Position numbers and translations under genes: made by a program. A model generated the notes under the pieces. That model was not told the origin of the DNA and made no database searches. It saw nothing but the letters and a program-made list of their open reading frames with translations. Below, piece by piece: positions 1-64,000 of a stretch of DNA of 64,000 nt. The stretch covers positions 3,596,865 to 3,660,864 of the forward strand of contig CP019797.1 in NCBI GenBank assembly GCA_002951995.1, read 5' to 3'. Numbering within the stretch: position 1 is the first letter of the stretch; each line of letters opens with the position of its first letter. Source of the stretch: Stenotrophomonas acidaminiphila (GTDB lineage Bacteria > Pseudomonadota > Gammaproteobacteria > Xanthomonadales > Xanthomonadaceae).

Positions 1-2
1 AG

Positions 3-1424
3 CCGGTCCAGGTCGATGCCCTGGCGGCGCAGGATCGCGGCCGAGCGCAGCGCGTAGAACGCCAGGTAGGCGAAGCACGCCACGCCCACCCAGAAGCTCA
101 TGTGGATGCCGGCGGTGTCGGCCAGCACGCCCTGCAGCAGCGGCACCAGCGCGCCGCCCATGATCATCATCACCAGCAGGCTGCTGCCCTGGTTGGTGTG
201 GCGGCCGAGCCCGGCGATGGCCAGTGCGAACACGCACGGCCACATGGTGCTGCAGAACAGGCCCGAGCTGATGAAGGCCATGGCGCTGGTGCGGCCGTCG
301 CTGGCCATGCCCACCAGCAGCGCGGCGATGCCGCACAAGGCGAAGTACAGCAGCATCCGCGCCGGGTTGCCGCGGCTGAGCAGGGTGGCGGCGATCATCA
401 CCACGATCACCCCGGCATAGCCGTAGAACTGCGCCACCTCGTGGCGCAGCGCCGCGTTCACCGCCAGGAACACACCGAAGGCGACGAACGGCAGGACCAG
501 GGTCAGCATGCGCCTGGCGCCGCCGCCAATCTCGAACGCGCCGGCGGCGCCGGTCCAGCGGCCGATCATCAGGCTGGCCCAGTACAGCGACACGTAGGGC
601 GCGACCGCGGCCGTGTCCACGCCCAGGTGCTCGCGCATGTAGGCCGGCAGGTGCGCGCCGGTGGACACCTCCACCCCGACGTAGAGGAAGATCGCGAGCA
701 TGCCCAGCAGCAGCTGCGGGTAGGCGAACGCCGAGGACCGGTGCGCCAGGCTGGCGGTGTCCTGCGCCTCGCTGCGGGCGACGCCCTCCAGGTCGATATG
801 GTTGGGCACCGAGGAGAACTTCAGGAACAGCGCCACCAGCACGAAGGCCGCGCCCAGCACCAGGTAGGGCATCTTGACGCTCTCGATGCTGGCTTCGGTG
901 TTGCCGCTGGCCACGCTGCCGAAGATCGCCACGCTGACCAGCAGCGGGCCGATGGTGGTGCCGAAGTTGTTGACCCCGCCGGCCAGGGTCAGGCGCTGCG
1001 CGCCGGTGGCCGGATTGCCCATCACGATGGCCAGCGGGTTGGCCGCGATCTGCTGCAGCGAGAACCCCAGGCCGACGATGAACAGGCCCGACAGCATCAG
1101 CACGAACGAGCCGCTGTTGGCCGCCGGATAGAACAGCAGCGTGCCCAGCGCCGACACCAGCAGGCCCAGGCAGATGCCGTTGCGGTAGCCGATGCGGCTG
1201 AGCAGGTCCTGGCCGGCGAGCCGGGAGACGCCGAAATAGACCAGCGAGCCGACCGTGTAGGCGATGTAGAACGCGAACGACACCAGCTGGCTCTGCGCGT
1301 GGCTGAGGTTGAAGGCCTTCTGGAAGACCGGGATCAGGATGTCGTTGCTGGCGGCGACGAAGCCCCAGAAAAAAAACACCGTGATGAGCACACCGAACTG
1401 CGACCAGCGGGTTTTCTGCGTCAT
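3..1424 (-). CDS. Sugar MFS transporter of the FHS/GluP-FucP type (partial, C-terminus cut by window edge)
   Basis: Inner-membrane proton/sugar symporter by family. The reverse-strand frame opens at an ATG (1424-1422, MTQKTRWSQFGVLI) and stays open for 474 codons to the left edge, so the stop codon lies outside. The translation is a run of hydrophobic segments with typical features of the fucose/glucose-galactose permease family: an early FFFWGFVAASNDILIPVFQ stretch, GLGFSLQQIAANP in the fourth to fifth helix region, and a WASLMIGRW motif opening the second half. Family members are about 410-480 residues, so nearly the whole protein is present. The 260 bases upstream hold no other gene. The exact sugar cannot be told from the sequence. 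Confidence 0.85.
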   Translation of the reverse strand, partial: MTQKTRWSQFGVLITVFFFWGFVAASNDILIPVFQKAFNLSHAQSQLVSFAFYIAYTVGSLVYFGVSRLAGQDLLSRIGYRNGICLGLLVSALGTLLFYPAANSGSFVLMLSGLFIVGLGFSLQQIAANPLAIVMGNPATGAQRLTLAGGVNNFGTTIGPLLVSVAIFGSVASGNTEASIESVKMPYLVLGAAFVLVALFLKFSSVPNHIDLEGVARSEAQDTASLAHRSSAFAYPQLLLGMLAIFLYVGVEVSTGAHLPAYMREHLGVDTAAVAPYVSLYWASLMIGRWTGAAGAFEIGGGARRMLTLVLPFVAFGVFLAVNAALRHEVAQFYGYAGVIVVMIAATLLSRGNPARMLLYFALCGIAALLVGMASDGRTSAMAFISSGLFCSTMWPCVFALAIAGLGRHTNQGSSLLVMMIMGGALVPLLQGVLADTAGIHMSFWVGVACFAYLAFYALRSAAILRRQGIDLDR

Positions 1425-1684
1425 GGCATCCCGATCTCGTTGTCGTCGTCACCGCGGGCGCGCCAGGTCCGCCCTTGCGGCGCCGTGGAGGGCCCTTGCG
1501 CTACGGTCGCCTCGCGCCATGCGCCTTCCCCGGGCGGCGACGGACCGTCGGCCGTTTTAGGCGCGATCGGGCGATGCTGTCAACGGATGCCTGCCGCTGT
1601 GCCGGCCGCTGCGCGGGTTCGGCATCGCCCAGCGGGCCGGGCGCACGCTGCCGGCGGCACCCGGCAGTGCACCGGCGCGGCGGC

Positions 1685-3280
1685 TCAGTACAGCGTGCGC
1701 TGGTCCGCCGGCGGCGGGTTGTACTGGTAGAGCCAGGTCTCGGTAAGGGCCCTGCCGCCGCTACGCAGGTACAGGCGGATGTCGATCTGCCCGGTCCCGT
1801 TGTCGGGCGGCACCAGGTCGAACATGGCGCGGTAGCCGTTGATCTCGCGCAGCGGCCGGGCCGACACCACTTCCACCCGGCCACTGCTGGCTTGCACCAC
1901 CGCCTCGACCTCGGCCTTGTCGATCAGGCTGGCCAGGTCGCCGCCCTCGAAGTCCACCGCGAAGCGCCAGGAGAAGTACTCGCGCTTCTTGCCGATCACC
2001 CCGCCCAGCCCGGTGCGGCTGGCCACGCAGTAGCCCAGCGGCGGCCGCGCCGGCGGTTGCGCGCCCCAGTACAGCCGGTAGCCGACCAGCAGTTCCTGCC
2101 CCGGCTGCGGCTTCTGCTTCGGGTTCCAGAACGCGACGATGTTGTCGAAGGTCTCGTCGACGGTGGGAATCTCCACCAGTTGCACCGAGCCCTCTCCCCA
2201 TTGCCCCTTCGGCTCGACCCACAGGCACGGGCGCTTCTCGTAGAATACGCCGTCGTCCTGGTAATGGTCGAAATTGCGGTCGCGCTGCAGCAGGCCGAAG
2301 CCGCGCGGGTTGTTGTCCACGAACATGTTGAAGCGCAGCTGCGCCGGGTTGCACAGCGGGCGCCAGATCCACTCGCCGGCGCCGCTCCACATCGACAGGC
2401 CGTCGGTATCGTGGATTTCCGGGCGCCAGTCCCAGGCCATGCGGCGGTCGTTCTCGCCCACCTGGTACATGCTGGTGCACGGGGCGATGCCCAGCCGCTC
2501 GATCTCGCGGCGCGGGTACAGCGCGCTGTCGATGTCCATCAGCAGCACGTCGCCGTTGGTGATGGCGAAGCGGTAGGCGCCGGCCACGCTCGGCGAATCC
2601 AGCAGGCCATAGACCACCACGGTGTCCGAATCGCGCGCCGGCTGTTCCAGGTAGTAGGCGATGAAATCGGGGAATTCCTCCGGCCTGCCGGTACCGGTGT
2701 CGATCGCCAGTCCGCGCGCGGACTGGCCGTACTGGCCCTCCTTGCCCACCGCGCGGAAGTAGCTGGCGCCCAGGAACGCGGCGAAGTCGCGCTCGGTGTC
2801 GCTGCGGGTGTTGAGGCGGAAGCCGGCGAAGCCCAGGTCTGGCGGCAGCCGCCCGCCGTGGATGCCGCTGTTGCCGTAATCGAACGCGGCGCCGTCGTAG
2901 GCCAGCTCCTGCGCCTGGCCGCCGACCACGTCGAACATGCGCACCGGCGAATGGAAGTACAGGCCCAGGTGGAAGAACCTGGCCTGGAACCTGCCGGGCT
3001 GGTCGGCCCACAGCGCGTGGTCCTGGCGGTAGCGGATGGACTGGTACTGGTCCCAGTCCAGCGCCTCCACTTCCGGCGGCAGGGTGCGCTTGTGGCTGCG
3101 GTACGGTGCCTGCGACAGCGCGCGCGCCTGGCCCTTGAGCGCGGCGAAGTCGAACGGCTGCGGCTGGCCGATGCGACGCAGGCCCACCTGCCGTTCGGCG
3201 GCGGCGCAGGCCGGCAGCGCCGGCAGTCCGAAGGCGGCCAAGGCCAGCGAGGCGCGCTGGAGGAAGTCGCGTCGATCCAT
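1685..3280 (-). CDS. opgD: Glucan biosynthesis protein D, Tat-exported
   Basis: Periplasmic protein of the MdoG/OpgD family, needed for the backbone structure of osmoregulated periplasmic glucans. 531 residues, close to the usual ~530-550. The N-terminus carries a twin-arginine signal (RRDFLQRASLALAAFG, residues 3-18) followed by an Ala-rich cleavage region ending near CAAAE, which fits folded export and separates OpgD from Sec-exported OpgG. The body has the family's conserved aromatic blocks, for example FFHLGLYFHSPVRMFDVV, FAAFLGASYFRAVG, the WIWRPLCNP segment and RNFDHYQDDG. The only plausible start is the ATG before the Tat motif. No opgH or opgG is seen beside it, so it stands alone here. 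Confidence 0.93.
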   Translation of the reverse strand: MDRRDFLQRASLALAAFGLPALPACAAAERQVGLRRIGQPQPFDFAALKGQARALSQAPYRSHKRTLPPEVEALDWDQYQSIRYRQDHALWADQPGRFQARFFHLGLYFHSPVRMFDVVGGQAQELAYDGAAFDYGNSGIHGGRLPPDLGFAGFRLNTRSDTERDFAAFLGASYFRAVGKEGQYGQSARGLAIDTGTGRPEEFPDFIAYYLEQPARDSDTVVVYGLLDSPSVAGAYRFAITNGDVLLMDIDSALYPRREIERLGIAPCTSMYQVGENDRRMAWDWRPEIHDTDGLSMWSGAGEWIWRPLCNPAQLRFNMFVDNNPRGFGLLQRDRNFDHYQDDGVFYEKRPCLWVEPKGQWGEGSVQLVEIPTVDETFDNIVAFWNPKQKPQPGQELLVGYRLYWGAQPPARPPLGYCVASRTGLGGVIGKKREYFSWRFAVDFEGGDLASLIDKAEVEAVVQASSGRVEVVSARPLREINGYRAMFDLVPPDNGTGQIDIRLYLRSGGRALTETWLYQYNPPPADQRTLY

Positions 3281-3386
3281 GCGGTCGTCCGGTTAGGGGG
3301 TGGGCGGATGATAGGTAGCGGCGGGTGAACGAAGGTAAGCCGCGGGTGAAGGCGGGCCCGGCCGCGCGCCGGCCCGCCGCGGCCGC

Positions 3387-4199
3387 TCAGCGCTGGCAGT
3401 GGCCGCACCACACGCTGGCGCGCTGGCCGATGCTGGCATGGCGCAGCGGGCGCCCGCAGCGCACGCAGGCCTGGCCCTCGCGCCCGTACACCGACAACTC
3501 CTGCTCGAAGTAGCCGGGGGCGCCGTCGGGACTGATGAAATCACGCAGGGTGGTGCCGCCGCGGGTGATGGCATGGCCGAGGATGTCCTTCACCGCGGTG
3601 GCCAGGCGCTGGTAGCGCTCGCGCGACACCTTGCCGGCCTCGCGCAGCGGATTGATCCCGGCCATGAACAGGCTTTCGGCGGCATAGATGTTGCCGACGC
3701 CGACGACGATGCGCTGGTCCATCAGGAAGCTCTTGACCGGTGCGCTGCGGCCGCGGCTGCGCGCGAACAGGTAGTCGCCGTCGAACGCCGCGTCCAGCGG
3801 CTCGGGGCCGAGCCCGCGCAGCAGTTCGTGGGTCTGGCCCGGCGGCTGCCAGAGCAGGCAACCGAACCGGCGCGGGTCGTTGAAACGCAGCAGGCGCCCG
3901 TCCTCGAGGCTGATGTCGACGTGGTCGTGCGCGCGCACCGGGGTGTCGCCGGGCAGCACGCGCAGGCTGCCGGACATGCCCAGGTGCAGCAGCGCGCTGC
4001 CGGCATCGGTATCGAGCAGCAGGTACTTGGCGCGGCGGCGGATCGCGGCGATGCGCTGGCCGGGCAGCGCCCGCTCGATGTCCGGCGGAATCGGCCAGCG
4101 CAGGTCCGGCCGGCGCAGGATCACGCCATGGATGCGGCGCCCCTGCAGGTGCGGTTCCAGGCCGCGGCGGGTGGTTTCTACTTCGGGCAGTTCGGGCAT
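3387..4199 (-). CDS. mutM: Formamidopyrimidine-DNA glycosylase
   Basis: Base-excision repair enzyme (Fpg) that removes 8-oxoguanine and ring-opened purines and cuts the abasic site. 270 residues, as in E. coli. The start is set at the ATG giving [14 protein letters not shown], because Pro2 must become the N-terminal catalytic residue after Met removal; an in-frame start three codons upstream would bury it. Other visible marks are the conserved Lys in [10 protein letters not shown], the helix-two-turn-helix segment around [14 protein letters not shown], and a C-terminal zinc finger with two CxxC pairs (CVRC and CGHC). It lies 107 bases beyond opgD on the same strand. Confidence 0.97.
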
Positions 4200-4311
4200 G
4201 GCGGCCATTGTAGGCGTGGGACCACGCCGCCGCGCCGCGCTGTCGCTCCGGGCAGGCGGCAGGCCACCGGCAGAGGCGGGATTGCCGCGGGTGCGGCTTC
4301 ACCGGGAATGC

Positions 4312-4382
4312 TGCATGCGCGGCAAGCCCCGCATCTACGACGCAGGCCACCCCACACAGCGCGGGTGCGGGGCTTGCCCCGC
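4312..4382. repeat. SMAG/REP-like hairpin pair in mutM-EF-hand gap
   Basis: The 13-mer GGCAAGCCCCGCA (4321-4333) recurs inverted at 4366-4378. Read on the minus strand the first copy begins with GTAG (4337-4334) followed by an imperfect hairpin with a CTTG loop; the plus-strand copy is a clean GCGGGG-CTTG-CCCCGC stem without the GTAG head. GTAG-headed hairpins, often as inverted dimers, are the mark of SMAG elements in Stenotrophomonas. The assignment rests on this resemblance. The rest of the 245-base gap shows nothing else. Confidence 0.55.
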
Positions 4383-4444
4383 GCCCGGGCGTTCCCGGCA
4401 TGGCCGCTTGTCGGGCAGGCCCCGCCAGGCCGGGAGAGCCACGG

Positions 4445-4816
4445 TCAACGCGGCGGCGCCATCAGCTCGCGTGCATCCAGGAAGCCATCGCCGTTGGCAT
4501 CCTGCCGGTGGAATCGGGCGAGGATCGCCTGCTCGTGCTGGTCGCGGGTGATCGGCCGGCCGCGGCCGCCGGGCTGTTCCGCCGGCTCCAGCACGCCGTT
4601 GCCGTCGCGGTCCATGCGCTCGAAGGCGTAGCGCATCCACCGCAGGTATTCGTCCGGCGCGACCCGGCCGTCGCCATCCAGATCCATGCGCCGCAGGTAG
4701 TCGCCGGCGTCCTGCACCTGCGCCGGTGCGGCCCAGGGCAGCAGCGCCGCCAGCAGGGCCGGCAGGCGCCGCGCGGGGCGGCGCCCATGGCCCGGTGCGG
4801 CGGCGCGGGTGGTCAT
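4445..4816 (-). CDS. Small EF-hand protein coupled to the desaturase gene
   Basis: 123 residues from the ATG that overlaps the stop codon of the upstream desaturase gene (ATGA overlap at 4816-4813), a sign of translational coupling. An N-terminal basic then hydrophobic stretch (LPALLAALLPWAAPAQ) reads as a signal peptide. Three calcium-binding loops follow: DLDGDGRVAPDE, DRDGNGVLEPAE and DANGDGFLDARE, each with Asp at positions 1, 3 and 5 and Glu at 12. It is probably an exported calcium-binding protein. An upstream in-frame start (4900) would overlap the desaturase by some 85 bases and is less likely. No enzymatic domain is visible. Confidence 0.82.
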   Translation of the reverse strand: MTTRAAAPGHGRRPARRLPALLAALLPWAAPAQVQDAGDYLRRMDLDGDGRVAPDEYLRWMRYAFERMDRDGNGVLEPAEQPGGRGRPITRDQHEQAILARFHRQDANGDGFLDARELMAPPR

Positions 4817-6015
4817 GCCGCGTTGAGCGAGTAACCCTTCAGCCGCGCCGCATAGGCCTGCAGCGCGGCCACGCCGCTGGCCTCGGCCTCGTGGCACCAC
4901 TGCTGCAGGTGGCGCAGGCGTTCGGCGGCGTCATGGGTGCGCGCCTCCAGCAGTGCCGACAGGCGCGCACGGTGCTCCACCAGCAGCTGGATGCGCGGGC
5001 GCTGGCTCACCCACTGCTGCAGCTGCTCGCGGCAGGCCGGCTTGAGCCAGCGGCCGTCATTGACCAGGCCCTTGCGCATGCGCCGCGGCAGCATCTTGCG
5101 CAGCTTGGCGCCGGCGGCGGCCGCCTCTTCACGCAGGGCCGGGGCGAACACGTTGCGCTGGTAATCGGTCATCGCCTGGAAGCGGTGCGACAGCAGTGCC
5201 TTGAGGGTGTCGGTATCGGGCACGGCGATGTTCGGGCGGATGTCCATGGTCGGCGCCACGCGCAGCACCTTGGCCAGGCCCAGCGCCTGCAGCAGGCGGA
5301 TCGCCTGCCAGCCGATGTCGAACTCCCAGCGGCGCATCGAGAAGCGCGCCGAACTGGGGAAGGCGTGGTGGTTGTTGTGCAGCTCCTCGCCGCCGATCCA
5401 GAACGCCCACGGCGTCAGGTTGGTCGAGGTGTCGGCCGATTCGAAGTTGCGGTAACCCCACCAGTGGCCCAGGCCGTTGACCACGCCGGCGGCCCAGAAC
5501 GGGATCCATGCCATCTGGATCGCCCACAGGGCGATGCCCGGCAGGCCGAACAGCACGAAGTTCAGCGCGAACAGCACCACCGGGCCGAGGTTGGCGTGCG
5601 GGGTGTAGAGCCGGCGTTCGATCCAGTCCTCGGGCGCGCCGCGGCCGTACTGCTCGATGTCGGCGCGCATCGTGCGGGCCTCGCGGTACAGCTCGACGCC
5701 GCGCCAGAACACGCGGCCGATGCCCTTGGTCACCGGGCTGTGCGGGTCCTCGTCGGTTTCCACCTTGGCGTGGTGCTTGCGATGGATGGCCACCCACTCG
5801 CGGGTGATCATCGAGGTGGTCAGCCAGGTCCAGAAGCGGAAGAAGTGCGCGACCAGCGGGTGGAAGTCCACGCCGCGGTGGGCCTGGCTGCGGTGCAGGT
5901 ACAGGGTGACCGCGAAGATGGTGAGCTGGGTGAACACCAGCAGCACTGCCAGCATGCCCCACCAGCCCAGGCCGGCGACGCCGCCGGTGAGGAAGTCGAG
6001 GAGGGTATCGGGCAT
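4813..6015 (-). CDS. Acyl-CoA / fatty acid desaturase
   Basis: Membrane di-iron enzyme that introduces a double bond into saturated fatty acyl chains. 400 residues from MPDTLLDFLTGG; an in-frame start 25 codons upstream adds a segment unlike the family. The three histidine boxes are clear: HRSQAHR, HRKHH (in WVAIHRKHHAKVE) and ELHNNHH. Hydrophobic segments frame them as in the delta-9 desaturase-like family. The last ~130 residues are a charged, mostly helical tail typical of xanthomonad and pseudomonad homologues rather than of cyanobacterial ones. The gene ends in an ATGA overlap with a small EF-hand gene and is divergent from an ABC ATPase gene across 142 bases. Confidence 0.92.
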   Translation of the reverse strand: MPDTLLDFLTGGVAGLGWWGMLAVLLVFTQLTIFAVTLYLHRSQAHRGVDFHPLVAHFFRFWTWLTTSMITREWVAIHRKHHAKVETDEDPHSPVTKGIGRVFWRGVELYREARTMRADIEQYGRGAPEDWIERRLYTPHANLGPVVLFALNFVLFGLPGIALWAIQMAWIPFWAAGVVNGLGHWWGYRNFESADTSTNLTPWAFWIGGEELHNNHHAFPSSARFSMRRWEFDIGWQAIRLLQALGLAKVLRVAPTMDIRPNIAVPDTDTLKALLSHRFQAMTDYQRNVFAPALREEAAAAGAKLRKMLPRRMRKGLVNDGRWLKPACREQLQQWVSQRPRIQLLVEHRARLSALLEARTHDAAERLRHLQQWCHEAEASGVAALQAYAARLKGYSLNAA

Positions 6016-6157
6016 CGCGGAACTCCAGGCCGTTCGGTGGCGGATGAAACTGTGGATACACATGATGGGGCCTGCGGCGGCAAACTTCATCCACCCGGCG
6101 CCCGACTTTGGTCCAATCCTTCAGGCTGCGCCGCCCCCGCCCACTCCCGCCTGAACG

Positions 6158-6982
6158 ATGTCCACCGCCACCGCCGCCACCGCGGCCCCCCTGATCGAGC
6201 TCGACCACGCCTGCGTCGTCCGCGGCCAGGTCCGGGTCCTGCACGACCTGGCCCTGCGCATCGAGCAGGGCCAGCACACCGCCATCCTCGGCCCCAACGG
6301 CTGCGGAAAGTCCTCCTTCATCAAGCTGATCACCCGCGAGCTGTACCCGCTGGCGCGCGCCGACGGCCATGTGCCGGTCAAGGTGCTGGGCCAGACCCGC
6401 TGGCAGGTGGACCGGCTGCGCGCGCAGCTGGGCATCGTCAGCGGCGACCTGTCCGGCAACCTGGCCGACATGCCCGGGCTGGGGGTGGAGGAGGCGGTGA
6501 TCTCCGGCTTCTTCGCCAGTTACGTGGTGCCGGCGCACCGCGACGTCACCGACAGCATGCGCGAGCGCGCGCGCCAGGCGCTCGCGCTGGCGCGCGCCCT
6601 GCCGCTGCTCGGCCGCAGCTACGCCGAACTTTCCGCCGGCGAGACCCGCCGCGTGCTGATCGCCCGCGCATTGGTCAACCAGCCGCGCGCACTGCTGCTC
6701 GACGAGCCATCCACCGGCCTGGACCTGGTATCGCGCCAGCACCTGATCGACAGCCTGCGCCACCTCGCCGGGCAGGGCATCACCCTGGTGCTGGTCACCC
6801 ACCACATCGACGAGGTGATCCCCGAGATCCAGCGGGTGGTACTGATGAAGGGCGGGCGCATCTTCGCCGACGGCACGCGCGGCGAGCTGCTGCGCGCGGG
6901 CCCGCTGTCGGAGGTGTTCGGCGGCCCGATCGAGGTGCAGGAGGAAGACGGCCGGCTGAGCGCGTGGGCCCGCGCCATCTAG
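6158..6982 (+). CDS. ABC transporter ATP-binding protein (ModF/YlmA-like), orphan
   Basis: 274-residue single nucleotide-binding domain. Walker A GPNGCGKSS, signature LSAGETRR, Walker B ALLLDEPSTGLDL and the H-loop LVLVTHHIDEV are all present, so it should hydrolyse ATP. The Q-loop region (LGIVSGDLSGNL) and VEEAVISGFFASYV resemble the ModF/YlmA subgroup. No permease or binding protein gene is adjacent: the divergent neighbour is a desaturase and the next gene is an acid phosphatase, so its partner and substrate are unknown. The start ATG follows a divergent intergenic region; MSTATAATAAPLIELDHA is the natural N-terminus. Confidence 0.85.
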   Translation: MSTATAATAAPLIELDHACVVRGQVRVLHDLALRIEQGQHTAILGPNGCGKSSFIKLITRELYPLARADGHVPVKVLGQTRWQVDRLRAQLGIVSGDLSGNLADMPGLGVEEAVISGFFASYVVPAHRDVTDSMRERARQALALARALPLLGRSYAELSAGETRRVLIARALVNQPRALLLDEPSTGLDLVSRQHLIDSLRHLAGQGITLVLVTHHIDEVIPEIQRVVLMKGGRIFADGTRGELLRAGPLSEVFGGPIEVQEEDGRLSAWARAI

Positions 6983-7028
6983 GTCGGCGGGGGCATCGGT
7001 GCGATGATGCCGGTCCGTTCCGCCGATC

Positions 7029-7883
7029 ATGCCCGCGTTGATGTCACGTTCCCCGTTTGCGCTGCGCTTGGGCGCGGTCACCGTCCTGGCCGCCGCGCTC
7101 GCCGCCTGCGCCGGCACGCCTGCCCGGCACGCCCCCGGCCACGACGCGCCAGCTGCACCGGCGCCCACCGGTTACCTGCAGGCGGACGCGATTCCCGACA
7201 GCCTGGCACTGAGCCCGCCACCGCCCGCGCCGGGCTCGGCCTGGGCGGCGCTGGACGACGCCGTCGCCGGCGAGGCCATCGCACTGCGCGGCAGCGCGCG
7301 CTTCACCCAGGCCGGCGCCGACGCCGACCTGCGCTTTCCCGCCGGCGCCGGGCAGTTCAGCTGCGCGCTGGGGGTGGCGGTCGACGACACGCACACGCCG
7401 GCGCTGTACCGCCTGCTGCAGCGCAGCCTGATCGACGCCAGCGCGGCCACCCGCGCGGCCAAGAACCGGTACCAGCGGCCACGCCCGTTCATGGTCAACG
7501 GCCAGCCGACCTGTACCCCGGACGACGAACCGCACCTGCGCGGCAGCGGCTCCTACCCGTCGGGGCACACCGCCATCGGCTGGGCATGGGCGTTGATCCT
7601 GTCGGAGATCGCCCCCGGGCAAGCCACCGCGCTGCTCGAGCGCGGCCGCAACTACGGCCACAGCCGGCTGGTGTGCAACGTGCACTGGTACAGCGACGTG
7701 CAGCAGGGCCAGGCGTTGGGCGCGGCCACGGTCGCGCGCCTGCACGACAACGCGGCGTTCCGCGCCGACCTGGACGCGGCGAAGCGCGAAATCGCCGCCG
7801 CGCGCAGGCACCCGCGACCGCTGCCACGCGACTGTGCCGCCGAAGCCGCGGCGCTGGCGACCGATCTGCGCGAAGCGCGCTGA
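7029..7883 (+). CDS. Class A acid phosphatase / PAP2-family lipoprotein
   Basis: Envelope phosphatase of the PAP2 superfamily. The N-terminus ends in the lipobox LAAC (near residue 26), so it is probably a lipoprotein. The three-part active-site signature is complete: KNRYQRPRP, GSYPSGHT and SRLVCNVHWYSD (with the catalytic His and Asp). Spacing fits class A non-specific acid phosphatases such as PhoN/PhoC, and the ~284-residue length is slightly longer than usual (250). Two starts are possible, MPALMSRS at 7029 or MSRS at 7041; the signal is preserved in both. It stands between an ABC ATPase gene and a chitinase-like gene with no shared function apparent. Confidence 0.9.
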   Translation: MPALMSRSPFALRLGAVTVLAAALAACAGTPARHAPGHDAPAAPAPTGYLQADAIPDSLALSPPPPAPGSAWAALDDAVAGEAIALRGSARFTQAGADADLRFPAGAGQFSCALGVAVDDTHTPALYRLLQRSLIDASAATRAAKNRYQRPRPFMVNGQPTCTPDDEPHLRGSGSYPSGHTAIGWAWALILSEIAPGQATALLERGRNYGHSRLVCNVHWYSDVQQGQALGAATVARLHDNAAFRADLDAAKREIAAARRHPRPLPRDCAAEAAALATDLREAR

Positions 7884-8015
7884 CCCGGGCGCGGCTGGGC
7901 AGGGCCGGCGGCGTGCGCCCGCCCCGCCGCGCTTCACACGGTTTCAGGCGTTACCGCACGCGGCGGCGTCCGCCGTTGCGGCTAGAGTGGGCGCTGATCC
8001 ATGCCGGGGCCTTCC

Positions 8016-9125
8016 ATGTCCGCACCCCATCGCCGCCTGCGTGCCCTGCTGGCGACCGCGCTGCTCGCATTCGCCGCCACCGCACTGGCGCAGCCCTTCC
8101 GCCTGATCGGCTACGTGACCGACGGTCCGACGCCGCCGCGGCTGCCGGCCGCGCAGCTGGACGTGGTCAACTTCGCCTTCGCCAAAGTCGCACCCGATGG
8201 CAGCGTGTACCTGCCCGACAAGGTCGACCCGGCGCACGTGCACGCGCTCGTCGCGCATCGCGCCGACAACCCCGCGCTGAAGATCGTGCTGTCCATCGGC
8301 GGCTGGGGCGCCGGCAACTTCTCCGAGGCCGCGGCCACCGAAGCGGCGCGTGCGCGCTTCATCGACAGCGGCGTCGCCCTGCTGCGCCGCTTCGACCTGG
8401 ACGGCCTGGACATCGACTGGGAGTACCCGACCCTGGGCGACGCCGACATCAGCCACAGCCCGGACGACCGCCGCAATTTCACCGTGCTGTTGGAAGCGCT
8501 GCGCGCGCGCCTGGACCGCGAAGGCGGCGGCAGGCGCCATTACCTGTTGACCATCGCCGCCGCCGAGGGCCGCTTCGCCGACGGCCTGGAACTGCCGCGC
8601 ATCGTCCGCTCGCTGGACTGGATCAACCTGATGACCTACGACTTCCACGGCAGCCTGACCCCGACCACCGGCCACCACAGCGGGCTGGCCCGTTCGGCGC
8701 GGGCGCCGGCGGGCGCGCGTACCACAGAAGGCGCGGTGCGCTATTTCCTGGAGGCCGGCGTGCCGGCGGGCAAGATCAATGTCGGCGTGCCGTTCTATGG
8801 CCGCCGCTTCGGCGACGTGGAGCCGGTCGACGCCGGGCTGTACCGGAAGTACGGCAGCGAAGGCGGCTTCATCGACTGGAGCGAGATCGTGCGCGGCCGC
8901 CTCGGCGCGCCGGGCTGGGAGCGCCACTGGGATCCCCAGGCGCAGGCGCCGTGGCTGTGGAACCCCGCCACCCGCCAGCTGATCACCTACGACGACCCGC
9001 AGTCGCTGGCGATCAAGGCCGCGTACGTCAGGCGCAACCGGCTCGGCGGCATCATGTACTGGGAACAGCGGCTGGACGACGGCCAGTTGCTGGACGTATT
9101 GCACAAGGCGCTGCACGCGCGCTGA
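8016..9125 (+). CDS. Secreted glycoside hydrolase family 18 protein (chitinase-like)
   Basis: 369 residues with a Sec signal peptide (LRALLATALLAFAATALAQ). The GH18 barrel is recognisable: strand 3 KIVLSIGGWG, the catalytic DxxDxDxE motif DGLDIDWE, the MTYDFHG segment carrying the substrate-assisting Tyr/Asp, and a C-terminal GGIMYWE. All catalytic acids are kept, so it is probably active on chitin or a related N-acetylglucosamine polymer. No chitin-binding module is attached. An in-frame ATG five codons upstream (8001) is an alternative start. Confidence 0.92.
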   Translation: MSAPHRRLRALLATALLAFAATALAQPFRLIGYVTDGPTPPRLPAAQLDVVNFAFAKVAPDGSVYLPDKVDPAHVHALVAHRADNPALKIVLSIGGWGAGNFSEAAATEAARARFIDSGVALLRRFDLDGLDIDWEYPTLGDADISHSPDDRRNFTVLLEALRARLDREGGGRRHYLLTIAAAEGRFADGLELPRIVRSLDWINLMTYDFHGSLTPTTGHHSGLARSARAPAGARTTEGAVRYFLEAGVPAGKINVGVPFYGRRFGDVEPVDAGLYRKYGSEGGFIDWSEIVRGRLGAPGWERHWDPQAQAPWLWNPATRQLITYDDPQSLAIKAAYVRRNRLGGIMYWEQRLDDGQLLDVLHKALHAR

Positions 9126-9212
9126 CCGGCCAGCGGCCGGTGGAGCGATCGCAGGTGCCTGCGCATGCCACCGCGTCATAGACTGGCGGTCTTCTTCCCG
9201 CCAGGCACGCCC

Positions 9213-10226
9213 ATGAGCCAGTGGTACTTCCACACCCCCGGACACTCCGACCGTATCGGCCCGCTCGACGACGAGGCCGCCCGCCGCCACGCCCAGCTGC
9301 ACCGTGACGCCCTGGCCTGGCGCGAGGGGCTGCAGGGCTGGCAGCCGGCCGGGTCGCTGCCCGAGCTCGGCGGGCAGGCGTCGCCACCGCCGATGCCGCC
9401 ACCGGTCGGCGGGCGCCGCAACCGCGCCGATGACATCGACTTCCGCATCGTCGGCCACGAGATGCAGTTCGTGGAGATCGAGCTGGACCCGGGCGAAAGC
9501 GCCATCGCCGAGGCCGGCGCGCTGATGTACAAGGACGCCGCGGTGCGCATGGATACCGTGTTCGGTGACGGCCGCCACGAAAGCGAGGGCGCCGGGTTCA
9601 TGGACAAGCTGCTGTCGGCGGGCAAGCGCGTGATCACCGGTGAGAGCCTGTTCGCCACGCTCTACACGCACGGCGGCCAGGGCAAGGCCAGGGTCGCCTT
9701 CGCCGCGCCCTACCCGGGTACCGTGCTGCCGATGAAGCTCGACGAGCACGGCGGCAAGCTGATCTGCCAGAAGGACAGCTTCCTGGCCGGCGCGCGCGGG
9801 GTGCAGGTCGGGGTGCACCTGCAGCGCAAGGTGATGACCGGCCTGTTCGGCGGCGAGGGGTTCATCATGCAGAAGCTGGAGGGCGACGGCTGGGTGTTCG
9901 TGCATGCCGGCGGCTGCGTGGTCGAACGCGAGCTGGCCGCCGGCGAGCGCATCGACGTGGATACCGGCTGCGTGGTCGCCTACCACGCCGGGGTGGACAT
10001 GGACGTGCGCCGCGTGGCCGGCCTGAAGAGCATGTTCTTCGGCGGCGAAGGCGTATTCCTGGCCACCCTCACCGGACCGGGCAAGGTGTGGCTGCAGTCG
10101 CTGCCGTTCTCGCGCCTGGCCGGGCGCATGTACGCGGCCGCACCGCAGGGCGGCGGCCAGAGCCGCGGCGAAGGCTCGGTGCTGGGCGGGCTGGGGCGCA
10201 TCCTGGACGGCGACAACCGGTTCTGA
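9213..10226 (+). CDS. TIGR00266/AIM24-family protein with N-terminal GYF_2 domain
   Basis: 337 residues from MSQWYFHTPGHSDRIGPLDD. Residues 1-50 form a GYF_2 (DUF4339) module, judged from WYFHTPG...GPL and WREGLQGWQP, usually a protein-interaction unit. Residues ~75-330 are an AIM24/TIGR00266 beta-sandwich domain: repeated Gly-rich strands such as LDPGESAIAEAGALMYKD, AGARGVQVG, GLFGGEGFIMQKLEGDG and FHAGG-like repeats. The two are separated by a Pro-rich linker (PPPMPPPVGG). Function is unknown in bacteria. A longer in-frame start at 9165 would add 16 residues without domain content. Confidence 0.88.
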   Translation: MSQWYFHTPGHSDRIGPLDDEAARRHAQLHRDALAWREGLQGWQPAGSLPELGGQASPPPMPPPVGGRRNRADDIDFRIVGHEMQFVEIELDPGESAIAEAGALMYKDAAVRMDTVFGDGRHESEGAGFMDKLLSAGKRVITGESLFATLYTHGGQGKARVAFAAPYPGTVLPMKLDEHGGKLICQKDSFLAGARGVQVGVHLQRKVMTGLFGGEGFIMQKLEGDGWVFVHAGGCVVERELAAGERIDVDTGCVVAYHAGVDMDVRRVAGLKSMFFGGEGVFLATLTGPGKVWLQSLPFSRLAGRMYAAAPQGGGQSRGEGSVLGGLGRILDGDNRF

Positions 10227-10329
10227 GCCACCGCGGCCGGACAGGCCGCCGCGCGGGCCGGCGCCGCTTGTCGGCGTGCGCGCGCCCTCGCATACTCGCC
10301 GCAATCACCTGCAGGGATGGAGGGGTGGC

Positions 10330-10926
10330 ATGGACGCGCAGGACGATGTCTACGCGGCACCACGGGCGGCGCTGGTCGCCGCTCCCACGGAACGGCCGCG
10401 CCTGCCGCCGTTCTACGTGGTGTCCGTGACCAAGCTGGTACTGCTCTCGTTCGCCACCCTGGGGCTGTATTCGCTGTACTGGTTCTGGCGTCACTGGAAA
10501 CTGCACAAGCTCGACAGGAAGCTCGACATCTGGCCGGTCCCGCGCGCCCTCTTCTCGATCTTCTTCGCCCACGGCCTGAACCGCGAAATCGACCAGCGGC
10601 TGCAACGCTCCGGCAGCCGCCATGCCTGGTCACCTGGCGCCTGGGCCACGTTGTTCGTGGTCTCGGCGATCAGCGGCCGCATCATCAGCCGCGTCCCCGA
10701 TTCGGTGCTGCCATTCGGGCCGGGTTTCGGGCTGATCGTACTGAGCCTGGCCGGCGGCACCCTGGCGATGGTCCACGCGCAGCGCGCAGCCAACCTGGCC
10801 AGCGGCGACCCCGCGGGCGCGGCGAATGCGCGGCTGACGCTGGCCAACTGGCTCTGGCTGGTGCCGGGCGGCCTGTTCTGGCTGATGTCGCTGGCCAGCC
10901 TGGTGCTGCTGACCGGCGACGCCTGA
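10330..10926 (+). CDS. DUF4234-like membrane protein
   Basis: 198 residues starting MDAQDDVYAAPRAALV, preceded by a purine-rich ribosome site (AGGGATGGAGG). Residues ~27-70 (FYVVSVTKLVLLSFATLGLYSLYWFWRHWK) match the DUF4234 pattern: a membrane segment ending in a LYSLYWFW stretch and basic residues. Three further hydrophobic segments follow (residues ~105-185). Nothing catalytic is visible. It lies between the AIM24-family gene and a patatin-like gene with gaps of about 100 bases, so co-transcription is possible but not required. Confidence 0.75.
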   Translation: MDAQDDVYAAPRAALVAAPTERPRLPPFYVVSVTKLVLLSFATLGLYSLYWFWRHWKLHKLDRKLDIWPVPRALFSIFFAHGLNREIDQRLQRSGSRHAWSPGAWATLFVVSAISGRIISRVPDSVLPFGPGFGLIVLSLAGGTLAMVHAQRAANLASGDPAGAANARLTLANWLWLVPGGLFWLMSLASLVLLTGDA

Positions 10927-11042
10927 TCGCCACCACGCGGCGGCAACGAAGTGGCGCCTAAACGGCCGCGCGGCCGGCGCGGCCCGTGCCCGGCGCAAAG
11001 CGCTATGCTGGCGCCCTTTTCAACGCCCCCCACCCGTTCATC

Positions 11043-12077
11043 ATGAAGCCGCGCACCGTCCGCCTGCTGCTGTCCCTTTCGCTGTCCGGCCTGCTGGCCG
11101 CGTGCGGCGGCGAGAACGTGAAGCCCGCGGCGCCGGCCGCGGGCCGGCCGGTCACCGCGGCCAAGCCGGTGAAGATCGGCGTGGCGCTGGGCGGCGGCGC
11201 GGCCAAGGGCTTCGCCCATATCGGCGTGATCAAGATGCTGGAAGCCAACGGCTTCGAGCCGGTGGTGGTGTCAGGGACCAGTGCCGGCAGCGTGGTCGGC
11301 GCGCTGTACGCCAGTGGCATGAATGCCTTCGACATGCAGCAGAAGGCGGTATCGCTGGACCAGGCCAGCATCCGCGACGTGCGCCTGTTCTCCGGCGGCC
11401 TGATCCAGGGCCAGAAGCTGCAGGACTACGTCAACGCGCAGGTCGCCAACAAGCCCGCCGAGCAGCTGAAGAAGCCGTTCGCGGCGGTGGCCACGCAGCT
11501 GGAGACCGGCGAGCGCGCGGTGTTCGTGCGCGGCAACGTCGGCCAGGCGGTGCGCGCGTCCAGCGCGGTGCCGGGGGTGTTCGAACCGGTCACCATCGGC
11601 GGCAAGACGTTCGTCGATGGCGGCGTGGTCAGCCCGGTGCCGGTGGATGCCGCACGCCAGCTCGGCGCCGAGTTCGTCATCGCCGTGGACATTTCCAGCA
11701 AGGCCAGCGGGCAGCGCCCGAGCGGCCTGCTGGGCACGGTCAACCAGTCCATCGCGATCATGGGCCAGCGCCTGGGCGAACAGGAGCTGGCGCGTGCCGA
11801 CGTGGTGATCCGGCCGCAGGTGCTGGACATCGGCGCGGCCGATTTCGAACAGCGCGGGCGCGCCATCCTCGAGGGCGAGAAAGCGGCGATGGCGGCGATG
11901 CCGCAGATCCGCGCCGGTGTCGCCCGCCTGCAGCAGGCGCACGCGGCCAGCGCACGCAACGCCGATGCGCGGGCCAGCGCCGCCGCGGCCGAGGCCTACC
12001 AGCGCTGCCTGGACGGGCGTTCGCGGCTGGACAAGCTGCGCGGCAAGGAAGGCAGCTGCACCGCGCCGTCGCGCTGA
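11043..12077 (+). CDS. Patatin-like phospholipase lipoprotein (RssA-like)
   Basis: 344 residues. The N-terminus is a lipoprotein signal (LLLSLSLSGLLAACGG). The patatin Ser-Asp dyad is complete: oxyanion GGGAAKGFAHIGV, nucleophile elbow GTSAGS and the DGG motif in FVDGGVVSPVPV. It therefore belongs to the bacterial RssA/NTE-type acyl hydrolases acting on phospholipids, here probably anchored in the envelope. The C-terminal ~70 residues are Ala-rich and helical (KAAMAAMPQIRAGVARLQQ). The start is chosen at MKPRTVRLLL, since upstream codons carry no signal sequence. Confidence 0.9.
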   Translation: MKPRTVRLLLSLSLSGLLAACGGENVKPAAPAAGRPVTAAKPVKIGVALGGGAAKGFAHIGVIKMLEANGFEPVVVSGTSAGSVVGALYASGMNAFDMQQKAVSLDQASIRDVRLFSGGLIQGQKLQDYVNAQVANKPAEQLKKPFAAVATQLETGERAVFVRGNVGQAVRASSAVPGVFEPVTIGGKTFVDGGVVSPVPVDAARQLGAEFVIAVDISSKASGQRPSGLLGTVNQSIAIMGQRLGEQELARADVVIRPQVLDIGAADFEQRGRAILEGEKAAMAAMPQIRAGVARLQQAHAASARNADARASAAAAEAYQRCLDGRSRLDKLRGKEGSCTAPSR

Positions 12078-12093
12078 GCGCGGCACGCCGCGG

Positions 12094-13323
12094 CTAGGAC
12101 CGCGTGTACTGCAGCTGCACCCAGAGTTTGTCGGCATCGCGGGTGCGCAGTGCGTCGGCACTGCGGTAGCGCGCGGCCTTGAGCAGCACGCTCAGGCCCT
12201 TGAGCTGCGGCACTGCGCGCTCCCACGACAGGTTGAGTTCGTGCCCGTAGCGGTAGCTGCCGCGATCGCTGCGGAAATCGTGGTACCACGCCTGCGCCTT
12301 GCCGCCGGCCAACGGCACCACCACGCCCGCATACGCATCGCGCAGGCCATCGGCGGGCGTGGTCAGGAACTGGTCGGCCCACCCCTGGAAGGCGTGCTTG
12401 GTCGCCAGCGGCGTCTGGAACGCGCGATTGCCGGGGCCACCCGCACCGGCGCCGAGCACTTCATAGCCGAGCGTGCTTTTCACCTCGCCGGCGGCATGGC
12501 TGGCCTCGCCCAGCCAGTAGCGGCTGTCCAGCGACCACGGGTTGCCGTGGCCATCGACCTGGCGCGCATGTTCCAGCACGTAGCCGAAGGCGCCGTGGCT
12601 GCCCTGCACGCGCAGGCCGGTGGTGTCGGCCGACAGCGTGCCGCGCGGCGCGCCCGCGGCCACCGCCACGTTCTCCAGGTCCAGGCGGTAGTGGTAGCCG
12701 GTGAACGCCAGCTGCGTGCCGGGCGCGAACCGCGCCTGCAGCAGGTGGCTGTCGCCGTGGATGTTGGCCGGCGCGGTGAGGCTGGGGGCCGGCGGTTGGT
12801 CCGGGCCGAACACGCTGTTGATGTTGGTCACGTAGGCGTAGGTCAGCTTCCAGCGGGCGGCCGGCGCCAGTTCCATCATCGCGCCGTCATAGGTCTGCTC
12901 GTTCTGGCGCCAGCCCACGCCGCCGACGAAACGCTGGTTGCCCAGGTTGATGCGCTGGCGGCCCAGCTGCACGTTGCCGTGGCCGCCGTCGTAGCGCAGC
13001 AGCGCCTGGTTGAGTTCGACGTAGTCCGGGTCGGCCACGGTCGGGTAGCGGGTGCGGCCGTTGCGGGTGTCGTTGAAGCGTTCGCCGCCCAGGTGGGCCA
13101 CGCCATCCACCTCGCCCAGCGCCGACCAGCCATGCCAGCGCGCGGTGCGATAACCCAGCCGCAGCCGGGCGCTGTGGGCGTCGGCGTCGCGGGCGATGCC
13201 GTCCTGCGCGACATGCTCGTAGCGGTAGCGCAGGTCCAGCAACGGCACTCCGCCGGCATCGGCCGCCAGCGCCGGGGCGGCGACCAGCAGGAGAGGCAGG
13301 GCAGCAGCAAGGCGGATCGACAT
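12094..13323 (-). CDS. Alginate-export-like outer membrane porin
   Basis: 409 residues with a signal peptide (MSIRLAAALPLLLVAAPALAADA). The rest is alternating beta-strand sequence ending in an aromatic-rich final strand (KLWVQLQYTRS) as for an outer-membrane barrel. The N-terminal VPLLDLRYRYEHVAQDG and the later LGRQRINLGNQRFVGGVGWRQNEQTYDG are typical of the alginate export (AlgE-type, PF13372) family, which in many non-alginate producers serves as a general porin. It is convergent with the patatin gene, only 16 bases apart. An upstream in-frame start exists but lacks a signal sequence. Confidence 0.85.
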   Translation of the reverse strand: MSIRLAAALPLLLVAAPALAADAGGVPLLDLRYRYEHVAQDGIARDADAHSARLRLGYRTARWHGWSALGEVDGVAHLGGERFNDTRNGRTRYPTVADPDYVELNQALLRYDGGHGNVQLGRQRINLGNQRFVGGVGWRQNEQTYDGAMMELAPAARWKLTYAYVTNINSVFGPDQPPAPSLTAPANIHGDSHLLQARFAPGTQLAFTGYHYRLDLENVAVAAGAPRGTLSADTTGLRVQGSHGAFGYVLEHARQVDGHGNPWSLDSRYWLGEASHAAGEVKSTLGYEVLGAGAGGPGNRAFQTPLATKHAFQGWADQFLTTPADGLRDAYAGVVVPLAGGKAQAWYHDFRSDRGSYRYGHELNLSWERAVPQLKGLSVLLKAARYRSADALRTRDADKLWVQLQYTRS

Positions 13324-13456
13324 GGAGGTGCTCCGGGTGGGGATGGCGCCATCGTCGGCGCCGGCCCCCGCGACCACCATGACGCCGATCAAGCCAACGG
13401 CGATCACCGGTGGATCCGGCGCCCGGCCGCAGTGCGTCGGGCAGCGCCGGCCGGCG

Positions 13457-13942
13457 TCAACCGCGACCGAGCTGCGACAACGGCAGCGCGCGGAACTCCT
13501 TGACGGTACGCAGCACGAAGCTGGAATTCACGTCGGCCACGCCGGTGGCGTCCAGCAGCTTGTCGAGCAGGAACGCCGAGAAGTGGTCCAGGTCGCGCAC
13601 GTAGATGTGCAGCAGGTAATCCATGTCGCCGGTGAGCGCATGGCAGGCCACGACTTCGTCCCACAACTGCACTGCCTCGACGAAATGGCCGATCGCCGCC
13701 TGCCCGTGCTTGGACAACTGCACGCGCACGAACGCCTGCAGGCCCAGGCCGATGGCGCGCGGCTCCAGGCGCGCGCCATAACCGGCGATCACCCCGTCCG
13801 CTTCCAGCCGCTGCACCCGGCGCAGGCAGGCCGACGGCGAGAGGTTCACCCGCGTGGCCAGTTCGGCATTGGTGGCGCGACCGTGCTGCTGGATCTCCGC
13901 CAGCAGGCGCAGATCAGTGCGGTCGAGGGAGATGGCGTTCAT
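13457..13942 (-). CDS. Lrp/AsnC-family regulator, divergent from phhA
   Basis: 161 residues: an N-terminal winged helix-turn-helix (LDRTDLRLLAEIQQHGRATNAELA, NLSPSACLRRVQRLEADGVI) and a C-terminal RAM ligand domain (VVACHALTGDMDYLLHIYVRDLDHFSAFL with the GDMDYLL turn). Members are local or global regulators of amino-acid metabolism and bind amino acids through the RAM domain. Its divergence from the phenylalanine hydroxylase gene across 128 bases points to control of phenylalanine breakdown. The start is MNAISLDRTD; the longer frame upstream would run into the phhA leader. Confidence 0.93.
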   Translation of the reverse strand: MNAISLDRTDLRLLAEIQQHGRATNAELATRVNLSPSACLRRVQRLEADGVIAGYGARLEPRAIGLGLQAFVRVQLSKHGQAAIGHFVEAVQLWDEVVACHALTGDMDYLLHIYVRDLDHFSAFLLDKLLDATGVADVNSSFVLRTVKEFRALPLSQLGRG

Positions 13943-13945
13943 TTT

Positions 13946-13983
13946 GTTGCCCCGCAACATTGAATCGACGCAATAATCTTGCG
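13946..13983. promoter_or_regulatory. Paired dyads in the Lrp-phhA intergenic region
   Basis: Two inverted repeats sit side by side just upstream of the regulator start: GTTGC-CCC-GCAAC (13946-13958) and CGCAA-TAATC-TTGCG (13969-13983). Their centres are 24 bases apart, about two helical turns, and both are built on GCAA/TTGC. This suits cooperative binding by an Lrp-type octamer, possibly the divergently encoded regulator. The role is inferred from position and symmetry only. Confidence 0.5.
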
Positions 13984-14070
13984 CCATGCCGCTTGCCAAG
14001 CGCAATTTCGCACACCTGTTGCGCGGCCGGATTTCTACCATCAGGGCGATCCACTTTCCGGAATGCCGCC

Positions 14071-14961
14071 ATGGACACGTCCCCGCGCCGCGTAGAACAC
14101 CAGCAGACCGACAAGGGCTATGTGCCGGTCTACACCACCGCCGTGGTGGAGCAGCCGTGGGACGGCTACAGCGCCGACGACCACGCCACCTGGAGCACGC
14201 TGTACCGGCGCCAGCGCGAACTGCTGGTCGGCCGCGCCTGCCGCGAATTCCTCGATGCCCAGGACGAGATGGGCATGAGCGAGCACATGATCCCGCGCTT
14301 CGACCAGCTCAACGAGGTACTGGGCGCGGCCACCGGCTGGACCCTGGTGGGCGTGGAGGGACTGCTGCCGGAACTGGACTTCTTCGAGCACCTGGCCAAC
14401 CGCCGGTTCCCGGTGACGTGGTGGATCCGCCGCCCCGACCAGATCGACTACATCGCCGAGCCGGACCTGTTCCACGACCTGTTCGGCCACGTGCCGCTGT
14501 TGATGAACCCGGTGTTCGCCGACTACATGGCCGCCTACGGCCGCGGCGGCGTCAAGGCGCACGCCATCGGCGCGGACGCGCTGCAGAACCTCACCCGCCT
14601 GTACTGGTACACGGTGGAGTTCGGCCTGATCGACACCGCCGACGGCCTGCGCATCTACGGCGCCGGCATCGTCTCGTCCAAGGGCGAGTCGCTGTATTCG
14701 CTGGAGTCGGCGGCGCCCAACCGCATCGGTTTCGATCTGGAGCGGATCATGCGTACCCGCTACCGCATCGACACCTTCCAGAAGACCTACTTCGTGATCG
14801 ACAGCTTCGAGCAGCTGATGGCGGCGACCGAGCCGGATTTCACCCCGCTCTACGCACGGCTCGCCGACCAGGCGCACCTGCCGGCCGGCGACGTGCAGGA
14901 CGGCGACCGGGTGTTGCAGCGCGGCAGCGGCGAAGGCTGGGCCGACGGCGGCGACGTCTGA
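14071..14961 (+). CDS. phhA: Phenylalanine 4-monooxygenase
   Basis: Pterin- and iron-dependent hydroxylase that converts phenylalanine to tyrosine, the first step of phenylalanine breakdown. 296 residues from MDTSPRRVEHQQTDKGYVPVYTT, the normal size for the single-domain bacterial enzyme. The iron site is seen in DLFHDLFGHVPLL (two His) with the downstream Glu in RLYWYTVEFGL. The GIVSSKGE segment is also conserved. No regulatory ACT domain is present, as usual in bacteria. It is divergent from an Lrp-type regulator and followed by a clear terminator, so it is probably monocistronic. Confidence 0.96.
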   Translation: MDTSPRRVEHQQTDKGYVPVYTTAVVEQPWDGYSADDHATWSTLYRRQRELLVGRACREFLDAQDEMGMSEHMIPRFDQLNEVLGAATGWTLVGVEGLLPELDFFEHLANRRFPVTWWIRRPDQIDYIAEPDLFHDLFGHVPLLMNPVFADYMAAYGRGGVKAHAIGADALQNLTRLYWYTVEFGLIDTADGLRIYGAGIVSSKGESLYSLESAAPNRIGFDLERIMRTRYRIDTFQKTYFVIDSFEQLMAATEPDFTPLYARLADQAHLPAGDVQDGDRVLQRGSGEGWADGGDV

Positions 14962-14986
14962 GCGGCGCATCGCGGGACATGCACAC

Positions 14987-15014
14987 CAAAGCGCCGCCCA
15001 CGGGCGGCGTTTTC
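14987..15014. terminator. Bidirectional terminator after phhA
   Basis: CGCCGCCC (14992-14999) pairs with GGGCGGCG (15002-15009) across a 2-base loop, followed by TTTT on the plus strand and preceded by AAA, giving T-rich 3' ends both ways. It separates the convergent phhA and DUF2306 genes. Confidence 0.8.
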
Positions 15015-15039
15015 GTTGGCAGCTGGCGCACGCCGCGGC

Positions 15040-15741
15040 TCACCGCGCGGGCACGGGCCGGCGGCCGTACCTGCGGTCCAGGCGGAGGCCGATGACCACC
15101 GCCACCACCACCGGCGCCATCCACGGGAACAGCTCGACCAGCAGCGGCGGCACCGCGGCGTGCGCCTGCAGCCACTGCCACAGCGGGCGCATGCCGATGC
15201 CAAGGAACGCCACGTGGGTGGCGATGCCCGCGCCCAGCATGGACTGGTAGTGCTGGCGCAGTGCCCAGTCCGGGCGCGACGGGCCGCGACGGGCGAACTT
15301 CCACATGCGCCCGCCCACCCACAGGCCGATCGTGGAGAAGCCCAGGAACAGCAGCTGGCCATGGCGGACGCCGACCACCAGCGTGGCCAGCGCCAGCAGC
15401 AGCACCGGCCACAGCGCCAGTTTCCAGCCGACGCGCGCCACCAGCCGCTTCCAGTCGCGCTTGTCGGTGACCGCGCGCCATGCCAGCCAGGCAGCGTTGC
15501 CGGTGAGGGCCATCAGGTAGGCCAGGAACAGCGCCGACAGCGGCTGCTTGCGGAACCAGGCGTACTCCACGGTGATCGGCAGCGCGGTGGCGACGATCGC
15601 CGCCATCGCCAGCAGGTACACCTTGCCCAGCGCACGATGCCGCGGCGAGCCCTTCTTCATCAGCGCCGCCGACCAGAAGCCGGCCAGCGCGACCACCCCG
15701 GCCAGCACATGCAGCGCGACGAACAACGAATACCCAGGCAT
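15040..15741 (-). CDS. DUF2306-like seven-helix membrane protein
   Basis: 233 residues from MPGYSLFVALHVLAGVVALAG. The first helix followed by KKGSPRHRALGKVYLLAMAAI is the typical entry of the DUF2306 family (a basic His-Arg turn between helices 1 and 2). About seven hydrophobic segments follow; the C-terminus is Arg-rich. The function of the family is unknown. It is divergent from the sensor kinase gene with 162 bases between the starts and ends towards the phhA terminator. Confidence 0.75.
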   Translation of the reverse strand: MPGYSLFVALHVLAGVVALAGFWSAALMKKGSPRHRALGKVYLLAMAAIVATALPITVEYAWFRKQPLSALFLAYLMALTGNAAWLAWRAVTDKRDWKRLVARVGWKLALWPVLLLALATLVVGVRHGQLLFLGFSTIGLWVGGRMWKFARRGPSRPDWALRQHYQSMLGAGIATHVAFLGIGMRPLWQWLQAHAAVPPLLVELFPWMAPVVVAVVIGLRLDRRYGRRPVPAR

Positions 15742-15903
15742 GACATCCTCCGATGGCGGCCGGCGGAATGCGGCGGCTGGTGCACAGATTCGTTGCACGG
15801 CGTCGGCCACGGCAGTCGCCGTGGTCACCTCCGGACCCTGCCGGAAGTCACTTTCTGCAGCGTCCCCCTTGCCGCCGGCCGGCGCGCCCACCAGCATGCA
15901 TGC

Positions 15904-17010
15904 ATGGAACTCGGCTCGCAGTCGCGCTGGCGCGGACTTCTCCACCCCCTCAATCTGGCCGGACTGCTCACCTGGTGTGCGGTGGCCTTCACCCTGTCCT
16001 ATGGCGACACCGCGCTGCTGCCCTGGCGCTGGGGCAGTGCCCTGCTGTTCCTGGCCGCCTTCCTGGTGGCCACGGCGCTGCCGCGGGCGTCCTGGCAACG
16101 CGCCGCGCTGCTGCTGGTGGAAGCCATTGCGGCGCTGGCGCTGGTACGGCTGGCGCATTACAGCGGGGTGGCGCCGGCGTTGCTGGTGATGCTGGCGGCG
16201 CAGGTCGCCGCCACCTGGCCGCTGCGCATCGCCCTGCTGGCGGTCGCCGCGCTGGACCTGGGCATGTACGCCGTGCTGCACGGGGTCAACGCGCATGCCG
16301 GGGTGGTGGTGGTGATCTTCGCCGGCTTCCAGGCCTTCGCCATGCTGACCACGCACTACGCGCGCAGCGCCGAGCTGGCCCGCGACCGCCTGGCGCTGGT
16401 CAACGCCGACCTGCTCGCCACCCGTGCGCTGCTGGCCGAAAGCTCGCGCGACGCCGAGCGCCTGCGGCTGTCGCGCGACCTGCACGATGTCGCCGGGCAC
16501 ACGCTCACCGCGCTGCGCCTGCAGCTGCGCGCGCTGGCCACGCAGCCGGGCGCACCGGCTGGGCTGGCATCGTGCGAACGGCTTTCCGCCGAACTGCTGG
16601 GCGACATCCGCGCCGTGGTGCAGTCACTGCGCGACGGCGGCGGGCTGGACATCGCCACCGCCCTGCACGCGCTGGCCGCGCCGCTGCCGCGGCCACGCCT
16701 GCACCTGCAGCTGGACGACAACGTGCGGGTGCGCGACACCGCGCTGGCCGAGGCGCTGCTGCGCTGTGTGCAGGAAGCGCTGACCAACAGCGCGCGCCAC
16801 GGCGACGCGCAGGTGCTGCACGTCGCCCTGCGGCAGCACGACGGGCGCCTGCTGCTGGACATGCACGACGACGGCCGCCTGCGCGGCGAACTGCGCGAGG
16901 GCAACGGCCTGACCGGCATGCGCGAACGCGTCGCCGAGCACGGCGGCAGGCTGCAGCTGCGGCGCAAGCCGGACGGCGCGCTGCACATCCAGGCGGAGTT
17001 CGCGGCATGA
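15904..17010 (+). CDS. Sensor histidine kinase (NarL/DesK-type)
   Basis: 368 residues. Residues ~15-160 contain about five to six membrane helices with no sizeable periplasmic domain, as in DesK-like sensors that read the membrane itself. A coiled linker leads to the HisKA_3 dimerisation helix RLRLSRDLHDVAGHTLTALRLQL, with phospho-accepting His194. The ATPase domain shows the N box (VQEALTNSARHG), a degenerate DDG motif (DMHDDGRLRGEL) and the final GLTGMRERV. The ATGA overlap with the next gene makes the pair a two-component system. The signal is not evident. Confidence 0.92.
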   Translation: MELGSQSRWRGLLHPLNLAGLLTWCAVAFTLSYGDTALLPWRWGSALLFLAAFLVATALPRASWQRAALLLVEAIAALALVRLAHYSGVAPALLVMLAAQVAATWPLRIALLAVAALDLGMYAVLHGVNAHAGVVVVIFAGFQAFAMLTTHYARSAELARDRLALVNADLLATRALLAESSRDAERLRLSRDLHDVAGHTLTALRLQLRALATQPGAPAGLASCERLSAELLGDIRAVVQSLRDGGGLDIATALHALAAPLPRPRLHLQLDDNVRVRDTALAEALLRCVQEALTNSARHGDAQVLHVALRQHDGRLLLDMHDDGRLRGELREGNGLTGMRERVAEHGGRLQLRRKPDGALHIQAEFAA

Positions 17011-17642
17011 GCCGCACCCCGCGCATCGCCCTGGTCGACGACCAGGCCCTGATCCGCGCCGGCCTGCGCGCGTTGCTGCAGCAACAGGGCATCGACATCG
17101 CTTTCGAGGCCGACAGCGGCGAGGCGCTGCTGGCACGCCTGGCGCAGCAGCCGGTGCAGCTGATCGTCTCCGACATCCGCATGCCGGGCATGGATGGCAT
17201 CCAGGCGTTGCAGGCGCTGCGCGCGCGCGGCGACCTGACGCCCTGCCTGTTCCTGACCACCTTCGACGAGAGCGACCTGCTGCTGCGTGCCACCGCGGCC
17301 GGCGCGCAGGGTTTCCTGCTCAAGGACGCCGCGCCGGAAGACCTGCGCGACGCCATCGTGCGCATCGTCGCCGGGCGGACCCTGCTGCAACCGGTCAGCA
17401 CCGACCCGGTACGCCAGCGCTATCGCTACCACGCCGACGATGCGCCGCGCGAGCTGTTCAGCCAGAAGGAAGTGGCGGTGCTGCGGCTGATGGCCGGCGG
17501 CTACAGCAACCGCGAGATCGCCGCCAGCCTGTTCCTGGCCGAGGGCACGGTGAAGAACTACGTCTCGGCCATCCTGGACAAGCTCGACACCCGCGACCGT
17601 ACCCGCGCGGTGCTCAAGGCGATCACGCTGCGGGTCATCTGA
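17007..17642 (+). CDS. LuxR/NarL-family response regulator
   Basis: 211 residues; its ATG overlaps the kinase stop codon. Receiver domain residues 1-120 with the acidic pair Asp11/Asp12, phospho-acceptor Asp56 (VSDIRMPGMDG), Thr in FLTTFDE and Lys in LLKDAAPEDL. C-terminal LuxR-type helix-turn-helix: FSQKEVAVLRLMAGGYSNREIAASLFLAEGTVKNYVSAILDKL. It should bind DNA when phosphorylated by the partner kinase. Its targets are unknown; the adjacent metal-efflux pair has its own regulator. Confidence 0.95.
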   Translation: MSRTPRIALVDDQALIRAGLRALLQQQGIDIAFEADSGEALLARLAQQPVQLIVSDIRMPGMDGIQALQALRARGDLTPCLFLTTFDESDLLLRATAAGAQGFLLKDAAPEDLRDAIVRIVAGRTLLQPVSTDPVRQRYRYHADDAPRELFSQKEVAVLRLMAGGYSNREIAASLFLAEGTVKNYVSAILDKLDTRDRTRAVLKAITLRVI

Positions 17643-17654
17643 GCGCCGCCGTGC

Positions 17655-18617
17655 TCAGGGCGCGGCGCTGCGCACTTCCACGGTGACATGCACGATCTCC
17701 TCGTGCACCGACAGCGCGCGGTGGAACAGCTCGGCGTCGACACCCGGCACGGTCGCCACTTCCATCGCGCAGGCGAAGCGGCCGCGGCCGACCTGCCAGA
17801 CATGCAGGTCGCTGATATGGGCCGGCACCGGCCCCTGTTCCACCGCCTCGCGGATCTCGGCCACCACCGGCGCGTCCATCTCCGCGTCGAGCAGCACCCG
17901 GCCGGTCTGCCGGATCAGGCCCCAGGCCCACACCGATACCAGCACCGCGCCGACGATACCCATCAGCGGGTCCAGCCACCACGCATTGAAGTACAGCCCG
18001 CCGAGCAGCGCGATGATCGCCAGCACCGAGGTGGCGGCATCGGCCAGCACGTGCAGGTAGGCCGAACGCTGGTTGAGGTCGTGCTCATGGTGGCCGTGGG
18101 GTTCGTGGCCATGGTCGTGATGAGGGTGGTGGTGCCCATGGTCGTGGTGGTGGTGGTCGTGCTGGTCGCGCAGCCACCACGCGCACAACAGGTTCACCGC
18201 CAGCCCCACCACGGCGATGGCGATGGCCTGCTGGTAGTGGATCGGGCTGGGCTTGAACACCCGCGCGATCGACTCGAAGGCCATCAGCCCGGCCACGCCC
18301 AGCAGCAGGATCGCGCTGGTGTAGCCGGCCAGGATCTCGATCTTCCAGGTGCCGAAGGCGAAGCGCGGGTCGTCGCGGTAGCGCCGCGCGCAGGCGTAGG
18401 CGAACGCGGCCAGGCCCAATGCCAGCGCATGCGAGCTCATGTGCCAGCCGTCGGCCAGCACCGCCATGGAGTTGAACCACCAGCCGCCGGCGATCTCCAC
18501 CACCATCATCACCAGGGTCAGCGCCATGGCACGGCGGGTGTTCTTTTCGGCCATCGGGTTGCCATGGCTGAACGCGTGGCTGTGCTGGCGGGAGCGGGCA
18601 AGGGTTTCGGGATTCAT
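17655..18617 (-). CDS. dmeF: Cation diffusion facilitator, Co(II)/Ni(II) efflux, DmeF type
   Basis: 320-residue inner-membrane metal/proton antiporter with six helices. The metal site is visible as ADGWHMSSHALALGL in helix 2 and YLHVLADAATS (HxxxD) in helix 5. Between helices 4 and 5 lies a loop of about 30 residues, nearly half of them His, with Asp and Gly between (residues ~150-180), a metal buffer typical of DmeF and ZitB-like proteins. Divergence from an RcnR-family repressor with all cobalt/nickel ligands identifies it as DmeF rather than a zinc exporter. The C-terminal cytoplasmic domain (HISDLHVWQVGRGRFACAMEV) is complete. Confidence 0.88.
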   Translation of the reverse strand: MNPETLARSRQHSHAFSHGNPMAEKNTRRAMALTLVMMVVEIAGGWWFNSMAVLADGWHMSSHALALGLAAFAYACARRYRDDPRFAFGTWKIEILAGYTSAILLLGVAGLMAFESIARVFKPSPIHYQQAIAIAVVGLAVNLLCAWWLRDQHDHHHHDHGHHHPHHDHGHEPHGHHEHDLNQRSAYLHVLADAATSVLAIIALLGGLYFNAWWLDPLMGIVGAVLVSVWAWGLIRQTGRVLLDAEMDAPVVAEIREAVEQGPVPAHISDLHVWQVGRGRFACAMEVATVPGVDAELFHRALSVHEEIVHVTVEVRSAAP

Positions 18618-18635
18618 GGCGTGACACCTTCTCAG

Positions 18636-18652
18636 ATACCCCCATAGGGTAT
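18636..18652. promoter_or_regulatory. Putative DmeR operator between dmeF and dmeR
   Basis: ATACCC (18636-18641) and GGGTAT (18647-18652) form an inverted repeat around CCATA, lying within the 46-base divergent gap, 11 bases from the dmeR start. TACC-C-tract-GGTA sites are the kind bound by RcnR/CsoR-family repressors, so one site could silence both genes. Confidence 0.7.
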
Positions 18653-18663
18653 ACGATCCGGCC

Positions 18664-18936
18664 ATGGCCCATATCCAGCGCGACAGGAAGAAGCTGCTCA
18701 CCCGGGTGCGCCGCATCGCCGGCCAGGTGGCCGCGCTGCAGCAGGCGCTGGAAGCCGGCGACGACTGCGACGCGGTCCTGGTGCAGATCGCCGCCGCCAA
18801 GGGCGCCATGCACGGGCTGATGCTGGAGGTGATGGCCGGCCATCTCAGCGACCATGTCGTGGCCGAGGCCGATCCGGCGCGGCGCGCGGACGAGGCCGGG
18901 GTGCTGCTGGAACTGCTCAGGCGGCACGCGCGGTGA
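18664..18936 (+). CDS. dmeR: RcnR/FrmR-family metal-responsive repressor DmeR
   Basis: 90-residue all-helical DNA-binding protein of the CsoR/RcnR family. Its N-terminus is MAHIQRDRKKLLTRVRRIAGQV. The four side chains used by RcnR to bind cobalt and nickel are all at the right positions: His3, Cys35, His60 and His64. The formaldehyde sensor FrmR and copper sensor CsoR lack this set, so cobalt/nickel sensing is well supported. It should repress dmeF (and itself) and release DNA on metal binding. Confidence 0.9.
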   Translation: MAHIQRDRKKLLTRVRRIAGQVAALQQALEAGDDCDAVLVQIAAAKGAMHGLMLEVMAGHLSDHVVAEADPARRADEAGVLLELLRRHAR

Positions 18937-18998
18937 CGCCGCCCGGGCCCGCCGGCCAGGCATGAATGCGGGCTGCCGGGGCACCCCCTGGCGGGCCA

Positions 18999-19006
18999 TG
19001 TAAAAT
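18999..19006 (+). promoter_or_regulatory. Extended -10 promoter element ahead of the DUF3348 operon
   Basis: TG-TAAAAT lies in a short AT-rich patch in very GC-rich DNA, 23 bases before the start codon. No good -35 is seen, which fits an extended -10 promoter. Positional inference only. Confidence 0.35.
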
Positions 19007-19028
19007 GCCCGATTTTTCGGTCAGGACC

Positions 19029-19760
19029 ATGGCGAAAGCTTCCACACGGGCGCCCGTGCTGGGCCCGGCGTTCATTCGCCTGCTGGCCCGCTTCGGCGAC
19101 GCCGACCTCCCGCGCACGCCGCCGGTACTGACCGAGCGGCTGGCGCAGTGGTTCGACTGGAACCGCGCCATCACCCTGTCGCGCGCGCTGGACAACCGGC
19201 TGCCGGCCCCCGCCGACGGTCCCGCCTTCGACACCGCCCAGGAAGCCGAATGCGCGCGCCTGCGCCGTTCGCTGCTGGACACCATCGACGCCGACGTCGA
19301 CCTGTCCGCGCCGCGCCGCAAGGACGCCAGCGCCGCCAACATCGACCCCGGCTACCTGCCCTACCGGCAGCACTGCCTGGCCGCGCAGCGCGCGATGCAG
19401 GCGACCACCGGCCTGCTGCGCGGCCGCCTGCGCGACATGCTGGCACTGCAGTCGCCGGCCAAGGCACGCCTGGCCGAGGTCGACGCAGTGATGGAAGCCA
19501 CGCTCAGCCCGCGCGAACAGGCGCTGCTGGCGATCGTCCCCGGCCTGCTCGGCCTGCACTTCCAGCGCCTGCGCGATGCCGGCGCCCCGGATACCCCCGA
19601 TACCGCCGCCGCCGACGCGGCGGACGACACTCCCGCTGCTCCCGCCGCCGGCCCCTGGCTGGCACGGTTCCGCCAGGACATGCGCACCGCGCTGCTGGCC
19701 GAACTGGACGTCCGCTTCCACCCCATCGACGGCCTGCTCGCCGCGTTGCGCACCCGGTAA
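19029..19760 (+). CDS. DUF3348 protein, first gene of a putative motor operon
   Basis: 243 residues from MAKASTRAPVLGPAFIRLLAR. No membrane segment or known fold is visible; the sequence is mostly helical with an acidic-Ala linker (DTPDTAAADAADDTPAAPAA) near residue 200 and an amphipathic C-terminus (WLARFRQDMRTALLAELDVRFHP). It resembles proteins named DUF3348. It is followed after 10 bases by the DUF802 gene and forms an operon with three further genes. It is probably a cytoplasmic or membrane-peripheral partner of the motor; no function is established. Confidence 0.8.
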   Translation: MAKASTRAPVLGPAFIRLLARFGDADLPRTPPVLTERLAQWFDWNRAITLSRALDNRLPAPADGPAFDTAQEAECARLRRSLLDTIDADVDLSAPRRKDASAANIDPGYLPYRQHCLAAQRAMQATTGLLRGRLRDMLALQSPAKARLAEVDAVMEATLSPREQALLAIVPGLLGLHFQRLRDAGAPDTPDTAAADAADDTPAAPAAGPWLARFRQDMRTALLAELDVRFHPIDGLLAALRTR

Positions 19761-19770
19761 CCGCCTCTCC

Positions 19771-22167
19771 ATGTCCAGAAACCCCATCGTTCCCGTCGTG
19801 TTCCTTGCCGGCCTGCTGGCCGTGTGCTGGATCGGCATCGGCTACCTCGGCAGCCATCCGCTGGCCGCCGCGGTGGCCGCGCTGATCGCCGCGTGCTACC
19901 TGGCCGGCGGCTTCGAACTGCTGCGCTACCGGCAGGCCACCGCCACCCTGGTGCAGGCGCTGCCATCGCTGGGCGAGGCCGCCGGCGACCTCGACGGCTG
20001 GCTGTCGCGGCTGCAGCCGGGCCTGCGCCATGGCGTGCGGCTGCGCATCCAGGGCGACCGCGTCGGCCTGCCGGCACCGGCGTTGACCCCCTACCTGGTC
20101 GGCCTGCTGGTGTTGCTGGGCATGCTCGGCACCCTGCTGGGCATGATGGCGACCCTGCGCGGCACCGGGCTGGCGCTGGAAAGCGCCACCGACCTGGACG
20201 CCATCCGCAGTTCGCTGGCCGCGCCGGTCAAGGGCCTGGGTTTCGCGTTCGGCACCTCCATCGCCGGCGTCGCCAGCTCGGCCGCGCTGGGCCTGCTGTC
20301 GGCGCTGCTGCGGCGCGAACGCGCGCAGGCGGTACAGCAGCTCGATGCGGGCATCGCCACGCACCTGGGGCACCTGTCGCACGCGGTGCAGCGCCGCGAG
20401 ACCTTCCGCCTGCTGCAGGAACAGAACGCGCTGATGCCGGCCCTGGTCGAGCGCCTGCAGGCCCTGGCCGACACCCTGGAGCGGCAGCAGCACGACGCCG
20501 GGCAACGCCTGCAGGCCAGCCAGCAGGCATTCCACCAGCACAGCGAGGCGGCATGGACGCAGCTGGCCGGTTCGCTGCAGCAGGCGCTGCGTGACGGCAT
20601 CGCCCAGCAGGCCAACGCCGTCGGTGCCGCGCTGCAGCCGGTGGTGGACACCACCATGGCCGCGCTGGCGCAGAAGTCCGACCGCCTGCAGGCGGCCATT
20701 GAACAGGCCGTGCACCGCCAGCTCGACGGCCTGGACAGTGCCGTGCAGGGCACGGCCAGCGCCGCGCGCGAGAGCTGGAGCGCCGCCGTCGCCGAGCAGC
20801 AGCGCGGCAACGCAGCACTGGCCGATGGCCTGCAGCAGGCGCTGCAGCAGTTCGCCGCCACCTTCGAGCAGCGCTCGGCCGCGCTGGTCGACGGCGTGGC
20901 GACGCGGCTGGAAGACAGCAGCAGCCGGACCGCCGACGCCTGGAACAGCGCACTGGCGCGCCAGCACGACGCCCATGCGGCGCTGGCCGAGCGCAACGAG
21001 CAGGCACTGGTGGCCGCCGCCGAACACCTCGACCGGCATGCACGCGCGCTGGTCGACACGCTGGCACAGGCGCACGGCGAACTGCAGGCGGCACTGGCCG
21101 CGCGCGACGAACAGCAGCTGGCGCACTGGTCGCAGTCGCTGGCGGCGATGCTCGCCACGCTGGAGGAGAACTGGCAGCGCAACGGCGCGCAGGTCGCGCA
21201 GCAGCAGCAGCAGGTGTGCGACGCGCTGGCGCGCACCGCAGGCGAGGTCTCGGCCCAGCTGCAGGCCGCGGCCGGCGGCGCGCTGGAGGGCATCGCCGGC
21301 AACGCGCAGGCGCTGACCGACGCCGCCGCCGACTTCGCCCGGCGCAGCGACGCCATGATCGACGCCCTGCAGCGTTCGCATGGCGAACTGCAGGACGCCC
21401 TGCAGGCGCGCGACGCCGAGCGCTTGGCGCAATGGCGCGCTGCCTTCGCTACGCTGACCGGCGAGTTCGGCCAGCGCTGGGAACACAGCAGCGCCCAGGT
21501 CGCCGCGCAGCAGCAGCAGGTCTGCGACACCCTGGTACAGACCACCCAGGCGATCCACGCACAGGCGCAGGCACAGGCGCGCGATACCCTGGCCGAGATC
21601 GGGCGGCTGGTCGCCACCGCGTCCGAGGCGCCGCGCGCGGCCGCCGAAGTGGTCGCCGAGCTGCGCCAGAAGCTGTCCGACAGCATGGTCCGCGACACCG
21701 CCATGCTGGAAGAGCGCGGGCGCCTGTTGGAAACCCTGCAGACCCTGCTCGACGCGGTCAACCATGCATCGCACGAACAACGCGGCGCCATCGACGCGCT
21801 GGTCTCGACCTCGGCCGAGCTGCTGGAGCGCGTGGGCAGCCGCTTCAGCGCGCAGGTCGAAGGCGAGGCCGGGCGGCTCGACGCCGCCGCCGCGCACGTC
21901 ACCGGCAGCGCGCTGGAAGTGGCGAGCCTGGGCGAAGCGTTCGGCGGCGCGGTGCAGGCGTTCGGCGACGCCACCGGCAGCCTCAATGAACGCCTGCAGG
22001 CCATCGAATCGGCGCTGGAGAAATCGCTGGCGCGCAGCGACGAGCAGCTCGCCTACTACGTGGCGCAGGCACGCGAAGTGATCGAGCTGAGCATGCTGTC
22101 GCAGAAGCAGATCATCGGCCAGCTGCAGCAACTGGCCGGGACCGGCGACGGGGCCGCCGGCGCATGA
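19771..22167 (+). CDS. DUF802 protein: MotA/ExbB/ZorA-like stator with ~610-residue coiled-coil tail
   Basis: 798 residues. Two hydrophobic helices lie at ~8-47, then a helix at ~107-130 (GLLVLLGMLGTLLGMMATL) and another at ~155-182 (GFAFGTSIAGVASSAALGLLSALL). The latter two follow the pattern of the pore helices in MotA/TolQ/ExbB proteins. From residue ~185 to the end the chain is Gln/Ala/Glu-rich, Pro-poor helix, predicted coiled coil. It contains a repeat with a 102-residue period: HGELQ...QQQQVCD occurs at ~436-484 and ~538-586, with Cys483 and Cys585 equivalent. DUF802 is known as a repeated region. The stop overlaps the next start (ATGA). The layout resembles ZorA of Zorya defence, but no homology search could be run. 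Confidence 0.85.
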   Translation: MSRNPIVPVVFLAGLLAVCWIGIGYLGSHPLAAAVAALIAACYLAGGFELLRYRQATATLVQALPSLGEAAGDLDGWLSRLQPGLRHGVRLRIQGDRVGLPAPALTPYLVGLLVLLGMLGTLLGMMATLRGTGLALESATDLDAIRSSLAAPVKGLGFAFGTSIAGVASSAALGLLSALLRRERAQAVQQLDAGIATHLGHLSHAVQRRETFRLLQEQNALMPALVERLQALADTLERQQHDAGQRLQASQQAFHQHSEAAWTQLAGSLQQALRDGIAQQANAVGAALQPVVDTTMAALAQKSDRLQAAIEQAVHRQLDGLDSAVQGTASAARESWSAAVAEQQRGNAALADGLQQALQQFAATFEQRSAALVDGVATRLEDSSSRTADAWNSALARQHDAHAALAERNEQALVAAAEHLDRHARALVDTLAQAHGELQAALAARDEQQLAHWSQSLAAMLATLEENWQRNGAQVAQQQQQVCDALARTAGEVSAQLQAAAGGALEGIAGNAQALTDAAADFARRSDAMIDALQRSHGELQDALQARDAERLAQWRAAFATLTGEFGQRWEHSSAQVAAQQQQVCDTLVQTTQAIHAQAQAQARDTLAEIGRLVATASEAPRAAAEVVAELRQKLSDSMVRDTAMLEERGRLLETLQTLLDAVNHASHEQRGAIDALVSTSAELLERVGSRFSAQVEGEAGRLDAAAAHVTGSALEVASLGEAFGGAVQAFGDATGSLNERLQAIESALEKSLARSDEQLAYYVAQAREVIELSMLSQKQIIGQLQQLAGTGDGAAGA

Positions 22168-22811
22168 GCGACGAGATCGAGTTCGACGCCGAATCCAGCG
22201 CCACCACCTGGGCCGCGTTCGGCGACCTGATGTCGGTGCTGCTGGGCGCGTTCGTGCTGATCCTGGCCAGCGTCATCGGCATCCAGCTGCTGCTGCACAA
22301 CCGCCTGGACGAGGAAGTGAAGCAGCGCCAGGCCGAGGCCGCGCGGCTGAAGACCCTGGAGCAGGCACTGGCCGCGCCGCTGGCGGCCGGCCGGGTGACC
22401 GTGATCGACGGCCGCATCGGCATCAGCGGCAGCGTGCTGTTCGCGCTCAACTCCGACCAACTGCAGCCCGAGGGCCGCGAGCTGCTGCAGAGCATCGCCG
22501 GACCGCTGCGCGACTACCTGTCCGCGCGCGACGAGATCCTGATGGTCAGCGGCTTCACCGACAACCAGCCGGTGCGCGCGGCCAACGCCCGCTTCGCCGA
22601 CAACCTGGAACTGTCGGCGGCGCGCGCGCTCACCGTCACCCGCACCCTGATCACCGACGGCGTGCCGTCGTCGTCGGTGTTCGCCGCCGCGTTCGGCGCC
22701 GAGCAGCCGGTCAGCTCCAACGACGACGAGGCCGGGCGCGCGAAGAACCGGCGCGTGGAGATCGCGCCGATCCCGCGCCACGCGCCCGATGGCAAGGCCG
22801 ATGGCCGCTGA
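22164..22811 (+). CDS. OmpA-domain MotB/ZorB-like inner-membrane protein
   Basis: 215 residues. A short N-terminus is followed by one helix, FGDLMSVLLGAFVLILASVIG (residues ~19-40), in which Asp21 matches the proton- or sodium-carrying Asp of MotB/ZorB. A helical linker leads to an OmpA-type peptidoglycan-binding domain (residues ~70-205) with VLFALNSDQLQPEGRELL, ILMVSGFTDNQPV, NLELSAARALTV and AKNRRVEI. It should pair with the preceding MotA-like protein to form an ion channel anchored to the cell wall. The start overlaps the DUF802 stop, so the two are translationally coupled. Confidence 0.9.
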   Translation: MSDEIEFDAESSATTWAAFGDLMSVLLGAFVLILASVIGIQLLLHNRLDEEVKQRQAEAARLKTLEQALAAPLAAGRVTVIDGRIGISGSVLFALNSDQLQPEGRELLQSIAGPLRDYLSARDEILMVSGFTDNQPVRAANARFADNLELSAARALTVTRTLITDGVPSSSVFAAAFGAEQPVSSNDDEAGRAKNRRVEIAPIPRHAPDGKADGR

Positions 22812-23475
22812 GGCCGGCGATGTCCACGCGCGGCTGGAAGCCTGGCAGCAGCAGGGCGCCGACCGCATCGATCCGCTGCGCTTCGCGCTGATGCGCGCGC
22901 TGGCGCGGCACGCGGCGCGCCACGACGGCGCGCTGCGGCAGCACCTGGACGCGCGCCTGCGGGAACTGGCCGATGCCTATGCCGCACTGCCACCGCCCAC
23001 CGGGCTGCCGCGATCGACGCACGCCGCCGGCGCCAGCCCGCTGCGACAACTGCTGGACCGGTTCGGCCAGGCGCGGCCGGCGGCGGCACCGGCGCAGTCC
23101 GCCGCCCCGGCTGCACCCGGTGCAGCGGGCGACGCCGGCGACACCGTGCCGGTCGTCGATCTGGCCGCGCCGATGCCGGTACTGGACGAGTTCCAGCAGC
23201 TGTGGACCCGCATCCGCATCGACGGCCTGCTGCGACACTGCCTCGACGGCCTGCCCGAGGACGCCGGCCCGCTGCATTCCAGCGTGCTCACTTACCGCGC
23301 CATGGCGCTGATGCGCGAGGTCTGCCCCGATTACCTGCAGCATTTCGTCGCCTACACCGACGCGTTGTCGTGGCTGGAGCAGCTCGGCGGCGGTACCGCC
23401 GGTGGCAATGACGGCGATGGCGCCGCGGCCGCCCGCAGGCCCACGCGCAGCCAGCGGCGCAAAAAGCCGCAATGA
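22801..23475 (+). CDS. DUF2894 protein, last gene of the putative motor operon
   Basis: 224 residues from MAAEAGDVHARLEAWQQQGADRIDPLRF; the ATG overlaps the end of the OmpA-domain gene, and an in-frame ATG four codons upstream (22789) is also possible. No membrane helix. An N-terminal helical block, a Pro/Ala-rich linker (residues ~85-115), a C-terminal helical domain (LDEFQQLWTRIRIDGLLRHCLDGLPEDAGPL...) and a very basic tail (RPTRSQRRKKPQ) can be seen. The family is of unknown function. Position suggests a cytoplasmic accessory of the MotAB-like pair. Confidence 0.78.
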   Translation: MAAEAGDVHARLEAWQQQGADRIDPLRFALMRALARHAARHDGALRQHLDARLRELADAYAALPPPTGLPRSTHAAGASPLRQLLDRFGQARPAAAPAQSAAPAAPGAAGDAGDTVPVVDLAAPMPVLDEFQQLWTRIRIDGLLRHCLDGLPEDAGPLHSSVLTYRAMALMREVCPDYLQHFVAYTDALSWLEQLGGGTAGGNDGDGAAAARRPTRSQRRKKPQ

Positions 23476-23486
23476 CCCGCGCACCC

Positions 23487-23570
23487 GCAGGAGCGCACTT
23501 CAATGCGCGACGGGGCCTGACAGGAAGAACTTCATCGCGCACCGCAGCACGCTCCTGCAAACGCGCTCCT
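23487..23570. repeat. Dispersed GCAGGAGCG-type repeat with inverted copies
   Basis: In the gap between convergent genes, GCAGGAGCGCACTTC begins at 23488 and ends in a self-complementary GCGCA...TGCGCG core; inverted ends (CGCTCCTG) recur at about 23551 and 23564. Related half-copies lie at ~24738-24750 and ~50690-50701. It looks like a short interspersed palindromic repeat common in Xanthomonadaceae intergenic DNA, and could also end transcription from both sides. Confidence 0.45.
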
Positions 23571-23599
23571 GGGCGGACGCGGGCGGCCTGGCTTTCGCC

Positions 23600-23995
23600 T
23601 CAGGTATCGCGGAAGCCGTAATCGAAGGTGTAGTGGTGCCTGCCGTCGACGATGTCGATGGCGATGCGGCCGTGCAGGCCGGCCAGCTCGCCGGTGCCGC
23701 TGTCGGGCACCACGGTGAGGTCGAGCCGGGGCGCGCCGCGGTCCATGACACCGTTGTGCTGGGCATGGAAGCTGCCGCGGCGGCCGTCGAGAGTGCCTTC
23801 GATGCGCTCGAGGGCGACGTAGGCGCCGGAGCCGGATACCGGCGACATCATCGCCAGCATGTGCACCACGCTGCTGGCGTCCAACGGGCCATGGAAGCGC
23901 TTGTCGAAACGCACATGGCCGACGACCGCGCCGCCGCCGATGTCCAGTGATTCCTGCGGGACGCGCGTGATGTCGAACTCGCCCTTGGCCTGCAT
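23600..23995 (-). CDS. DUF3224 family protein
   Basis: 131 residues starting MQAKGEFDITRVPQESLDIGG. The pattern of beta strands, with HVRFDKRFHGPLDASSVVHML, GAYVALERIEGTLDGRRGSFHAQHNGVMDRG and a closing RIAIDIVDGRHHYTFDYGF, is that of DUF3224 (a small calycin-like barrel). The HAQHNGVM segment is strongly conserved in the family. The function is unknown. Longer in-frame upstream codons are Gly/Cys-rich and non-homologous in appearance, so the internal Met is taken. Confidence 0.88.
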   Translation of the reverse strand: MQAKGEFDITRVPQESLDIGGGAVVGHVRFDKRFHGPLDASSVVHMLAMMSPVSGSGAYVALERIEGTLDGRRGSFHAQHNGVMDRGAPRLDLTVVPDSGTGELAGLHGRIAIDIVDGRHHYTFDYGFRDT

Positions 23996-24094
23996 GACGG
24001 GATTCCCGGGTTGGCAAGGAAAGCAGTCTAGGCGGGGACCGCGCATGCCGCCATTGCCGGCGCCGGCGCTACCCGCAAAGCCCACGGTGGACCA

Positions 24095-24448
24095 TCAGCG
24101 GAACCAGATCTTCAGCGTCACGTACATTCCATAACCCAGCGCCAGCACCAGCCACACCAGAAACAGAACGTTGGCCCAGTACGCGCCCGCATGCGCGACC
24201 AGCGTATACACCTGCCCGGCGCAGCCCTTGCCGAGGCAAGGTATCTGGCCCCGCACCAGCGCGCGCATGACGGCGAACAGCGCATAGCCCGCCACGCCAG
24301 CGGTCATCAGGAAGCCCACCGGCCCCACCAGCCCCTGGGTCGGTGCGCCGTTCTCGTCGAAGGGCGCTTTCTGGAGCTGCTTCTGCCCGAACCGGTACCA
24401 GGCCCATCCCAGCAGGAGCAGGGAGGAGTAGTAGAGGAAGTCACGCAT
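24095..24448 (-). CDS. Small three-helix membrane protein
   Basis: 117 residues from MRDFLYYSSLLLLGWAWYRFGQKQ. Three hydrophobic segments are seen: residues 1-20, ~40-60 (VGFLMTAGVAGYALFAVMRAL) and ~80-110 (AHAGAYWANVLFLVWLVLALGYGMYVTLKIWF). A CLGKGC pair sits between the second and third. The family is not recognised. Start chosen because codons upstream encode an Arg-rich stretch that reads as non-coding. Confidence 0.6.
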   Translation of the reverse strand: MRDFLYYSSLLLLGWAWYRFGQKQLQKAPFDENGAPTQGLVGPVGFLMTAGVAGYALFAVMRALVRGQIPCLGKGCAGQVYTLVAHAGAYWANVLFLVWLVLALGYGMYVTLKIWFR

Positions 24449-24776
24449 GTCGTCGCGGTACCGTGGCCGGCCAATCCGCAGTATGGCGGCAAGCGCAACC
24501 GCTGCCTGTGGCGCCCTGCACGGATTGGCGGACAAGGTGCCTGCTTCCTGCGGCTCCCGGGCCCGGCGCTGTCCGCGCATGCGCAGGCCGGTCGCCTCCG
24601 ACCCGCCGTCGCGAAGCGATGCGCTGACCCACCCGCGTTCGTACGCCATGCCGGGAGAACCCGCGCGGCGCCGGGAATGTCGCGGCGAATCCGCAGCGGC
24701 AGTGGCGCCCGGGTTCTAGCGGAAGGCACGGGTGTCTGCGTCGCTCCTGCATCCGGCTTGCCTTCGCCGACGACGG

Positions 24777-24802
24777 CAAGGGCGCGGTCGCCCGCGCCCT
24801 TG
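24777..24802. terminator. Hairpin downstream of the pirin gene
   Basis: CAAGGGCGCGG (24777-24787) pairs perfectly with CCGCGCCCTTG (24792-24802) around a 4-base loop, 27 bases past the pirin stop. There is no T-run, so it may be a stabilising or weak terminator. Confidence 0.5.
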
Positions 24803-24828
24803 CGTCGATCACCAGGCGGTCCCGCCGC

Positions 24829-25533
24829 TCAGGCGGCGGTATCCACCAGCACCAGTTCGGCGTCTTCCAGCGCGCGGACGGTGATGCTGCCCTCACCGGC
24901 AATGGCGGCACCGTCGCGGGCTTCGAGCGGCACGCCGTTCACTTCCACCTTGCCGGTGTTGGGCACCAGGTAGCCGTGGCGGGTGGCGTCGCGGAAGTGG
25001 TACGTGGTGCTCTCGCCGGCCTTCAGCGACGCGCCCAGTACGCGGGCGTCGGCGCGGATCGGCAGGGCCTCCTCGTCACCCTGCATGCCACTGGCCAGGG
25101 CGATGAAGCGACCGGAGCGCCCGCCCTTGGGAAAGGGCTTGGTACCCCACGCCGGGGCGCCGCCGCGCGCATCCGGGATGATCCAGATCTGGAAGATGCG
25201 GGTCACCCCCGGCTCCAGGTTGTACTCGGCATGGCGGATACCGGTGCCGGCACTCATCACCTGCACGTCGCCGGCCTCGGTACGGCCCTTGTTGCCCTGG
25301 TCGTCCTGGTGGCTGATGGCGCCCTCGCGCACATAGGTGACGATCTCCATGTCCGCGTGCGGATGCGGCGGGAAGCCGGTGCCGGGCTGGATGGTGTCGT
25401 CGTTCCACACCCGCAGGGCGCCCCAGTGGACGCGCGCCGGGTCGTGGTAGCCGGCAAAGGAAAAGTGGTGCCTGGCATCCAGCCAACCGTGGTTGGCTCC
25501 GCCAAGGGTGGCAAACGGGCGACGCTCGATCAT
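24829..25533 (-). CDS. Pirin family protein (YhhW-like)
   Basis: 234-residue bicupin. The N-terminal metal-binding cupin shows FPPHPHADMEIVTYV and GTGIRHAEYN, giving the His-His...His-Glu set of iron-binding pirins; some members such as YhhW have quercetinase activity in vitro. The second cupin (residues ~140-230) lacks metal ligands, as usual. It is divergent from a LysR-type regulator, an arrangement common for pirins and suggesting induction by an unknown, perhaps aromatic or oxidised, compound. The start MIERRPFATLGG is standard. Confidence 0.93.
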   Translation of the reverse strand: MIERRPFATLGGANHGWLDARHHFSFAGYHDPARVHWGALRVWNDDTIQPGTGFPPHPHADMEIVTYVREGAISHQDDQGNKGRTEAGDVQVMSAGTGIRHAEYNLEPGVTRIFQIWIIPDARGGAPAWGTKPFPKGGRSGRFIALASGMQGDEEALPIRADARVLGASLKAGESTTYHFRDATRHGYLVPNTGKVEVNGVPLEARDGAAIAGEGSITVRALEDAELVLVDTAA

Positions 25534-25596
25534 GGTCGTGTCCTGCGGGGTGGTTGCGATGGGGCCAGTCTAGGCACGCGCGTTTGCATCCGGAAT

Positions 25597-25622
25597 GGAA
25601 GGAATGAAAATACATCCTTTCC
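25597..25622. promoter_or_regulatory. Candidate LysR-type operator between pirin and its regulator
   Basis: GGAAGGA (25597-25603) faces TCCTTTCC (25615-25622) around an AT-rich centre, an imperfect dyad of the T-N11-A kind bound by LysR regulators. It is placed 43-68 bases before the LysR start in the divergent region. Inferred from symmetry and position. Confidence 0.5.
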
Positions 25623-25664
25623 GTTTGTGCCATGATCCAGTCTTCTCCCATCGCGGTGTGCACC

Positions 25665-26594
25665 ATGAGCCAACTGCCCGACCTGGAAGCCTGGGCCATC
25701 TTTGCCAGGGTCGCCGAGGCCGGCTCCTTCGCCCGTGCGGCCGAAGCGCTGGGGCTGTCGCAGGCCACCGTGTCCAAGGCCATCACCCGGCTCGAAGCAC
25801 GCATCGGCACCACCCTGTTCCACCGCACCTCGCGGCGCATGTCGCTGACCGACGCCGGCGCCGCGGCACTGGAGCGCGCCGCGCGCATCCTCGACGAGGG
25901 CGAGGCGGTGGAGGCCGAGGTCGCCGACCGTTCGGCGACGCTGCGCGGGATGGTGCGGGTGGCCGCGCCGATGTCCTTCGGCGTGGCGCAGCTGGCGCCG
26001 CTGCTGCCGGCGTTCATGCGCGCGCACCCGGACGTGGAGCTGGATATCCAGCTCAGCGACGCGCAGGTGGACCTGGTGGCCGAGCGCTTCGACCTGGCGC
26101 TGCGCATTTCCACCCTGGCCGACTCCAGTCTGCGCGCGCGCCGCCTGTGCCAGGTGCGGATCCTGCTGGTCGGCGCGCCGGGCTACTTCGCCGAACACGG
26201 CAGGCCGCAGCACCCGCGCGACCTCGCCGGCCACCGCGGCTTCCAGTACAGCTACACCCGCAGTGGCAACACCTGGCGCTTCCGCCACCGGCGCCACGGC
26301 GAATATGCGCAGACCGTGCCGCGCCAGTTGCAGGCCAACAACGCCGAAGTGTTCGCCGCGGCGCTGCGCGGCGGGCTGGGACTGGCCCTGCAACCGGAGT
26401 TCATGGTCTGGGACGACCTGCGCGCCGGCCGCCTGGAAACGGCGATGGACGACTGGCAGGTGGAGCCGATCGCGCTGCACATCGTCACCCCGCCCGGCCT
26501 GCGCCGCCCGGCGCGCGTACAGCGGCTGATCGACTACCTCGCCGCCGGGCTGGAACGCGCGCCGTGGGCGACGGGCGCGGGCGCAAGCCGCTGA
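25665..26594 (+). CDS. LysR family transcriptional regulator
   Basis: 309 residues from MSQLPDLEAWAIFARVAEAGSF. The N-terminal winged helix-turn-helix (FARAAEALGLSQATVSKAITRLEARIGTTLFHRTSRRMSLTDAG) is typical, and residues ~90-300 form the two-lobe effector domain (VRVAAPMSFGVAQLAPLLPAF...). The RRM and FHRTSRR variant places it in the large CrgA-like branch. It is divergent from the pirin gene, its probable target. An upstream in-frame ATG (25632) would add 11 residues within the presumed promoter. Confidence 0.94.
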   Translation: MSQLPDLEAWAIFARVAEAGSFARAAEALGLSQATVSKAITRLEARIGTTLFHRTSRRMSLTDAGAAALERAARILDEGEAVEAEVADRSATLRGMVRVAAPMSFGVAQLAPLLPAFMRAHPDVELDIQLSDAQVDLVAERFDLALRISTLADSSLRARRLCQVRILLVGAPGYFAEHGRPQHPRDLAGHRGFQYSYTRSGNTWRFRHRRHGEYAQTVPRQLQANNAEVFAAALRGGLGLALQPEFMVWDDLRAGRLETAMDDWQVEPIALHIVTPPGLRRPARVQRLIDYLAAGLERAPWATGAGASR

Positions 26595-26627
26595 CCTCGC
26601 GGCTGGACGAGGCCCACGGGGAAGGCG

Positions 26628-27213
26628 ATGACCCTGGCGATGCGCATGCTGCTGGCGGGGCTGCTGCTGGGGCTGGCCGCAACCGCCGGCGCGACCGCGC
26701 AGGTCCCGGACCGTATCTTCATTGAAGGCCGCGACGACGCGCTCGATACCAACCCGCTGGAAAGCCAGCTGCGCGATCGCCCCGATTTCCCGCCGGAGAA
26801 CGTCTCGCGCGGCACCGCCAACTGGCGCGGTTGCGTGGCGCACCGGCGATCGACGGCGACCGGCTGCTGCTGCGCAGGGTCGAGGTACGCCTGTACGACA
26901 GCGGCAACGAAAGCTCCAGCAGCTCGACTTGCTGGCCCGGCTGTTTCGTGAAGGCGCCCCGGCGGCCGCCAGCTGGTACAGCGGCGCGCTGATCGTCCCC
27001 GACGGGCGCCTGGTCGATTACGTGCACATGGGCCATGGCTCCATCTACGCGCATTACCGCGTCTACCGCATCGCCCAGGGACGGATGGTCGAGGCGCCGT
27101 CGATCGATCCCGAACCGTTCCGCGCCTGGCGCGAGTGGAAGTTCCAGGCGTTCAGGCAGACCGCGCAGTACCACCAGGCGGTGGAGCATATCCGCGGAAA
27201 GCTGAGGACATGA
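26628..27213 (+). pseudogene. Secreted hypothetical protein, broken by two frameshifts
   Basis: The frame opens after a good ribosome site (GGGGAAGG) at an ATG and gives a signal peptide (MRMLLAGLLLGLAATAGATA) then IFIEGRDDALDTNPLES and TANWRGCVA. The continuation is found in a second frame (IDGDRLLLRRVEVRLYDSGNE, about 26849-26911) and the rest in a third (KLQQLDLLARLFREGAPAA... to the stop at 27211-27213). Each switch needs one added base, one between about 26822 and 26848 and one at the AAA run 26910-26912; the total then becomes 195 codons. The NWRG...W.I.G.LLL pattern occurs in uncharacterised secreted proteins. Real decay or a sequencing error cannot be told apart here. Confidence 0.65.
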
Positions 27214-27313
27214 GTGCGGACGATATCGACGGCTTCGTGCGTGGCTTTCATGCCGGGTAGTGCATGGGGCGGTAGGAGCCAGCAGGCTGAAGACCCTCTG
27301 GACTCGCCGCGGA

Positions 27314-27606
27314 TCAGCGTACGTACCCGGCCTCGCGCTGCGCCCTGATGACAGGGACGAACACGGTGTCGATACCGGCAACATACCGGTACAACGCCAT
27401 GTATCCGGCTGCGCCCCTGCCGATCACCAGCTCACGCATGTCCTCGCCACAGTGGCGGCCGATCAGGGGGCTGCTTTCCAGCACGTTGAAGGCGTCGATG
27501 ATGCCGCCAAGCCGTGCCGTGCGTTGTCCGGCATCGTATGGCTCGAGATGCAGGAGGATGCGCTCGAAATCTCCCCGACCTCGGGCGCAAGTTCGATCCG
27601 CGTCAC
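27314..27606 (-). pseudogene. RelE/ParE-family toxin, frameshifted as sequenced
   Basis: The gene starts at a GTG that overlaps the antitoxin stop (27606-27603) and gives VTRIELAPEVG. The frame is then lost; the typical body DFERILLHLEPYDAGQRTARL...NVLESSPLIGR...RELVIGRGAAGYMALYRYVAGIDTVFVPVIRAQREAGYVR continues in the next frame. One extra base at the run CCCC (27573-27576) restores a 97-residue ParE/RelE-type protein. These toxins block gyrase or cut ribosome-bound mRNA. As written, the longer frame lacks the first beta strand and a proper start, so no toxin would be made. Confidence 0.78.
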
Positions 27607-27893
27607 CGCTGTTCCGCCAGCTTGCGGGCGGCGGGGTGCCGGGCGGTCTGGCCCACCACCCGACGTTCCAGATAGCTGCGCATCTCGTTCCAGGGGAAGG
27701 TTTTTCCCGATGCGGCGATGCCGGCATGGCGTCGTTCCGCCTCGGCTTCGAAGTCGGCGCGGCGTTGGGCCAGCGCCGCTTTCTCGGCGATCGCTTCCAG
27801 GATGAATCCATGCGGCGTCATGCCGGTTTCCTTCGCCATCTCGGCGACGCGGGCCTTCAACTCGTCCGGAAGGCGGATGGTGGGGGTGCCCAT
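27603..27893 (-). CDS. Ribbon-helix-helix antitoxin (CopG/ParD-like)
   Basis: 96 residues from MGTPTIRLPDELKARVAEMAKETGMTPHGFILEAIAEK. The opening TIRLPDELKARVAEMA is a classic ribbon-helix-helix DNA-binding domain, and the basic, helical C-terminus (FPWNEMRSYLERRVVGQTARHPAARKLAEQR) would wrap the toxin. The stop overlaps the toxin GTG, as in most type II modules. A perfect dyad 34 bases upstream is its probable autorepression site. It is intact although the toxin is frameshifted. Confidence 0.88.
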   Translation of the reverse strand: MGTPTIRLPDELKARVAEMAKETGMTPHGFILEAIAEKAALAQRRADFEAEAERRHAGIAASGKTFPWNEMRSYLERRVVGQTARHPAARKLAEQR

Positions 27894-27926
27894 GAGCTGC
27901 CCCGTGGGATCACTGATTCCGGACCG

Positions 27927-27948
27927 AAGTAGCACACATGTGCTACTT
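27927..27948. promoter_or_regulatory. Palindromic operator of the toxin-antitoxin pair
   Basis: AAGTAGCAC (27927-27935) and GTGCTACTT (27940-27948) are perfect inverted 9-mers around ACAT, 34 bases upstream of the antitoxin start. Ribbon-helix-helix antitoxins bind such palindromes to control their own operon. The patch is also more AT-rich than its surroundings. Confidence 0.7.
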
Positions 27949-27993
27949 GTCGGCACGAGTACTGATCGCCGGTCATGCAGGGCACAGCGGGCA

Positions 27994-29931
27994 CTATCCC
28001 TGCGCCTGGCCCAGCCGCTGCGCCAGGCCCGACCAGCGGCTGGCGTGGCGCGACAGCGCGGCTTCGATCACCGCCGCGTCGCCCGCCAGGTGCAGGGCGT
28101 GGCGGGCGCGGGTGATGCCGGTGTAGAGCAGTTCGCGGCTGAGCACGCGGTTGTCGCGGTGCGGCAGCTGCAGCCAGACCTCGTCGAACTCCGAACCCTG
28201 CGCCTTGTGCACGGTCATGGCAAAGGCACTTTCGTGCGCCGGCAATGCCGCCGGGTGGAACGGCCGCGGCGCGTCGGGATCGTCGCCGGCGAACCAGGCG
28301 GTGGTACCGCGGCCGGTGCCGTCCCGCAGGCAGATGCCGACATCGCCGTTGAACAGGCGGTGGCGATAGCTGTTCTCGGTGACCAGCAGCAGGCGCCCGT
28401 GGAAGTGGGCAGGTGCGCCGCCGCGCGGGGTCGTGCCGCCGAGCAGCTCTTCGATGCGCGCGTTGAGCCCGCGCGCGCCCTGCGGGCCTTCGCGCACGGC
28501 GGTGAGCAGGCGCAGGCGCCCGGCCAGGGCCAGCGCCTGTGCCGGCGTCTGCGCGGCGGCCAGTGCTTCCCAGTAGCGCTGCAGTGGTTCACGCCAGGCC
28601 TGCAGCGGATCGTCCTCGTTCTCGTGGAAGTGCACGCCGGGCAGCTGCGCGTCGCGCAGCAGCGACAGCGCGCGGGCGGCGTCGCCGCCGCGCATCGCCG
28701 CGGCCAGCGGTGCCAGCTGCAGCGCCTCGCTCTGCCGGTAGCCGCGCTGCAACTGCACGCGGGTGCCGGCGAAACCGGTCGCCGGCGGCGCGATGGATGC
28801 CGCCGGCAGCGCGCCCAGCAGGCCCTGCAACGCCTGCGCGTCGTCGGGCGCAATGCGCGTGCCGTCGCCGGCGGCGCGCAGGATGGCGCCGAGCACGTCG
28901 CCGGCTTCCACCGAGGGCAGCTGGTCCGGGTCGCCCAGCAGCACCAGCCGGGTGCCGTCGGCCACCGCCTCGACCAGCTTGGCCATCAGCGGCAGATCGA
29001 TCATCGAGGCCTCGTCCACCACGATCGTGTCGTACGCCAGTGGGTTGTCGGCGTGGTGGCGGAAGCGCGGCGAATCCGGAATCACGCCCAGCAGGCGGTG
29101 CAGGGTGGTGCCGGTGGTCGGCAGCTGCGCGCACAGCGCCGCGTCCACGCCCAGCCGCGGCAGCTGCTGCACGGCGTTGCGCAGGCTTTCGGCCATGCGC
29201 TCGGCAGCGCGGCCGGTGGGCGCGGCCAGCGCCACCCGCGGCGGCGCGCGGCCGGCAGCTTGGGCCTGCGCGGCCAGCAGCACCAGCAGGCGCGCGATGG
29301 TGGTGGTCTTGCCGGTACCCGGCCCGCCGGTGACCAGCAGCAGCGCGTGGCGCAGGGCCAGCGCCGCGGCGCGGGCCTGCTGGTCGACGGCGGGGGAAGC
29401 GTCGGTGGATGCGGCGGCCGCAGCGGCGGGCACCTGGGCGAACAGGTCACCCTGCCGGGCCGCCGGGCCCGGCGCGGCGGCCGCGTTGCCGGGAAACAGC
29501 CGCGCGAACAGCGGCGCCAGCGCCGCCGGATCGGCGGCCTGCAGCGGGGCCTGGCCGATGCGCTGCAGGCCCAGCGCCAGCCGCCGCTCGTACTCGCGGT
29601 AGCGCCGCAGGTACAACAGGCCGTGTTCCCAGGCCAGCGGCGCCTGCGTGGCCTCGTCGGCATCGTCGTCGGGCCGCGCCACCCAGGGCGATGCCTGCAG
29701 CTGCGCGATCCAGCCCTGCGCGTCGGGCCAGGGCAGCGCGGCCTCGACCAGCCGCGCCGGCCGCGCCGGGTCGAACCCGGCGTGGCCGTGGGCGACGGCC
29801 AGCGAGGCCAGCGCGGCGGCGGCCAGTACCGCGTCGGGGGTATCGGGATCGAGCCGGCGCAGGCTTTGCGCCAACGCGTGGTCGAGCGCACGCAGCGCCC
29901 CGGCCTTGTTGAGTGCGGCCAGCAGGCTCAT
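27994..29931 (-). CDS. recD: Exodeoxyribonuclease V subunit alpha
   Basis: 645-residue 5'-3' helicase of the RecBCD recombination and DNA-end processing complex. Walker A GGPGTGKT at residues 202-209 (Lys208), Walker B IVVDEASMIDLPLM, motif III LLGDPDQLPSVEAGDVL, and C-terminal motifs AMTVHKAQGSEFDEV and LLYTGITRARHAL are all present. The N-terminal domain is shorter and more variable, as usual. Last gene of recC-recB-recD; its start overlaps the recB stop (ATGA at 29931-29928). Confidence 0.97.
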   Translation of the reverse strand: MSLLAALNKAGALRALDHALAQSLRRLDPDTPDAVLAAAALASLAVAHGHAGFDPARPARLVEAALPWPDAQGWIAQLQASPWVARPDDDADEATQAPLAWEHGLLYLRRYREYERRLALGLQRIGQAPLQAADPAALAPLFARLFPGNAAAAPGPAARQGDLFAQVPAAAAAASTDASPAVDQQARAAALALRHALLLVTGGPGTGKTTTIARLLVLLAAQAQAAGRAPPRVALAAPTGRAAERMAESLRNAVQQLPRLGVDAALCAQLPTTGTTLHRLLGVIPDSPRFRHHADNPLAYDTIVVDEASMIDLPLMAKLVEAVADGTRLVLLGDPDQLPSVEAGDVLGAILRAAGDGTRIAPDDAQALQGLLGALPAASIAPPATGFAGTRVQLQRGYRQSEALQLAPLAAAMRGGDAARALSLLRDAQLPGVHFHENEDDPLQAWREPLQRYWEALAAAQTPAQALALAGRLRLLTAVREGPQGARGLNARIEELLGGTTPRGGAPAHFHGRLLLVTENSYRHRLFNGDVGICLRDGTGRGTTAWFAGDDPDAPRPFHPAALPAHESAFAMTVHKAQGSEFDEVWLQLPHRDNRVLSRELLYTGITRARHALHLAGDAAVIEAALSRHASRWSGLAQRLGQAQG

Positions 29932-32900
29932 GGCTGGCCTCCCAGCCGCGCCAGCAGCGCGGCGTGGGCGTCGTCACCGCCGGCGAACAGCGCGTCCACC
30001 GCGTGCACCAGTTCCGGCGCGAAGGCATGCGCGTACACCCCCGGCGAAGGCGTGCGGGTCGCATCCAGGCCACGGCAGAACAGGTAGCGGATGCCGCCGA
30101 AATCACGCGCGTAGTCATAGCCGTCGCCCAACCGGAAGCGCAGCCAGCGGTGCAGCGCCACGGTGTAGATCAGCGCCTGCAGGTCGTACTCGCTGTGGCG
30201 CATGGCCGCCTCCAGCTGCGCCGGGGCGTAGCCGGGCAGGCGGTTGGACTTGTAGTCGAGCACGTACCAGCGACCGTCGCGCAGGTAGGTCAGGTCGATC
30301 TTGCCGGTCATCAGTCCTTCCAGGCGGCCACGCGCACCGAAGCCGTGGCGGCCGCGCACCACGCCATGCGCATGCAGCACGCGCAGCAGCGCCGGCACCG
30401 CGGTGGGCTGCATGGCGAAGTGGAACTCGATCTCGGCACGGCGCTCGCCCGCGGCCAGCGCATGCAGCGCGCCGCCTTCGGGCAGGTCCACGGTCAGGGT
30501 CTGCCCGACCAGCATGGTGAGCAGGGCCACGCCGTCGTCGATGTCGGGCCCGGCATAGCCTTCGGCGCGCAGTGCCGCGGCGATTACTCCGGCCTGTCCC
30601 GCAGGCGCCGCGTCGCCGGGCCGCCAGCCTCGCCAGGCGCCGAAGTCGGTGTTCTCCAGCGCGGCATGCAGCACGTTGCCGAAGCGGCTGCCGGCGAAGC
30701 GCGGATCGAAGGCCTCCTGCACCGTGACGGGATCCTGCCCGGCATCGTCTTCGCCCTGCGCCGGTTCGTCGGCGGCGCCGCCGCTGTCCTGCGTGGCGGC
30801 GGCCGACGTGTCGTGGCCGGCCTCGGCGTGGGCGAGCTGGGTGAAGCTATAGACCCACCAGTCCAGCGACAGCGCGCGGCGCACCCCACGCACCGGCGGT
30901 ACTGCCGGCTCGTGCGCGGGCGGCAGCCGCGCGGGCAGCGCATCCACGCTGCCCGCGACGATCTGGATGTCGGCGTGCGCGGCCAGCCGCTGCATGTCAT
31001 CCAGCAGCGGCCCCAGCCGCGAACCGGGCAGCCCGGCCAGCGCGCCGCCGGCGATCCACAGCGCGTGCTCGGCGCGGGTGAGGCCGACGTACAGCAGGCG
31101 CGCGGCTTCGGCCGCCTCCTCGGCGGCGGCCTGCTGGCCGACCGCCTTCCACTCTGCCGCGTCCTTGTCGATCTTCCAGTGCAGTACGCGGCGCTCACCA
31201 TCGTGCACGATGCGGTGGCCGTCGGTGGCCGGCGCGCCGCCGTCGATGCCGACGAACGGCAGGTACACCAGCGGGTACTCCAGGCCCTTGCTCTTGTGCA
31301 GGGTGATGACCTGCACCCGGTGCGCGTCCGATTCCAGGCGCAGCAGCTGGGTCTCGTCGCCGTCGTCGGCATGGGCGATGCGCGCCTGCAGCCAGTCGAG
31401 CAGGCCATGCAGGCCGATGCTGCGGGTGCCGGCTTCCTGCAGCAGTTCGCCCAGCTGCAGGTAGTTGGTCAGGCGGCGTTCGCCGTCGACCAGCGCCAGC
31501 AGGCGCTCGGCCTGTTCGGCGCACAGGTCCGACAGCATCGCCAGCACGCCGCCGCGCTGCCAGCGCTCGCGCCATTGCAGCAGGCGTTCCTGGTGCCGGC
31601 GCTGGCGGTCGCCCTCGTGCTCCATCGTGGCGATGGCCGCGGCGCTTTCGCCCAGCAGCACGGTGGCCAGCGCGGCGCGCAGGCGGCCTTCGTCGGCCGG
31701 TTGCAGCAGCGCCAGCAGCAACAGGCGCAGCTCGTGCGCCTCGGCGGTCGCGAACAGGCTGTGTTTGCCGGCGGCCACCGCGGGAATGGCGGCAGCGGCC
31801 AGCGCCTGCTGGATGCGCGTGGCCTCGCGGTGCGAGCGCACCAGCACGGCGATGTCGCCGGGGCGCACCGGGCGGCCATCGACCAGCGCCCTGCCCTGGC
31901 GCGCCGCGGACAGCACGCGGTGGATGTCGGCCACGCAGGCCACGGTGGCGGCGTGGCGCGAGTCATCGGCCTTGAGCGGCTTGCCATCGGCGTCGGCGTC
32001 GAGCAGGTGCAGGGTCAGCGCCGGCGCGGGGACGCCGTCGAGCAGGTAGTCGGCATCGCTGCGCTTGGAGCCGGGCTCGACCGGCTCGAAGCGGATGCGC
32101 GGGTCGAGGAAAGCCTGTTCGCCGGCGTTGGCGTACAGCGCGTCGATCGCGCGCAGCAGCCCGGGGCGCGAACGGAAGTTGTGCGCCAGCCGCGGCGCCT
32201 CGGCGGCGCGCTCGCGGGCCTGCAGGTAGGTGTGCACGTCGCCGCCACGGAAGCCGTAGATGGCCTGCTTGGGGTCGCCGATCAGGAACAGCGCGGCGGC
32301 GGCGGGCGGTTCGGCGAACACCCGGCGGAAGATGTCCCACTGGCGCGGGTCGGTGTCCTGGAATTCGTCGACCAGGGCAAAGCAGTACTGCGCGCGCAGG
32401 CGTTCGGCCAGCACCATGCCGGCTTCGCCGTCCAGCGCCGCATGCACGCCGTCGATCAGGTCGTCGTAGGTCTGCACCCGGTACTGCTGCTTGTGCCGCG
32501 CCAGGCGCTGGCGGGCGTCGTCGCGCAGTGCATGCAGCAGGACGATGGACTGCTGCCGGCGCCATTCGGCGAAGCGCGCCTGCGCCTGCACGTAGTCGGC
32601 GATCAATGGCTGCAGCGGCGACACCGGGGTGCTGCCGGCCTTGGCCTTCACGGTGCGGGCGGTCAGCGCGTCGAGGGTGAGCCGCTGCAGCCGCTCGTCC
32701 AGCGCGGCGGCCGGATCGGGATGGCGCGCCCAGTGCAGCACCTGCCGGAACAGCGGTTCGATCCATTCGGCCTTGTAGCTGCTCCTGTTGAGCACACCGC
32801 CCTCCAGCGCGGCGCGCAGCTGCTGCAGGTAGGCGTCGCCATGCGCGGCCAGCCCGCCGGCAAGGCGCAGCGCGGCGGCGTCGCGCAGCGGGCCGGCATC

Positions 32901-33554
32901 GTCCAGCGGCGCTGGCGGCAGCGCCGGCAGCAGCGGCAGGTCGGCGACCAGCACCGGCAGGTCGGCCGCCAGGGCGTCGGGGCCCTTCCACAGCGCGGTC
33001 AGGGCCGCCAGCGCATCGCCGCGGGCGGCATGCTGCCGCCACAGGTCGGCCGCGAGCCCGGCGTGGAGCGCGCGGGTATTGGTCAGCAGTTCCGGCGCGG
33101 CGAAGCTGTGGCCGCTCTCCAGCGCGTGTTCGGCCAGTACCCGGGCGCAGAAGCCATGGATGGTGAAGATCGCCGCCAGGTCGGTTTCCTCGGCGGCGAT
33201 GCGCAGGCGCCGCGCCAGCTGCGCGGCACTTTCGGTGCCCAGCTGCAGGTAACGCCGCAGGATGGCGCCGGTCAGCGCGGCCTCATGGCCCACGTCCGCC
33301 GCTGGCGCGGCCTCGGCCAGCCGCGCCGCCAGGTCCAGGCGCTCGCGGATACGCCGGCGCAGTTCCTGGGTCGCCGCTTCGGTGAAGGTGACGGCCAGGA
33401 TCTGGCCCATGCGCAGGTGCCGTTCCACCACCAGGCGGGTGAACAGGGTGGCCAGGGTGAAGGTCTTGCCGGTACCGGCGCTGGCCTCGATCAGGCGCAG
33501 GCCGTCCAGCGGCAGCTCCAGGTACGGGTCGTTCGCAGGTGCTGCGGTGCTCAT
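29928..33554 (-). CDS. recB: Exodeoxyribonuclease V subunit beta
   Basis: 1208 residues. SF1A helicase motifs include EASAGTGKTFTLATLFTRLVVE (Walker A, Lys30), VTFTEAATQELRRRI, ALVDEFQDTDPRQWDIFR, LIGDPKQAIYGFRGGDV, VQVITLHKSKGLEYPLVYLP and LLYVGLTRAEHAL. The C-terminal PD-(D/E)xK nuclease domain that cuts DNA and loads RecA is present: GLMTGKIDLTYLRDGRWYVLDYKSNRL. Overlaps recD at its 3' end and recC at its 5' end by ATGA junctions, so the three are translationally coupled. Confidence 0.97.
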   Translation of the reverse strand: MSTAAPANDPYLELPLDGLRLIEASAGTGKTFTLATLFTRLVVERHLRMGQILAVTFTEAATQELRRRIRERLDLAARLAEAAPAADVGHEAALTGAILRRYLQLGTESAAQLARRLRIAAEETDLAAIFTIHGFCARVLAEHALESGHSFAAPELLTNTRALHAGLAADLWRQHAARGDALAALTALWKGPDALAADLPVLVADLPLLPALPPAPLDDAGPLRDAAALRLAGGLAAHGDAYLQQLRAALEGGVLNRSSYKAEWIEPLFRQVLHWARHPDPAAALDERLQRLTLDALTARTVKAKAGSTPVSPLQPLIADYVQAQARFAEWRRQQSIVLLHALRDDARQRLARHKQQYRVQTYDDLIDGVHAALDGEAGMVLAERLRAQYCFALVDEFQDTDPRQWDIFRRVFAEPPAAAALFLIGDPKQAIYGFRGGDVHTYLQARERAAEAPRLAHNFRSRPGLLRAIDALYANAGEQAFLDPRIRFEPVEPGSKRSDADYLLDGVPAPALTLHLLDADADGKPLKADDSRHAATVACVADIHRVLSAARQGRALVDGRPVRPGDIAVLVRSHREATRIQQALAAAAIPAVAAGKHSLFATAEAHELRLLLLALLQPADEGRLRAALATVLLGESAAAIATMEHEGDRQRRHQERLLQWRERWQRGGVLAMLSDLCAEQAERLLALVDGERRLTNYLQLGELLQEAGTRSIGLHGLLDWLQARIAHADDGDETQLLRLESDAHRVQVITLHKSKGLEYPLVYLPFVGIDGGAPATDGHRIVHDGERRVLHWKIDKDAAEWKAVGQQAAAEEAAEAARLLYVGLTRAEHALWIAGGALAGLPGSRLGPLLDDMQRLAAHADIQIVAGSVDALPARLPPAHEPAVPPVRGVRRALSLDWWVYSFTQLAHAEAGHDTSAAATQDSGGAADEPAQGEDDAGQDPVTVQEAFDPRFAGSRFGNVLHAALENTDFGAWRGWRPGDAAPAGQAGVIAAALRAEGYAGPDIDDGVALLTMLVGQTLTVDLPEGGALHALAAGERRAEIEFHFAMQPTAVPALLRVLHAHGVVRGRHGFGARGRLEGLMTGKIDLTYLRDGRWYVLDYKSNRLPGYAPAQLEAAMRHSEYDLQALIYTVALHRWLRFRLGDGYDYARDFGGIRYLFCRGLDATRTPSPGVYAHAFAPELVHAVDALFAGGDDAHAALLARLGGQP

Positions 33555-36500
33555 GCGCGGTCCCCGCCGCCGGTCGCCACCCGGCCCTCGCGCAGCGCGG
33601 TGAACACCACCAGGCTGTTGTGGATAAATCTGTTGGTAGTGGCCGCGTCGGCGAACGGATCGGCGCCGCGCAACGCCAGTTGCACGGCTTCGCCGTCACG
33701 CTCGCCCCAGCTGCGGTCGCTGCCATGCCACTTCTCGCGCGCGACCTTTTCGCGGGCGTCCGGATCGGCGTTGTAGATCGCCCAGCCGGTGTAGGGGGCG
33801 AACGGCAGCGGCGCCTGCAATCCCCGCGCACGCAGCTGCAGCAGGGCCTGCAGGGCGGCGCGGGCCTGTTCAGCCGGTGGCGGCGGCAGGATGTGCGGGC
33901 CAAAGCCGCCATCGCCGGCATCAATGAACTGCAGCAGCGGCAGCGGCACGCCGGCGGCATTGGCCAGCAACCATTCCAACCCGCTGCGCAGCACCCAGGC
34001 CACGCCCGGCGCACCGGCCTGCAGGCGGGGCAGCCCCTGTGGATGGATCTGTGCGACACGGCCGTGGACGGTGGTGCCGTCGATCGCCACTTCCAGCCGC
34101 TGCGACTGCAATGGCGCGCCGTCGTACCACTGCGCGAAGCTGTCCGCGCACGGGCGGATGCGACCCAGCAGCTGCTCGAACTGCTGCCGGCCCAGCGCCC
34201 CGGAGGGCAGCAGCGCGCGCGCCCGCAGGCGCTCGTACAGGCCCTGTTCGCTGCCTTCCAGCAATGCGCCGAGTACCTGCTGCTGCAACGCGCTGTGCTC
34301 GCGCCCGCGTTCGGGCAGCACCAGCGGTTCGAGGTCGTCGCCGGGCAGGATCTCGCCGCCCAGGCGCAGCCCCAGCCGCTGTTCCAGGAACTGCCCGGCC
34401 GGGTCGGCCAGGAAGCGGCGCAGCGCATCCAGCGACAGCGCGGGTTCGCGCAGGGCGTCGGGCAGCGGCGCGTCCAGTGCACCGGCGGACCAGGGCGCCA
34501 GCGGCTGGCGCTGGCCACCGACCGCACCGGCGGCCGGGTGCCACTGGCGGCGGTAGCTGAAACGCCGCGGCTCGCCATCGCCGCCGAACGCGGCCGGGGC
34601 GAAGGGCTGCAGCGGATGGCGCACGACCATCGCCTGGCGCGCGCTGGCCGCATCGGCATGGCAGGCGGCCACCGCGTCGATCAGCTCGCTGACCAGCACC
34701 GAAGGCTCGCGCTCGCTGCCGTCGCGCGCGTCGGCGCCGAGGTAGCTCAGGTAGAACACGTCCTGCGCCGACGCCAGCAACTGCAGGAACAGGAAGCGGT
34801 CGTCCTCGCGCAGCGAACGGTCGCCGTGGCGGCGCCGCCCGGTGCCGAGTTCGGCGGTGAGCCGGCTCAGGCCGGCGGCCGGGTCGCGGCGCGGGAAGTC
34901 GCCATCGTTCAGGCCCAGCACGCAGATCGCGCGGAACGGCAGCAGCCGCATCGGCACCATGCGCCCGAAACTGACGCCGCCGGTGAGCAGCGGCGCGCGG
35001 GTGTCGGCCTCGGACAACACCGTGGAAAAGTGCGCACGCACCACCTCGGCGGGCACCGCCGCATCGAAGCCGGCCTTTTCCGCGTCCTCGGCGAAGGCGT
35101 TGATCAGCTTGCGCAGCCGGTCCAGCGCGCGCTGGGTGGACGGCTCGGCGGGCGTTTCCGGCAGCAGCGCGTCCAGCAGGCCAAGCAGGCGTTCGCGCCA
35201 CTGCGCCGGCGCCAGCGCCTCGGCCAGCGCCTTCTGGTGGCGGGCGAGCACGCGCAGCAGGCGGATCAGCGCATCCAGCGCGGCCAGTGCGCTGCCTTCC
35301 AGCTCCGGCCACGGCGCGACGCCGGCCAGGTCGTCGTCGCTGCCGCTGGCGTGGCCGAGCAGCAGCCGGTCCAGGGCGAACTGCCAGGTGCAGGCGTCGT
35401 CGAGCGGCGCCTGGTGCTGGCCGCGGTGCGCCGCATCCAGCCCCCAGCGCGCGCCGGCGGCCTGCAGCCAGCCGTGCAGGCGCTCGAACGCGGCCGCGTC
35501 CAGTCCGGCGGCGGCGGCCAGCGGCGGGCTGGCGAGCAGGTCGAGGATCTCGTTGAGGCCAAAGCGCGACACCGGCAGCCCCAGCAGCTGCATGAACACG
35601 TCGGCCAGTGGCTCGCCCTGCAGCGGACTGGCGTCGGCCAGTGCCCACGGAATGTGGCCCTCGCCGCCGCCGCGGCCGCCGAACACCGATTCCAGGTACG
35701 GCACGTAGGGGTCGATGTCCGGCGCCAGCACCGCGATCTCGCGCGGCTGCAGCGGCGGGTCGAAGCGCGGATCGTCCAGCAGCGCGCGCAACTGGTCGTG
35801 CAGCACCTGCATTTCCCGCAGGCGGGTATGGCAGGCGTGGACCTGCACGCTGGGGTCGTCCAGCCGCAGCGCCGGGCGCAGCGGCGCCGGCGGCCGCGCG
35901 CGGCGGTGGAACAGGTCGGCCTGCAGGCGGTGCAGCAGGCTGTCGCGCAGGCCGCCCTGGTCCAGCGTCGGCCCGTCGCGCCGCTCGGGATCGGCATAGG
36001 CGGCGATCTCGCCGGACGGGTGCACCACTTCGTAGCTGCCCAGCACCGCCATGAAGTCGCGCCCGGCCGCGCCCCAGGCCTGCAGCAGCGGGTTCTCGCC
36101 GGCGTCGCTGCCGAACGGATCGTCGACGCCGCCGCGCAGCCGTTCGGCCAGGGTCTGCAGGTCGCCCCAATAGGCGCGCGTGGGCGTGGGCAGGTAGAAA
36201 TGCAGCGTACCGACCCGCGCCTGGGTGGCGATCACCCGCAGCACGTCGGGCGAAACGTTGAGCGTGGCGAAGGCGAACAGGCGCGACGGCAGGCCGCGCG
36301 GCAGCGGCTGGCCGGCGCCCTCGAACCGCGCCAGGTAGTCGTTGATGCGGCGCGCGCGATGCTGCTGGCCGCCGGCGATGCGGCGCCAGAGGATGGCCTG
36401 CGGATCGGCGGGATCGGCGCCGGCCTCCCAGCGCAGCAGCCAGTCGCGGCGCCAGGCCTGGTACTTCTCGAATACCCCGCCCAGTTCGGCGGCCAGCGAC

Positions 36501-36906
36501 CAGGCCCGCAGCGGGTCGCCGGCGCCGGGCGCGTCGCCCCCAGATAGGTGCGCAGCGCGGCCATCGCCGGCTGCCGCATCAGCGCCGGGTCGGTCAGGGC
36601 CGCGTACAGCCGCCACTGCAGCCCCGGCGCGCCGAGGTCGTCCTGCTCGCCGGGCACGTTTTCCTGCAACGCGCGGGCAACGAACTCACCCGGCGTGAGG
36701 AATTCGAGATTGGCGGCGATGCCGTATTCGGCGGCCAGCGTGGACTGCAGCCAGCGGCGCATCGCCACCTGCGGGATCAGGACCGTGTCGGCCGCCAGCA
36801 GCGGCTGCCCGGGCGCGGGCGCGCGCAGCGCGTGGGCCAGCAACGAGGCGAGCACGTCCAGCGCATTGGAGTGGTAGAGGCGGAAATCCGCGGCGGCATC
36901 AGGCAT
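33551..36906 (-). pseudogene. recC: Exodeoxyribonuclease V subunit gamma, frameshifted as sequenced
   Basis: RecC recognises Chi and holds the split DNA strands. The natural N-terminus MPDAAADFRLYHSNALDVLASLLAHAL...TVLIPQVAMRRWLQSTLAAEYGIAANLEFLTPGEF runs to AALRTYLG and then leaves frame; the next 995 or so residues (GDAPGAGDPLRAWSLAAELGGVFEKYQAWRRDWLL ... to the stop overlapping recB) are in the neighbouring frame. The switch is at the CCCCC run 36537-36541; one extra base gives a normal 1118-residue RecC. Downstream recB and recD are intact. An upstream break in an operon this tightly coupled would probably cripple all three, which argues for a read error. Confidence 0.9.
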
Positions 36907-36953
36907 GGCCGCGCCATTGTGCCGGAGCGGCGTCGCGTTGACTGCGACGAAAG

Positions 36954-37985
36954 CTACCGCGATGCCCGCTTCCGGGCCGAAACCAGCTGCTTGGCTTCGA
37001 CCTGCAGTTGTCTCAGTTCGTCGACCGCCTCCTGCTCGGCGGCCAAAGCTTCCGCGGTGCGCCGGCGCATGTCGAAAGCGGCATAGCGGTCAGCCACAAT
37101 GGCCTCCATCTGCTCGCGCGATATCCGGCCAGAGCCCATTAGTACGGAACGTTCGTTGAAATCGAGGAAGCGGTCGGTCTGGGCGATCCAGTCGGCCATC
37201 CGCGTTTCGATCCGGCGCATGGCTCGGTCTTCGGCGAAATCCAGGAACATGGTGACCAGCCGGTTGAGCTGGTCCAGCTCCTGCGCATCCAGATAGTTCT
37301 TCGACACGACCGCATCGGCTTTGCGCACACGCTCCCCGACCCAGTTTGTCAGCGCCATGTTGTCGGCTGCTGGATCGGCCCGTTCCACGATCAGTTCGGC
37401 AGCGGTGCGGCCGGTGATCGCATACACCAACTTGTTCTGGATGGTGGCGAAGAAGGTCTTTGCGGTATGCGCGCTTCCGTCATAGTCGCTGCTGCTCGCT
37501 TTGAACAGATCCCGCAGCTTCTGGTAGAAGCGTTTCTCCGAACTGCGGATATCGCGGATGCGGCGCAGCAGTTCGTCGAAGTAGTCCGCCCGTTCGGCGT
37601 CCTTGAGGCGCTGGTCATTGAGCAGGAAGCCCTTGACCAGGTACTCGGCCAAGGTGGTTCCCGCCCAGCGCCGGAACTGGTTCCCACGTGGGGAGCGCAC
37701 CCGGAAACCGATCGCCAGGATCAGGTCTAGCCGGTAAAGCATTGTTTTATAACGCTTTTCATCTGCGGCAGTTGTCAAGTAAAACTTGACAACTGCCTCC
37801 TCGGATAGCTCTCCCTCCGCAAAGATCTTGCGGATATGCAGGCTGATGTTCTGCTTGGTGGTTTCAAACAGATCCGCCATCTCACCCTGGGTCAGCCAGA
37901 CCGTACCGTCGGTAGCACGCAGGTGGATATCGGTACGACCGTCCTCGGTCCGGTAGAGAATCAATTCGCCATTGTTTTCGCTCAT
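36954..37985 (-). CDS. RhuM family protein
   Basis: 343 residues from MSENNGELILYRTEDGRTDIHLRATDGTVWLTQGEMADLF. The family pattern is clear: VWLTQGEMADLFETTKQNISLHIRKIFAEGEL, then VVKFYLTTAADEKRYKTMLYRLDLILAIGFRVRSPRGNQFRRWA and a helical second half. Named after a Salmonella pathogenicity-island gene, the family has no known activity; the first part resembles phage-type DNA-binding modules, and members are often found among mobile or defence genes. Base composition is visibly less G+C-rich than the neighbours, consistent with acquisition. It sits alone between recC and the mla operon. Confidence 0.87.
   Translation of the reverse strand: MSENNGELILYRTEDGRTDIHLRATDGTVWLTQGEMADLFETTKQNISLHIRKIFAEGELSEEAVVKFYLTTAADEKRYKTMLYRLDLILAIGFRVRSPRGNQFRRWAGTTLAEYLVKGFLLNDQRLKDAERADYFDELLRRIRDIRSSEKRFYQKLRDLFKASSSDYDGSAHTAKTFFATIQNKLVYAITGRTAAELIVERADPAADNMALTNWVGERVRKADAVVSKNYLDAQELDQLNRLVTMFLDFAEDRAMRRIETRMADWIAQTDRFLDFNERSVLMGSGRISREQMEAIVADRYAAFDMRRRTAEALAAEQEAVDELRQLQVEAKQLVSARKRASR
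37767..37797. repeat. Perfect 14-bp inverted repeat inside the RhuM gene
   Basis: GGCAGTTGTCAAGT (37767-37780) and ACTTGACAACTGCC (37784-37797) flank AAA. The dyad lies within codons for the conserved AVVKFYLTT segment. It would fold into a strong mRNA hairpin or serve as a protein-binding site; its AT-rich content is unusual for this region. Confidence 0.75.
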
Positions 37986-38238
37986 GCGATCTCCTTGGTC
38001 ATGCAACCTCGCATGCGTGCGGCTGCGCCGGGGCAATGTACTGACTGGCATCCGACGACTCCATACCTGTGTCGTCCACATAGGCCGAACCGCCGCAACG
38101 ACACCCGGAAGACTGGGCGTTCCACGCATGGCCACTGACGCCCGGCGCCGGTCCGGCGACAATACTGCACGGTCCAGTTCTCTTTTGTTCAGGCGGACCC
38201 GATAATCCTGCCACGTTGGTTTTCCGTTAAAGGCCGCC

Positions 38239-39027
38239 ATGTCCCTTCCCCGGACACCCCTGGTGCAGTTGTCCGACGTCCGCATCGACCGCGGCGGGCG
38301 CACGATCCTGCGCGACGTTTCGCTGGACGTGCCGCGCGGCAGCATCACCGCCGTGCTCGGCCCCTCGGGCACCGGCAAATCGACGCTGCTGGCGGCGTTG
38401 ACCGGCGAGCTGCGCCCGGTCAGCGGCCAGGTGCGCCTGTTCGGGCAGGACATCCCGCAGGGCAACCGCGCGCTGCTGGAAATGCGCAAGAACATCGGCG
38501 TGCTGCTGCAGGGCAACGGCCTGCTGACCGACCTGACGGTCGCCGAGAACGTCGCCCTGCCGCTGCGGACCCACACCCGCCTGCCCGAGCCGGTGCTGCA
38601 GCGCCTGGTGCGGATGAAGCTGCACGCGGTGGGCCTGCTGGCCGCGGCCGATGCATGGCCGCGCGAACTGTCCGGTGGCATGGCGCGGCGCGTGGCGCTG
38701 GCCCGCGCGCTGGCGCTGGACCCGCCGCTGATGATCTACGACGAGCCGCTGACCGGGCTGGATCCGATCGCCTCGGGGGTGATCATGAGCCTGATCCAGC
38801 GCCTGAACCACAGCTTGGGGCTGACCAGCGTCATCGTCAGCCACCACGTGCACGAGACCCTGCCGATCTGCGACCACGCCGTGGTCATCGCCAACGCCGG
38901 CATCGTGTTCTCGGGCACGCCTGACCAGCTGCAGGCCAGCAGCGACCCGCTGGTGCGGCAGTTCCTGCACGGCCAGCCCGACGGCCCGATCCCGTTCGAC
39001 GCCGCGCCGCGGCCGAGGGCTGCCTGA
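38239..39027 (+). CDS. mlaF: Phospholipid ABC transporter ATP-binding protein MlaF
   Basis: 262 residues. Walker A GPSGTGKST, signature LSGGMARR, Walker B LMIYDEPLTGLDP and H-loop SVIVSHHVHETL. It powers the MlaFEDB inner-membrane complex that moves phospholipids between outer and inner membranes to keep outer-leaflet asymmetry. First gene of mlaFEDCBA; its stop overlaps the mlaE start (TGATG). The gap of about 250 bases from the divergent RhuM gene holds its promoter, which is not clearly identifiable. Confidence 0.95.
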   Translation: MSLPRTPLVQLSDVRIDRGGRTILRDVSLDVPRGSITAVLGPSGTGKSTLLAALTGELRPVSGQVRLFGQDIPQGNRALLEMRKNIGVLLQGNGLLTDLTVAENVALPLRTHTRLPEPVLQRLVRMKLHAVGLLAAADAWPRELSGGMARRVALARALALDPPLMIYDEPLTGLDPIASGVIMSLIQRLNHSLGLTSVIVSHHVHETLPICDHAVVIANAGIVFSGTPDQLQASSDPLVRQFLHGQPDGPIPFDAAPRPRAA

Positions 39028-39776
39028 TGCCGTTCGTGTCCTCGATCCGCTCGCTGGGCCGCGCCGGCCTGTTCTCGCTGACGGTGCTGCGCGGCTCGCT
39101 GCCGACGCCCGATTTCCTCGCCGAGCTGACCCGCGAGATCTACAAGATCGGCGCGCGCTCGCTGCCGATCATCGCCGTGGGCGGCGCCTTCGTCGGCCTG
39201 GTGCTGACCCTGCAGGGCTACCGCACGCTGACCACCTTCGGCGCCGCCGATGCGCTGTCCACCCTGCTCGGGCTGTCGCTGTACCGCGAACTGGCGCCGG
39301 TGCTGACCGCGCTGCTGTTCATCGGCCGCGCCGGCAGTTCCATTGCCGCCGAGCTGGGGCTGATGCGTGCCACCGACCAGATCAAGGCACTGGAACTGAT
39401 GGCCATCGACCCAGTGGCCAAGGCGGTGGCCCCCCGCTTCTGGGCAGCGGTGCTGACCGTGCCGCTGCTGACCGGCGTGTTCTGTTCGCTGGCCATCACC
39501 GGCGGCTGGTTCGAGGCGGTGAAGGTGCTGGGCCAGGACAACGGCACGTTCTGGTCGGGGCTGCGCAGCAGCGTCGATTTCTGGGACGACTTCGCCGTGG
39601 CGCTGCTCAAGTCGGCGATCTTCGGCGGCACCGCCGCATTGGTCGCCGCCTATGTCGGCTTCCACGCCGAACCCACCATCGAAGGCACCTCGGTGGCCAC
39701 CACCCGCGCGGTGGTGAATGCCTCGCTGCTGGTGCTGATGTTCAACTTCGTGCTTTCCGCACTGATGTTCCATTGA
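39027..39776 (+). CDS. mlaE: Phospholipid ABC transporter permease MlaE
   Basis: 249-residue MlaE/YrbE permease. The family features are an N-terminal interface helix, VGGAFVGLVLTLQGYRTLTTFG, LYRELAPVLTALLFIGRAGSSIAAELGLMRATDQIKALELMAIDPV, and a C-terminal helix AVVNASLLVLMFNFVLSALMF. Five membrane helices are expected. The EQ-loop-like coupling segment (AELGLMRATDQIKALELM) that touches the ATPase is intact. Second gene of the mla operon, translationally coupled to mlaF. Confidence 0.96.
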   Translation: MPFVSSIRSLGRAGLFSLTVLRGSLPTPDFLAELTREIYKIGARSLPIIAVGGAFVGLVLTLQGYRTLTTFGAADALSTLLGLSLYRELAPVLTALLFIGRAGSSIAAELGLMRATDQIKALELMAIDPVAKAVAPRFWAAVLTVPLLTGVFCSLAITGGWFEAVKVLGQDNGTFWSGLRSSVDFWDDFAVALLKSAIFGGTAALVAAYVGFHAEPTIEGTSVATTRAVVNASLLVLMFNFVLSALMFH

Positions 39777-39883
39777 TGCCAATCCCTGCCGGGTACCCGC
39801 GCGTGGCGGTGCGCGGATCCGACGAACAACCCGCTTCGCCCGCACCGGCGAGGCACCTGCTGGATCAGGAGTGAGACAACAAC

Positions 39884-40398
39884 ATGGCCATTCGTGGACC
39901 TCGACTCGAATTCTCCGTCGGCGCCTTCCTGCTGCTGGCGCTGGCGTCGCTGCTGGTACTGGCGGTGGCATCCACCAACCAGCGCTTCGGCATCGGCGGC
40001 GGCGACTACGTGCTCAAGGCGCGTTTCAGCCAGATCGGCCAGCTGCGGCCGCAGGCGCCAGTGAAGGTAGGGGGGGTGACCATCGGCCAAGTGGCCGATA
40101 TTCAGCTGGACCCCGTTAAATACGACTCCATCGTCACCCTGTCGCTGGACGGCAAGTTCAAGGACCTGCCCGCCGACACCTCGGCCGGCATCTTCACCAG
40201 CGGCCTGCTGGGCGAAAGCTACATCGGCCTGCAGCCGGGCGGCGACCCGGACGTGCTCAAGTCCGGCGACGAGATCGTGTTCACGCAGCCGGCGGTGGAC
40301 CTGATCCAACTGGTCGGCAAGTACATGTTCAGCGGCGGCGGCAACAACGCCGCGTCCCCCCGGGCCCCCACGAGACGCCCACCAAGGAAGAACCCTAA
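39884..40398 (+). CDS. mlaD: MlaD: inner-membrane MCE-domain lipid-binding protein (3' end frameshifted)
   Basis: One N-terminal helix (FSVGAFLLLALASLLVLAVAS) and one MCE domain (YVLKARFSQIGQLRPQAPVKVGGVTIGQV...IFTSGLLGESYIGLQPGG). It forms the hexameric ring above MlaE. The frame as sequenced misses its natural stop and runs on into mlaC because of one missing base at the C-run 40356-40361; with one C added the protein ends PHETPTKEEP and stops at 40396-40398, 2 bases before mlaC, at 171 residues. The essential MCE domain lies before the break, so the effect on function would be small. Confidence 0.9.
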
Positions 40399-40400
40399 TC

Positions 40401-41069
40401 ATGAAAACCCGACTGCTCACCACCGCGCTCGCCGCGGCCCTGCTCGCCGCCGCCCCGTCGCTGGCGATGGCGCAGGCGCGCCCGGCGGCCAGCGCCGCGC
40501 AGCCTTCGGCCGCCGCGCGTACCGTGCTCGACGCCAGCTCGCGCATCCTGTCCACGCTGGAAACCCGCCGCGGCGAGTTCCGCGCCAACCCGACCGCGCT
40601 GCGCGGCTTCATCGACAGCGAACTGAGCCGCGGCTTCGACCGCGACTACGCCGCCCGCCTGGTGCTGGGCGTGCATGGCCGCGGCGCGGCCGATGCCGAC
40701 GTCAAGCTGTTCGCCGACGCGATGGCCGACAACCTGATGGCCCGCTACGGCTCGGCCCTGCTCGACATCCAGGGCAAGCCCAGCTTCCGCTACAAGGGCG
40801 AGGCCGCGCTGCCGGGCAACCGTGGCGTGAAGGTGTCGACCGAACTGGTGCGCGCCGGCGCCGAGCCGACCCCGGTCGAATACCTGATGCGCAACGTCGG
40901 CGGCCAGTGGAAGATCTTCGACGTGATGATCGAAGGCATCTCCTACGTGCAGACCTTCAAGAACCAGTTCGACGCCCCGCTGCGGCAGAAGTCGATCAAG
41001 GAAGTGGCGGCCGAACTGCGCAACGGCAGCATGCAGGCCACCGCGGGCCCGGCACCCCGTGGCAAGTGA
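40401..41069 (+). CDS. mlaC: Periplasmic phospholipid-shuttle protein MlaC
   Basis: 222 residues with signal peptide (LLTTALAAALLAAAPSLAMAQA). The MlaC/Ttg2D fold is seen in RGFIDSELSRGFDRDYAARLVLGVHGRGA, FADAMADNLMARYGSALLD and VEYLMRNVGGQWKIFDVMIEGISYVQTFKNQFDAPLRQKSI. It carries a phospholipid through the periplasm between MlaA at the outer membrane and the MlaFEDB complex. It overlaps the mlaB start by 11 bases. Confidence 0.95.
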   Translation: MKTRLLTTALAAALLAAAPSLAMAQARPAASAAQPSAAARTVLDASSRILSTLETRRGEFRANPTALRGFIDSELSRGFDRDYAARLVLGVHGRGAADADVKLFADAMADNLMARYGSALLDIQGKPSFRYKGEAALPGNRGVKVSTELVRAGAEPTPVEYLMRNVGGQWKIFDVMIEGISYVQTFKNQFDAPLRQKSIKEVAAELRNGSMQATAGPAPRGK

Positions 41070-41367
41070 CGCCACCGCACGCGTCGAGGGCGACGCCCTG
41101 CACCTGGCCGGCACGCTGGACCGCGCCGCGGCGGTGGCGCTGTGGCCGCAGTTGCTGCGCCAGGTGGGCGGGCTGCGCCGGCTCGACCTGAACGCCGTCG
41201 AGCGCGTGGACAGCGCCGGGGTGGCGCTGCTGGCCGAGCTGTCTGCACGCATGCGTAGCAATGGCGGCGCTACCATCGTCGGCGCACCGGTGGGCCTGGA
41301 CGAGCTGCGCGCGGCGTACCGGCTGTCACCGGACCTGGATTTCAACGCCTCTTCGGCGGAACACTGA
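41059..41367 (+). CDS. mlaB: STAS-domain protein MlaB
   Basis: 102 residues from a GTG start inside the last codons of mlaC. The STAS fold is recognised from GDALHLAGTLDRAAAVALWPQLL and the LDLNAVERVDSAGVALLAELSAR helix start with the conserved Asp-Ser pair. In the Mla complex this small cytoplasmic subunit binds MlaF and is needed for its assembly and activity. One base separates its stop from the mlaA start. Confidence 0.93.
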   Translation: MASDATARVEGDALHLAGTLDRAAAVALWPQLLRQVGGLRRLDLNAVERVDSAGVALLAELSARMRSNGGATIVGAPVGLDELRAAYRLSPDLDFNASSAEH

Positions 41368-41368
41368 C

Positions 41369-42414
41369 ATGAACCTCTTCCGCACCCTCCCGCTCCTGGC
41401 CGCCGTGCTCGTGCTGGGCGCCTGCGCCGGCAAGCCCGTGCGCGCGACCGCACCGCCCGCCAGCGCAAGCGTCGGCGCGGAGCCCTCCGGCTGCGCGGAC
41501 GCCGCGTCCTGCGCGGGCGCACCGGCGCCGGCCACTGCACCGGCGCCGGTCCCGGTCGCCGACGTGGCGGCGCAGCCCACCCGGGCATCCGACGACACGC
41601 TCGCGGGTACCCCGGCGGAGGCGCAGGCGACCCCGCCCAGCCCGGCCGCGGCGACCGATGCCGAGGACGATTTCGCCGCGCTGTACGGCCCCCCGGTACG
41701 GAGCCCGGCAGCGGCGGCGATGGCGCCACGCCGACCTACGATCCGTGGGAGAAGTACAACCGCCGTATGCACCGCTTCAACCTGGCGGTGGACCGCGGCA
41801 TCGCCCGTCCGCTGGCCACCGCCTACGTGCAGGTGGTGCCGCGCGTGGCGCGCACCGGGGTCAGCAACTTCTTCAGCAACCTGCGCTTGCCGGTGACCAT
41901 GGTCAACCAGCTGCTGCAGGGCCATGCCGACGACGCCTGGGACTCGCTGGGCCGGTTCCTGATGAACTCCACGCTCGGCATCGGCGGCCTGTTCGACCCC
42001 GCCAGCAAGGCCATGGTGCCGCGCCGCAGCGAGGACTTCGGACAGACCCTGGGTACCTGGGGCTGGCGCCAGTCGCGCTACGTGGAGCTGCCGTTCTTCG
42101 GCCCGCGTACCGTGCGCGACGTGTTCGGCCTGGCCGGCGACGTACCGTTGTCGCCGCTACGCCGGGTGGACACGGACACACTGCGCATCGGCCTGCAGGG
42201 CCTGCAGCTGGTCGACACCCGGGTGCAGTTGCTGTCGCTGGACGACATCCGCGACAACGCGGTGGACGAGTACGCGCTCACCCGCGATGCCTGGCTGCAG
42301 CGGCGCAATTACCAGATCGAGAAGGACCTGCGCCACGACCGCCGCCGCCATGGCGACGACGAGCAGACCACCATCCCGGTCGATGCGATGCCGATGCCCG
42401 AATGGGGGCGCTGA
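41369..42414 (+). pseudogene. mlaA: MlaA/VacJ outer-membrane lipoprotein, frameshifted as sequenced
   Basis: The first frame gives a lipoprotein signal (LLAAVLVLGACAG) and a long Ala/Pro-rich linker to DDFAALYGP. The MlaA domain (YDPWEKYNRRMHRFNLAVDRGIARPLATAYVQVVPRVARTGVSNFFSNL...NSTLGIGGLFDPAS...) continues in the neighbouring frame to the stop at 42412-42414. The switch lies at the C-run 41689-41694; one more C restores 348 residues with a smooth joint (YGPPGTEPGSGGDG). MlaA removes misplaced phospholipid from the outer leaflet. A homopolymer error is likelier than a true loss, since mlaFECB are intact. Confidence 0.9.
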
Positions 42415-42445
42415 GCGCGCGGTGTGCAATGCAGGTACGAAAAAA

Positions 42446-42473
42446 GCCCGGGGTAATCCCGGGCTTTCTTTTT
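42446..42473 (+). terminator. Rho-independent terminator of the mla operon
   Basis: GCCCGGG (42446-42452) pairs with CCCGGGC (42458-42464) across GTAAT, followed by TTTCTTTTT; an A-run precedes the stem. It lies 32 bases after the mlaA stop. Confidence 0.93.
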
Positions 42474-42504
42474 CCGGGCCGGCGTCGGCGCCCTGGACCG
42501 GGAC

Positions 42505-42687
42505 TCAACTGCCGTCCGGGTGCCGGGATGCCTGGAGCACCAGCAACAGCGTGGCGAGCGGGCCAAGCAGCAGCGACAGCAGCCCCCAGTTCATGCCACT
42601 GCGTCCCTTGCCCTGGGCGAGCCCGGCGTTGATGAGCGCCAGGGTGAACCAGCCGACCGCGAACCCACCGGAATTGCCTGCCGTCAT
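42505..42687 (-). CDS. Small two-helix membrane protein
   Basis: 60 residues, with two hydrophobic stretches: GGFAVGWFTLALINAGLA and GMNWGLLSLLLGPLATLLLVLQA, joined by the basic turn QGKGRSG. Short proteins with this WGLLSLLLGPLATLL ending are common conserved hypotheticals and sometimes misnamed antitermination proteins. No function can be assigned. It is preceded by 84 bases and then the glutathione peroxidase gene on the same strand. Confidence 0.6.
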   Translation of the reverse strand: MTAGNSGGFAVGWFTLALINAGLAQGKGRSGMNWGLLSLLLGPLATLLLVLQASRHPDGS

Positions 42688-42771
42688 CCTGCGATCGCCT
42701 CTTCAGTCTGTTGCCCGATGCGGCGCGCGAAAACCGACCGCTGCCGCCGGGGCCGCGATCGGTGGCGGGGC

Positions 42772-43317
42772 TCAGGCCGCGAGCGCGGCATCGATCGCCG
42801 CGCGCAGGCCGGCGTCATCGGCGGTGGTATCCGGCGAGAAGCGGCCGATGACCTGCCCGTCCTTGCCGACCAGGAACTTCTCGAAATTCCACAGGATGCC
42901 CGGCGCCGGGTTGGGTTCGATGCCGAAGCCGACCAGCTTCTCGCGCATCGGGCCTTCGCCGGTCGCCACCGGCTGCGCCGCGATCAGCTGCTGGTACAGC
43001 GGGTGCACGTCGGCGCCGGCGACGCTGATCTTGGCGAACATGGGGAAGGTCACGTCGTAGGTGAGCGAGCAGAACTGCCGGATCTCGTCCTCGCTGCCCG
43101 GCTCCTGGCCGTTGAAGTTGTTGGCCGGGAAACCCAGCACCTCCAGCCCGGCGTCCTTCTTCTCGCGGTAGAGCTTCTCCAGCCCTTCGTACTGCGGCGT
43201 CAGCCCGCACTTGGAGGCGACGTTGACCAGCAGCAGCACCTTTCCGCGGTAGTCGCCCAGCGAGGCCGGGGCGCCGTCGAGGGTGGTCAGGGGGATGTCC
43301 TGGATGGCGGTAGCCAT
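42772..43317 (-). CDS. Glutathione peroxidase family protein
   Basis: 181 residues from MATAIQDIPLTTLDGAPASL. The thioredoxin-fold peroxidase uses Cys: NVASKCGLTPQYEGLEKLY carries the catalytic Cys, with the FPANNFNGQEPG loop and the conserved Trp in GILWNFEKFLVGKDG. It lowers peroxides using thioredoxin or glutathione in the cytoplasm. An upstream in-frame codon adds 12 residues without a better ribosome site. Close to an alpha/beta hydrolase gene on the same strand (gap 42 bases). Confidence 0.94.
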   Translation of the reverse strand: MATAIQDIPLTTLDGAPASLGDYRGKVLLLVNVASKCGLTPQYEGLEKLYREKKDAGLEVLGFPANNFNGQEPGSEDEIRQFCSLTYDVTFPMFAKISVAGADVHPLYQQLIAAQPVATGEGPMREKLVGFGIEPNPAPGILWNFEKFLVGKDGQVIGRFSPDTTADDAGLRAAIDAALAA

Positions 43318-43359
43318 GGGGGGTTCCTGTGGTTGATTAGGCAGCCCAAGCATATCCGG

Positions 43360-44052
43360 TCAGGCGTCGATCCCTGCCGCAAATTCGCCGACGACCCTGG
43401 CGCAGGCCTCCGGCTCGGCCTGCAGCAACAGATGCGGACCTGCCACTTCCACCGTCCGACAACGTGGTATCGCAGCGCTCATCTGCCTGCCCGGATCGCG
43501 CTGGAGCAGCTTGTCGTCGCTGGCACGCAGATCGAGCACGGGCACGGCGATGGCGGCGCATCGCGCCAGCACGTCGACCCGCAGCGCGCTGGCGGCGCGG
43601 AAACGCAGCACATGGGGGGAAACCTTGCGCAATGCATCCCGCAGCGCGGCCTCAAGCGCTGGCGTCGCCCAACGCCCGAACAGCCACCAGGACAACAGCA
43701 TCGATGGCGGGAGCGGGAAGGGAACGGCGTGCAGCAATGGGGCGAACGTACGCAAGAAGGGAACCGGTGCGGTTGCGAACGTAGTGGAGAGAACCAGACC
43801 GCGCAGGTTGGCAGGCGGGTCTGCGGCGATGGAAAGCGCGACAGGTCCGGAGAAGGATTCGCCCAGCAGCACAAACGGTTTGTCTGGGAATGCAGCCCTA
43901 GAAATAACCTCCAGCTCGGCATAACCCAGCGGCCGGTCCGGGGGATACGCCACCACCTCAACGGAGTCGAACAGCGGCGCAGCGGCCTCAATGAATGCCG
44001 TGTGCAGTGTTGCCGTTCCATCCAGACCGGGAAGGATGAGCAATGCGGTCAT
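43360..44052 (-). CDS. Alpha/beta hydrolase
   Basis: 230 residues. The fold is judged from LLILPGLDGTATLHTAFI (oxyanion region), the nucleophile elbow FVLLGESFSGPVAL, the acid in VPVLDLRASDDKLLQ and the catalytic His in VEVAGPHLLLQAEPEA. Such small hydrolases act on esters or thioesters; the substrate is unknown. The tail LLLQAEPEACARVVGEF resembles BioH-like and other carboxylesterases. It is followed by glutathione peroxidase on the same strand and preceded by rmuC 69 bases away. Confidence 0.85.
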   Translation of the reverse strand: MTALLILPGLDGTATLHTAFIEAAAPLFDSVEVVAYPPDRPLGYAELEVISRAAFPDKPFVLLGESFSGPVALSIAADPPANLRGLVLSTTFATAPVPFLRTFAPLLHAVPFPLPPSMLLSWWLFGRWATPALEAALRDALRKVSPHVLRFRAASALRVDVLARCAAIAVPVLDLRASDDKLLQRDPGRQMSAAIPRCRTVEVAGPHLLLQAEPEACARVVGEFAAGIDA

Positions 44053-44120
44053 CTACATCCCCCCATTGATGATGCTGCCGGGTGCCGGGCATCCGCGATG
44101 CGGTGCGACGCTGCGGATCT

Positions 44121-45686
44121 TCAGTCCGTTGCGGTGGCATCGTCGCCCGTCATTCCGTCGGTCAAGGCGCGCACGCTCTCCGGCTGCAGTTCCGGCGGCA
44201 GCGCCTTGCGCGCCTTGCTGCCGAGTTCGGCCAGGCGGCGGGCGCGGTTGGACACCGACTGCGGCGACTCGGTGAGGCGGTTGCGCGCCTGGGCAAAGGC
44301 CTTGCCCGCCTCCTCCAGCTTCCTGCCAACCATGTCGAACTCGGCCAGGAAGGCGACCAGCGCGTCGAGCACCTTGCCGCCGGTGTCGCTGATCTCCAGC
44401 GCCTGGCGCTGCACCTTGTCGCGCGTCCACAGCCGCTCGGTAACGCGCAGCAGCGCCATCAGCGTGTTCGGCGAAGCGAACACCACGCGGCGATCGAACG
44501 CATAGGACTGCAGGTCCATGTCCACGCCGAGCGCGGCCGAGAGCGCGCCTTCGATCGGGACGAAGGCGATGGTCACGTCCAGTGCGTCACCGCCGATGGC
44601 CTTGGGGTAGTTCTTGTCGCCCAGGTCCTTGACGTGCTGGCGCAGGCCGATGGCATGGCGGCGCAGGGCTTCGTCCTGCTGCTCGGGCGTGGCCGCGTTC
44701 ATCGCTTCCTGCCAGGCGATGAGGTTGACCTTGCTGTCGATCACCACCGCGCGCTGGTCGGGGAAACGCACCACCACGTCCGGGCGCAGGCTGTCGCCTT
44801 CGTCGGTGGTGGCATGCGCCTGGCGCTCGTAGTGGATGCCCTCTTCCAGGCCGGAACCGCGCAGCACGTTGTCGAGCATCAGTTCGCCCCAGTCGCCACG
44901 CACCTTGGCGCTGCCCTTCAGCGCGCTGGTCAGCGCGGCGGCCTGCGCCGCCATGTCCTGGTTGAGGGTCTTGAGCTCACCCACCGCGCCGAGCAGGCTG
45001 GCGCGCTCGCGCGCCTCTTCACCGTACAGGGTGTCCACCCGCTGCCGGAACTCGCCCAGCTTGTCGGCGAACGGCTTGAGCAGGGTCTCGATGTCGGCGC
45101 GCGACTGGCCGGTGGCCAGGCGCACGTTCTTCTCGAACTGCTGGCCCTTCTCGTCGAACACCTTGGCGGCCAGTTCGGTGAAGGCGCCGGACAGGTTCTC
45201 GCGCGCCGCGGCGATCCAGTCGCGCAGCTGTTCCTGCGCCTGTCGCGCATGCTGCAGCTCGGCCTGCAGGCGCGCGCTGTCGGCCCGCGCGGCGTGCAGG
45301 GCCTGGCGCTCGCGTTCCAGCGACGCGCTCAGTTCGGCGAGCTGCGCGCGGGCGTCGGCCAGCGCCGCCTCGCGCTCGGCCAGGCGCACCGCGGCCTCGG
45401 CCGATTGCGTGGCTTCGCGTTCGATGCGCTGGTTCAGGGCGGCCAGCTGGCGGGCCTGCTCGGCCTGTTCGCGACGCTCGTGTTCCATTTCCGCGGCCAG
45501 CGATTCCAGGCGCCCGCGCAGCTGGCCGGCGTCGATGGCGGCGGCGTTGGCGCGCTGGCGTTCGGCGTCCAGGTCGCGGGCGAGCGCTTCGGCGTGCCCG
45601 TTGCCGCCAATGCGACGGAACAGGAACACCAGCAGCACGATGACGGCCAGCAGCAGGCCGGCCAGGATCAGGGTTTCGGTTTGCAT
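44121..45686 (-). CDS. rmuC: DNA recombination protein RmuC
   Basis: 521 residues from MQTETLILAGLLLAVIVLLVFLFRRIGG: an N-terminal membrane anchor, then about 200 residues of heptad-rich Ala/Glu/Arg coiled coil, then the RmuC nuclease-like domain (residues ~230-480) with VRFPDQRAVVIDSKVNLIAWQEAM, DVTIAFVPIEGALSAALGV and RRVVFASPNTLMALLRVTERLW. The DSKV motif resembles restriction-endonuclease folds. RmuC limits inversions at short inverted repeats in E. coli. The reverse frame upstream of this ATG is not homologous and overlaps the next gene. Confidence 0.94.
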   Translation of the reverse strand: MQTETLILAGLLLAVIVLLVFLFRRIGGNGHAEALARDLDAERQRANAAAIDAGQLRGRLESLAAEMEHERREQAEQARQLAALNQRIEREATQSAEAAVRLAEREAALADARAQLAELSASLERERQALHAARADSARLQAELQHARQAQEQLRDWIAAARENLSGAFTELAAKVFDEKGQQFEKNVRLATGQSRADIETLLKPFADKLGEFRQRVDTLYGEEARERASLLGAVGELKTLNQDMAAQAAALTSALKGSAKVRGDWGELMLDNVLRGSGLEEGIHYERQAHATTDEGDSLRPDVVVRFPDQRAVVIDSKVNLIAWQEAMNAATPEQQDEALRRHAIGLRQHVKDLGDKNYPKAIGGDALDVTIAFVPIEGALSAALGVDMDLQSYAFDRRVVFASPNTLMALLRVTERLWTRDKVQRQALEISDTGGKVLDALVAFLAEFDMVGRKLEEAGKAFAQARNRLTESPQSVSNRARRLAELGSKARKALPPELQPESVRALTDGMTGDDATATD

Positions 45687-45767
45687 GGGGCAAAGTGTAG
45701 CCCCGCGCGTCTCACCGGCTGCGCCGCTTCTGCGATCATGTGCACCCCACGCGCATTCCCGCCCGCC

Positions 45768-46301
45768 ATGAAGCCGTTGCTGCTGTCCTGCCTGTTGCTG
45801 CTGTCGCCGGTCGCCGCGGCGGGTTCGCAGACGATCACCTCGCCCGCCCCCATTCCCGCGGGCGATGCACGGCCCAGGGTGTTCCTGGCCGGCAGCATCG
45901 AGATGGGCAGGGCCGGCGACTGGCAGCAGCAGGTGCAGCAGGCGCTGGCCGACGAGGACGTGGTGCTGCTCAACCCACGCCGCGCCGACTGGAACCCGGC
46001 CTGGCGCGCCGAGGCCGACGAGCCGGAGTTCCGTCGCCAGGTGGAATGGGAGCTGGCAGCACTGGAACAGGCCGACATCGTGCTGATGTACTTCGCGCCG
46101 GGCACGCAGAGCCCGGTCACCCTGCTCGAGTTCGGCCTGTATGCGCGCTCGGGCAAGCTGCTGGTGGCCGCGCCGGCGGGCTTCTGGCGCAAGGGCAATC
46201 TGGACATCACCGGCGACCGCTACCGGGTACCGCGGCATGACGACCTGCAGGCGCTGATCGCCGCGGTGAAACAGCGGCTTGCCATGCAGCGCGCGCGCTG
46301 A
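45768..46301 (+). CDS. Exported nucleoside 2-deoxyribosyltransferase-like protein
   Basis: 177 residues. MKPLLLSCLLLLSPVAAAGSQ is a good signal peptide. The rest is a Rossmann-like deoxyribosyltransferase_2 domain: RVFLAGSIEMGRAGDWQQQVQQAL, VVLLNPRRADWNP, a FRRQVEWELAALEQADIVLMYFAP segment with the probable catalytic Glu, and SPVTLLEFGLYARSGKLLVAAP. Usual family members are cytosolic, so the export signal is odd and the substrate unclear. An in-frame start ten codons upstream exists. Confidence 0.8.
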   Translation: MKPLLLSCLLLLSPVAAAGSQTITSPAPIPAGDARPRVFLAGSIEMGRAGDWQQQVQQALADEDVVLLNPRRADWNPAWRAEADEPEFRRQVEWELAALEQADIVLMYFAPGTQSPVTLLEFGLYARSGKLLVAAPAGFWRKGNLDITGDRYRVPRHDDLQALIAAVKQRLAMQRAR

Positions 46302-46320
46302 GCCGGCCGGGACCAGCGCC

Positions 46321-46944
46321 ATGCCGTGGATGGGCATCAACGACCTGGGCACCTTCGTGGTGGCCGTCATCCTTTTCCTGATGCTGCCCGGGCCGGGCAC
46401 CTTCACCCTGCTCACCGCCACCGCGCGCGGCGGCGTGCGCGCCGGCTACGCGACGCTGGCCGGGTTGATGCTGGGCGACCAGATCCTGATCGCCATCGCC
46501 GCCACCGGCGTGGCCGCGCTGCTGAAGGCACATCCGCTGCTGTTCGCCGGGCTGCGCTACGTCGGCGCGGCCTACCTGGTCTGGGTCGGCCTGCAACTGC
46601 TGCGCGAACCGGCCGCCGCGGCCGGCGCCACGGCGCAGCAATGGGGCCGGCGCTGGTTCCGGCAGGCGTTGCTGGTGGGCGTGCTCAACCCCAAGGCGAT
46701 CCTGTTCTACATGGCGTTCTTCCCGCTGTTCATCGACCCGGCCACGCAGCGTGGCGCGTTGACCCTGGGGCTGATGGCCGGGTTGATCGCGGTACTGAGC
46801 GTGGGCTGGTGCTCGGTGCTGATCTTCGGCGGCCAGTTCATCGCCCGGCGCCTGGCCGGGTACCCGCGCGTTGGCGTGTGGCTGCGGCGCGCGGTCGGCG
46901 TATGCTTGATCGCATTCGGCGTACGGCTCGGGCTGGAAGGCTGA
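46321..46944 (+). CDS. LysE-family amino acid exporter
   Basis: 207 residues with six hydrophobic segments. The N-terminal LMLPGPGTFTLLTATARGGVRAGYATLAGLMLGD and the central LVGVLNPKAILFYMAFFPLFIDP are signatures of the LysE/RhtB family, closest in look to LeuE. These export amino acids (leucine, homoserine, threonine and others) out of the cytoplasm. The substrate cannot be set from sequence. It is followed within 22 bases by a DUF488 gene on the same strand and may be co-transcribed. Confidence 0.9.
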   Translation: MPWMGINDLGTFVVAVILFLMLPGPGTFTLLTATARGGVRAGYATLAGLMLGDQILIAIAATGVAALLKAHPLLFAGLRYVGAAYLVWVGLQLLREPAAAAGATAQQWGRRWFRQALLVGVLNPKAILFYMAFFPLFIDPATQRGALTLGLMAGLIAVLSVGWCSVLIFGGQFIARRLAGYPRVGVWLRRAVGVCLIAFGVRLGLEG

Positions 46945-46966
46945 GCCCCGGCGCCGGGAGGTCGGC

Positions 46967-47323
46967 ATGCCCATCCATTGCAAGCGCGCCTACGAACCGG
47001 CCACCGCCACCGATGGCCAGCGCTTCCTGGTCGACCGCCTGTGGCCGCGCGGGGTCAGCCGCGCCCGGCTGCAGGCGCAGTGGCTCAAGGACGTGGCGCC
47101 CAGCAACGAACTGCGGCTGTGGTTCGACCACCGCGCCGAGCGCTGGGACGCATTCCGCCAGCGCTACTGGCGCGAGCTGGCCGCGCAGCCACGGCTGCTG
47201 GCGCCGCTGCGCGATGCGCTGGACGCAGGGCCGGTGACCCTGGTGTACGCCGCCAGCGACACCGAACACAACCAGGCCGTGGCCCTGCGCGAGTACCTGC
47301 TGGCGCATCCGCGCCGCGCGTAG
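46967..47323 (+). CDS. DUF488 family protein (YeaO-like)
   Basis: 118 residues starting MPIHCKRAYEPATATDGQRFLVDRLWPRGVSRARL. The RAYEP...DG.R.LVDRLWPRG opening, the WLKDVAPSNELRLWF and the VTLVYAASDTEHNQAVALREYL stretch are the marks of the DUF488/YeaO family, small cytosolic proteins of unknown function. Complete. Its TAG stop forms part of the GTAG head of a following SMAG-like hairpin. Confidence 0.92.
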   Translation: MPIHCKRAYEPATATDGQRFLVDRLWPRGVSRARLQAQWLKDVAPSNELRLWFDHRAERWDAFRQRYWRELAAQPRLLAPLRDALDAGPVTLVYAASDTEHNQAVALREYLLAHPRRA

Positions 47324-47343
47324 GTACGCGGCTTGCCGCGTAC
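47320..47343 (+). repeat. SMAG-like GTAG-headed hairpin after DUF488 gene
   Basis: GTAG (47320-47323, overlapping the stop codon) is followed directly by GTACGCGGC-TT-GCCGCGTAC (47324-47343), a perfect 9-bp stem. The head, stem size and GCTTGCC centre resemble the element at 4312-4382, supporting a shared REP family. It may also end transcription. Confidence 0.6.
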
Positions 47344-47676
47344 GGGGTTCGCCGCGGCGCGCCATCGGCGAAGCCCGGCGCAGTGAGCCTCCATGGCCAC
47401 GACGTGGATGCGCCGCATCTTGCCGGCAGCTCCTGTCCCCGCCATCGCCCGCAGGCGCTGCGTCGGGCGCCCTGCCCCGCTTCGTCCACGCCGCCCCCCG
47501 GGCGCATCGGCGGACGACGCCATCAACACCTGGCTGGCGGCTTTTGTGCCGGATCCGTCGCCCCGGCTACCGCCCATCGCCAAAGCCCATGAAAGCAGCG
47601 GGAAATTCTGGCTTTGCTGCGCTGCGTTCGGCGAAACTCGGCCCCTTTCCCGAATACCACGAACCGCGAGGTCCGC
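47344..47676. other. 333-base gap upstream of the APC permease
   Basis: Apart from the hairpin at its left end, nothing convincing is seen: short reading frames here are continuations of frames antisense to the permease. The last 60 bases, which are somewhat AT-richer (GGGAAATTCTGGCTTTG), probably hold the permease promoter. Confidence 0.5.
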
Positions 47677-49116
47677 ATGCAGTCCTGGCTCCGGCGCAAA
47701 TCCATCGACCAGCTCACCCAGCACGAGGAAGGCCGCCGCCTGATCCCGTCGCTGAGCTGGCCCCACCTGGTCGCGCTGGGCATCGGCGCCATCGTCGGCA
47801 CCGGCATCTACACCCTGATCGGCGTGGGTGCGGACAAGGCCGGCCCGGCAGTGCTGATCTCGTTCATCGTCGCCGGCATCGTCTGCGCCTGCGCGGCGCT
47901 GGCCTATGCCGAACTGTCGACGATGATGCCGGCCGCCGGCAGCGCCTATACCTACAGCTACAGCGCGCTGGGCGAGACCATCGCCTGGGTGGTGGGCTGG
48001 AGCCTGATCCTGGAATACTCGCTGGTGGTCAGCACGGTGGCGGTGGGCTGGTCCGGCTATTTCGTCGGCTTCCTGGAATGGCTGCACACCTCCTTCGGCT
48101 GGAACGTGGTGCTGCCGCCATCGCTGGCCGCGGGCCCGCACGTGGAAGGCGGCTTGCTCAACGTGCCGGCCATCGTCATCACCTTCCTGGTCGCCGGCAT
48201 GCTGATCGCCGGCACCCGCGAGAGCGCCACGGTCAACGCGGTGCTGGTGGTGCTCAAGCTGATCGCGCTGGCGGTGTTCGTGTGGGTGGCATTGCCGGCG
48301 TTCGACCCGGCCAACCTGCAGCCGTTCATGCCCTATGGCTTCCCCAAGTCGCTCGGTCCGGACGGGGTCGAGCGCGGGGTGATGGCCGCGGCGGCGATCA
48401 TCTTCTTCGCCTTCTACGGCTTCGATGCGATCTCCACCGCCGCCGAGGAAACCAAGAACCCCAGGCGCGACCTGTCGATCGGCATCATCGGCTCGATGGT
48501 CGGCTGCACCCTGATCTACCTGCTGGTGGCGCTGGCCGCGGTCGGCGCCATGAGCTACACGGTGTTCGGCAAGAGCGCCGAGCCGCTGGCGCTGATCATG
48601 CGCGAACTGGGCCACGGCACCGCCGCGCTGGTGATCGGCGTGGTCGCGATCATCGCCCTGCCCACCGTGCTGCTGGCGTTCTTCTACGGCCAGAGCCGCA
48701 TCTTCTTCGTGATGTCGCGCGATGGCCTGCTGCCGCGCGGGCTGTCGCTGGTGAACCCGCGCACCGGCACCCCGGTGACCATCACCGTGTTCACCGCGGT
48801 GCTGGTGGCCGCGCTGGCCGGGGTGGCGCGGCTGGACGAGATCGCCGCGCTGGCCAATGCCGGCACCCTGGCCGCGTTCACCGCGGTCGGCCTGTGCCTG
48901 CTGGTGCTGCGCCGGCGCGAACCCGGCCGCGCGCGTACCTTCCGCACGCCGCTGGCGTGGGTGGTCGGCCCGATCGCGATCCTGGGCTGCATCTACCTGT
49001 TCTTCAGCCTGCCCACCCGCACCCAGCTGTGGTTCGCGCTGTGGAACGTGTTCGGTCTGGTGGTCTACGTGCTCTACAGCCGCCGCAATGCGGTGCTCGG
49101 CAAGCAGCCGGGCTGA
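47677..49116 (+). CDS. APC-family amino acid permease (cationic amino acid transporter-like)
   Basis: 479 residues and about 12-14 helices. The start of helix 1, LVALGIGAIVGTGIYTLIGVGADKAGPAVLISF, is the unwound-helix substrate motif of the APC superfamily and is close to YfnA/GkApcT and CAT-type transporters. AAIIFFAFYGFDAISTAAEETKNPRRDLSIGI is the conserved helix 6 region. It probably imports amino acids by proton symport. The first 25 residues (MQSWLRRKSIDQLTQHEEGRRLIPSLSW) match the usual cytosolic N-terminus of this group. Confidence 0.93.
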   Translation: MQSWLRRKSIDQLTQHEEGRRLIPSLSWPHLVALGIGAIVGTGIYTLIGVGADKAGPAVLISFIVAGIVCACAALAYAELSTMMPAAGSAYTYSYSALGETIAWVVGWSLILEYSLVVSTVAVGWSGYFVGFLEWLHTSFGWNVVLPPSLAAGPHVEGGLLNVPAIVITFLVAGMLIAGTRESATVNAVLVVLKLIALAVFVWVALPAFDPANLQPFMPYGFPKSLGPDGVERGVMAAAAIIFFAFYGFDAISTAAEETKNPRRDLSIGIIGSMVGCTLIYLLVALAAVGAMSYTVFGKSAEPLALIMRELGHGTAALVIGVVAIIALPTVLLAFFYGQSRIFFVMSRDGLLPRGLSLVNPRTGTPVTITVFTAVLVAALAGVARLDEIAALANAGTLAAFTAVGLCLLVLRRREPGRARTFRTPLAWVVGPIAILGCIYLFFSLPTRTQLWFALWNVFGLVVYVLYSRRNAVLGKQPG

Positions 49117-49289
49117 CCCCGGCGGCGACCCCGCCACGCGGCGGGGCAACGTGCGTTGACCCACGCGGGCAACGCGCGCACGCGGCGACCGCCGCGGCTT
49201 CGTGCCCGGGTACGCAGCGCAGCGCGGCCCCATCCCAGGGAAACGGCGGCGGCCAATCACGGCCGCGGACAGAGCGGCCGACCCGGGAA

Positions 49290-49325
49290 CCGGCGCCTTC
49301 GCTGCCGTGGCAGCGAAGGCGCCGG
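49290..49325. terminator. Perfect 17-bp hairpin between convergent genes
   Basis: CCGGCGCCTTCGCTGCC (49290-49306) is followed after GT by its exact inverted complement (49309-49325). It sits between the convergent permease and dipeptidase genes, 70-170 bases from their ends. It lacks a T-run, so a bidirectional terminator role is inferred from place and strength. Confidence 0.55.
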
Positions 49326-49397
49326 GCATGCGGCGCTCGTTGTCGCCGTCGCGCGGCCAGCGCGGCCACGCGACGCAGCGGTGGCAATGGCGCCCGG

Positions 49398-50639
49398 TTA
49401 CTTCGCGGCGTTCTTCGCCGCGTAGTCCTGCGCCTGGCGCATCACCCGCAGCACGTTGCCGCTCCAGATATTGGCGATCTGCGCATCGCTCAGGCCGCGG
49501 CGCTGCAGCCAGGCGGTGATCTTGGGCAGGTCGGTGACGTCGCGCATGCCCGGCAGGCCGCCACCGCCGTCCCAATCCATGCCGATGCCGACGTGGTCGG
49601 GGCCGACGACATCGAGCAGGTGGGCGAAATGGACGAAGAAGTCGTCCAGCGTCGCCCGCCGCCGCGGCAGGCGCTGGTCCAGCTCGGCCATCCCCCGCGC
49701 CAGCGCCACGCCCTGCTCGATCGGCATGCCATCCCAGCCGCCGAGCCGCTTTTCGAGGTCTTCCTCGGCCTGCTTGCGCTCCGGGCTGGGGGTCTCGTCG
49801 AGCAGGTAGCCGCCGTAGGCGTTGACCTGGATCACCCCGCCCTTGGCGGCGAGCTGGCGCAGGCGCGCGTCGTCCAGGTTGCGCGGATGGTCGAACACCG
49901 CCTTGGCGGCGCTGTGCGAGAGGATGAACGGCACCGGCAGCATCGCCGCCAGGTCATCGAACACCGCGTCGGACGCATGCGACTGGTCGATCACGATGCC
50001 CAGCCGCACCGCCTCGTGCACCAGCGCCTTGCCGGCCGGGCTCAGGCCCTTCCACTCCGCGCCCTTGGGGTCGGTGGCCGAATCGGCGAACTCGTTGTTG
50101 GCGAAGTGCACGGTGGACAGCAGGCGCAACCCGGCCTTGTGGTAGAAGCCCAGCAGCGACGGGTCGGCCACCAGCGGGCTGCCGTTCTCCATGCTGATGT
50201 AGACCACGCGCTTGCCGGCGGCCTTGATCCGCGCGGCATCGTCGGCGGTGAGCGCCAGCTGGAAGCGGTCCGGGTGCGCGGCCAGCATTTCGCGGATCTC
50301 GATCAGCCGCATCAGGCCGTGGTCGCGCTCGGCCAGGTGCGCGGCGGGGCTGCGGTCGCCCTGGTCGGTGTAGATCGCCCAGAAGCCGCCGTCGAGCGCG
50401 CCGTCGAGCATGCGCGGGTAATCCACCTGCGACAGCGCGTTGTGGTCGTGGCGGTGCAGGATGTCGAAGCCGGGCCGGGCCAGGTTGGCCGGGGTATCCA
50501 GGTGGCTGTCCAGGGTCAGCAGGCGCTGCTGCAGGGCCTTGGCACGGGCCAGTTCGGCCTGGGTGAATTCGACCGCCTGGGCGGACAACGGGGCGCCCAG
50601 CGCCAGGGCGAGCAGCAGGGACAGACGACGCAGCGACAT
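49398..50639 (-). CDS. Membrane dipeptidase (peptidase M19), exported
   Basis: 413 residues with signal peptide (LSLLLALALGAPLSAQAVEF). M19 zinc sites: DSHLDTP (first His/Asp), the bridging Glu in VVYISMENGSPL, two downstream His (LLSTVHFANNEF and IDQSHAS), and SHSAAK. GIGMDWDGGGG near the C-terminus carries the substrate Asp, in place of the more usual GSDFDG. It splits dipeptides, including some D-amino acid or dehydro forms, in the periplasm. The frame extends upstream without a signal, so MSLRRLSL is taken as the start. Confidence 0.94.
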   Translation of the reverse strand: MSLRRLSLLLALALGAPLSAQAVEFTQAELARAKALQQRLLTLDSHLDTPANLARPGFDILHRHDHNALSQVDYPRMLDGALDGGFWAIYTDQGDRSPAAHLAERDHGLMRLIEIREMLAAHPDRFQLALTADDAARIKAAGKRVVYISMENGSPLVADPSLLGFYHKAGLRLLSTVHFANNEFADSATDPKGAEWKGLSPAGKALVHEAVRLGIVIDQSHASDAVFDDLAAMLPVPFILSHSAAKAVFDHPRNLDDARLRQLAAKGGVIQVNAYGGYLLDETPSPERKQAEEDLEKRLGGWDGMPIEQGVALARGMAELDQRLPRRRATLDDFFVHFAHLLDVVGPDHVGIGMDWDGGGGLPGMRDVTDLPKITAWLQRRGLSDAQIANIWSGNVLRVMRQAQDYAAKNAAK

Positions 50640-50689
50640 GCGGGCCTCGGCTTCGGGGAAAGGCCACGACCATACCGCAGGAGTGGCTG

Positions 50690-50904
50690 CAGGAGCGACG
50701 CCGGGTGGCTTCGAACCATCTGTCGCGACCGCGGCCTCAGCAAAGCAGCCGGGCAGCATCTGGAGGAAAGCCCCCTGAGTCAGGGGGCGGCCGCGAAGCG
50801 GCGGGGGTATGGGAGAAAACGGCACGGGCCCCGCGGTTTGCTACGCAGACTGCGGGGCGCCAGCGCCAAGGCGCTGGCGTGTGCCGGCCAACGGCCGGCA
50901 CTAC
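50690..50904. repeat. Cluster of intergenic hairpins including a SMAG element
   Basis: In the 270-base gap between rlmI and the dipeptidase gene lie: a GCAGGAGCGACG half-repeat (~50690); GCCCCCTGA/TCAGGGGGC (50770-50788); GCCCCGC/GCGGGGC (50828-50858); CGCCAGCGCC-AA-GGCGCTGGCG (50858-50879); and, read on the minus strand, GTAG (50904-50901) followed by a near-perfect stem made of GTGCCGGCC and its complement (50881-50900). The last is a typical Stenotrophomonas SMAG/REP unit. Four strong stems in a row are likely to block transcription. Confidence 0.7.
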
Positions 50905-50909
50905 CCCGC

Positions 50910-52079
50910 TCAGTCCACCACGCGGCAGAACACCGCCTTGAGGTAGCGCGATTCCTGCACGTGCGCCATGAACGGGTGGTCCGGGCCGGCGCCGGCCACC
51001 TTCAGGATCTGCAGGGTGCGGCCGGCGTAGAACGCGGCGCGGCGCAGCATGTCCAGGAACTGCTCCTCGGACACCAGGCCGGTGCAGGAGAAGGTGGCGA
51101 ACAGGCCGCCGGGCTTAACCACGCCCAGCGCCAGCTTGTTCATGTCCAGGTACTTCTTCAGCGCGTTGATCACCTGGTCGCGGTCGCGGGTCATCTTGGC
51201 CGGATCCAGGATCACCACGTCGTACTGTTCGCCGCGGTTGGCGGCATCGCGCAGCCACGGGAAGATGTCGGCCTGCACGAACTTCGGCTTGGCGTTGTTG
51301 AGCCGGGCGTTGCCCTTGGCGATCTGGATCACGTCCTGGTCGATGTCCACGCCCAGCACCTCGCTGGCGCCGCGCGCGGCCGCGTACACGGCGAAGCCGC
51401 CGGTGTTGCAGCACAGGTCCAGCACGCTCCTGCCTTCGACCTGCTGGCTCAGCCACTGCCGGTTCTCGCGCTGGTCGGCGAAAAAGCCGGTCTTGTGCGC
51501 GCCGGCCGGGTCAGCACGGAACTTGATGCCGTACTCGGTGATGACCGCCGGTTCGGTGGTGGTGTTGCCGTGGAAGTCGAAGCTCTCCTGCTTCTGCACG
51601 TGTTCATCGGCGAAGCTGTGGAAGCGGCAGCCCGGGAACTGCACGCGCAGCGCCTCGTAGATCCATTCGCGGTGGCGGAACATGCCGGCGGCGAAGAACT
51701 CGACCACGATCAGGTCGTCGTAGCGGTCCACCACCAGCCCGGACAGGCCGTCGCCCTCGCTGTGCACCACGCGCCACGCGTTGGACACCTGGTCCAGCTT
51801 GAGCACGTCACGACGCAGCGACACCGCGTCGGCGATCCTGGCGGCGAACCAGGCCTGGTCCACGTCCACGTCGCGGCGGGTTTCCAGGATGCGCACGGCA
51901 ATGCGCGAGTGGCCGTTGTAGAAGCCGCGGCCGATCCACTCCCCATCCACCCCGACCACGTCGACGATGGTGCCGGGCTTGGGCTTGGCGACGGGCTTTT
52001 CGACCAGCTTCTGGAAAATCCACGGGTGGCTGGAGCGCCACGCGTTCTTCAGGCGTACGACGGGAAGGGGGGTATTCAT
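50910..52079 (-). CDS. rlmI: 23S rRNA (cytosine-1962-C5) methyltransferase RlmI-like
   Basis: 389 residues from MNTPLPVVRLKNAWRSSHPWIFQKLVEKP. An N-terminal PUA domain (residues ~5-80) is followed by a middle domain and a Rossmann methyltransferase: motif I VLDLCCNTGGFAVYAA, ASEVLGVDIDQDVIQIA, motif IV VVILDPAKM and FATFSCTGLVS with the catalytic Cys. The RlmI group modifies C1962 of 23S rRNA. The start is set at the internal Met; codons upstream are Gly/Pro-rich. It is divergent from the terC gene and its riboswitch. Confidence 0.93.
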   Translation of the reverse strand: MNTPLPVVRLKNAWRSSHPWIFQKLVEKPVAKPKPGTIVDVVGVDGEWIGRGFYNGHSRIAVRILETRRDVDVDQAWFAARIADAVSLRRDVLKLDQVSNAWRVVHSEGDGLSGLVVDRYDDLIVVEFFAAGMFRHREWIYEALRVQFPGCRFHSFADEHVQKQESFDFHGNTTTEPAVITEYGIKFRADPAGAHKTGFFADQRENRQWLSQQVEGRSVLDLCCNTGGFAVYAAARGASEVLGVDIDQDVIQIAKGNARLNNAKPKFVQADIFPWLRDAANRGEQYDVVILDPAKMTRDRDQVINALKKYLDMNKLALGVVKPGGLFATFSCTGLVSEEQFLDMLRRAAFYAGRTLQILKVAGAGPDHPFMAHVQESRYLKAVFCRVVD

Positions 52080-52159
52080 GGGCGCCATTGTAACGGGCGC
52101 CGGGCCGCCGCCGCGGCGCATTCATTGACGGCAAAGCGTCAAGCCGGCACTATCGGCGG

Positions 52160-52293
52160 CTGAAGGGGAGTAGCTCCCAGACGTTGTCGCCGTCAGTTCG
52201 AGCCGCAAGGCTCCGGTGCAACGGCAGTCCCGGCCCCGGGGCTGTGAGCAAGACCTTCGCCGCATAGGCGAAGCTCTGTCCCCGGTCTCCCCG
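52160..52293 (+). ncRNA. yybP-ykoY-type manganese riboswitch upstream of terC
   Basis: The conserved opening GAAGGGGAGTAGC (52162-52174), the internal GTGAGCAAGACCTTCGCC block (52244-52261) with its GGCGAAG partner (52267-52273), and the closing GGTCTCCCC (52284-52292) match the yybP-ykoY (PRE/mntA) motif. GGGGAG (52165-52170) pairs with CTCCCC (52287-52292) as outer stem P1. The element ends 46 bases before the start of a TerC/Alx gene, the standard target of this riboswitch, which senses Mn2+ and, in E. coli alx, alkaline pH. Recognised by eye; not confirmed by a covariance model. Confidence 0.85.
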
Positions 52294-52338
52294 ATTCCGT
52301 GTCCAGTTCTTGGCCCCTGCGGTTCCCAGAACCTCCAC

Positions 52339-53316
52339 ATGACCGGAACTCCCATGATCCAGACAATCGGTAATCCCTGGCTTTGGGGCGGCTTCGTCGC
52401 CGTCGTCATCGCCGCCCTGTTGATCGACCTGGTGCTGATGCGCCACGGCGGCCCGCACAAGGTGACCTTCAAGGAAGCCCTGCTGTGGTCGATCGGCTGG
52501 GTCGCCCTGGCCCTGGCCTTCAACGCCGGCCTCTGGTACTACCTGAACGAGACCGCCGGTACCGCGGTGGCCAATGAAATCGGCCTGCAGTTCCTGACCG
52601 GCTACCTGATCGAAAAGGCGCTGGCGGTCGACAACATCTTCGTCTTCCTGCTGATCATGGGCTACTTCGCGGTGCCCGAGACGGCGCGGCAGCGCGTGCT
52701 GATCATCGGCATCCTGGGTGCCATTGCGCTGCGTACGGTGATGATCTTCGCCGGCACCGTGCTGGTCAGCCAGTTCCATTGGCTGCTCTACGTGTTCGGC
52801 GCGTTCCTGCTGTTCACCGGCTGGAAGATGTGGTTCGCCGCCGGCCAGGAACCGAGCCTGGACGACAACCCCGCGCTGAAGTTCATGCGCCGGCACCTGC
52901 GCATCACCCATGAGTACAACGGCAACCGCCTGATGGCCGAGAAGAACGGCGTGCGCTGGTTCACCCCGATGTTCGTGGTGCTGGTGCTGATCGCGGTCAC
53001 CGACGTGATCTTCGCGGTGGATTCGATCCCTGCGATCTTCGCCATCACCACCGACCCGTTCATCGTGCTGACCTCCAACGTGTTCGCGGTGCTGGGCCTG
53101 CGCGCGATGTTCTTCCTGCTGGCCGGCATGGCCGACCGCTTCCACCTGCTGCCGTACGGCCTGGCGGTGATCCTGGGCTTCATCGGCGCCAAGATGCTGC
53201 TGATCGACCTGTACAAGATCCCGGTGCCGGTGTCGCTGGGCGTGGTCGCCGCGATCCTGGTGGTGACGATGGTGCTGAGCCTGAAGCTGCCGCCCAAGGG
53301 CGGGCACAAGGCCTGA
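52339..53316 (+). CDS. TerC/Alx family membrane protein (manganese-linked)
   Basis: 325 residues, eight to nine helices. Conserved acidic metal-binding helices are present: LTGYLIEKALAVDNIFVFLLIMGYF and VLIAVTDVIFAVDSIPAIFAITTDPFIVLTSN. The internal FMRRHLRITHEYNGNRLMAEKNG loop is typical of Alx. Alx/TerC proteins export Mn2+ or help metal loading of exported proteins. Control by the upstream yybP-ykoY element fits manganese-induced expression. The in-frame ATG at 52354 (MIQTIGNPWLWGG) is equally possible and gives the more usual N-terminus. Confidence 0.94.
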   Translation: MTGTPMIQTIGNPWLWGGFVAVVIAALLIDLVLMRHGGPHKVTFKEALLWSIGWVALALAFNAGLWYYLNETAGTAVANEIGLQFLTGYLIEKALAVDNIFVFLLIMGYFAVPETARQRVLIIGILGAIALRTVMIFAGTVLVSQFHWLLYVFGAFLLFTGWKMWFAAGQEPSLDDNPALKFMRRHLRITHEYNGNRLMAEKNGVRWFTPMFVVLVLIAVTDVIFAVDSIPAIFAITTDPFIVLTSNVFAVLGLRAMFFLLAGMADRFHLLPYGLAVILGFIGAKMLLIDLYKIPVPVSLGVVAAILVVTMVLSLKLPPKGGHKA

Positions 53317-53371
53317 CCCGGAACCGGCATACGCCACGATTGTCCCGCCGGTGGTACGCCGGCGTCCCGAT

Positions 53372-53403
53372 GCGGCGCCCTTGCATTCACTGCAGGGCGC
53401 CGC
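53372..53403. repeat. Hairpin between terC and rhomboid gene
   Basis: GCGGCGCCC (53372-53380) pairs with GGGCGCCGC (53395-53403); inside, TGCA repeats extend the stem past a bulge. It ends 13 bases before the rhomboid start and could act as an attenuator or terminator. No T-run. Confidence 0.45.
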
Positions 53404-53416
53404 AATCCCGAAAGCC

Positions 53417-54211
53417 ATGGACACTTCCAACACGCCAGACACCGGCCAGACCTCGGCCACCGACCGCAGCAGCGACCGCCGTCGCGTGCTGCGCGCCTTC
53501 AACCTGAGCCTGGGTTTCGTGCTGCTGCTGGTGGCGATGTTCGCGCTGCAGCAGACCGGCTGGGACTGGCGGCCCTGGGCGGTGGGCCCGCACGACACCG
53601 CTGGCCTGTTGGGGCTGCTCGGCGCGCCGCTGCTGCACGGTTCCATCGAACACCTGGCCGCCAACGCGGCCGCGCTGCTGATCCTGGGAACCCTGGCCGG
53701 CGCCGTCTACCCGAAGGCGACGCTGCGCGCGCTGCCACTGCTGTGGCTGGGCTCGGGCGTCGGCGCGTGGATGCTGGGCGAGCCCGGCAGCCACCACCTG
53801 GGCGCCAGCGGCATCACCCATGGCCTGATGTTCCTGGTGCTGGGCTTGGGCCTGCTGCGCCGCGACCGCGCCGCGATCGCCGCCGGCATGATCGGCGTGC
53901 TGTTCTACGGGGGCATGGTGATGACCGTGCTGCCGCACGAGCCCGGCGTGTCGTGGCAGTCGCACATGGGTGGCGCGGCCGCAGGCGTGATCGCCGCCCT
54001 GCTGTTCCGCCATGCCGACCCGCTGGCACCGCGCAAGCGCTACAGCTGGGAGGACGAGGACGAACAGGACGACGCCGATGCGCCGCTGGCCGATGCCGAG
54101 CTGGAGCCGCCGTCGCCCGGCCAGGTGCCGGTGCTGTGGCAGCCGCGCGAGGGCCGCGACTACGAGGTAGTGGTGCAGCTGCGCCCGCGCCCGCGCCGCG
54201 ACCCGTCGTGA
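53417..54211 (+). CDS. Rhomboid family intramembrane serine protease
   Basis: 264 residues from MDTSNTPDTGQTSAT. Six helices. The rhomboid pattern is complete: LLHGSIEHLAANAAALLILG (helix 2 His/Asn), the serine in LGASGITHGLMF (GxSG) and the catalytic His in VSWQSHMGGAAAGVIAALLF. It cuts membrane helices of other proteins; the substrate is unknown. The C-terminal cytosolic tail (residues ~205-264) is acidic then basic (SWEDEDEQDDADAP... to LRPRPRRDPS) and is longer than the core enzyme needs. Confidence 0.93.
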   Translation: MDTSNTPDTGQTSATDRSSDRRRVLRAFNLSLGFVLLLVAMFALQQTGWDWRPWAVGPHDTAGLLGLLGAPLLHGSIEHLAANAAALLILGTLAGAVYPKATLRALPLLWLGSGVGAWMLGEPGSHHLGASGITHGLMFLVLGLGLLRRDRAAIAAGMIGVLFYGGMVMTVLPHEPGVSWQSHMGGAAAGVIAALLFRHADPLAPRKRYSWEDEDEQDDADAPLADAELEPPSPGQVPVLWQPREGRDYEVVVQLRPRPRRDPS

Positions 54212-54218
54212 CCGGGCA

Positions 54219-55336
54219 TCAGCCGGCGCCGCCGGCAACGGGGCCATCGCCGTCCACCGCGCGGCGGCCCAGCGCCGGGTCGTCGGTGAAGAAGGCATCG
54301 ATCCCGGCCCGCAGATAGGCACGGATCTCGGCGATGGACCCCTGTGGGTTGCGCGCATCGGCTGCGCCCTGGCGCAGGTCCGGCGGCAGGAACGGGTTTT
54401 CCGGGCGGAAGGTATAGGCCACCACCTGCAGGCCGGCGGCATGCGCGTCGGCGATCAGTGGCGTGGGCGCGGCCAACCGCCCCTGCGCATCCAGCGGCAG
54501 CAGCGCGCGGCGCTCGACGCCGATCGCATCGGCATAGCCGGCCACCTCGCGCAGGCCGGCCGGCGTGGCCATGCGCGCGTAGGTCAGCTCGCCACCGGCC
54601 AGTGCCACGTCGGCAGGCTGCGCCTGGGCGTCGCCCAGCAGCTGCAGCAGGCGGATGTTGGACTGGCGGCCGATGCGCGCGCGCAGCTGGCGCAGGTTGG
54701 CGGTCTCGAACGACTGCACCAGTACCGGTGCGACACGGGTGTAGGGATTGCCGCGCAGGGCGTCGAGCAGGCGCTCCTCCATCGCCAGGCCGATGCCGCG
54801 GAAGTAACTGCCGTGCTTGATCTCCGGCGCCAGGCCGATGCCGCGCCCGCTGCGCCGCGCCTGCTGCACCAGGAACTCGAGGATCTCGTCCAGGGTGGCA
54901 ATGCGGAACTCGCCGTCGAACGCGGTGCCGCGCAGCTCCGGCAGGCGCTCGCGGGCATGCAGGGTCTTCAGTTCGGCCAGGGTGAAGTCTTCGGTGAACC
55001 AGCCCTCGACGCGCCTGCCGTCGATAACCTTGCTGGTGCGCCGGGCGGCGAACTCCGGGTGCGCGGCGACATCGGTGGTGGCGCCGATCTCGTTCTCGTG
55101 GCGCGCGACCATCACCCCGTCGCGGGTCATCACCAGGTCCGGCTCGATGTAGTCGGCGCCATCGACGATGGCCTGCGCGTAGGACGCCAGGGTGTGCTCG
55201 GGCAGCAGCGCACTGGCGCCACGGTGCGCGTACACCGATACCTGCGGCGATGGGGAACGGGAGCGGCGGCCATTGCCGTCGAGGATGCCATCATGCACAG
55301 CCCTGCCACCACCGCCATCACCGCTTTGCCGGACAC
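54219..55336 (-). pseudogene. Glycerophosphodiester phosphodiesterase, frameshifted near the signal peptide
   Basis: The catalytic body is intact: VYAHRGASALLPEHTLASYAQAIVDGADYIEPDLVMTRDGVMVARHENEI (HR, E-D and H of the GDPD family) and IGLAPEIKHGSYF. Its own frame has no signal peptide, yet the neighbouring frame begins at a GTG (55336-55334) after AGGAG and encodes a fine signal (AVMAVVAGLCMMASSTAMAAAPVP). Adding one base at the GGGG run 55252-55255 joins them (APVPPSPQVSVYAHRG) into a 372-residue periplasmic GlpQ-like enzyme that frees glycerol-3-phosphate from deacylated phospholipids. As sequenced the export signal is lost. Confidence 0.88.
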
Positions 55337-55454
55337 CGCCCGCTCCTGTTGCCGTCATTGAAGGAAGCGGGAGTGTGCGGGGTGGATGTGACCGGCATGG
55401 GACATGGCCGCGGCCTGCGCCGCCACTGCCCGCATCGCGTGCGGCTGGCGTGAT

Positions 55455-57071
55455 TCACGGCGGCAACCGGCACCAGCCGCCGGCGCCGGCATGCAGGCGG
55501 CCGCTGATGCCGATGCCACGCAGGAACGCTTCGTCATGTGCCGCCACCAGCAGCGTGCCCGGCCATTGCCGCAACAGCGCTTCCAGGGCCTGCGTCGCCT
55601 CCAGGTCGAGATGGTTGGCCGGTTCGTCGAGCAGCAACAACTGCGCCGGTGGCTGCGCGTACACGGCGCAGGCGAGCGCCAGCTTCATGCGCTCGCCGCC
55701 ACTGAGCGCGGCGACCGGCGCGTCGGCGTGCCCGGCAGCCAGGCCCAGCAGCGCCAGCCGGGTGCGCAGCTCGGGTTCGGCCATGCCCGGGTTGGCATGG
55801 CGCAGCTGCTCCACCGCCGTACCCCGCGGCACCGGCAGGGACAGATGCTGGTCGAGCCAGGCATGCGCCACGTTGACCTGCACCGTGCCGTGTCGCGGCG
55901 CCATCCGTCCGGCCAGCAGCTGCAGCAGCACCGACTTGCCGCTGCCATTGCGGCCGGTGAGGGCCAGCCGCTCGCCCCGCCCCAGCAGCAGGTCGATCCG
56001 CGCCAGCGCACCTTCGACGAACGGCAGCACCACGTCCTGCAGTGCGGCCACCTTGGCGGGCGCAGCGCCGGCGGCGGCCGCCGGCAGCAACACCACCGGG
56101 GCCGCGGCCTCCACCTGCGCCGCCGCCTGCCGTACCTGTTCCTGCAGCTGCTCGCGTTGCTGTTGCCGTTGCAGCAGCGCCTTGCCGGCGCTGGCCTGCG
56201 CGCGCTGCTTCTGCCGGCCCAGCAGGATCGGTGCCTGGTTGGCATGCGCCGCTTCACGGTTGCCACGGGCGGCGCGACGCTCGCGTTGTTCCTGCTGCTC
56301 GCGCAGCATCCGTTCGCCCTGGCGGCGTTCGTGGCGCCGCTGTTGCAGCGTGTCCGCGGCCAGGCGCCGCTCTTCGCTGCTGCGCGCCGCGTAGAAGTCG
56401 TAGTCGCCACCATGGCTGCGCAGACCCAGCGAGGACAGCTCGACGATGCGCTGCATGTCGCCCAGCAGCTCGCGGTCGTGGCTGACCACCAGCAGACCGC
56501 GTGGCCAGCCCCGCAACTGGTCGCGCAGCAGCTGCCGGCCCGGCGCGTCGAGATGGTTCGTGGGCTCGTCGAGGATGAGGAAATCGGCATCCGACAGGAA
56601 CGCGCCCGCCAGGGCCACGCGCATGCGCTGGCCGCCACTGAGCCGGCGCACCGGCGTATCGGCGGCGACGCCCTGCAGCTGCATCCGCTCCAGTGCGGCC
56701 TGCAGCTGTTCGCGCAGCTGCCAGCGCTCGTCCAGTGCTTCGAAATCGGCGGGGTCGCTGCTGCCCTGTTCGATACGATCCAGCGCCGCCAGCGCATCGC
56801 CCAGGCCGGCGAGTTCGGCGACGCTCGCGGTGGGCGACGCGTCGATCTGCTGCGGCAGCCACGCCACCGGCCCGGAGCGCAGGCAGCGCCCGCGGGTGGG
56901 CGCCAGGCGGCCGGCCAGCACCTGCGCCAGCACGCTCTTGCCCACGCCGTTGCGCCCGACCAGCCCGGTCGGGCGCGCGTCGAAGGTTTCGTCCAGATCG
57001 GAAAACAGCAGCCGGCCGTCGGGCAGCTGCCAGGAGACGCGTTCAAGCGTCAGGAAGGGAGTCGTGGTCAT
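55455..57071 (-). CDS. ABC-F family ATPase
   Basis: 538 residues with two ATP-binding domains on one chain and no membrane segment. Domain 1: GRNGVGKSV, signature RLSGGQRMRVALA and FLILDEPTNHLD. Domain 2: GRNGSGKSV, ALSGGERMKLALA and LLLLDEPANHLD. The linker (residues ~225-300) is a charged Arg/Gln-rich helical pair (RRHERRQGERMLREQQEQRERR), as in ABC-F proteins acting at the ribosome E site. It belongs to the short-linker branch; whether it gives antibiotic resistance or only aids translation cannot be told. 184 bases separate it from mnmE upstream on the same strand. Confidence 0.92.
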   Translation of the reverse strand: MTTTPFLTLERVSWQLPDGRLLFSDLDETFDARPTGLVGRNGVGKSVLAQVLAGRLAPTRGRCLRSGPVAWLPQQIDASPTASVAELAGLGDALAALDRIEQGSSDPADFEALDERWQLREQLQAALERMQLQGVAADTPVRRLSGGQRMRVALAGAFLSDADFLILDEPTNHLDAPGRQLLRDQLRGWPRGLLVVSHDRELLGDMQRIVELSSLGLRSHGGDYDFYAARSSEERRLAADTLQQRRHERRQGERMLREQQEQRERRAARGNREAAHANQAPILLGRQKQRAQASAGKALLQRQQQREQLQEQVRQAAAQVEAAAPVVLLPAAAAGAAPAKVAALQDVVLPFVEGALARIDLLLGRGERLALTGRNGSGKSVLLQLLAGRMAPRHGTVQVNVAHAWLDQHLSLPVPRGTAVEQLRHANPGMAEPELRTRLALLGLAAGHADAPVAALSGGERMKLALACAVYAQPPAQLLLLDEPANHLDLEATQALEALLRQWPGTLLVAAHDEAFLRGIGISGRLHAGAGGWCRLPP

Positions 57072-57255
57072 TGCATTCCATCCATGCCCGGATCACCCGG
57101 CTGCCAGCGGCAGCGGGACTTCGCGAGGCCTCGCCAGCGCGGGCTGGCAGGGCGGGCATCAATGGCGCATTGGACCGGACTCCTTCAGGGCCGCCATCAC
57201 GGCGGCCCGCGCAGACTAACCGGCCGCCGATGAACGTTTCAATGCCGGTGGCCGG

Positions 57256-58605
57256 CTACTTGCCGATGCAGAAGCTGGAGAAGATCCGGCCCAGCAGGTC
57301 GTCGGCGGTCATGCGGCCGGTGATCTCGCCCAGCGCCTGGTGCGCCAGGCGCAGTTCCTCGGCAGCCAGTTCCAGGTGGTCGTGGCGCAGTTGCGCCTCG
57401 GCATCGTCCAGGTGCGCGGCGGCCAGGACGATGGCCTGCACATGCCGCAGGCGCGCGGAAAACTCGCCCTGCTGGCCTTCACCGGCGCCTTCGCTGGCAA
57501 GTTCGCGCAGGCGCGCGTGCAGCTGATCCAGCCCCTGCCCACTGGCGGCGGAGATCGCGATCACGTCGCCGCCCGCTGGTTGCGGCCATTGCGGCAGCAG
57601 GTCGCATTTGTTCAGTACCCACAGCTGGCGCGCGGCCTGGGCGGCGGCGTCGCCGACCGCCTGCCGGCCCGCTTCCGGGTCGCGTGCGTCCAGCACCACG
57701 ATGGCCAGGTCGGCGCGCTGCATTTCGGCGCGGGCGCGGCGCATGCCCTCGCGCTCGATGGCATCGCCGCCTTCGCGCAGGCCGGCGGTGTCCACCAGCT
57801 CCAGCTCCAGGCCGTCGATGCGGATGGTCTCGCGCAGGGTGTCGCGGGTGGTGCCGGCGATGTCGGTGACGATGGCGCGCTCGCTGCCGGCCAGGGCGTT
57901 GAGCAGCGAGCTCTTGCCGGCGTTGGGCGGGCCGATCAGCACCGCGTGCAGGCCGTCGCGCAGCTTGCGGCCACGTTCGGCGTCGGCGCGCAGCCGCGCC
58001 AGCGCCGCGCGCGCCTGGGCCACGCCGGCGCGTACCTGCGCGCCGCCCAGCGTATCCAGTGGCTCGTCGGCGAAATCGATGGCGGCCTCGACGTGGATGC
58101 GCAGCCGCACCAGCTGTTCGGCCACGTCCTCCACGCGCCGCGAGAACACGCCGTCGAGCGAGCGGCGGGCAGCGCGGGCGGCACGTACGTCGCCGGCGGC
58201 GATCAGGTCGGCGATGGCCTCGGCCTGGGCCAGGTCGAGCTTGCCGTTGAGGAAGGCGCGTTCGCTGAACTCGCCGGCCCGCGCCTGGCGCGCACCGAGC
58301 GCGACGCAGCGCTCCAGCAGCTGGCGCAGGACCACCGGGCTGCCATGGCCCTGCAGTTCCACCACGTCCTCGCCGGTGAAACTGCGCGGACCGGGGAAGT
58401 ACAACGCGATGCCGTCGTCGATCACCTCGCCGTCCGCATCGCGGAAGCGCGCGTAGTGCGCATGCCGCGGTTGCAGCGCGGGGCAGCCGAGCGCGCGTGC
58501 GATCGCCGCCGATGCGGGACCGGAAAGCCGCAGGATGCCGACGCCGCCGGCCGCGGCGCCGCTGGCGATGGCAATGATGGTGTCGCGCCCGGCGCTGTCG
58601 TTCAT
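57256..58605 (-). CDS. mnmE: tRNA uridine-5-carboxymethylaminomethyl modification GTPase
   Basis: 449 residues; with MnmG it modifies the wobble uridine of several tRNAs. N-terminal folate-binding domain ([22 protein letters not shown]), helical domain, then a G domain with G1 [10 protein letters not shown]2 [10 protein letters not shown]3 VDTAGLRE and G4 NKCD, and the strictly conserved C-terminal CIGK. It follows the deacetylase-caspase gene by 3 bases and is probably on the same transcript. Its place near yidC and rpmH is the standard oriC neighbourhood of gammaproteobacteria. Confidence 0.97.
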
Positions 58606-58608
58606 GGC

Positions 58609-61263
58609 TTACAGCTTCTGCAGTTGCGCGCGGGCCTGCGCGGCGCCGCTGCCCAGCGGCTGCAGTTCCAGGTAGGTGGCGTAGGCCTGCTTCGCCCGGG
58701 GCTTGTCGCCGGCGTGGAAATAGGCGTCGCCCAGGTTGAGATGGGCCACCGCGCGCGACGGGTCGATCTTCAGTGTGTTCTCCAACCAGCGCGCCGCTTC
58801 GGCGTAGCGTTGCTGGCGGTAGTAGACGAAGCCCAGGTTGTTGGCGGCCTGGGCGAAATCCGGGCGCAGCTTGAGCGCTTCGGTGAACTGCGCCACCGCC
58901 TCGTCGTAGCGCTTTTCACGGTACAGCTGCAGGCCACGGTCGTTGGCCTGCTGGGCGCGCTGGCGGTCGGACGCCGGCACCGCCGCCGGCACTACCAGCG
59001 TGCTGCTGCCGCCCTGCAGGCTGGCCACCTTCACCGCGGCCTCGGCGCCACCCTGGGCCGCATCGACGCGGCTGTTGAGCGCGATGGCGTCGGCCGAGAG
59101 CTGGGTGGTGCCGGCGTTGAGGAATTCCTGGCTGTCCGGTACCTGGAACACGAACTCACCGCCCTGCGAGCCCGGCAGGCTGCCGAACGCCGGGGTCTGC
59201 CGCGATACCGCCGACACCGCCGGCGCGACGTAGGCGGCCAGTTCGGTGCCGGTGATCAGGCCGTCGCCGTTGAGGTCGCCCTTGCCGGACAGTGCCTGCA
59301 GCAGCACCCAGGTGAACACCGAGTGGCCATTGGGCCCGCTGTCGGCCACCTGCTGGTCGGCGCCACCGGCGGTGAGCATCTGCCGCGCGGCACGCCGCGC
59401 GTTCTCGCGCAGGAACGCGGAAGACGACGCGCCGCCGCGGGTCAGCCCCAGGCCGCTGTAGCAGGCGTCCATCACGAACAGTACGTGCTTGGCCTGCAGG
59501 CTCTCGGCGATGTTCTGCACGTCGGTCATCGCGATCGCGTCGGTGGCGAACTCGCGCGGGTCCGAGTCCACCGGGATGATGTAGCCCAGGTCGCGCCCGG
59601 AGGCGAGCTGGCGGGTGGCGCCATGGCCAGCGAAGAACACGAACACGCGGTCGTTCTTCTGCGTGCGGCCATCGGCGAGGCGGTCGTGGAACGCCGCCAG
59701 GATGTTGTTGCGGGTGGCCTCGTGGTTCTTCAGCACGATCACCTGCGAGGAAGGGAAGCCGAACTGACCGGTCAGGGTGTCGGCCACGGCCTGCGCGTCG
59801 CGGCTGGCGTACTCCAGCTTCGGCCACTTCGCGTAGTCGTCGATGCCGATCACGATCGCCCAGGACTTCTCGTAACCGGTGGTCACGGTGGCTGGGTTAC
59901 CGGCATCGCGGCGCGCGCGGCTGACGGAGAAATCGCGGCCGTTCCAGCCGGCGAACTGGTAGCCGTCGGCGATCAGCCGGTCCAGGATCTGCGGCAGCGC
60001 CTTCACCGCGCGGTCGTGGATGTCATGGAACAGGATGATGCCCTTCTGCTCCTTCTGCACCTGCTCGAGCACGCGCTGCACGATGGACTCCGGCACCGGG
60101 TCGGCCCAGTCCATCGAATCGATGTTCCACATGATCGACTTGAGCCCGGCCTCGCCGAGCAGCTGCAGGCCTTCGGCGTTGCGCGCGCCGTAAGGGAAGC
60201 GGAACAGCGGCGCGCGCTCGCCACCGACCCGGCGCAGCAGCGTGTCGGTGCCGAGCACCTGCTCGCGCAGCGCGTCGCCGCTGGTGCGCGACAGCTGCGC
60301 GTGGGTCAGGCTGTGGTTGCCCACCGCATAGCCGTCGGCCATCAACTGGCGGCTGATGCCCGCCATCGCACCGAGCGTCACCGTGCCGTCGGCAGCGACG
60401 GTGCCGATGTTGCGGCCCACCTCGAAGAACACGCCGGGGACGTCGTAACGCTTGAGGATGGCGCTGATCTCTTCGGTATGCGCCTTGTGCGGACCATCGT
60501 CGAAGGTCAGCACCACGGTTTTGGCCGGAAGGTCGCGGCCGAAGATCTCGCGCTCGCTGTCCTTCATCGACATCGGGTAGGGCTCGATCACCCCATGGTC
60601 GCGCAAGATCGCCTCGCGCTCGTAACGGGTACGCAGGTGGGCCACGTAGTCCTCCCACTTCTCGCGCTTGAGCGCGATGGCGCGGGTGCGATCGAAGCGG
60701 CTGAAGATGCGGGTCACTTCCTGGTTGTAGTTGCGCTCGATCTCGTCCAGCGCCTCCAGATCCTCGCCGATGCGCTGGTGCAGCTTGACCGCCGGCAGCG
60801 AGGAATCGGCGCCGATGTGCGCGTGCAGGTCGCGCAGCACCTCACGGAACGCCAGGCGGTCGGCATCGAACAGATCCGGCGCCGACTCGACGTAGTCCAG
60901 CACCACGCCGAGCGTGGCGAAGCGCTGCGGGCTGGCGGTGCGCAGCAGCGCATCGAACTGCGCGGCGATCGCCTCGCGCTGCTCAAGCCCCTGGTGGAAC
61001 AACTGCTGGCCGATGCGGGTGGACGTGGCGCGGTCGCGCTCGCCCTGCGCGCCCTCGTCGGCCAGCAGCACGATGATGCGGCGGTGGCCGTCGAGTTGCT
61101 TCTGCAATGCCGCCAGCAGGGGCGCGGCGGCAGGGTCGGCGGCCGCGGCCTGTTCCACTGCCGGGGCCGGCGGTACGTCCTGCTGCCCGCCACCGCACGC
61201 GCCCAGCAACGCGGCGATCGCCACGGGCAACAGGAAACGGCGCAGTGCTGGAAAACGGGACAT
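58609..61263 (-). CDS. Lipoprotein with polysaccharide deacetylase, caspase-like and TPR domains
   Basis: 884 residues. MSRFPALRRFLLPVAIAALLGACGG is a lipoprotein signal (lipobox LGAC). Residues ~25-220 are helical. A NodB deacetylase domain follows (residues ~230-450): VVLTFDDGPHKAHTEEI, GYAVGNHSLTHAQLS, FRFPYGARNA and IILFHDIHD keep the metal and catalytic residues. Then a caspase-like peptidase (~460-680): WAIVIGIDDYAKWPKLEYASRDA, the His in VFVFFAGHGATRQ and the Cys in VLFVMDACYSGLG. Inside it DLNGDGLITGTE looks like a calcium loop. The C-terminus has two to three TPR units (GLQLYREKRYDEAVAQFTEAL and on). 3 bases separate it from mnmE. Confidence 0.93.
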   Translation of the reverse strand: MSRFPALRRFLLPVAIAALLGACGGGQQDVPPAPAVEQAAAADPAAAPLLAALQKQLDGHRRIIVLLADEGAQGERDRATSTRIGQQLFHQGLEQREAIAAQFDALLRTASPQRFATLGVVLDYVESAPDLFDADRLAFREVLRDLHAHIGADSSLPAVKLHQRIGEDLEALDEIERNYNQEVTRIFSRFDRTRAIALKREKWEDYVAHLRTRYEREAILRDHGVIEPYPMSMKDSEREIFGRDLPAKTVVLTFDDGPHKAHTEEISAILKRYDVPGVFFEVGRNIGTVAADGTVTLGAMAGISRQLMADGYAVGNHSLTHAQLSRTSGDALREQVLGTDTLLRRVGGERAPLFRFPYGARNAEGLQLLGEAGLKSIMWNIDSMDWADPVPESIVQRVLEQVQKEQKGIILFHDIHDRAVKALPQILDRLIADGYQFAGWNGRDFSVSRARRDAGNPATVTTGYEKSWAIVIGIDDYAKWPKLEYASRDAQAVADTLTGQFGFPSSQVIVLKNHEATRNNILAAFHDRLADGRTQKNDRVFVFFAGHGATRQLASGRDLGYIIPVDSDPREFATDAIAMTDVQNIAESLQAKHVLFVMDACYSGLGLTRGGASSSAFLRENARRAARQMLTAGGADQQVADSGPNGHSVFTWVLLQALSGKGDLNGDGLITGTELAAYVAPAVSAVSRQTPAFGSLPGSQGGEFVFQVPDSQEFLNAGTTQLSADAIALNSRVDAAQGGAEAAVKVASLQGGSSTLVVPAAVPASDRQRAQQANDRGLQLYREKRYDEAVAQFTEALKLRPDFAQAANNLGFVYYRQQRYAEAARWLENTLKIDPSRAVAHLNLGDAYFHAGDKPRAKQAYATYLELQPLGSGAAQARAQLQKL

Positions 61264-61363
61264 GGCAGACGAAGACGGGCGGAGGCCGGACGATTCTAGT
61301 GGAGCGGCGCCTGCGCCGCTGGCCCCGTGGGCAGCACGACGGCGCGCACCCGCGCCGCGCATG

Positions 61364-61392
61364 CGAAAAGCCCGCCTTGCGGCGGGCTTTCG
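61364..61392. terminator. Terminator between yidC and the deacetylase-caspase gene
   Basis: AAAGCCCGCC (61367-61376) pairs with GGCGGGCTTT (61381-61390) over TTGC. On the minus strand it is followed by TTTTCGC, so it ends the rpmH-rnpA-yidC transcript; the downstream genes need their own promoter. Confidence 0.88.
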
Positions 61393-61395
61393 CGT

Positions 61396-63108
61396 TTACT
61401 TGGCTTCGGCCTTGGCCGGCGGCGTCGGTGCGTCCTCGCCGTGCTTCTTGGTCATCCACCACTGCTGGGCCAGGCTCAGCCCGCCGTTGACCACCCAGTA
61501 CAGCACCAGGCCGGACGGCATGAAGGCCATCATGACGCCGAACACCAGCGGCATGAACTGCATCATCTTCTGCTGCATCGGGTCCATGCCCGGTGCCGGG
61601 GTCAGCTTCTGGGTGAACCACATCACCGCCACGTTGATCACCGGCAGGATGAAGTAGGGGTCACGCGCGGTCAGGTCCTGGATCCACGCGAACCACGGTG
61701 CCTGGCGCAGTTCCACCGATTCCACCAGCACCCAGTACAGGGCGAAGAAGATCGGCATCTGGATCAGCAGCGGCAGGCAGCCGCCCATCGGGTTGATCTT
61801 TTCCTTCTTGTACAGCTCCATCATCGCGGTCTGGAACTTCTGGCGGTCGTCGCCATAGCGTTCCTTGAGCTGGGCGATGCGCGGCTGGAACTTGCGCATC
61901 TTGGCCTGCGACTTGTACTGCGCATTGGCCAGCGGGAACAACGCCAGCTTGAGCAGGATCACCAGGCCGATGATCGACCAGCCCCAGTTGCCGACCAGCT
62001 TGTGGACCTGGTTCATCACCCAGAACAGGCCCTGGCCGATGATCGCCATCAGCGAGAAGCGGCTGTAGTCGACCACGCGCTCCAGGCCGGGGACGTCTTC
62101 CTTGGCGATCTGGTTGACCAGCTTCGGGCCGACCCACAGGCGTGCCTGGGTGCTCACCTTCTGGCCCGGGGCCACGGTGAAGCCGGGGCCGCGCGCCTCG
62201 ATGACATGGCGCGGGCCGTTCTGCGAAAGCAGGTACAGCGAGGCCTGGTCGGCCTGCGGGATCCACGCGGTGAAGAAGTGGTGCTGCAGCATCGCCACCC
62301 AGCCACCGGTGATGGTCTGGTTGAGGTTGCCGTCCTCCAGGTAATCGGCGAAGGGCCGGCGCTGGTACTTCTTGTCGTTGTCGTACCAGGTGGCGCCGTT
62401 GAAGCTGAAGGAATCGGGGTTGGTCATGCTGCGGCTGAGCACCGCCGGCACCCGGTCCAGCTTGCGGAACACATAGCCCTGCCACGGCGTGGTGCCGGCG
62501 TTGACCACTTCATCCTTGACGCCGATGGCGTAGTCCCCGCGCTTGAAGGTGTAGGTGCGATGGATGCTGACGCCGTTCGGGCCGTTCCAGACGAACGGCA
62601 CCTGCAGCTCGCTCTGGCCATCGGCCAGGGTGTAGTCCTTCGCCGCCTGCACCGGCTGGAAGCCGTTGGCGCCCGGCGCGGCCGAGCCGCCCTGGCCGAC
62701 CCAGCCGCTGGTGGCGCTGTACGGATGCGCCTTTTCCTCGGTCAGCAGCTGCACCGGCGGGCTGCCGGCAGCCTTGGTCTGCGGGAACTGCAGCAGGTCG
62801 GCGTCGAGCACGCTGCGGCCGTCGAGCACCAGCTTCAGCACGTCGGTGGTCACGTTCACGCGGGGTGCGGTGGTGGCCGCTTCCAGCGCCGGCGACGGCG
62901 TGGCCGTGGCCTGCCCGGGAACGGCCGCCTGCGGCACGTTGCCGGCGGCCGGCGGTGCCAGGTCGGCATCGTTTGCCGCCGGTACCGCGGGCTGGGTCGC
63001 GGCGACGGTGGCCGGGTCCGGCGCGTTCTTCTCGCGGCCCCACTCCATCCACAGCAGCACCGCCACCATCAGCCAGGCGAAAATCAGGAATACACGGGTC
63101 TGGTTCAT
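61396..63108 (-). CDS. yidC: Membrane protein insertase YidC
   Basis: 570 residues, the normal gammaproteobacterial size. N-terminal helix ([20 protein letters not shown]), a Pro/Ala-rich linker, a large periplasmic domain (~residues 90-335) and the C-terminal insertase core ([35 protein letters not shown]... and [35 protein letters not shown]), including the conserved groove Arg in YKSQAKMRK-type helices. It inserts membrane proteins alone or with Sec. The ATG overlaps the rnpA stop by one base, so they are coupled. Confidence 0.97.
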
Positions 63109-63568
63109 CAGCAGGCAGGCTCGGCTCGACCAGGCAGGGTGCCCGGCGCGTTCAAGAAAGAAGAGGGTTCGTTGCCCTCGCGCGGCGGCATTGTGCCGTC
63201 AGCGACCACGGCGGGCAATGCGCCGGCACGGCGCAGCAGGCGTTCGAACGCCTCGCGGATCTGCCGGTTGCTGGCAAGTCTGGCCGCCGAGCGGGCGACC
63301 ACGACGTAGTCACCCCGGCCATGCCTGCCCGGAGGTGGCGTGTGGCATCACGCAGCACACGCTTGATACGGTTGCGGCCCACCGCGTGCGTATCGACCTT
63401 GCGTGACACGGCCAAGCCCAGCCGGGCGGGGCAATCCCCTTTCAGCCAGTGCAGTGTCATCAGCGGGTCGGATACACGGCGGGCGCCGTTGAAGACCGTT
63501 GTATATTCGGCACGCGTACGAACCCGCGCAGAGCGAGGAAATCGCTTGCGCGGGTCGGTGCTGCTCAC
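63108..63568 (-). pseudogene. rnpA: Ribonuclease P protein component, frameshifted as sequenced
   Basis: Protein subunit of RNase P, which matures tRNA 5' ends; essential. The frame from a GTG ([40 protein letters not shown]) keeps the signature [34 protein letters not shown], then shifts. The missing part [32 protein letters not shown] and a Pro-rich tail continue in the next frame to a stop that overlaps the yidC start. One more base at CCCC (63313-63316) gives 153 residues. Because the gene is essential, a sequencing error is by far the best explanation. No yidD gene lies between it and yidC. Confidence 0.92.
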
Positions 63569-63606
63569 GATCGGAGTTGCATCTGCCGCACGGGGCGGCA
63601 ACGCAA

Positions 63607-63747
63607 TCAAGCGCTGAGGACTTTGCGGCCCTTGGCGCGGCGACGCGACAGGATCTTGCGGCCGTCAGCGGTCTTCATACGCGCGCGGAAGCCGTGATCG
63701 CGCTTGCGCTTGAGGTTGCTGGGTTGGAACGTGCGCTTGGTGGCCAT
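63607..63747 (-). CDS. rpmH: 50S ribosomal protein L34
   Basis: 46 residues, [20 protein letters not shown] to the end KGRKVLSA; the whole sequence is the canonical basic L34 with the RTFQPS, HGFRARM and [10 protein letters not shown] blocks. Too short to be listed by some gene finders. First gene of the rpmH-rnpA-yidC operon, about 33 bases below a strong promoter. The start codon follows a weak AGG ribosome site. Confidence 0.98.
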
Positions 63748-63786
63748 GGGGGCACCTGTATGAATGGGACGGAAAGAACCGGAAAT

Positions 63787-63814
63787 TCTATAGACCCCAC
63801 CCCCACTGCGTCAA
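63787..63814 (-). promoter_or_regulatory. Sigma-70 promoter of rpmH-rnpA-yidC
   Basis: On the minus strand, TTGACG (63814-63809) and TATAGA (63792-63787) are spaced by 16 bases and stand about 40 bases before the rpmH start. Both hexamers are near consensus, which stands out in this GC-rich DNA. Confidence 0.78.
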
Positions 63815-63839
63815 GCCTTGTCCGGCCTGCGCCGCAGGG

Positions 63840-64000
63840 GTTTCATCCACAGGCTGTGGATGATCCTGTGAACAAGTCAGGGACAAGCATTCCCGCCCCC
63901 GCCGCGCGGTGGTAGTCTGGGCCATCCACTTTCCCCTACTCCGGCACGTGGCCGGGCGGCTCGCTGCGCCCGTCCCGCGTGCCTTCTACGATTATTCCTG
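63840..64000. other. Left part of the replication origin region (oriC)
   Basis: Past rpmH the sequence has TCATCCACA (63843-63851) and its inverted copy TGTGGATGA (63855-63863), two DnaA boxes one base from the consensus TTATCCACA, followed by CTGTGAACA (63866-63874), a weaker match. The rpmH-oriC-dnaA order is standard for the group, so dnaA should start just past the right edge. No gene is seen up to the edge. Confidence 0.7.

Follow-up and report, generated by a model that had tools for sequence, protein, structure and literature searches.

The operon that we analyzed spans positions 19029-23475 of a 64,000-nucleotide stretch of Stenotrophomonas acidaminiphila DNA (the window) and consists of four co-directional genes, in the order DUF3348, ZorA-like, ZorB-like and DUF2894, with a GC content of 0.71 to 0.74 against 0.71 for the window. 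The first gene (19029..19760, plus strand, as are all four) encodes a DUF3348 protein of 243 residues (Pfam PF11828, E = 1.2e-75; PADLOC PDLC00658, 6e-83). The second, from an ATG at 19771 to 22167, encodes a ZorA3/DUF802 protein of 798 residues (PADLOC PDLC00650, E = 0; Pfam DUF802, 3.3e-22), for which a MotA/ExbB-like membrane core followed by a long cytoplasmic coiled-coil tail is predicted. The third (22164..22811) encodes a ZorB3 protein of 215 residues (PADLOC PDLC00651, 4e-109; NCBIfam PRK09040.1, 4e-107), with one membrane helix containing Asp21 and an OmpA-like peptidoglycan-binding domain (Pfam OmpA, 3.9e-18), and the fourth (22801..23475) a DUF2894 protein of 224 residues (Pfam PF11445, 9.4e-41; PADLOC PDLC00652, 3e-63). 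ZorA3 and ZorB3 share 4 nt (ATGA), while DUF2894 has two candidate starts, the ATG at 22789, which would give a 228-residue protein and a 23-nt overlap with ZorB3, and the ATG at 22801, with an 11-nt overlap. The latter is the more likely start, because gene calling gave an 11-nt overlap at 50 of 78 loci and the long relatives in the alignment begin there. The four-gene layout, its order, its positions and its overlapping start and stop codons had thus been described correctly in the original prediction, with refinement of the ZorA start and, probably, of the DUF2894 start. Adjoining the operon, at 17655-18936, lie a divergent transporter of the cation-efflux family (Pfam Cation_efflux, 5.6e-40), which has a loop rich in His, and a metal repressor of the CsoR/RcnR type (2.8e-21), a pair that we take to resemble DmeR-DmeF.

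By its profile matches the operon is a chromosomal type III Zorya, an already known system. Type III was named in 2021 for a zorA-zorB pair with a DUF3348 gene on one side and a DUF2894 gene on the other (PMC8565338), which is the arrangement found here, and all four proteins match the PADLOC type III models. The same study cloned and phage-tested a type III operon from S. nitritireducens DSM 12575 (NZ_LDJG01000021.1), which lowered the plating of phages in E. coli; all three systems that it tested are reported to have cut plating of at least one phage and protected from PVP-SE1 at an MOI below 0.1, and the two partner proteins were proposed to be regulators of ZorAB (PMC8565338). That operon is present in our data set (L037), with the same four genes in the same order and on the same strand as in the window, and its identity to the window proteins (ZorB, 95%; ZorA, 89%; DUF3348, 88%; DUF2894, 73%) makes it a close orthologue. 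Its immediate upstream neighbors differ from those of the window, and we found no difference at the level of type. The suggestion that the operon is uncharacterized and possibly new is therefore wrong, given the naming of type III and the phage tests of this orthologue. Elsewhere, type III is listed among the Zorya types in a study that reports structures for types I and II (PMC11890865) and is listed in a Variovorax (PMC11953036), the relevant passage of a study of Xylella mentions only ZorA and ZorD homologues (PMC9148166), and a repeated DUF802 architecture in R. solanacearum and X. axonopodis was noted as early as 2005 (PMC554113).

We compared the window with the best 80 of 494 matches, a set of 81 loci that leans to near relatives because only the best 80 were taken. 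The order DUF3348-ZorA-ZorB-DUF2894 on a single strand was recovered by gene calling in 71 of the 81 loci, and a tblastn check found all four genes in the same order and on the same strand in 77, one of which (L049) has its outer two genes cut by contig ends. The remaining four lack DUF3348 only, and there the sequence begins inside the operon. Because all four genes are kept in order on one strand in 77 of 81 loci, the arrangement is not due to chance. Both ZorA and ZorB were called in 80 loci, 75 of which show the 4-nt overlap.

The likeness to ZorAB that had been proposed from sequence pattern is borne out by profile comparison. The first ~180 residues of ZorA contain four hydrophobic regions, and a profile of this N-terminal part (28 sequences) matched, with an E limit of 0.1, a single chain of known structure, 8vvn_C (7e-6), which is the ZorA of the Shewanella type I ZorAB structure 8VVN (PMC11890865). 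With the ZorB profile, MotB and other OmpA domains rank first, and 8vvn_B is matched at 9e-7 across residues 10-207. The operon thus resembles type I Zorya (ZorABCD) in the ZorA pore region, in ZorB and in the long cytoplasmic tail, and differs from it in its DUF3348 and DUF2894 partners and in lacking a match to ZorC or ZorD. It resembles type II (ZorABE) through matches to the ZorA2 (1e-10) and ZorB2 (6e-6) models and differs in lacking a ZorE model match; the ZorA tail of the window is also longer than the type II rod of S. kujiense, which comprises residues 110-378 (PMC11890865). In alignments of 28 sequences, including the window, chosen from the 81 loci, ZorA T121, T162 and S163 and ZorB D21, D133, R154, R196 and R197 are invariant. 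Two features common to Zorya of all types, an Asp in the ZorB membrane helix and an OmpA-like domain on ZorB, are present here. ZorB D133 and R154 presumably act in the putative binding of peptidoglycan by the OmpA-like domain. By likeness to the published structures, ZorA T121, T162 and S163 are candidate residues of the Thr/Ser ring (PMC11890865).

The long coiled-coil tail of ZorA, also anticipated in the original prediction, comprises ~604 residues (approximately residues 195-798; 20355..22167). In all eight ZorA3 proteins tested of the 80 available, large hydrophobic residues repeat every 3.66-3.67 residues (3.66 in the window), and none of 200 shuffles of each protein gave so strong a period, which to judge from the sequence is the 11-residue coiled-coil pattern. 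The period weakens when Ala is counted as hydrophobic: no shuffle of 200 was as strong in three of the eight proteins, 3 to 23 of 200 were in the other five, and one of the eight peaks shifted to 3.58. Such a periodic tail is not special to type III, as strong periods of 3.54-3.66 were found in all six ZorA1-model loci measured (from ten loci, nine of which were tried, and only one of which scores above the model cut-off). Self-comparison and a unit HMM revealed an ~80-residue unit that occurs twice in the window tail, at 415-492 and 517-594 in the numbering of the repeat search, with a spacing of 102 residues. Among 80 ZorA proteins, 50 have one copy of this unit, 28 have two, one has three and one has four. 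Trimmed ZorA lengths in the same 80 proteins cluster at ~697, 748-753, 797-800 and 881-899, with others between, where starts are predicted, some of the short proteins are truncated because their contig stops, and many proteins of equal length are close kin. The tail-length clusters step by ~51-56 or 102 residues among relatives, steps that may keep the helical register. The number of 102-residue units was rejected as the cause of these steps, as a single unit was detected in most proteins of the longest class (881-899).

The presence of DUF3348 and DUF2894 in place of ZorC, ZorD and ZorE was likewise borne out by Pfam, and at the limits used neither protein matched any other Pfam, NCBIfam or PADLOC family, including nucleases, helicases and other enzymes. 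Comparison with solved sequences gave no convincing match for either (best E values of 0.68 for DUF3348 and 0.029 for DUF2894), and a common origin of the two was rejected (hhalign probability of 3%). DUF2894 is composed of an N-terminal helical module, a variable linker, a conserved C-terminal helical module and a basic end. An AlphaFold2 model of the window protein, built with 39 long forms (mean pLDDT of 74), places helices at 6-65 and 130-200, the region between them being of low confidence, and owing to its pTM of 0.46 we use it for the helix map alone. Of 78 called DUF2894 proteins, 53 have at least 170 residues and 25, mostly from S. maltophilia-group and Luteibacter loci, have 120-150 (for example, L059:10629-11009). 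The GPL motif, which belongs to the C-terminal module, is present in every one of the 25 short forms; in the five short-form loci examined tblastn detects only the later part of the protein. Some short calls may be start-site errors, as in L054, with 150 residues compared with 230 in its relative L053. The last 25 residues carry a net charge of +1 to +8 in all 78 proteins and of at least +3 in 77. DUF2894 is also the least identical to the window among the operon proteins compared, in all 27 rows; in S. maltophilia, for example, its identity is 31.5% compared with 74.5% for ZorB.

Taken with published work on ZorAB, these features lead us to favor, as a moderately probable reading, a chromosomal type III Zorya that works as a ZorAB motor feeding DUF3348 and DUF2894. 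Following the published model for types I and II, five ZorA and two ZorB subunits would form an ion-driven motor in the inner membrane, in which the OmpA domain holds ZorB to peptidoglycan and ions move by way of Asp21 against the ring of Thr/Ser residues in ZorA. If the cell wall were disturbed, for instance by an entering phage, ZorB would grip peptidoglycan and the ion path would open, whereupon ZorA would turn or be strained and its coiled-coil tail would carry the change into the cytoplasm to act on DUF3348 and DUF2894, in place of ZorC, ZorD and ZorE. DUF3348 would be the likely adaptor of the tail. The best candidate for the output is the C-terminal module of DUF2894 with its basic end, since the short forms that we checked have no other portion of the protein; we infer from this an output role for DUF2894 at the tail. 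Because neither partner matches an enzyme family or a convincing solved relative, the nature of a defense output is a guess. Our analysis shows directly the identity of the genes, their order, the conserved motor residues, the periodicity of the tail and the distribution of the operon. The short DUF2894 forms and the steps in tail length offer a way into the questions of how the signal travels and how it is read.

A possible, though less than probable, alternative is that the same motor is primarily a resident envelope device of the genus that senses or repairs wall damage, the phage protection seen in E. coli after induced expression being a by-product of how it responds when the envelope is damaged. 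The distribution of the operon speaks for this alternative. The genus of the window is Stenotrophomonas according to its closest named relatives (rpoB 99.4% identical to that of S. acidaminiphila). DUF3348 is present in 87 of 91 Stenotrophomonas species, including 83 of 86 near-complete genomes, and in 20 of 20 species of a second genus, probably Xanthomonas. Of the four Stenotrophomonas genomes without DUF3348, one (G318) has a full ZorB3 match, and in the other three (G308, G312 and G353) the ZorB3 search gave nothing beyond distant matches, confined to the OmpA part; G353 is 76% complete, which leaves two near-complete genomes of the genus with neither DUF3348 nor a match of ZorB3 strength, a point against a resident device. 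Each genome has a single full-length DUF3348 copy, and second matches proved to be adjacent pieces of the same frame (seven genomes) or weak hits below the cut-off (two genomes). This distribution is unlike that of type I restriction HsdM, our control, which was found in only 35 of the same 91 species with 0 to 4 matches each. A second control, ZorA1, was found in none of the 91 species; we do not take this as absence, since the ZorA1 search gave nothing in the control genomes either. In class genomes the NCBIfam ZorA1 model at an E value of 1e-20 matched 10 of 369, one of them above the cut-off. Few plasmids carry the operon, as DUF3348 was found in 27 of 72,556 records, the same 27 with ZorB and all of at least 366 kb, and a search of 50,697 phage records for DUF3348 found none. 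In the family sample DUF3348 occurs in 129 of 297 genomes, which represent only 19 of the 54 genera, and in the class sample it occurs in 7 of 274; this restricted occurrence counts against a resident device. In the main texts of open-access papers we found no note of the near-fixation of Zorya III, and this natural history, with near-fixation in the genus, is what is new here. One Stenotrophomonas-like type III operon lies on a contig whose record names Bacillus subtilis subsp. subtilis SK7B5 (L077:1-20639), where the neighboring families are common to L071 and L083; this record is probably mislabeled or contaminated.

The original prediction had proposed a survey of genomic context for defense islands. 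Among 136 neighboring genes at 18 loci, most are not defense genes, and at 1e-10 eight PADLOC models (mad3, AriA and six DrmC models) were matched with one member each, hence by at most eight genes, a count without a baseline. This scarcity also favors a resident device. The commonest Pfam matches among the neighbors were LysR regulators, TonB receptors, dehydrogenases and pirins. Loci of one clade have the same flanking genes (the S. maltophilia group, the S. nitritireducens group and most Xanthomonas), and these change from clade to clade.

The changing flanks count against a resident device, as does well-supported transfer between families. We sought rpoB in 30 genomes; two (L041 and L043) gave none and one (L048) was left out for a broken rpoB, so that the trees contain 27 (the pairwise identity table, of 378 pairs, includes the one bad rpoB row, L048, and its correlations are therefore left aside). 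In the rpoB tree the eight Rhodanobacteraceae form a single clade (SH-aLRT, 100), whereas in the tree of the four operon proteins Rhodanobacter and Fulvimonas are nested among Stenotrophomonas, within the S. nitritireducens-type clade (bootstrap, 100; SH-aLRT, 99). AU tests on the concatenation, with groups named after the identities had been viewed, rejected keeping those eight Stenotrophomonas rows together (p-AU = 4.4e-5) and a single Rhodanobacteraceae clade (3.8e-8). Gene by gene, the p-AU values for the eight-Stenotrophomonas constraint were 0.0025 for ZorA, 0.040 for DUF2894, 0.099 for DUF3348 and 0.42 for ZorB, so at 0.05 the first two reject it and the other two do not, and only the concatenation is decisive. 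The four-protein tree and these rejections therefore make at least one inter-family transfer, from Stenotrophomonas to Rhodanobacter/Fulvimonas, likely; in many other parts the history of the operon follows rpoB. A strict core gene set can be rejected, given this transfer, the changing flanks and the two near-complete genomes without the operon. A fixed core-genome role had been raised in the original prediction as the contrary case, and we found the operon to be nearly fixed in the genus, with no known core role.

Set against the general pattern of an accessory, mobile defense system (uneven occurrence among species, carriage on plasmids or phages, defense genes nearby), the observations are mixed, with presence in nearly the whole genus, few defense neighbors, few plasmids and no phages on one side and transfer and shifting flanks on the other. 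Presence in almost every species of the genus leads us to doubt that defense against viruses is the main or only job of the operon, and near-fixation makes accessory defense an uneasy fit. We also count against defense the distribution unlike that of HsdM, the lack of an enzyme match in the partners and published expression data from phage-infected B. cenocepacia, in which only the first one or two Zorya III genes changed expression; the systems that its authors call transcriptionally active do not include Zorya III (PMC12584637). Defense nevertheless remains the leading reading because of the inter-family transfer and of the published phage data, the protection given by the close orthologue being a further point against a resident device (PMC8565338). 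We would only tentatively propose that type III, rather than being mainly an accessory defense, is an envelope motor that has become fixed, in single copy, in the clade of Stenotrophomonas and probably in Xanthomonas, most likely a once-mobile ZorAB that turned into a resident sensor of wall damage, with DUF3348 and the DUF2894 C-terminal module as its cytoplasmic readout and with steps in the tail that may keep register. Should fixation extend to entire genera, a near-core gene set is being counted there among the "defense systems", and what it does natively becomes open to direct test by a simple deletion.

That the operon has nothing to do with defense and is an ordinary paralogue of TolQR/ExbBD or of a flagellar stator is very unlikely. 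The general architecture is the same as that of MotAB, ExbBD and TolQR, with a predicted membrane core, a conserved Asp and an OmpA domain as in MotB, and the best PDB matches of ZorB are OmpA domains of the MotB type. However, the window operon differs from these systems in its long tail and DUF partner genes, and ZorA3 scores 13.6 bits against Pfam MotA_ExbB (PF01618), below the curated cut-off of 22.9 bits, which five other proteins of the genome exceed, none of them within the window. By these models ZorA3 is closer to ZorA2 (1e-10) and ZorA1 (9e-10) than to MotA_ExbB (0.056). This score, the PADLOC type III models and the 8vvn_C match largely refute such a paralogue, and a tail of 600 residues together with the two DUF partners is as expected of ZorA3.

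A new, undescribed system that merely resembles Zorya would be in keeping with the lack of any match of the four proteins, DUF3348 and DUF2894 included, to the PADLOC ZorC, ZorD and ZorE models at E up to 1, but it is refuted by the PADLOC type III models and by the published definition, which is this exact four-gene set (PMC8565338), and we regard it as improbable in the extreme. The names of the partners are swapped between sources, DUF3348 being ZorF and DUF2894 ZorG in PMC8565338 and the reverse (DUF3348, ZorG; DUF2894, ZorF) in PADLOC-DB 2.0.0, and the "zorBC" pairs that appear in the text of PMC8565338 look like a slip for zorAB.
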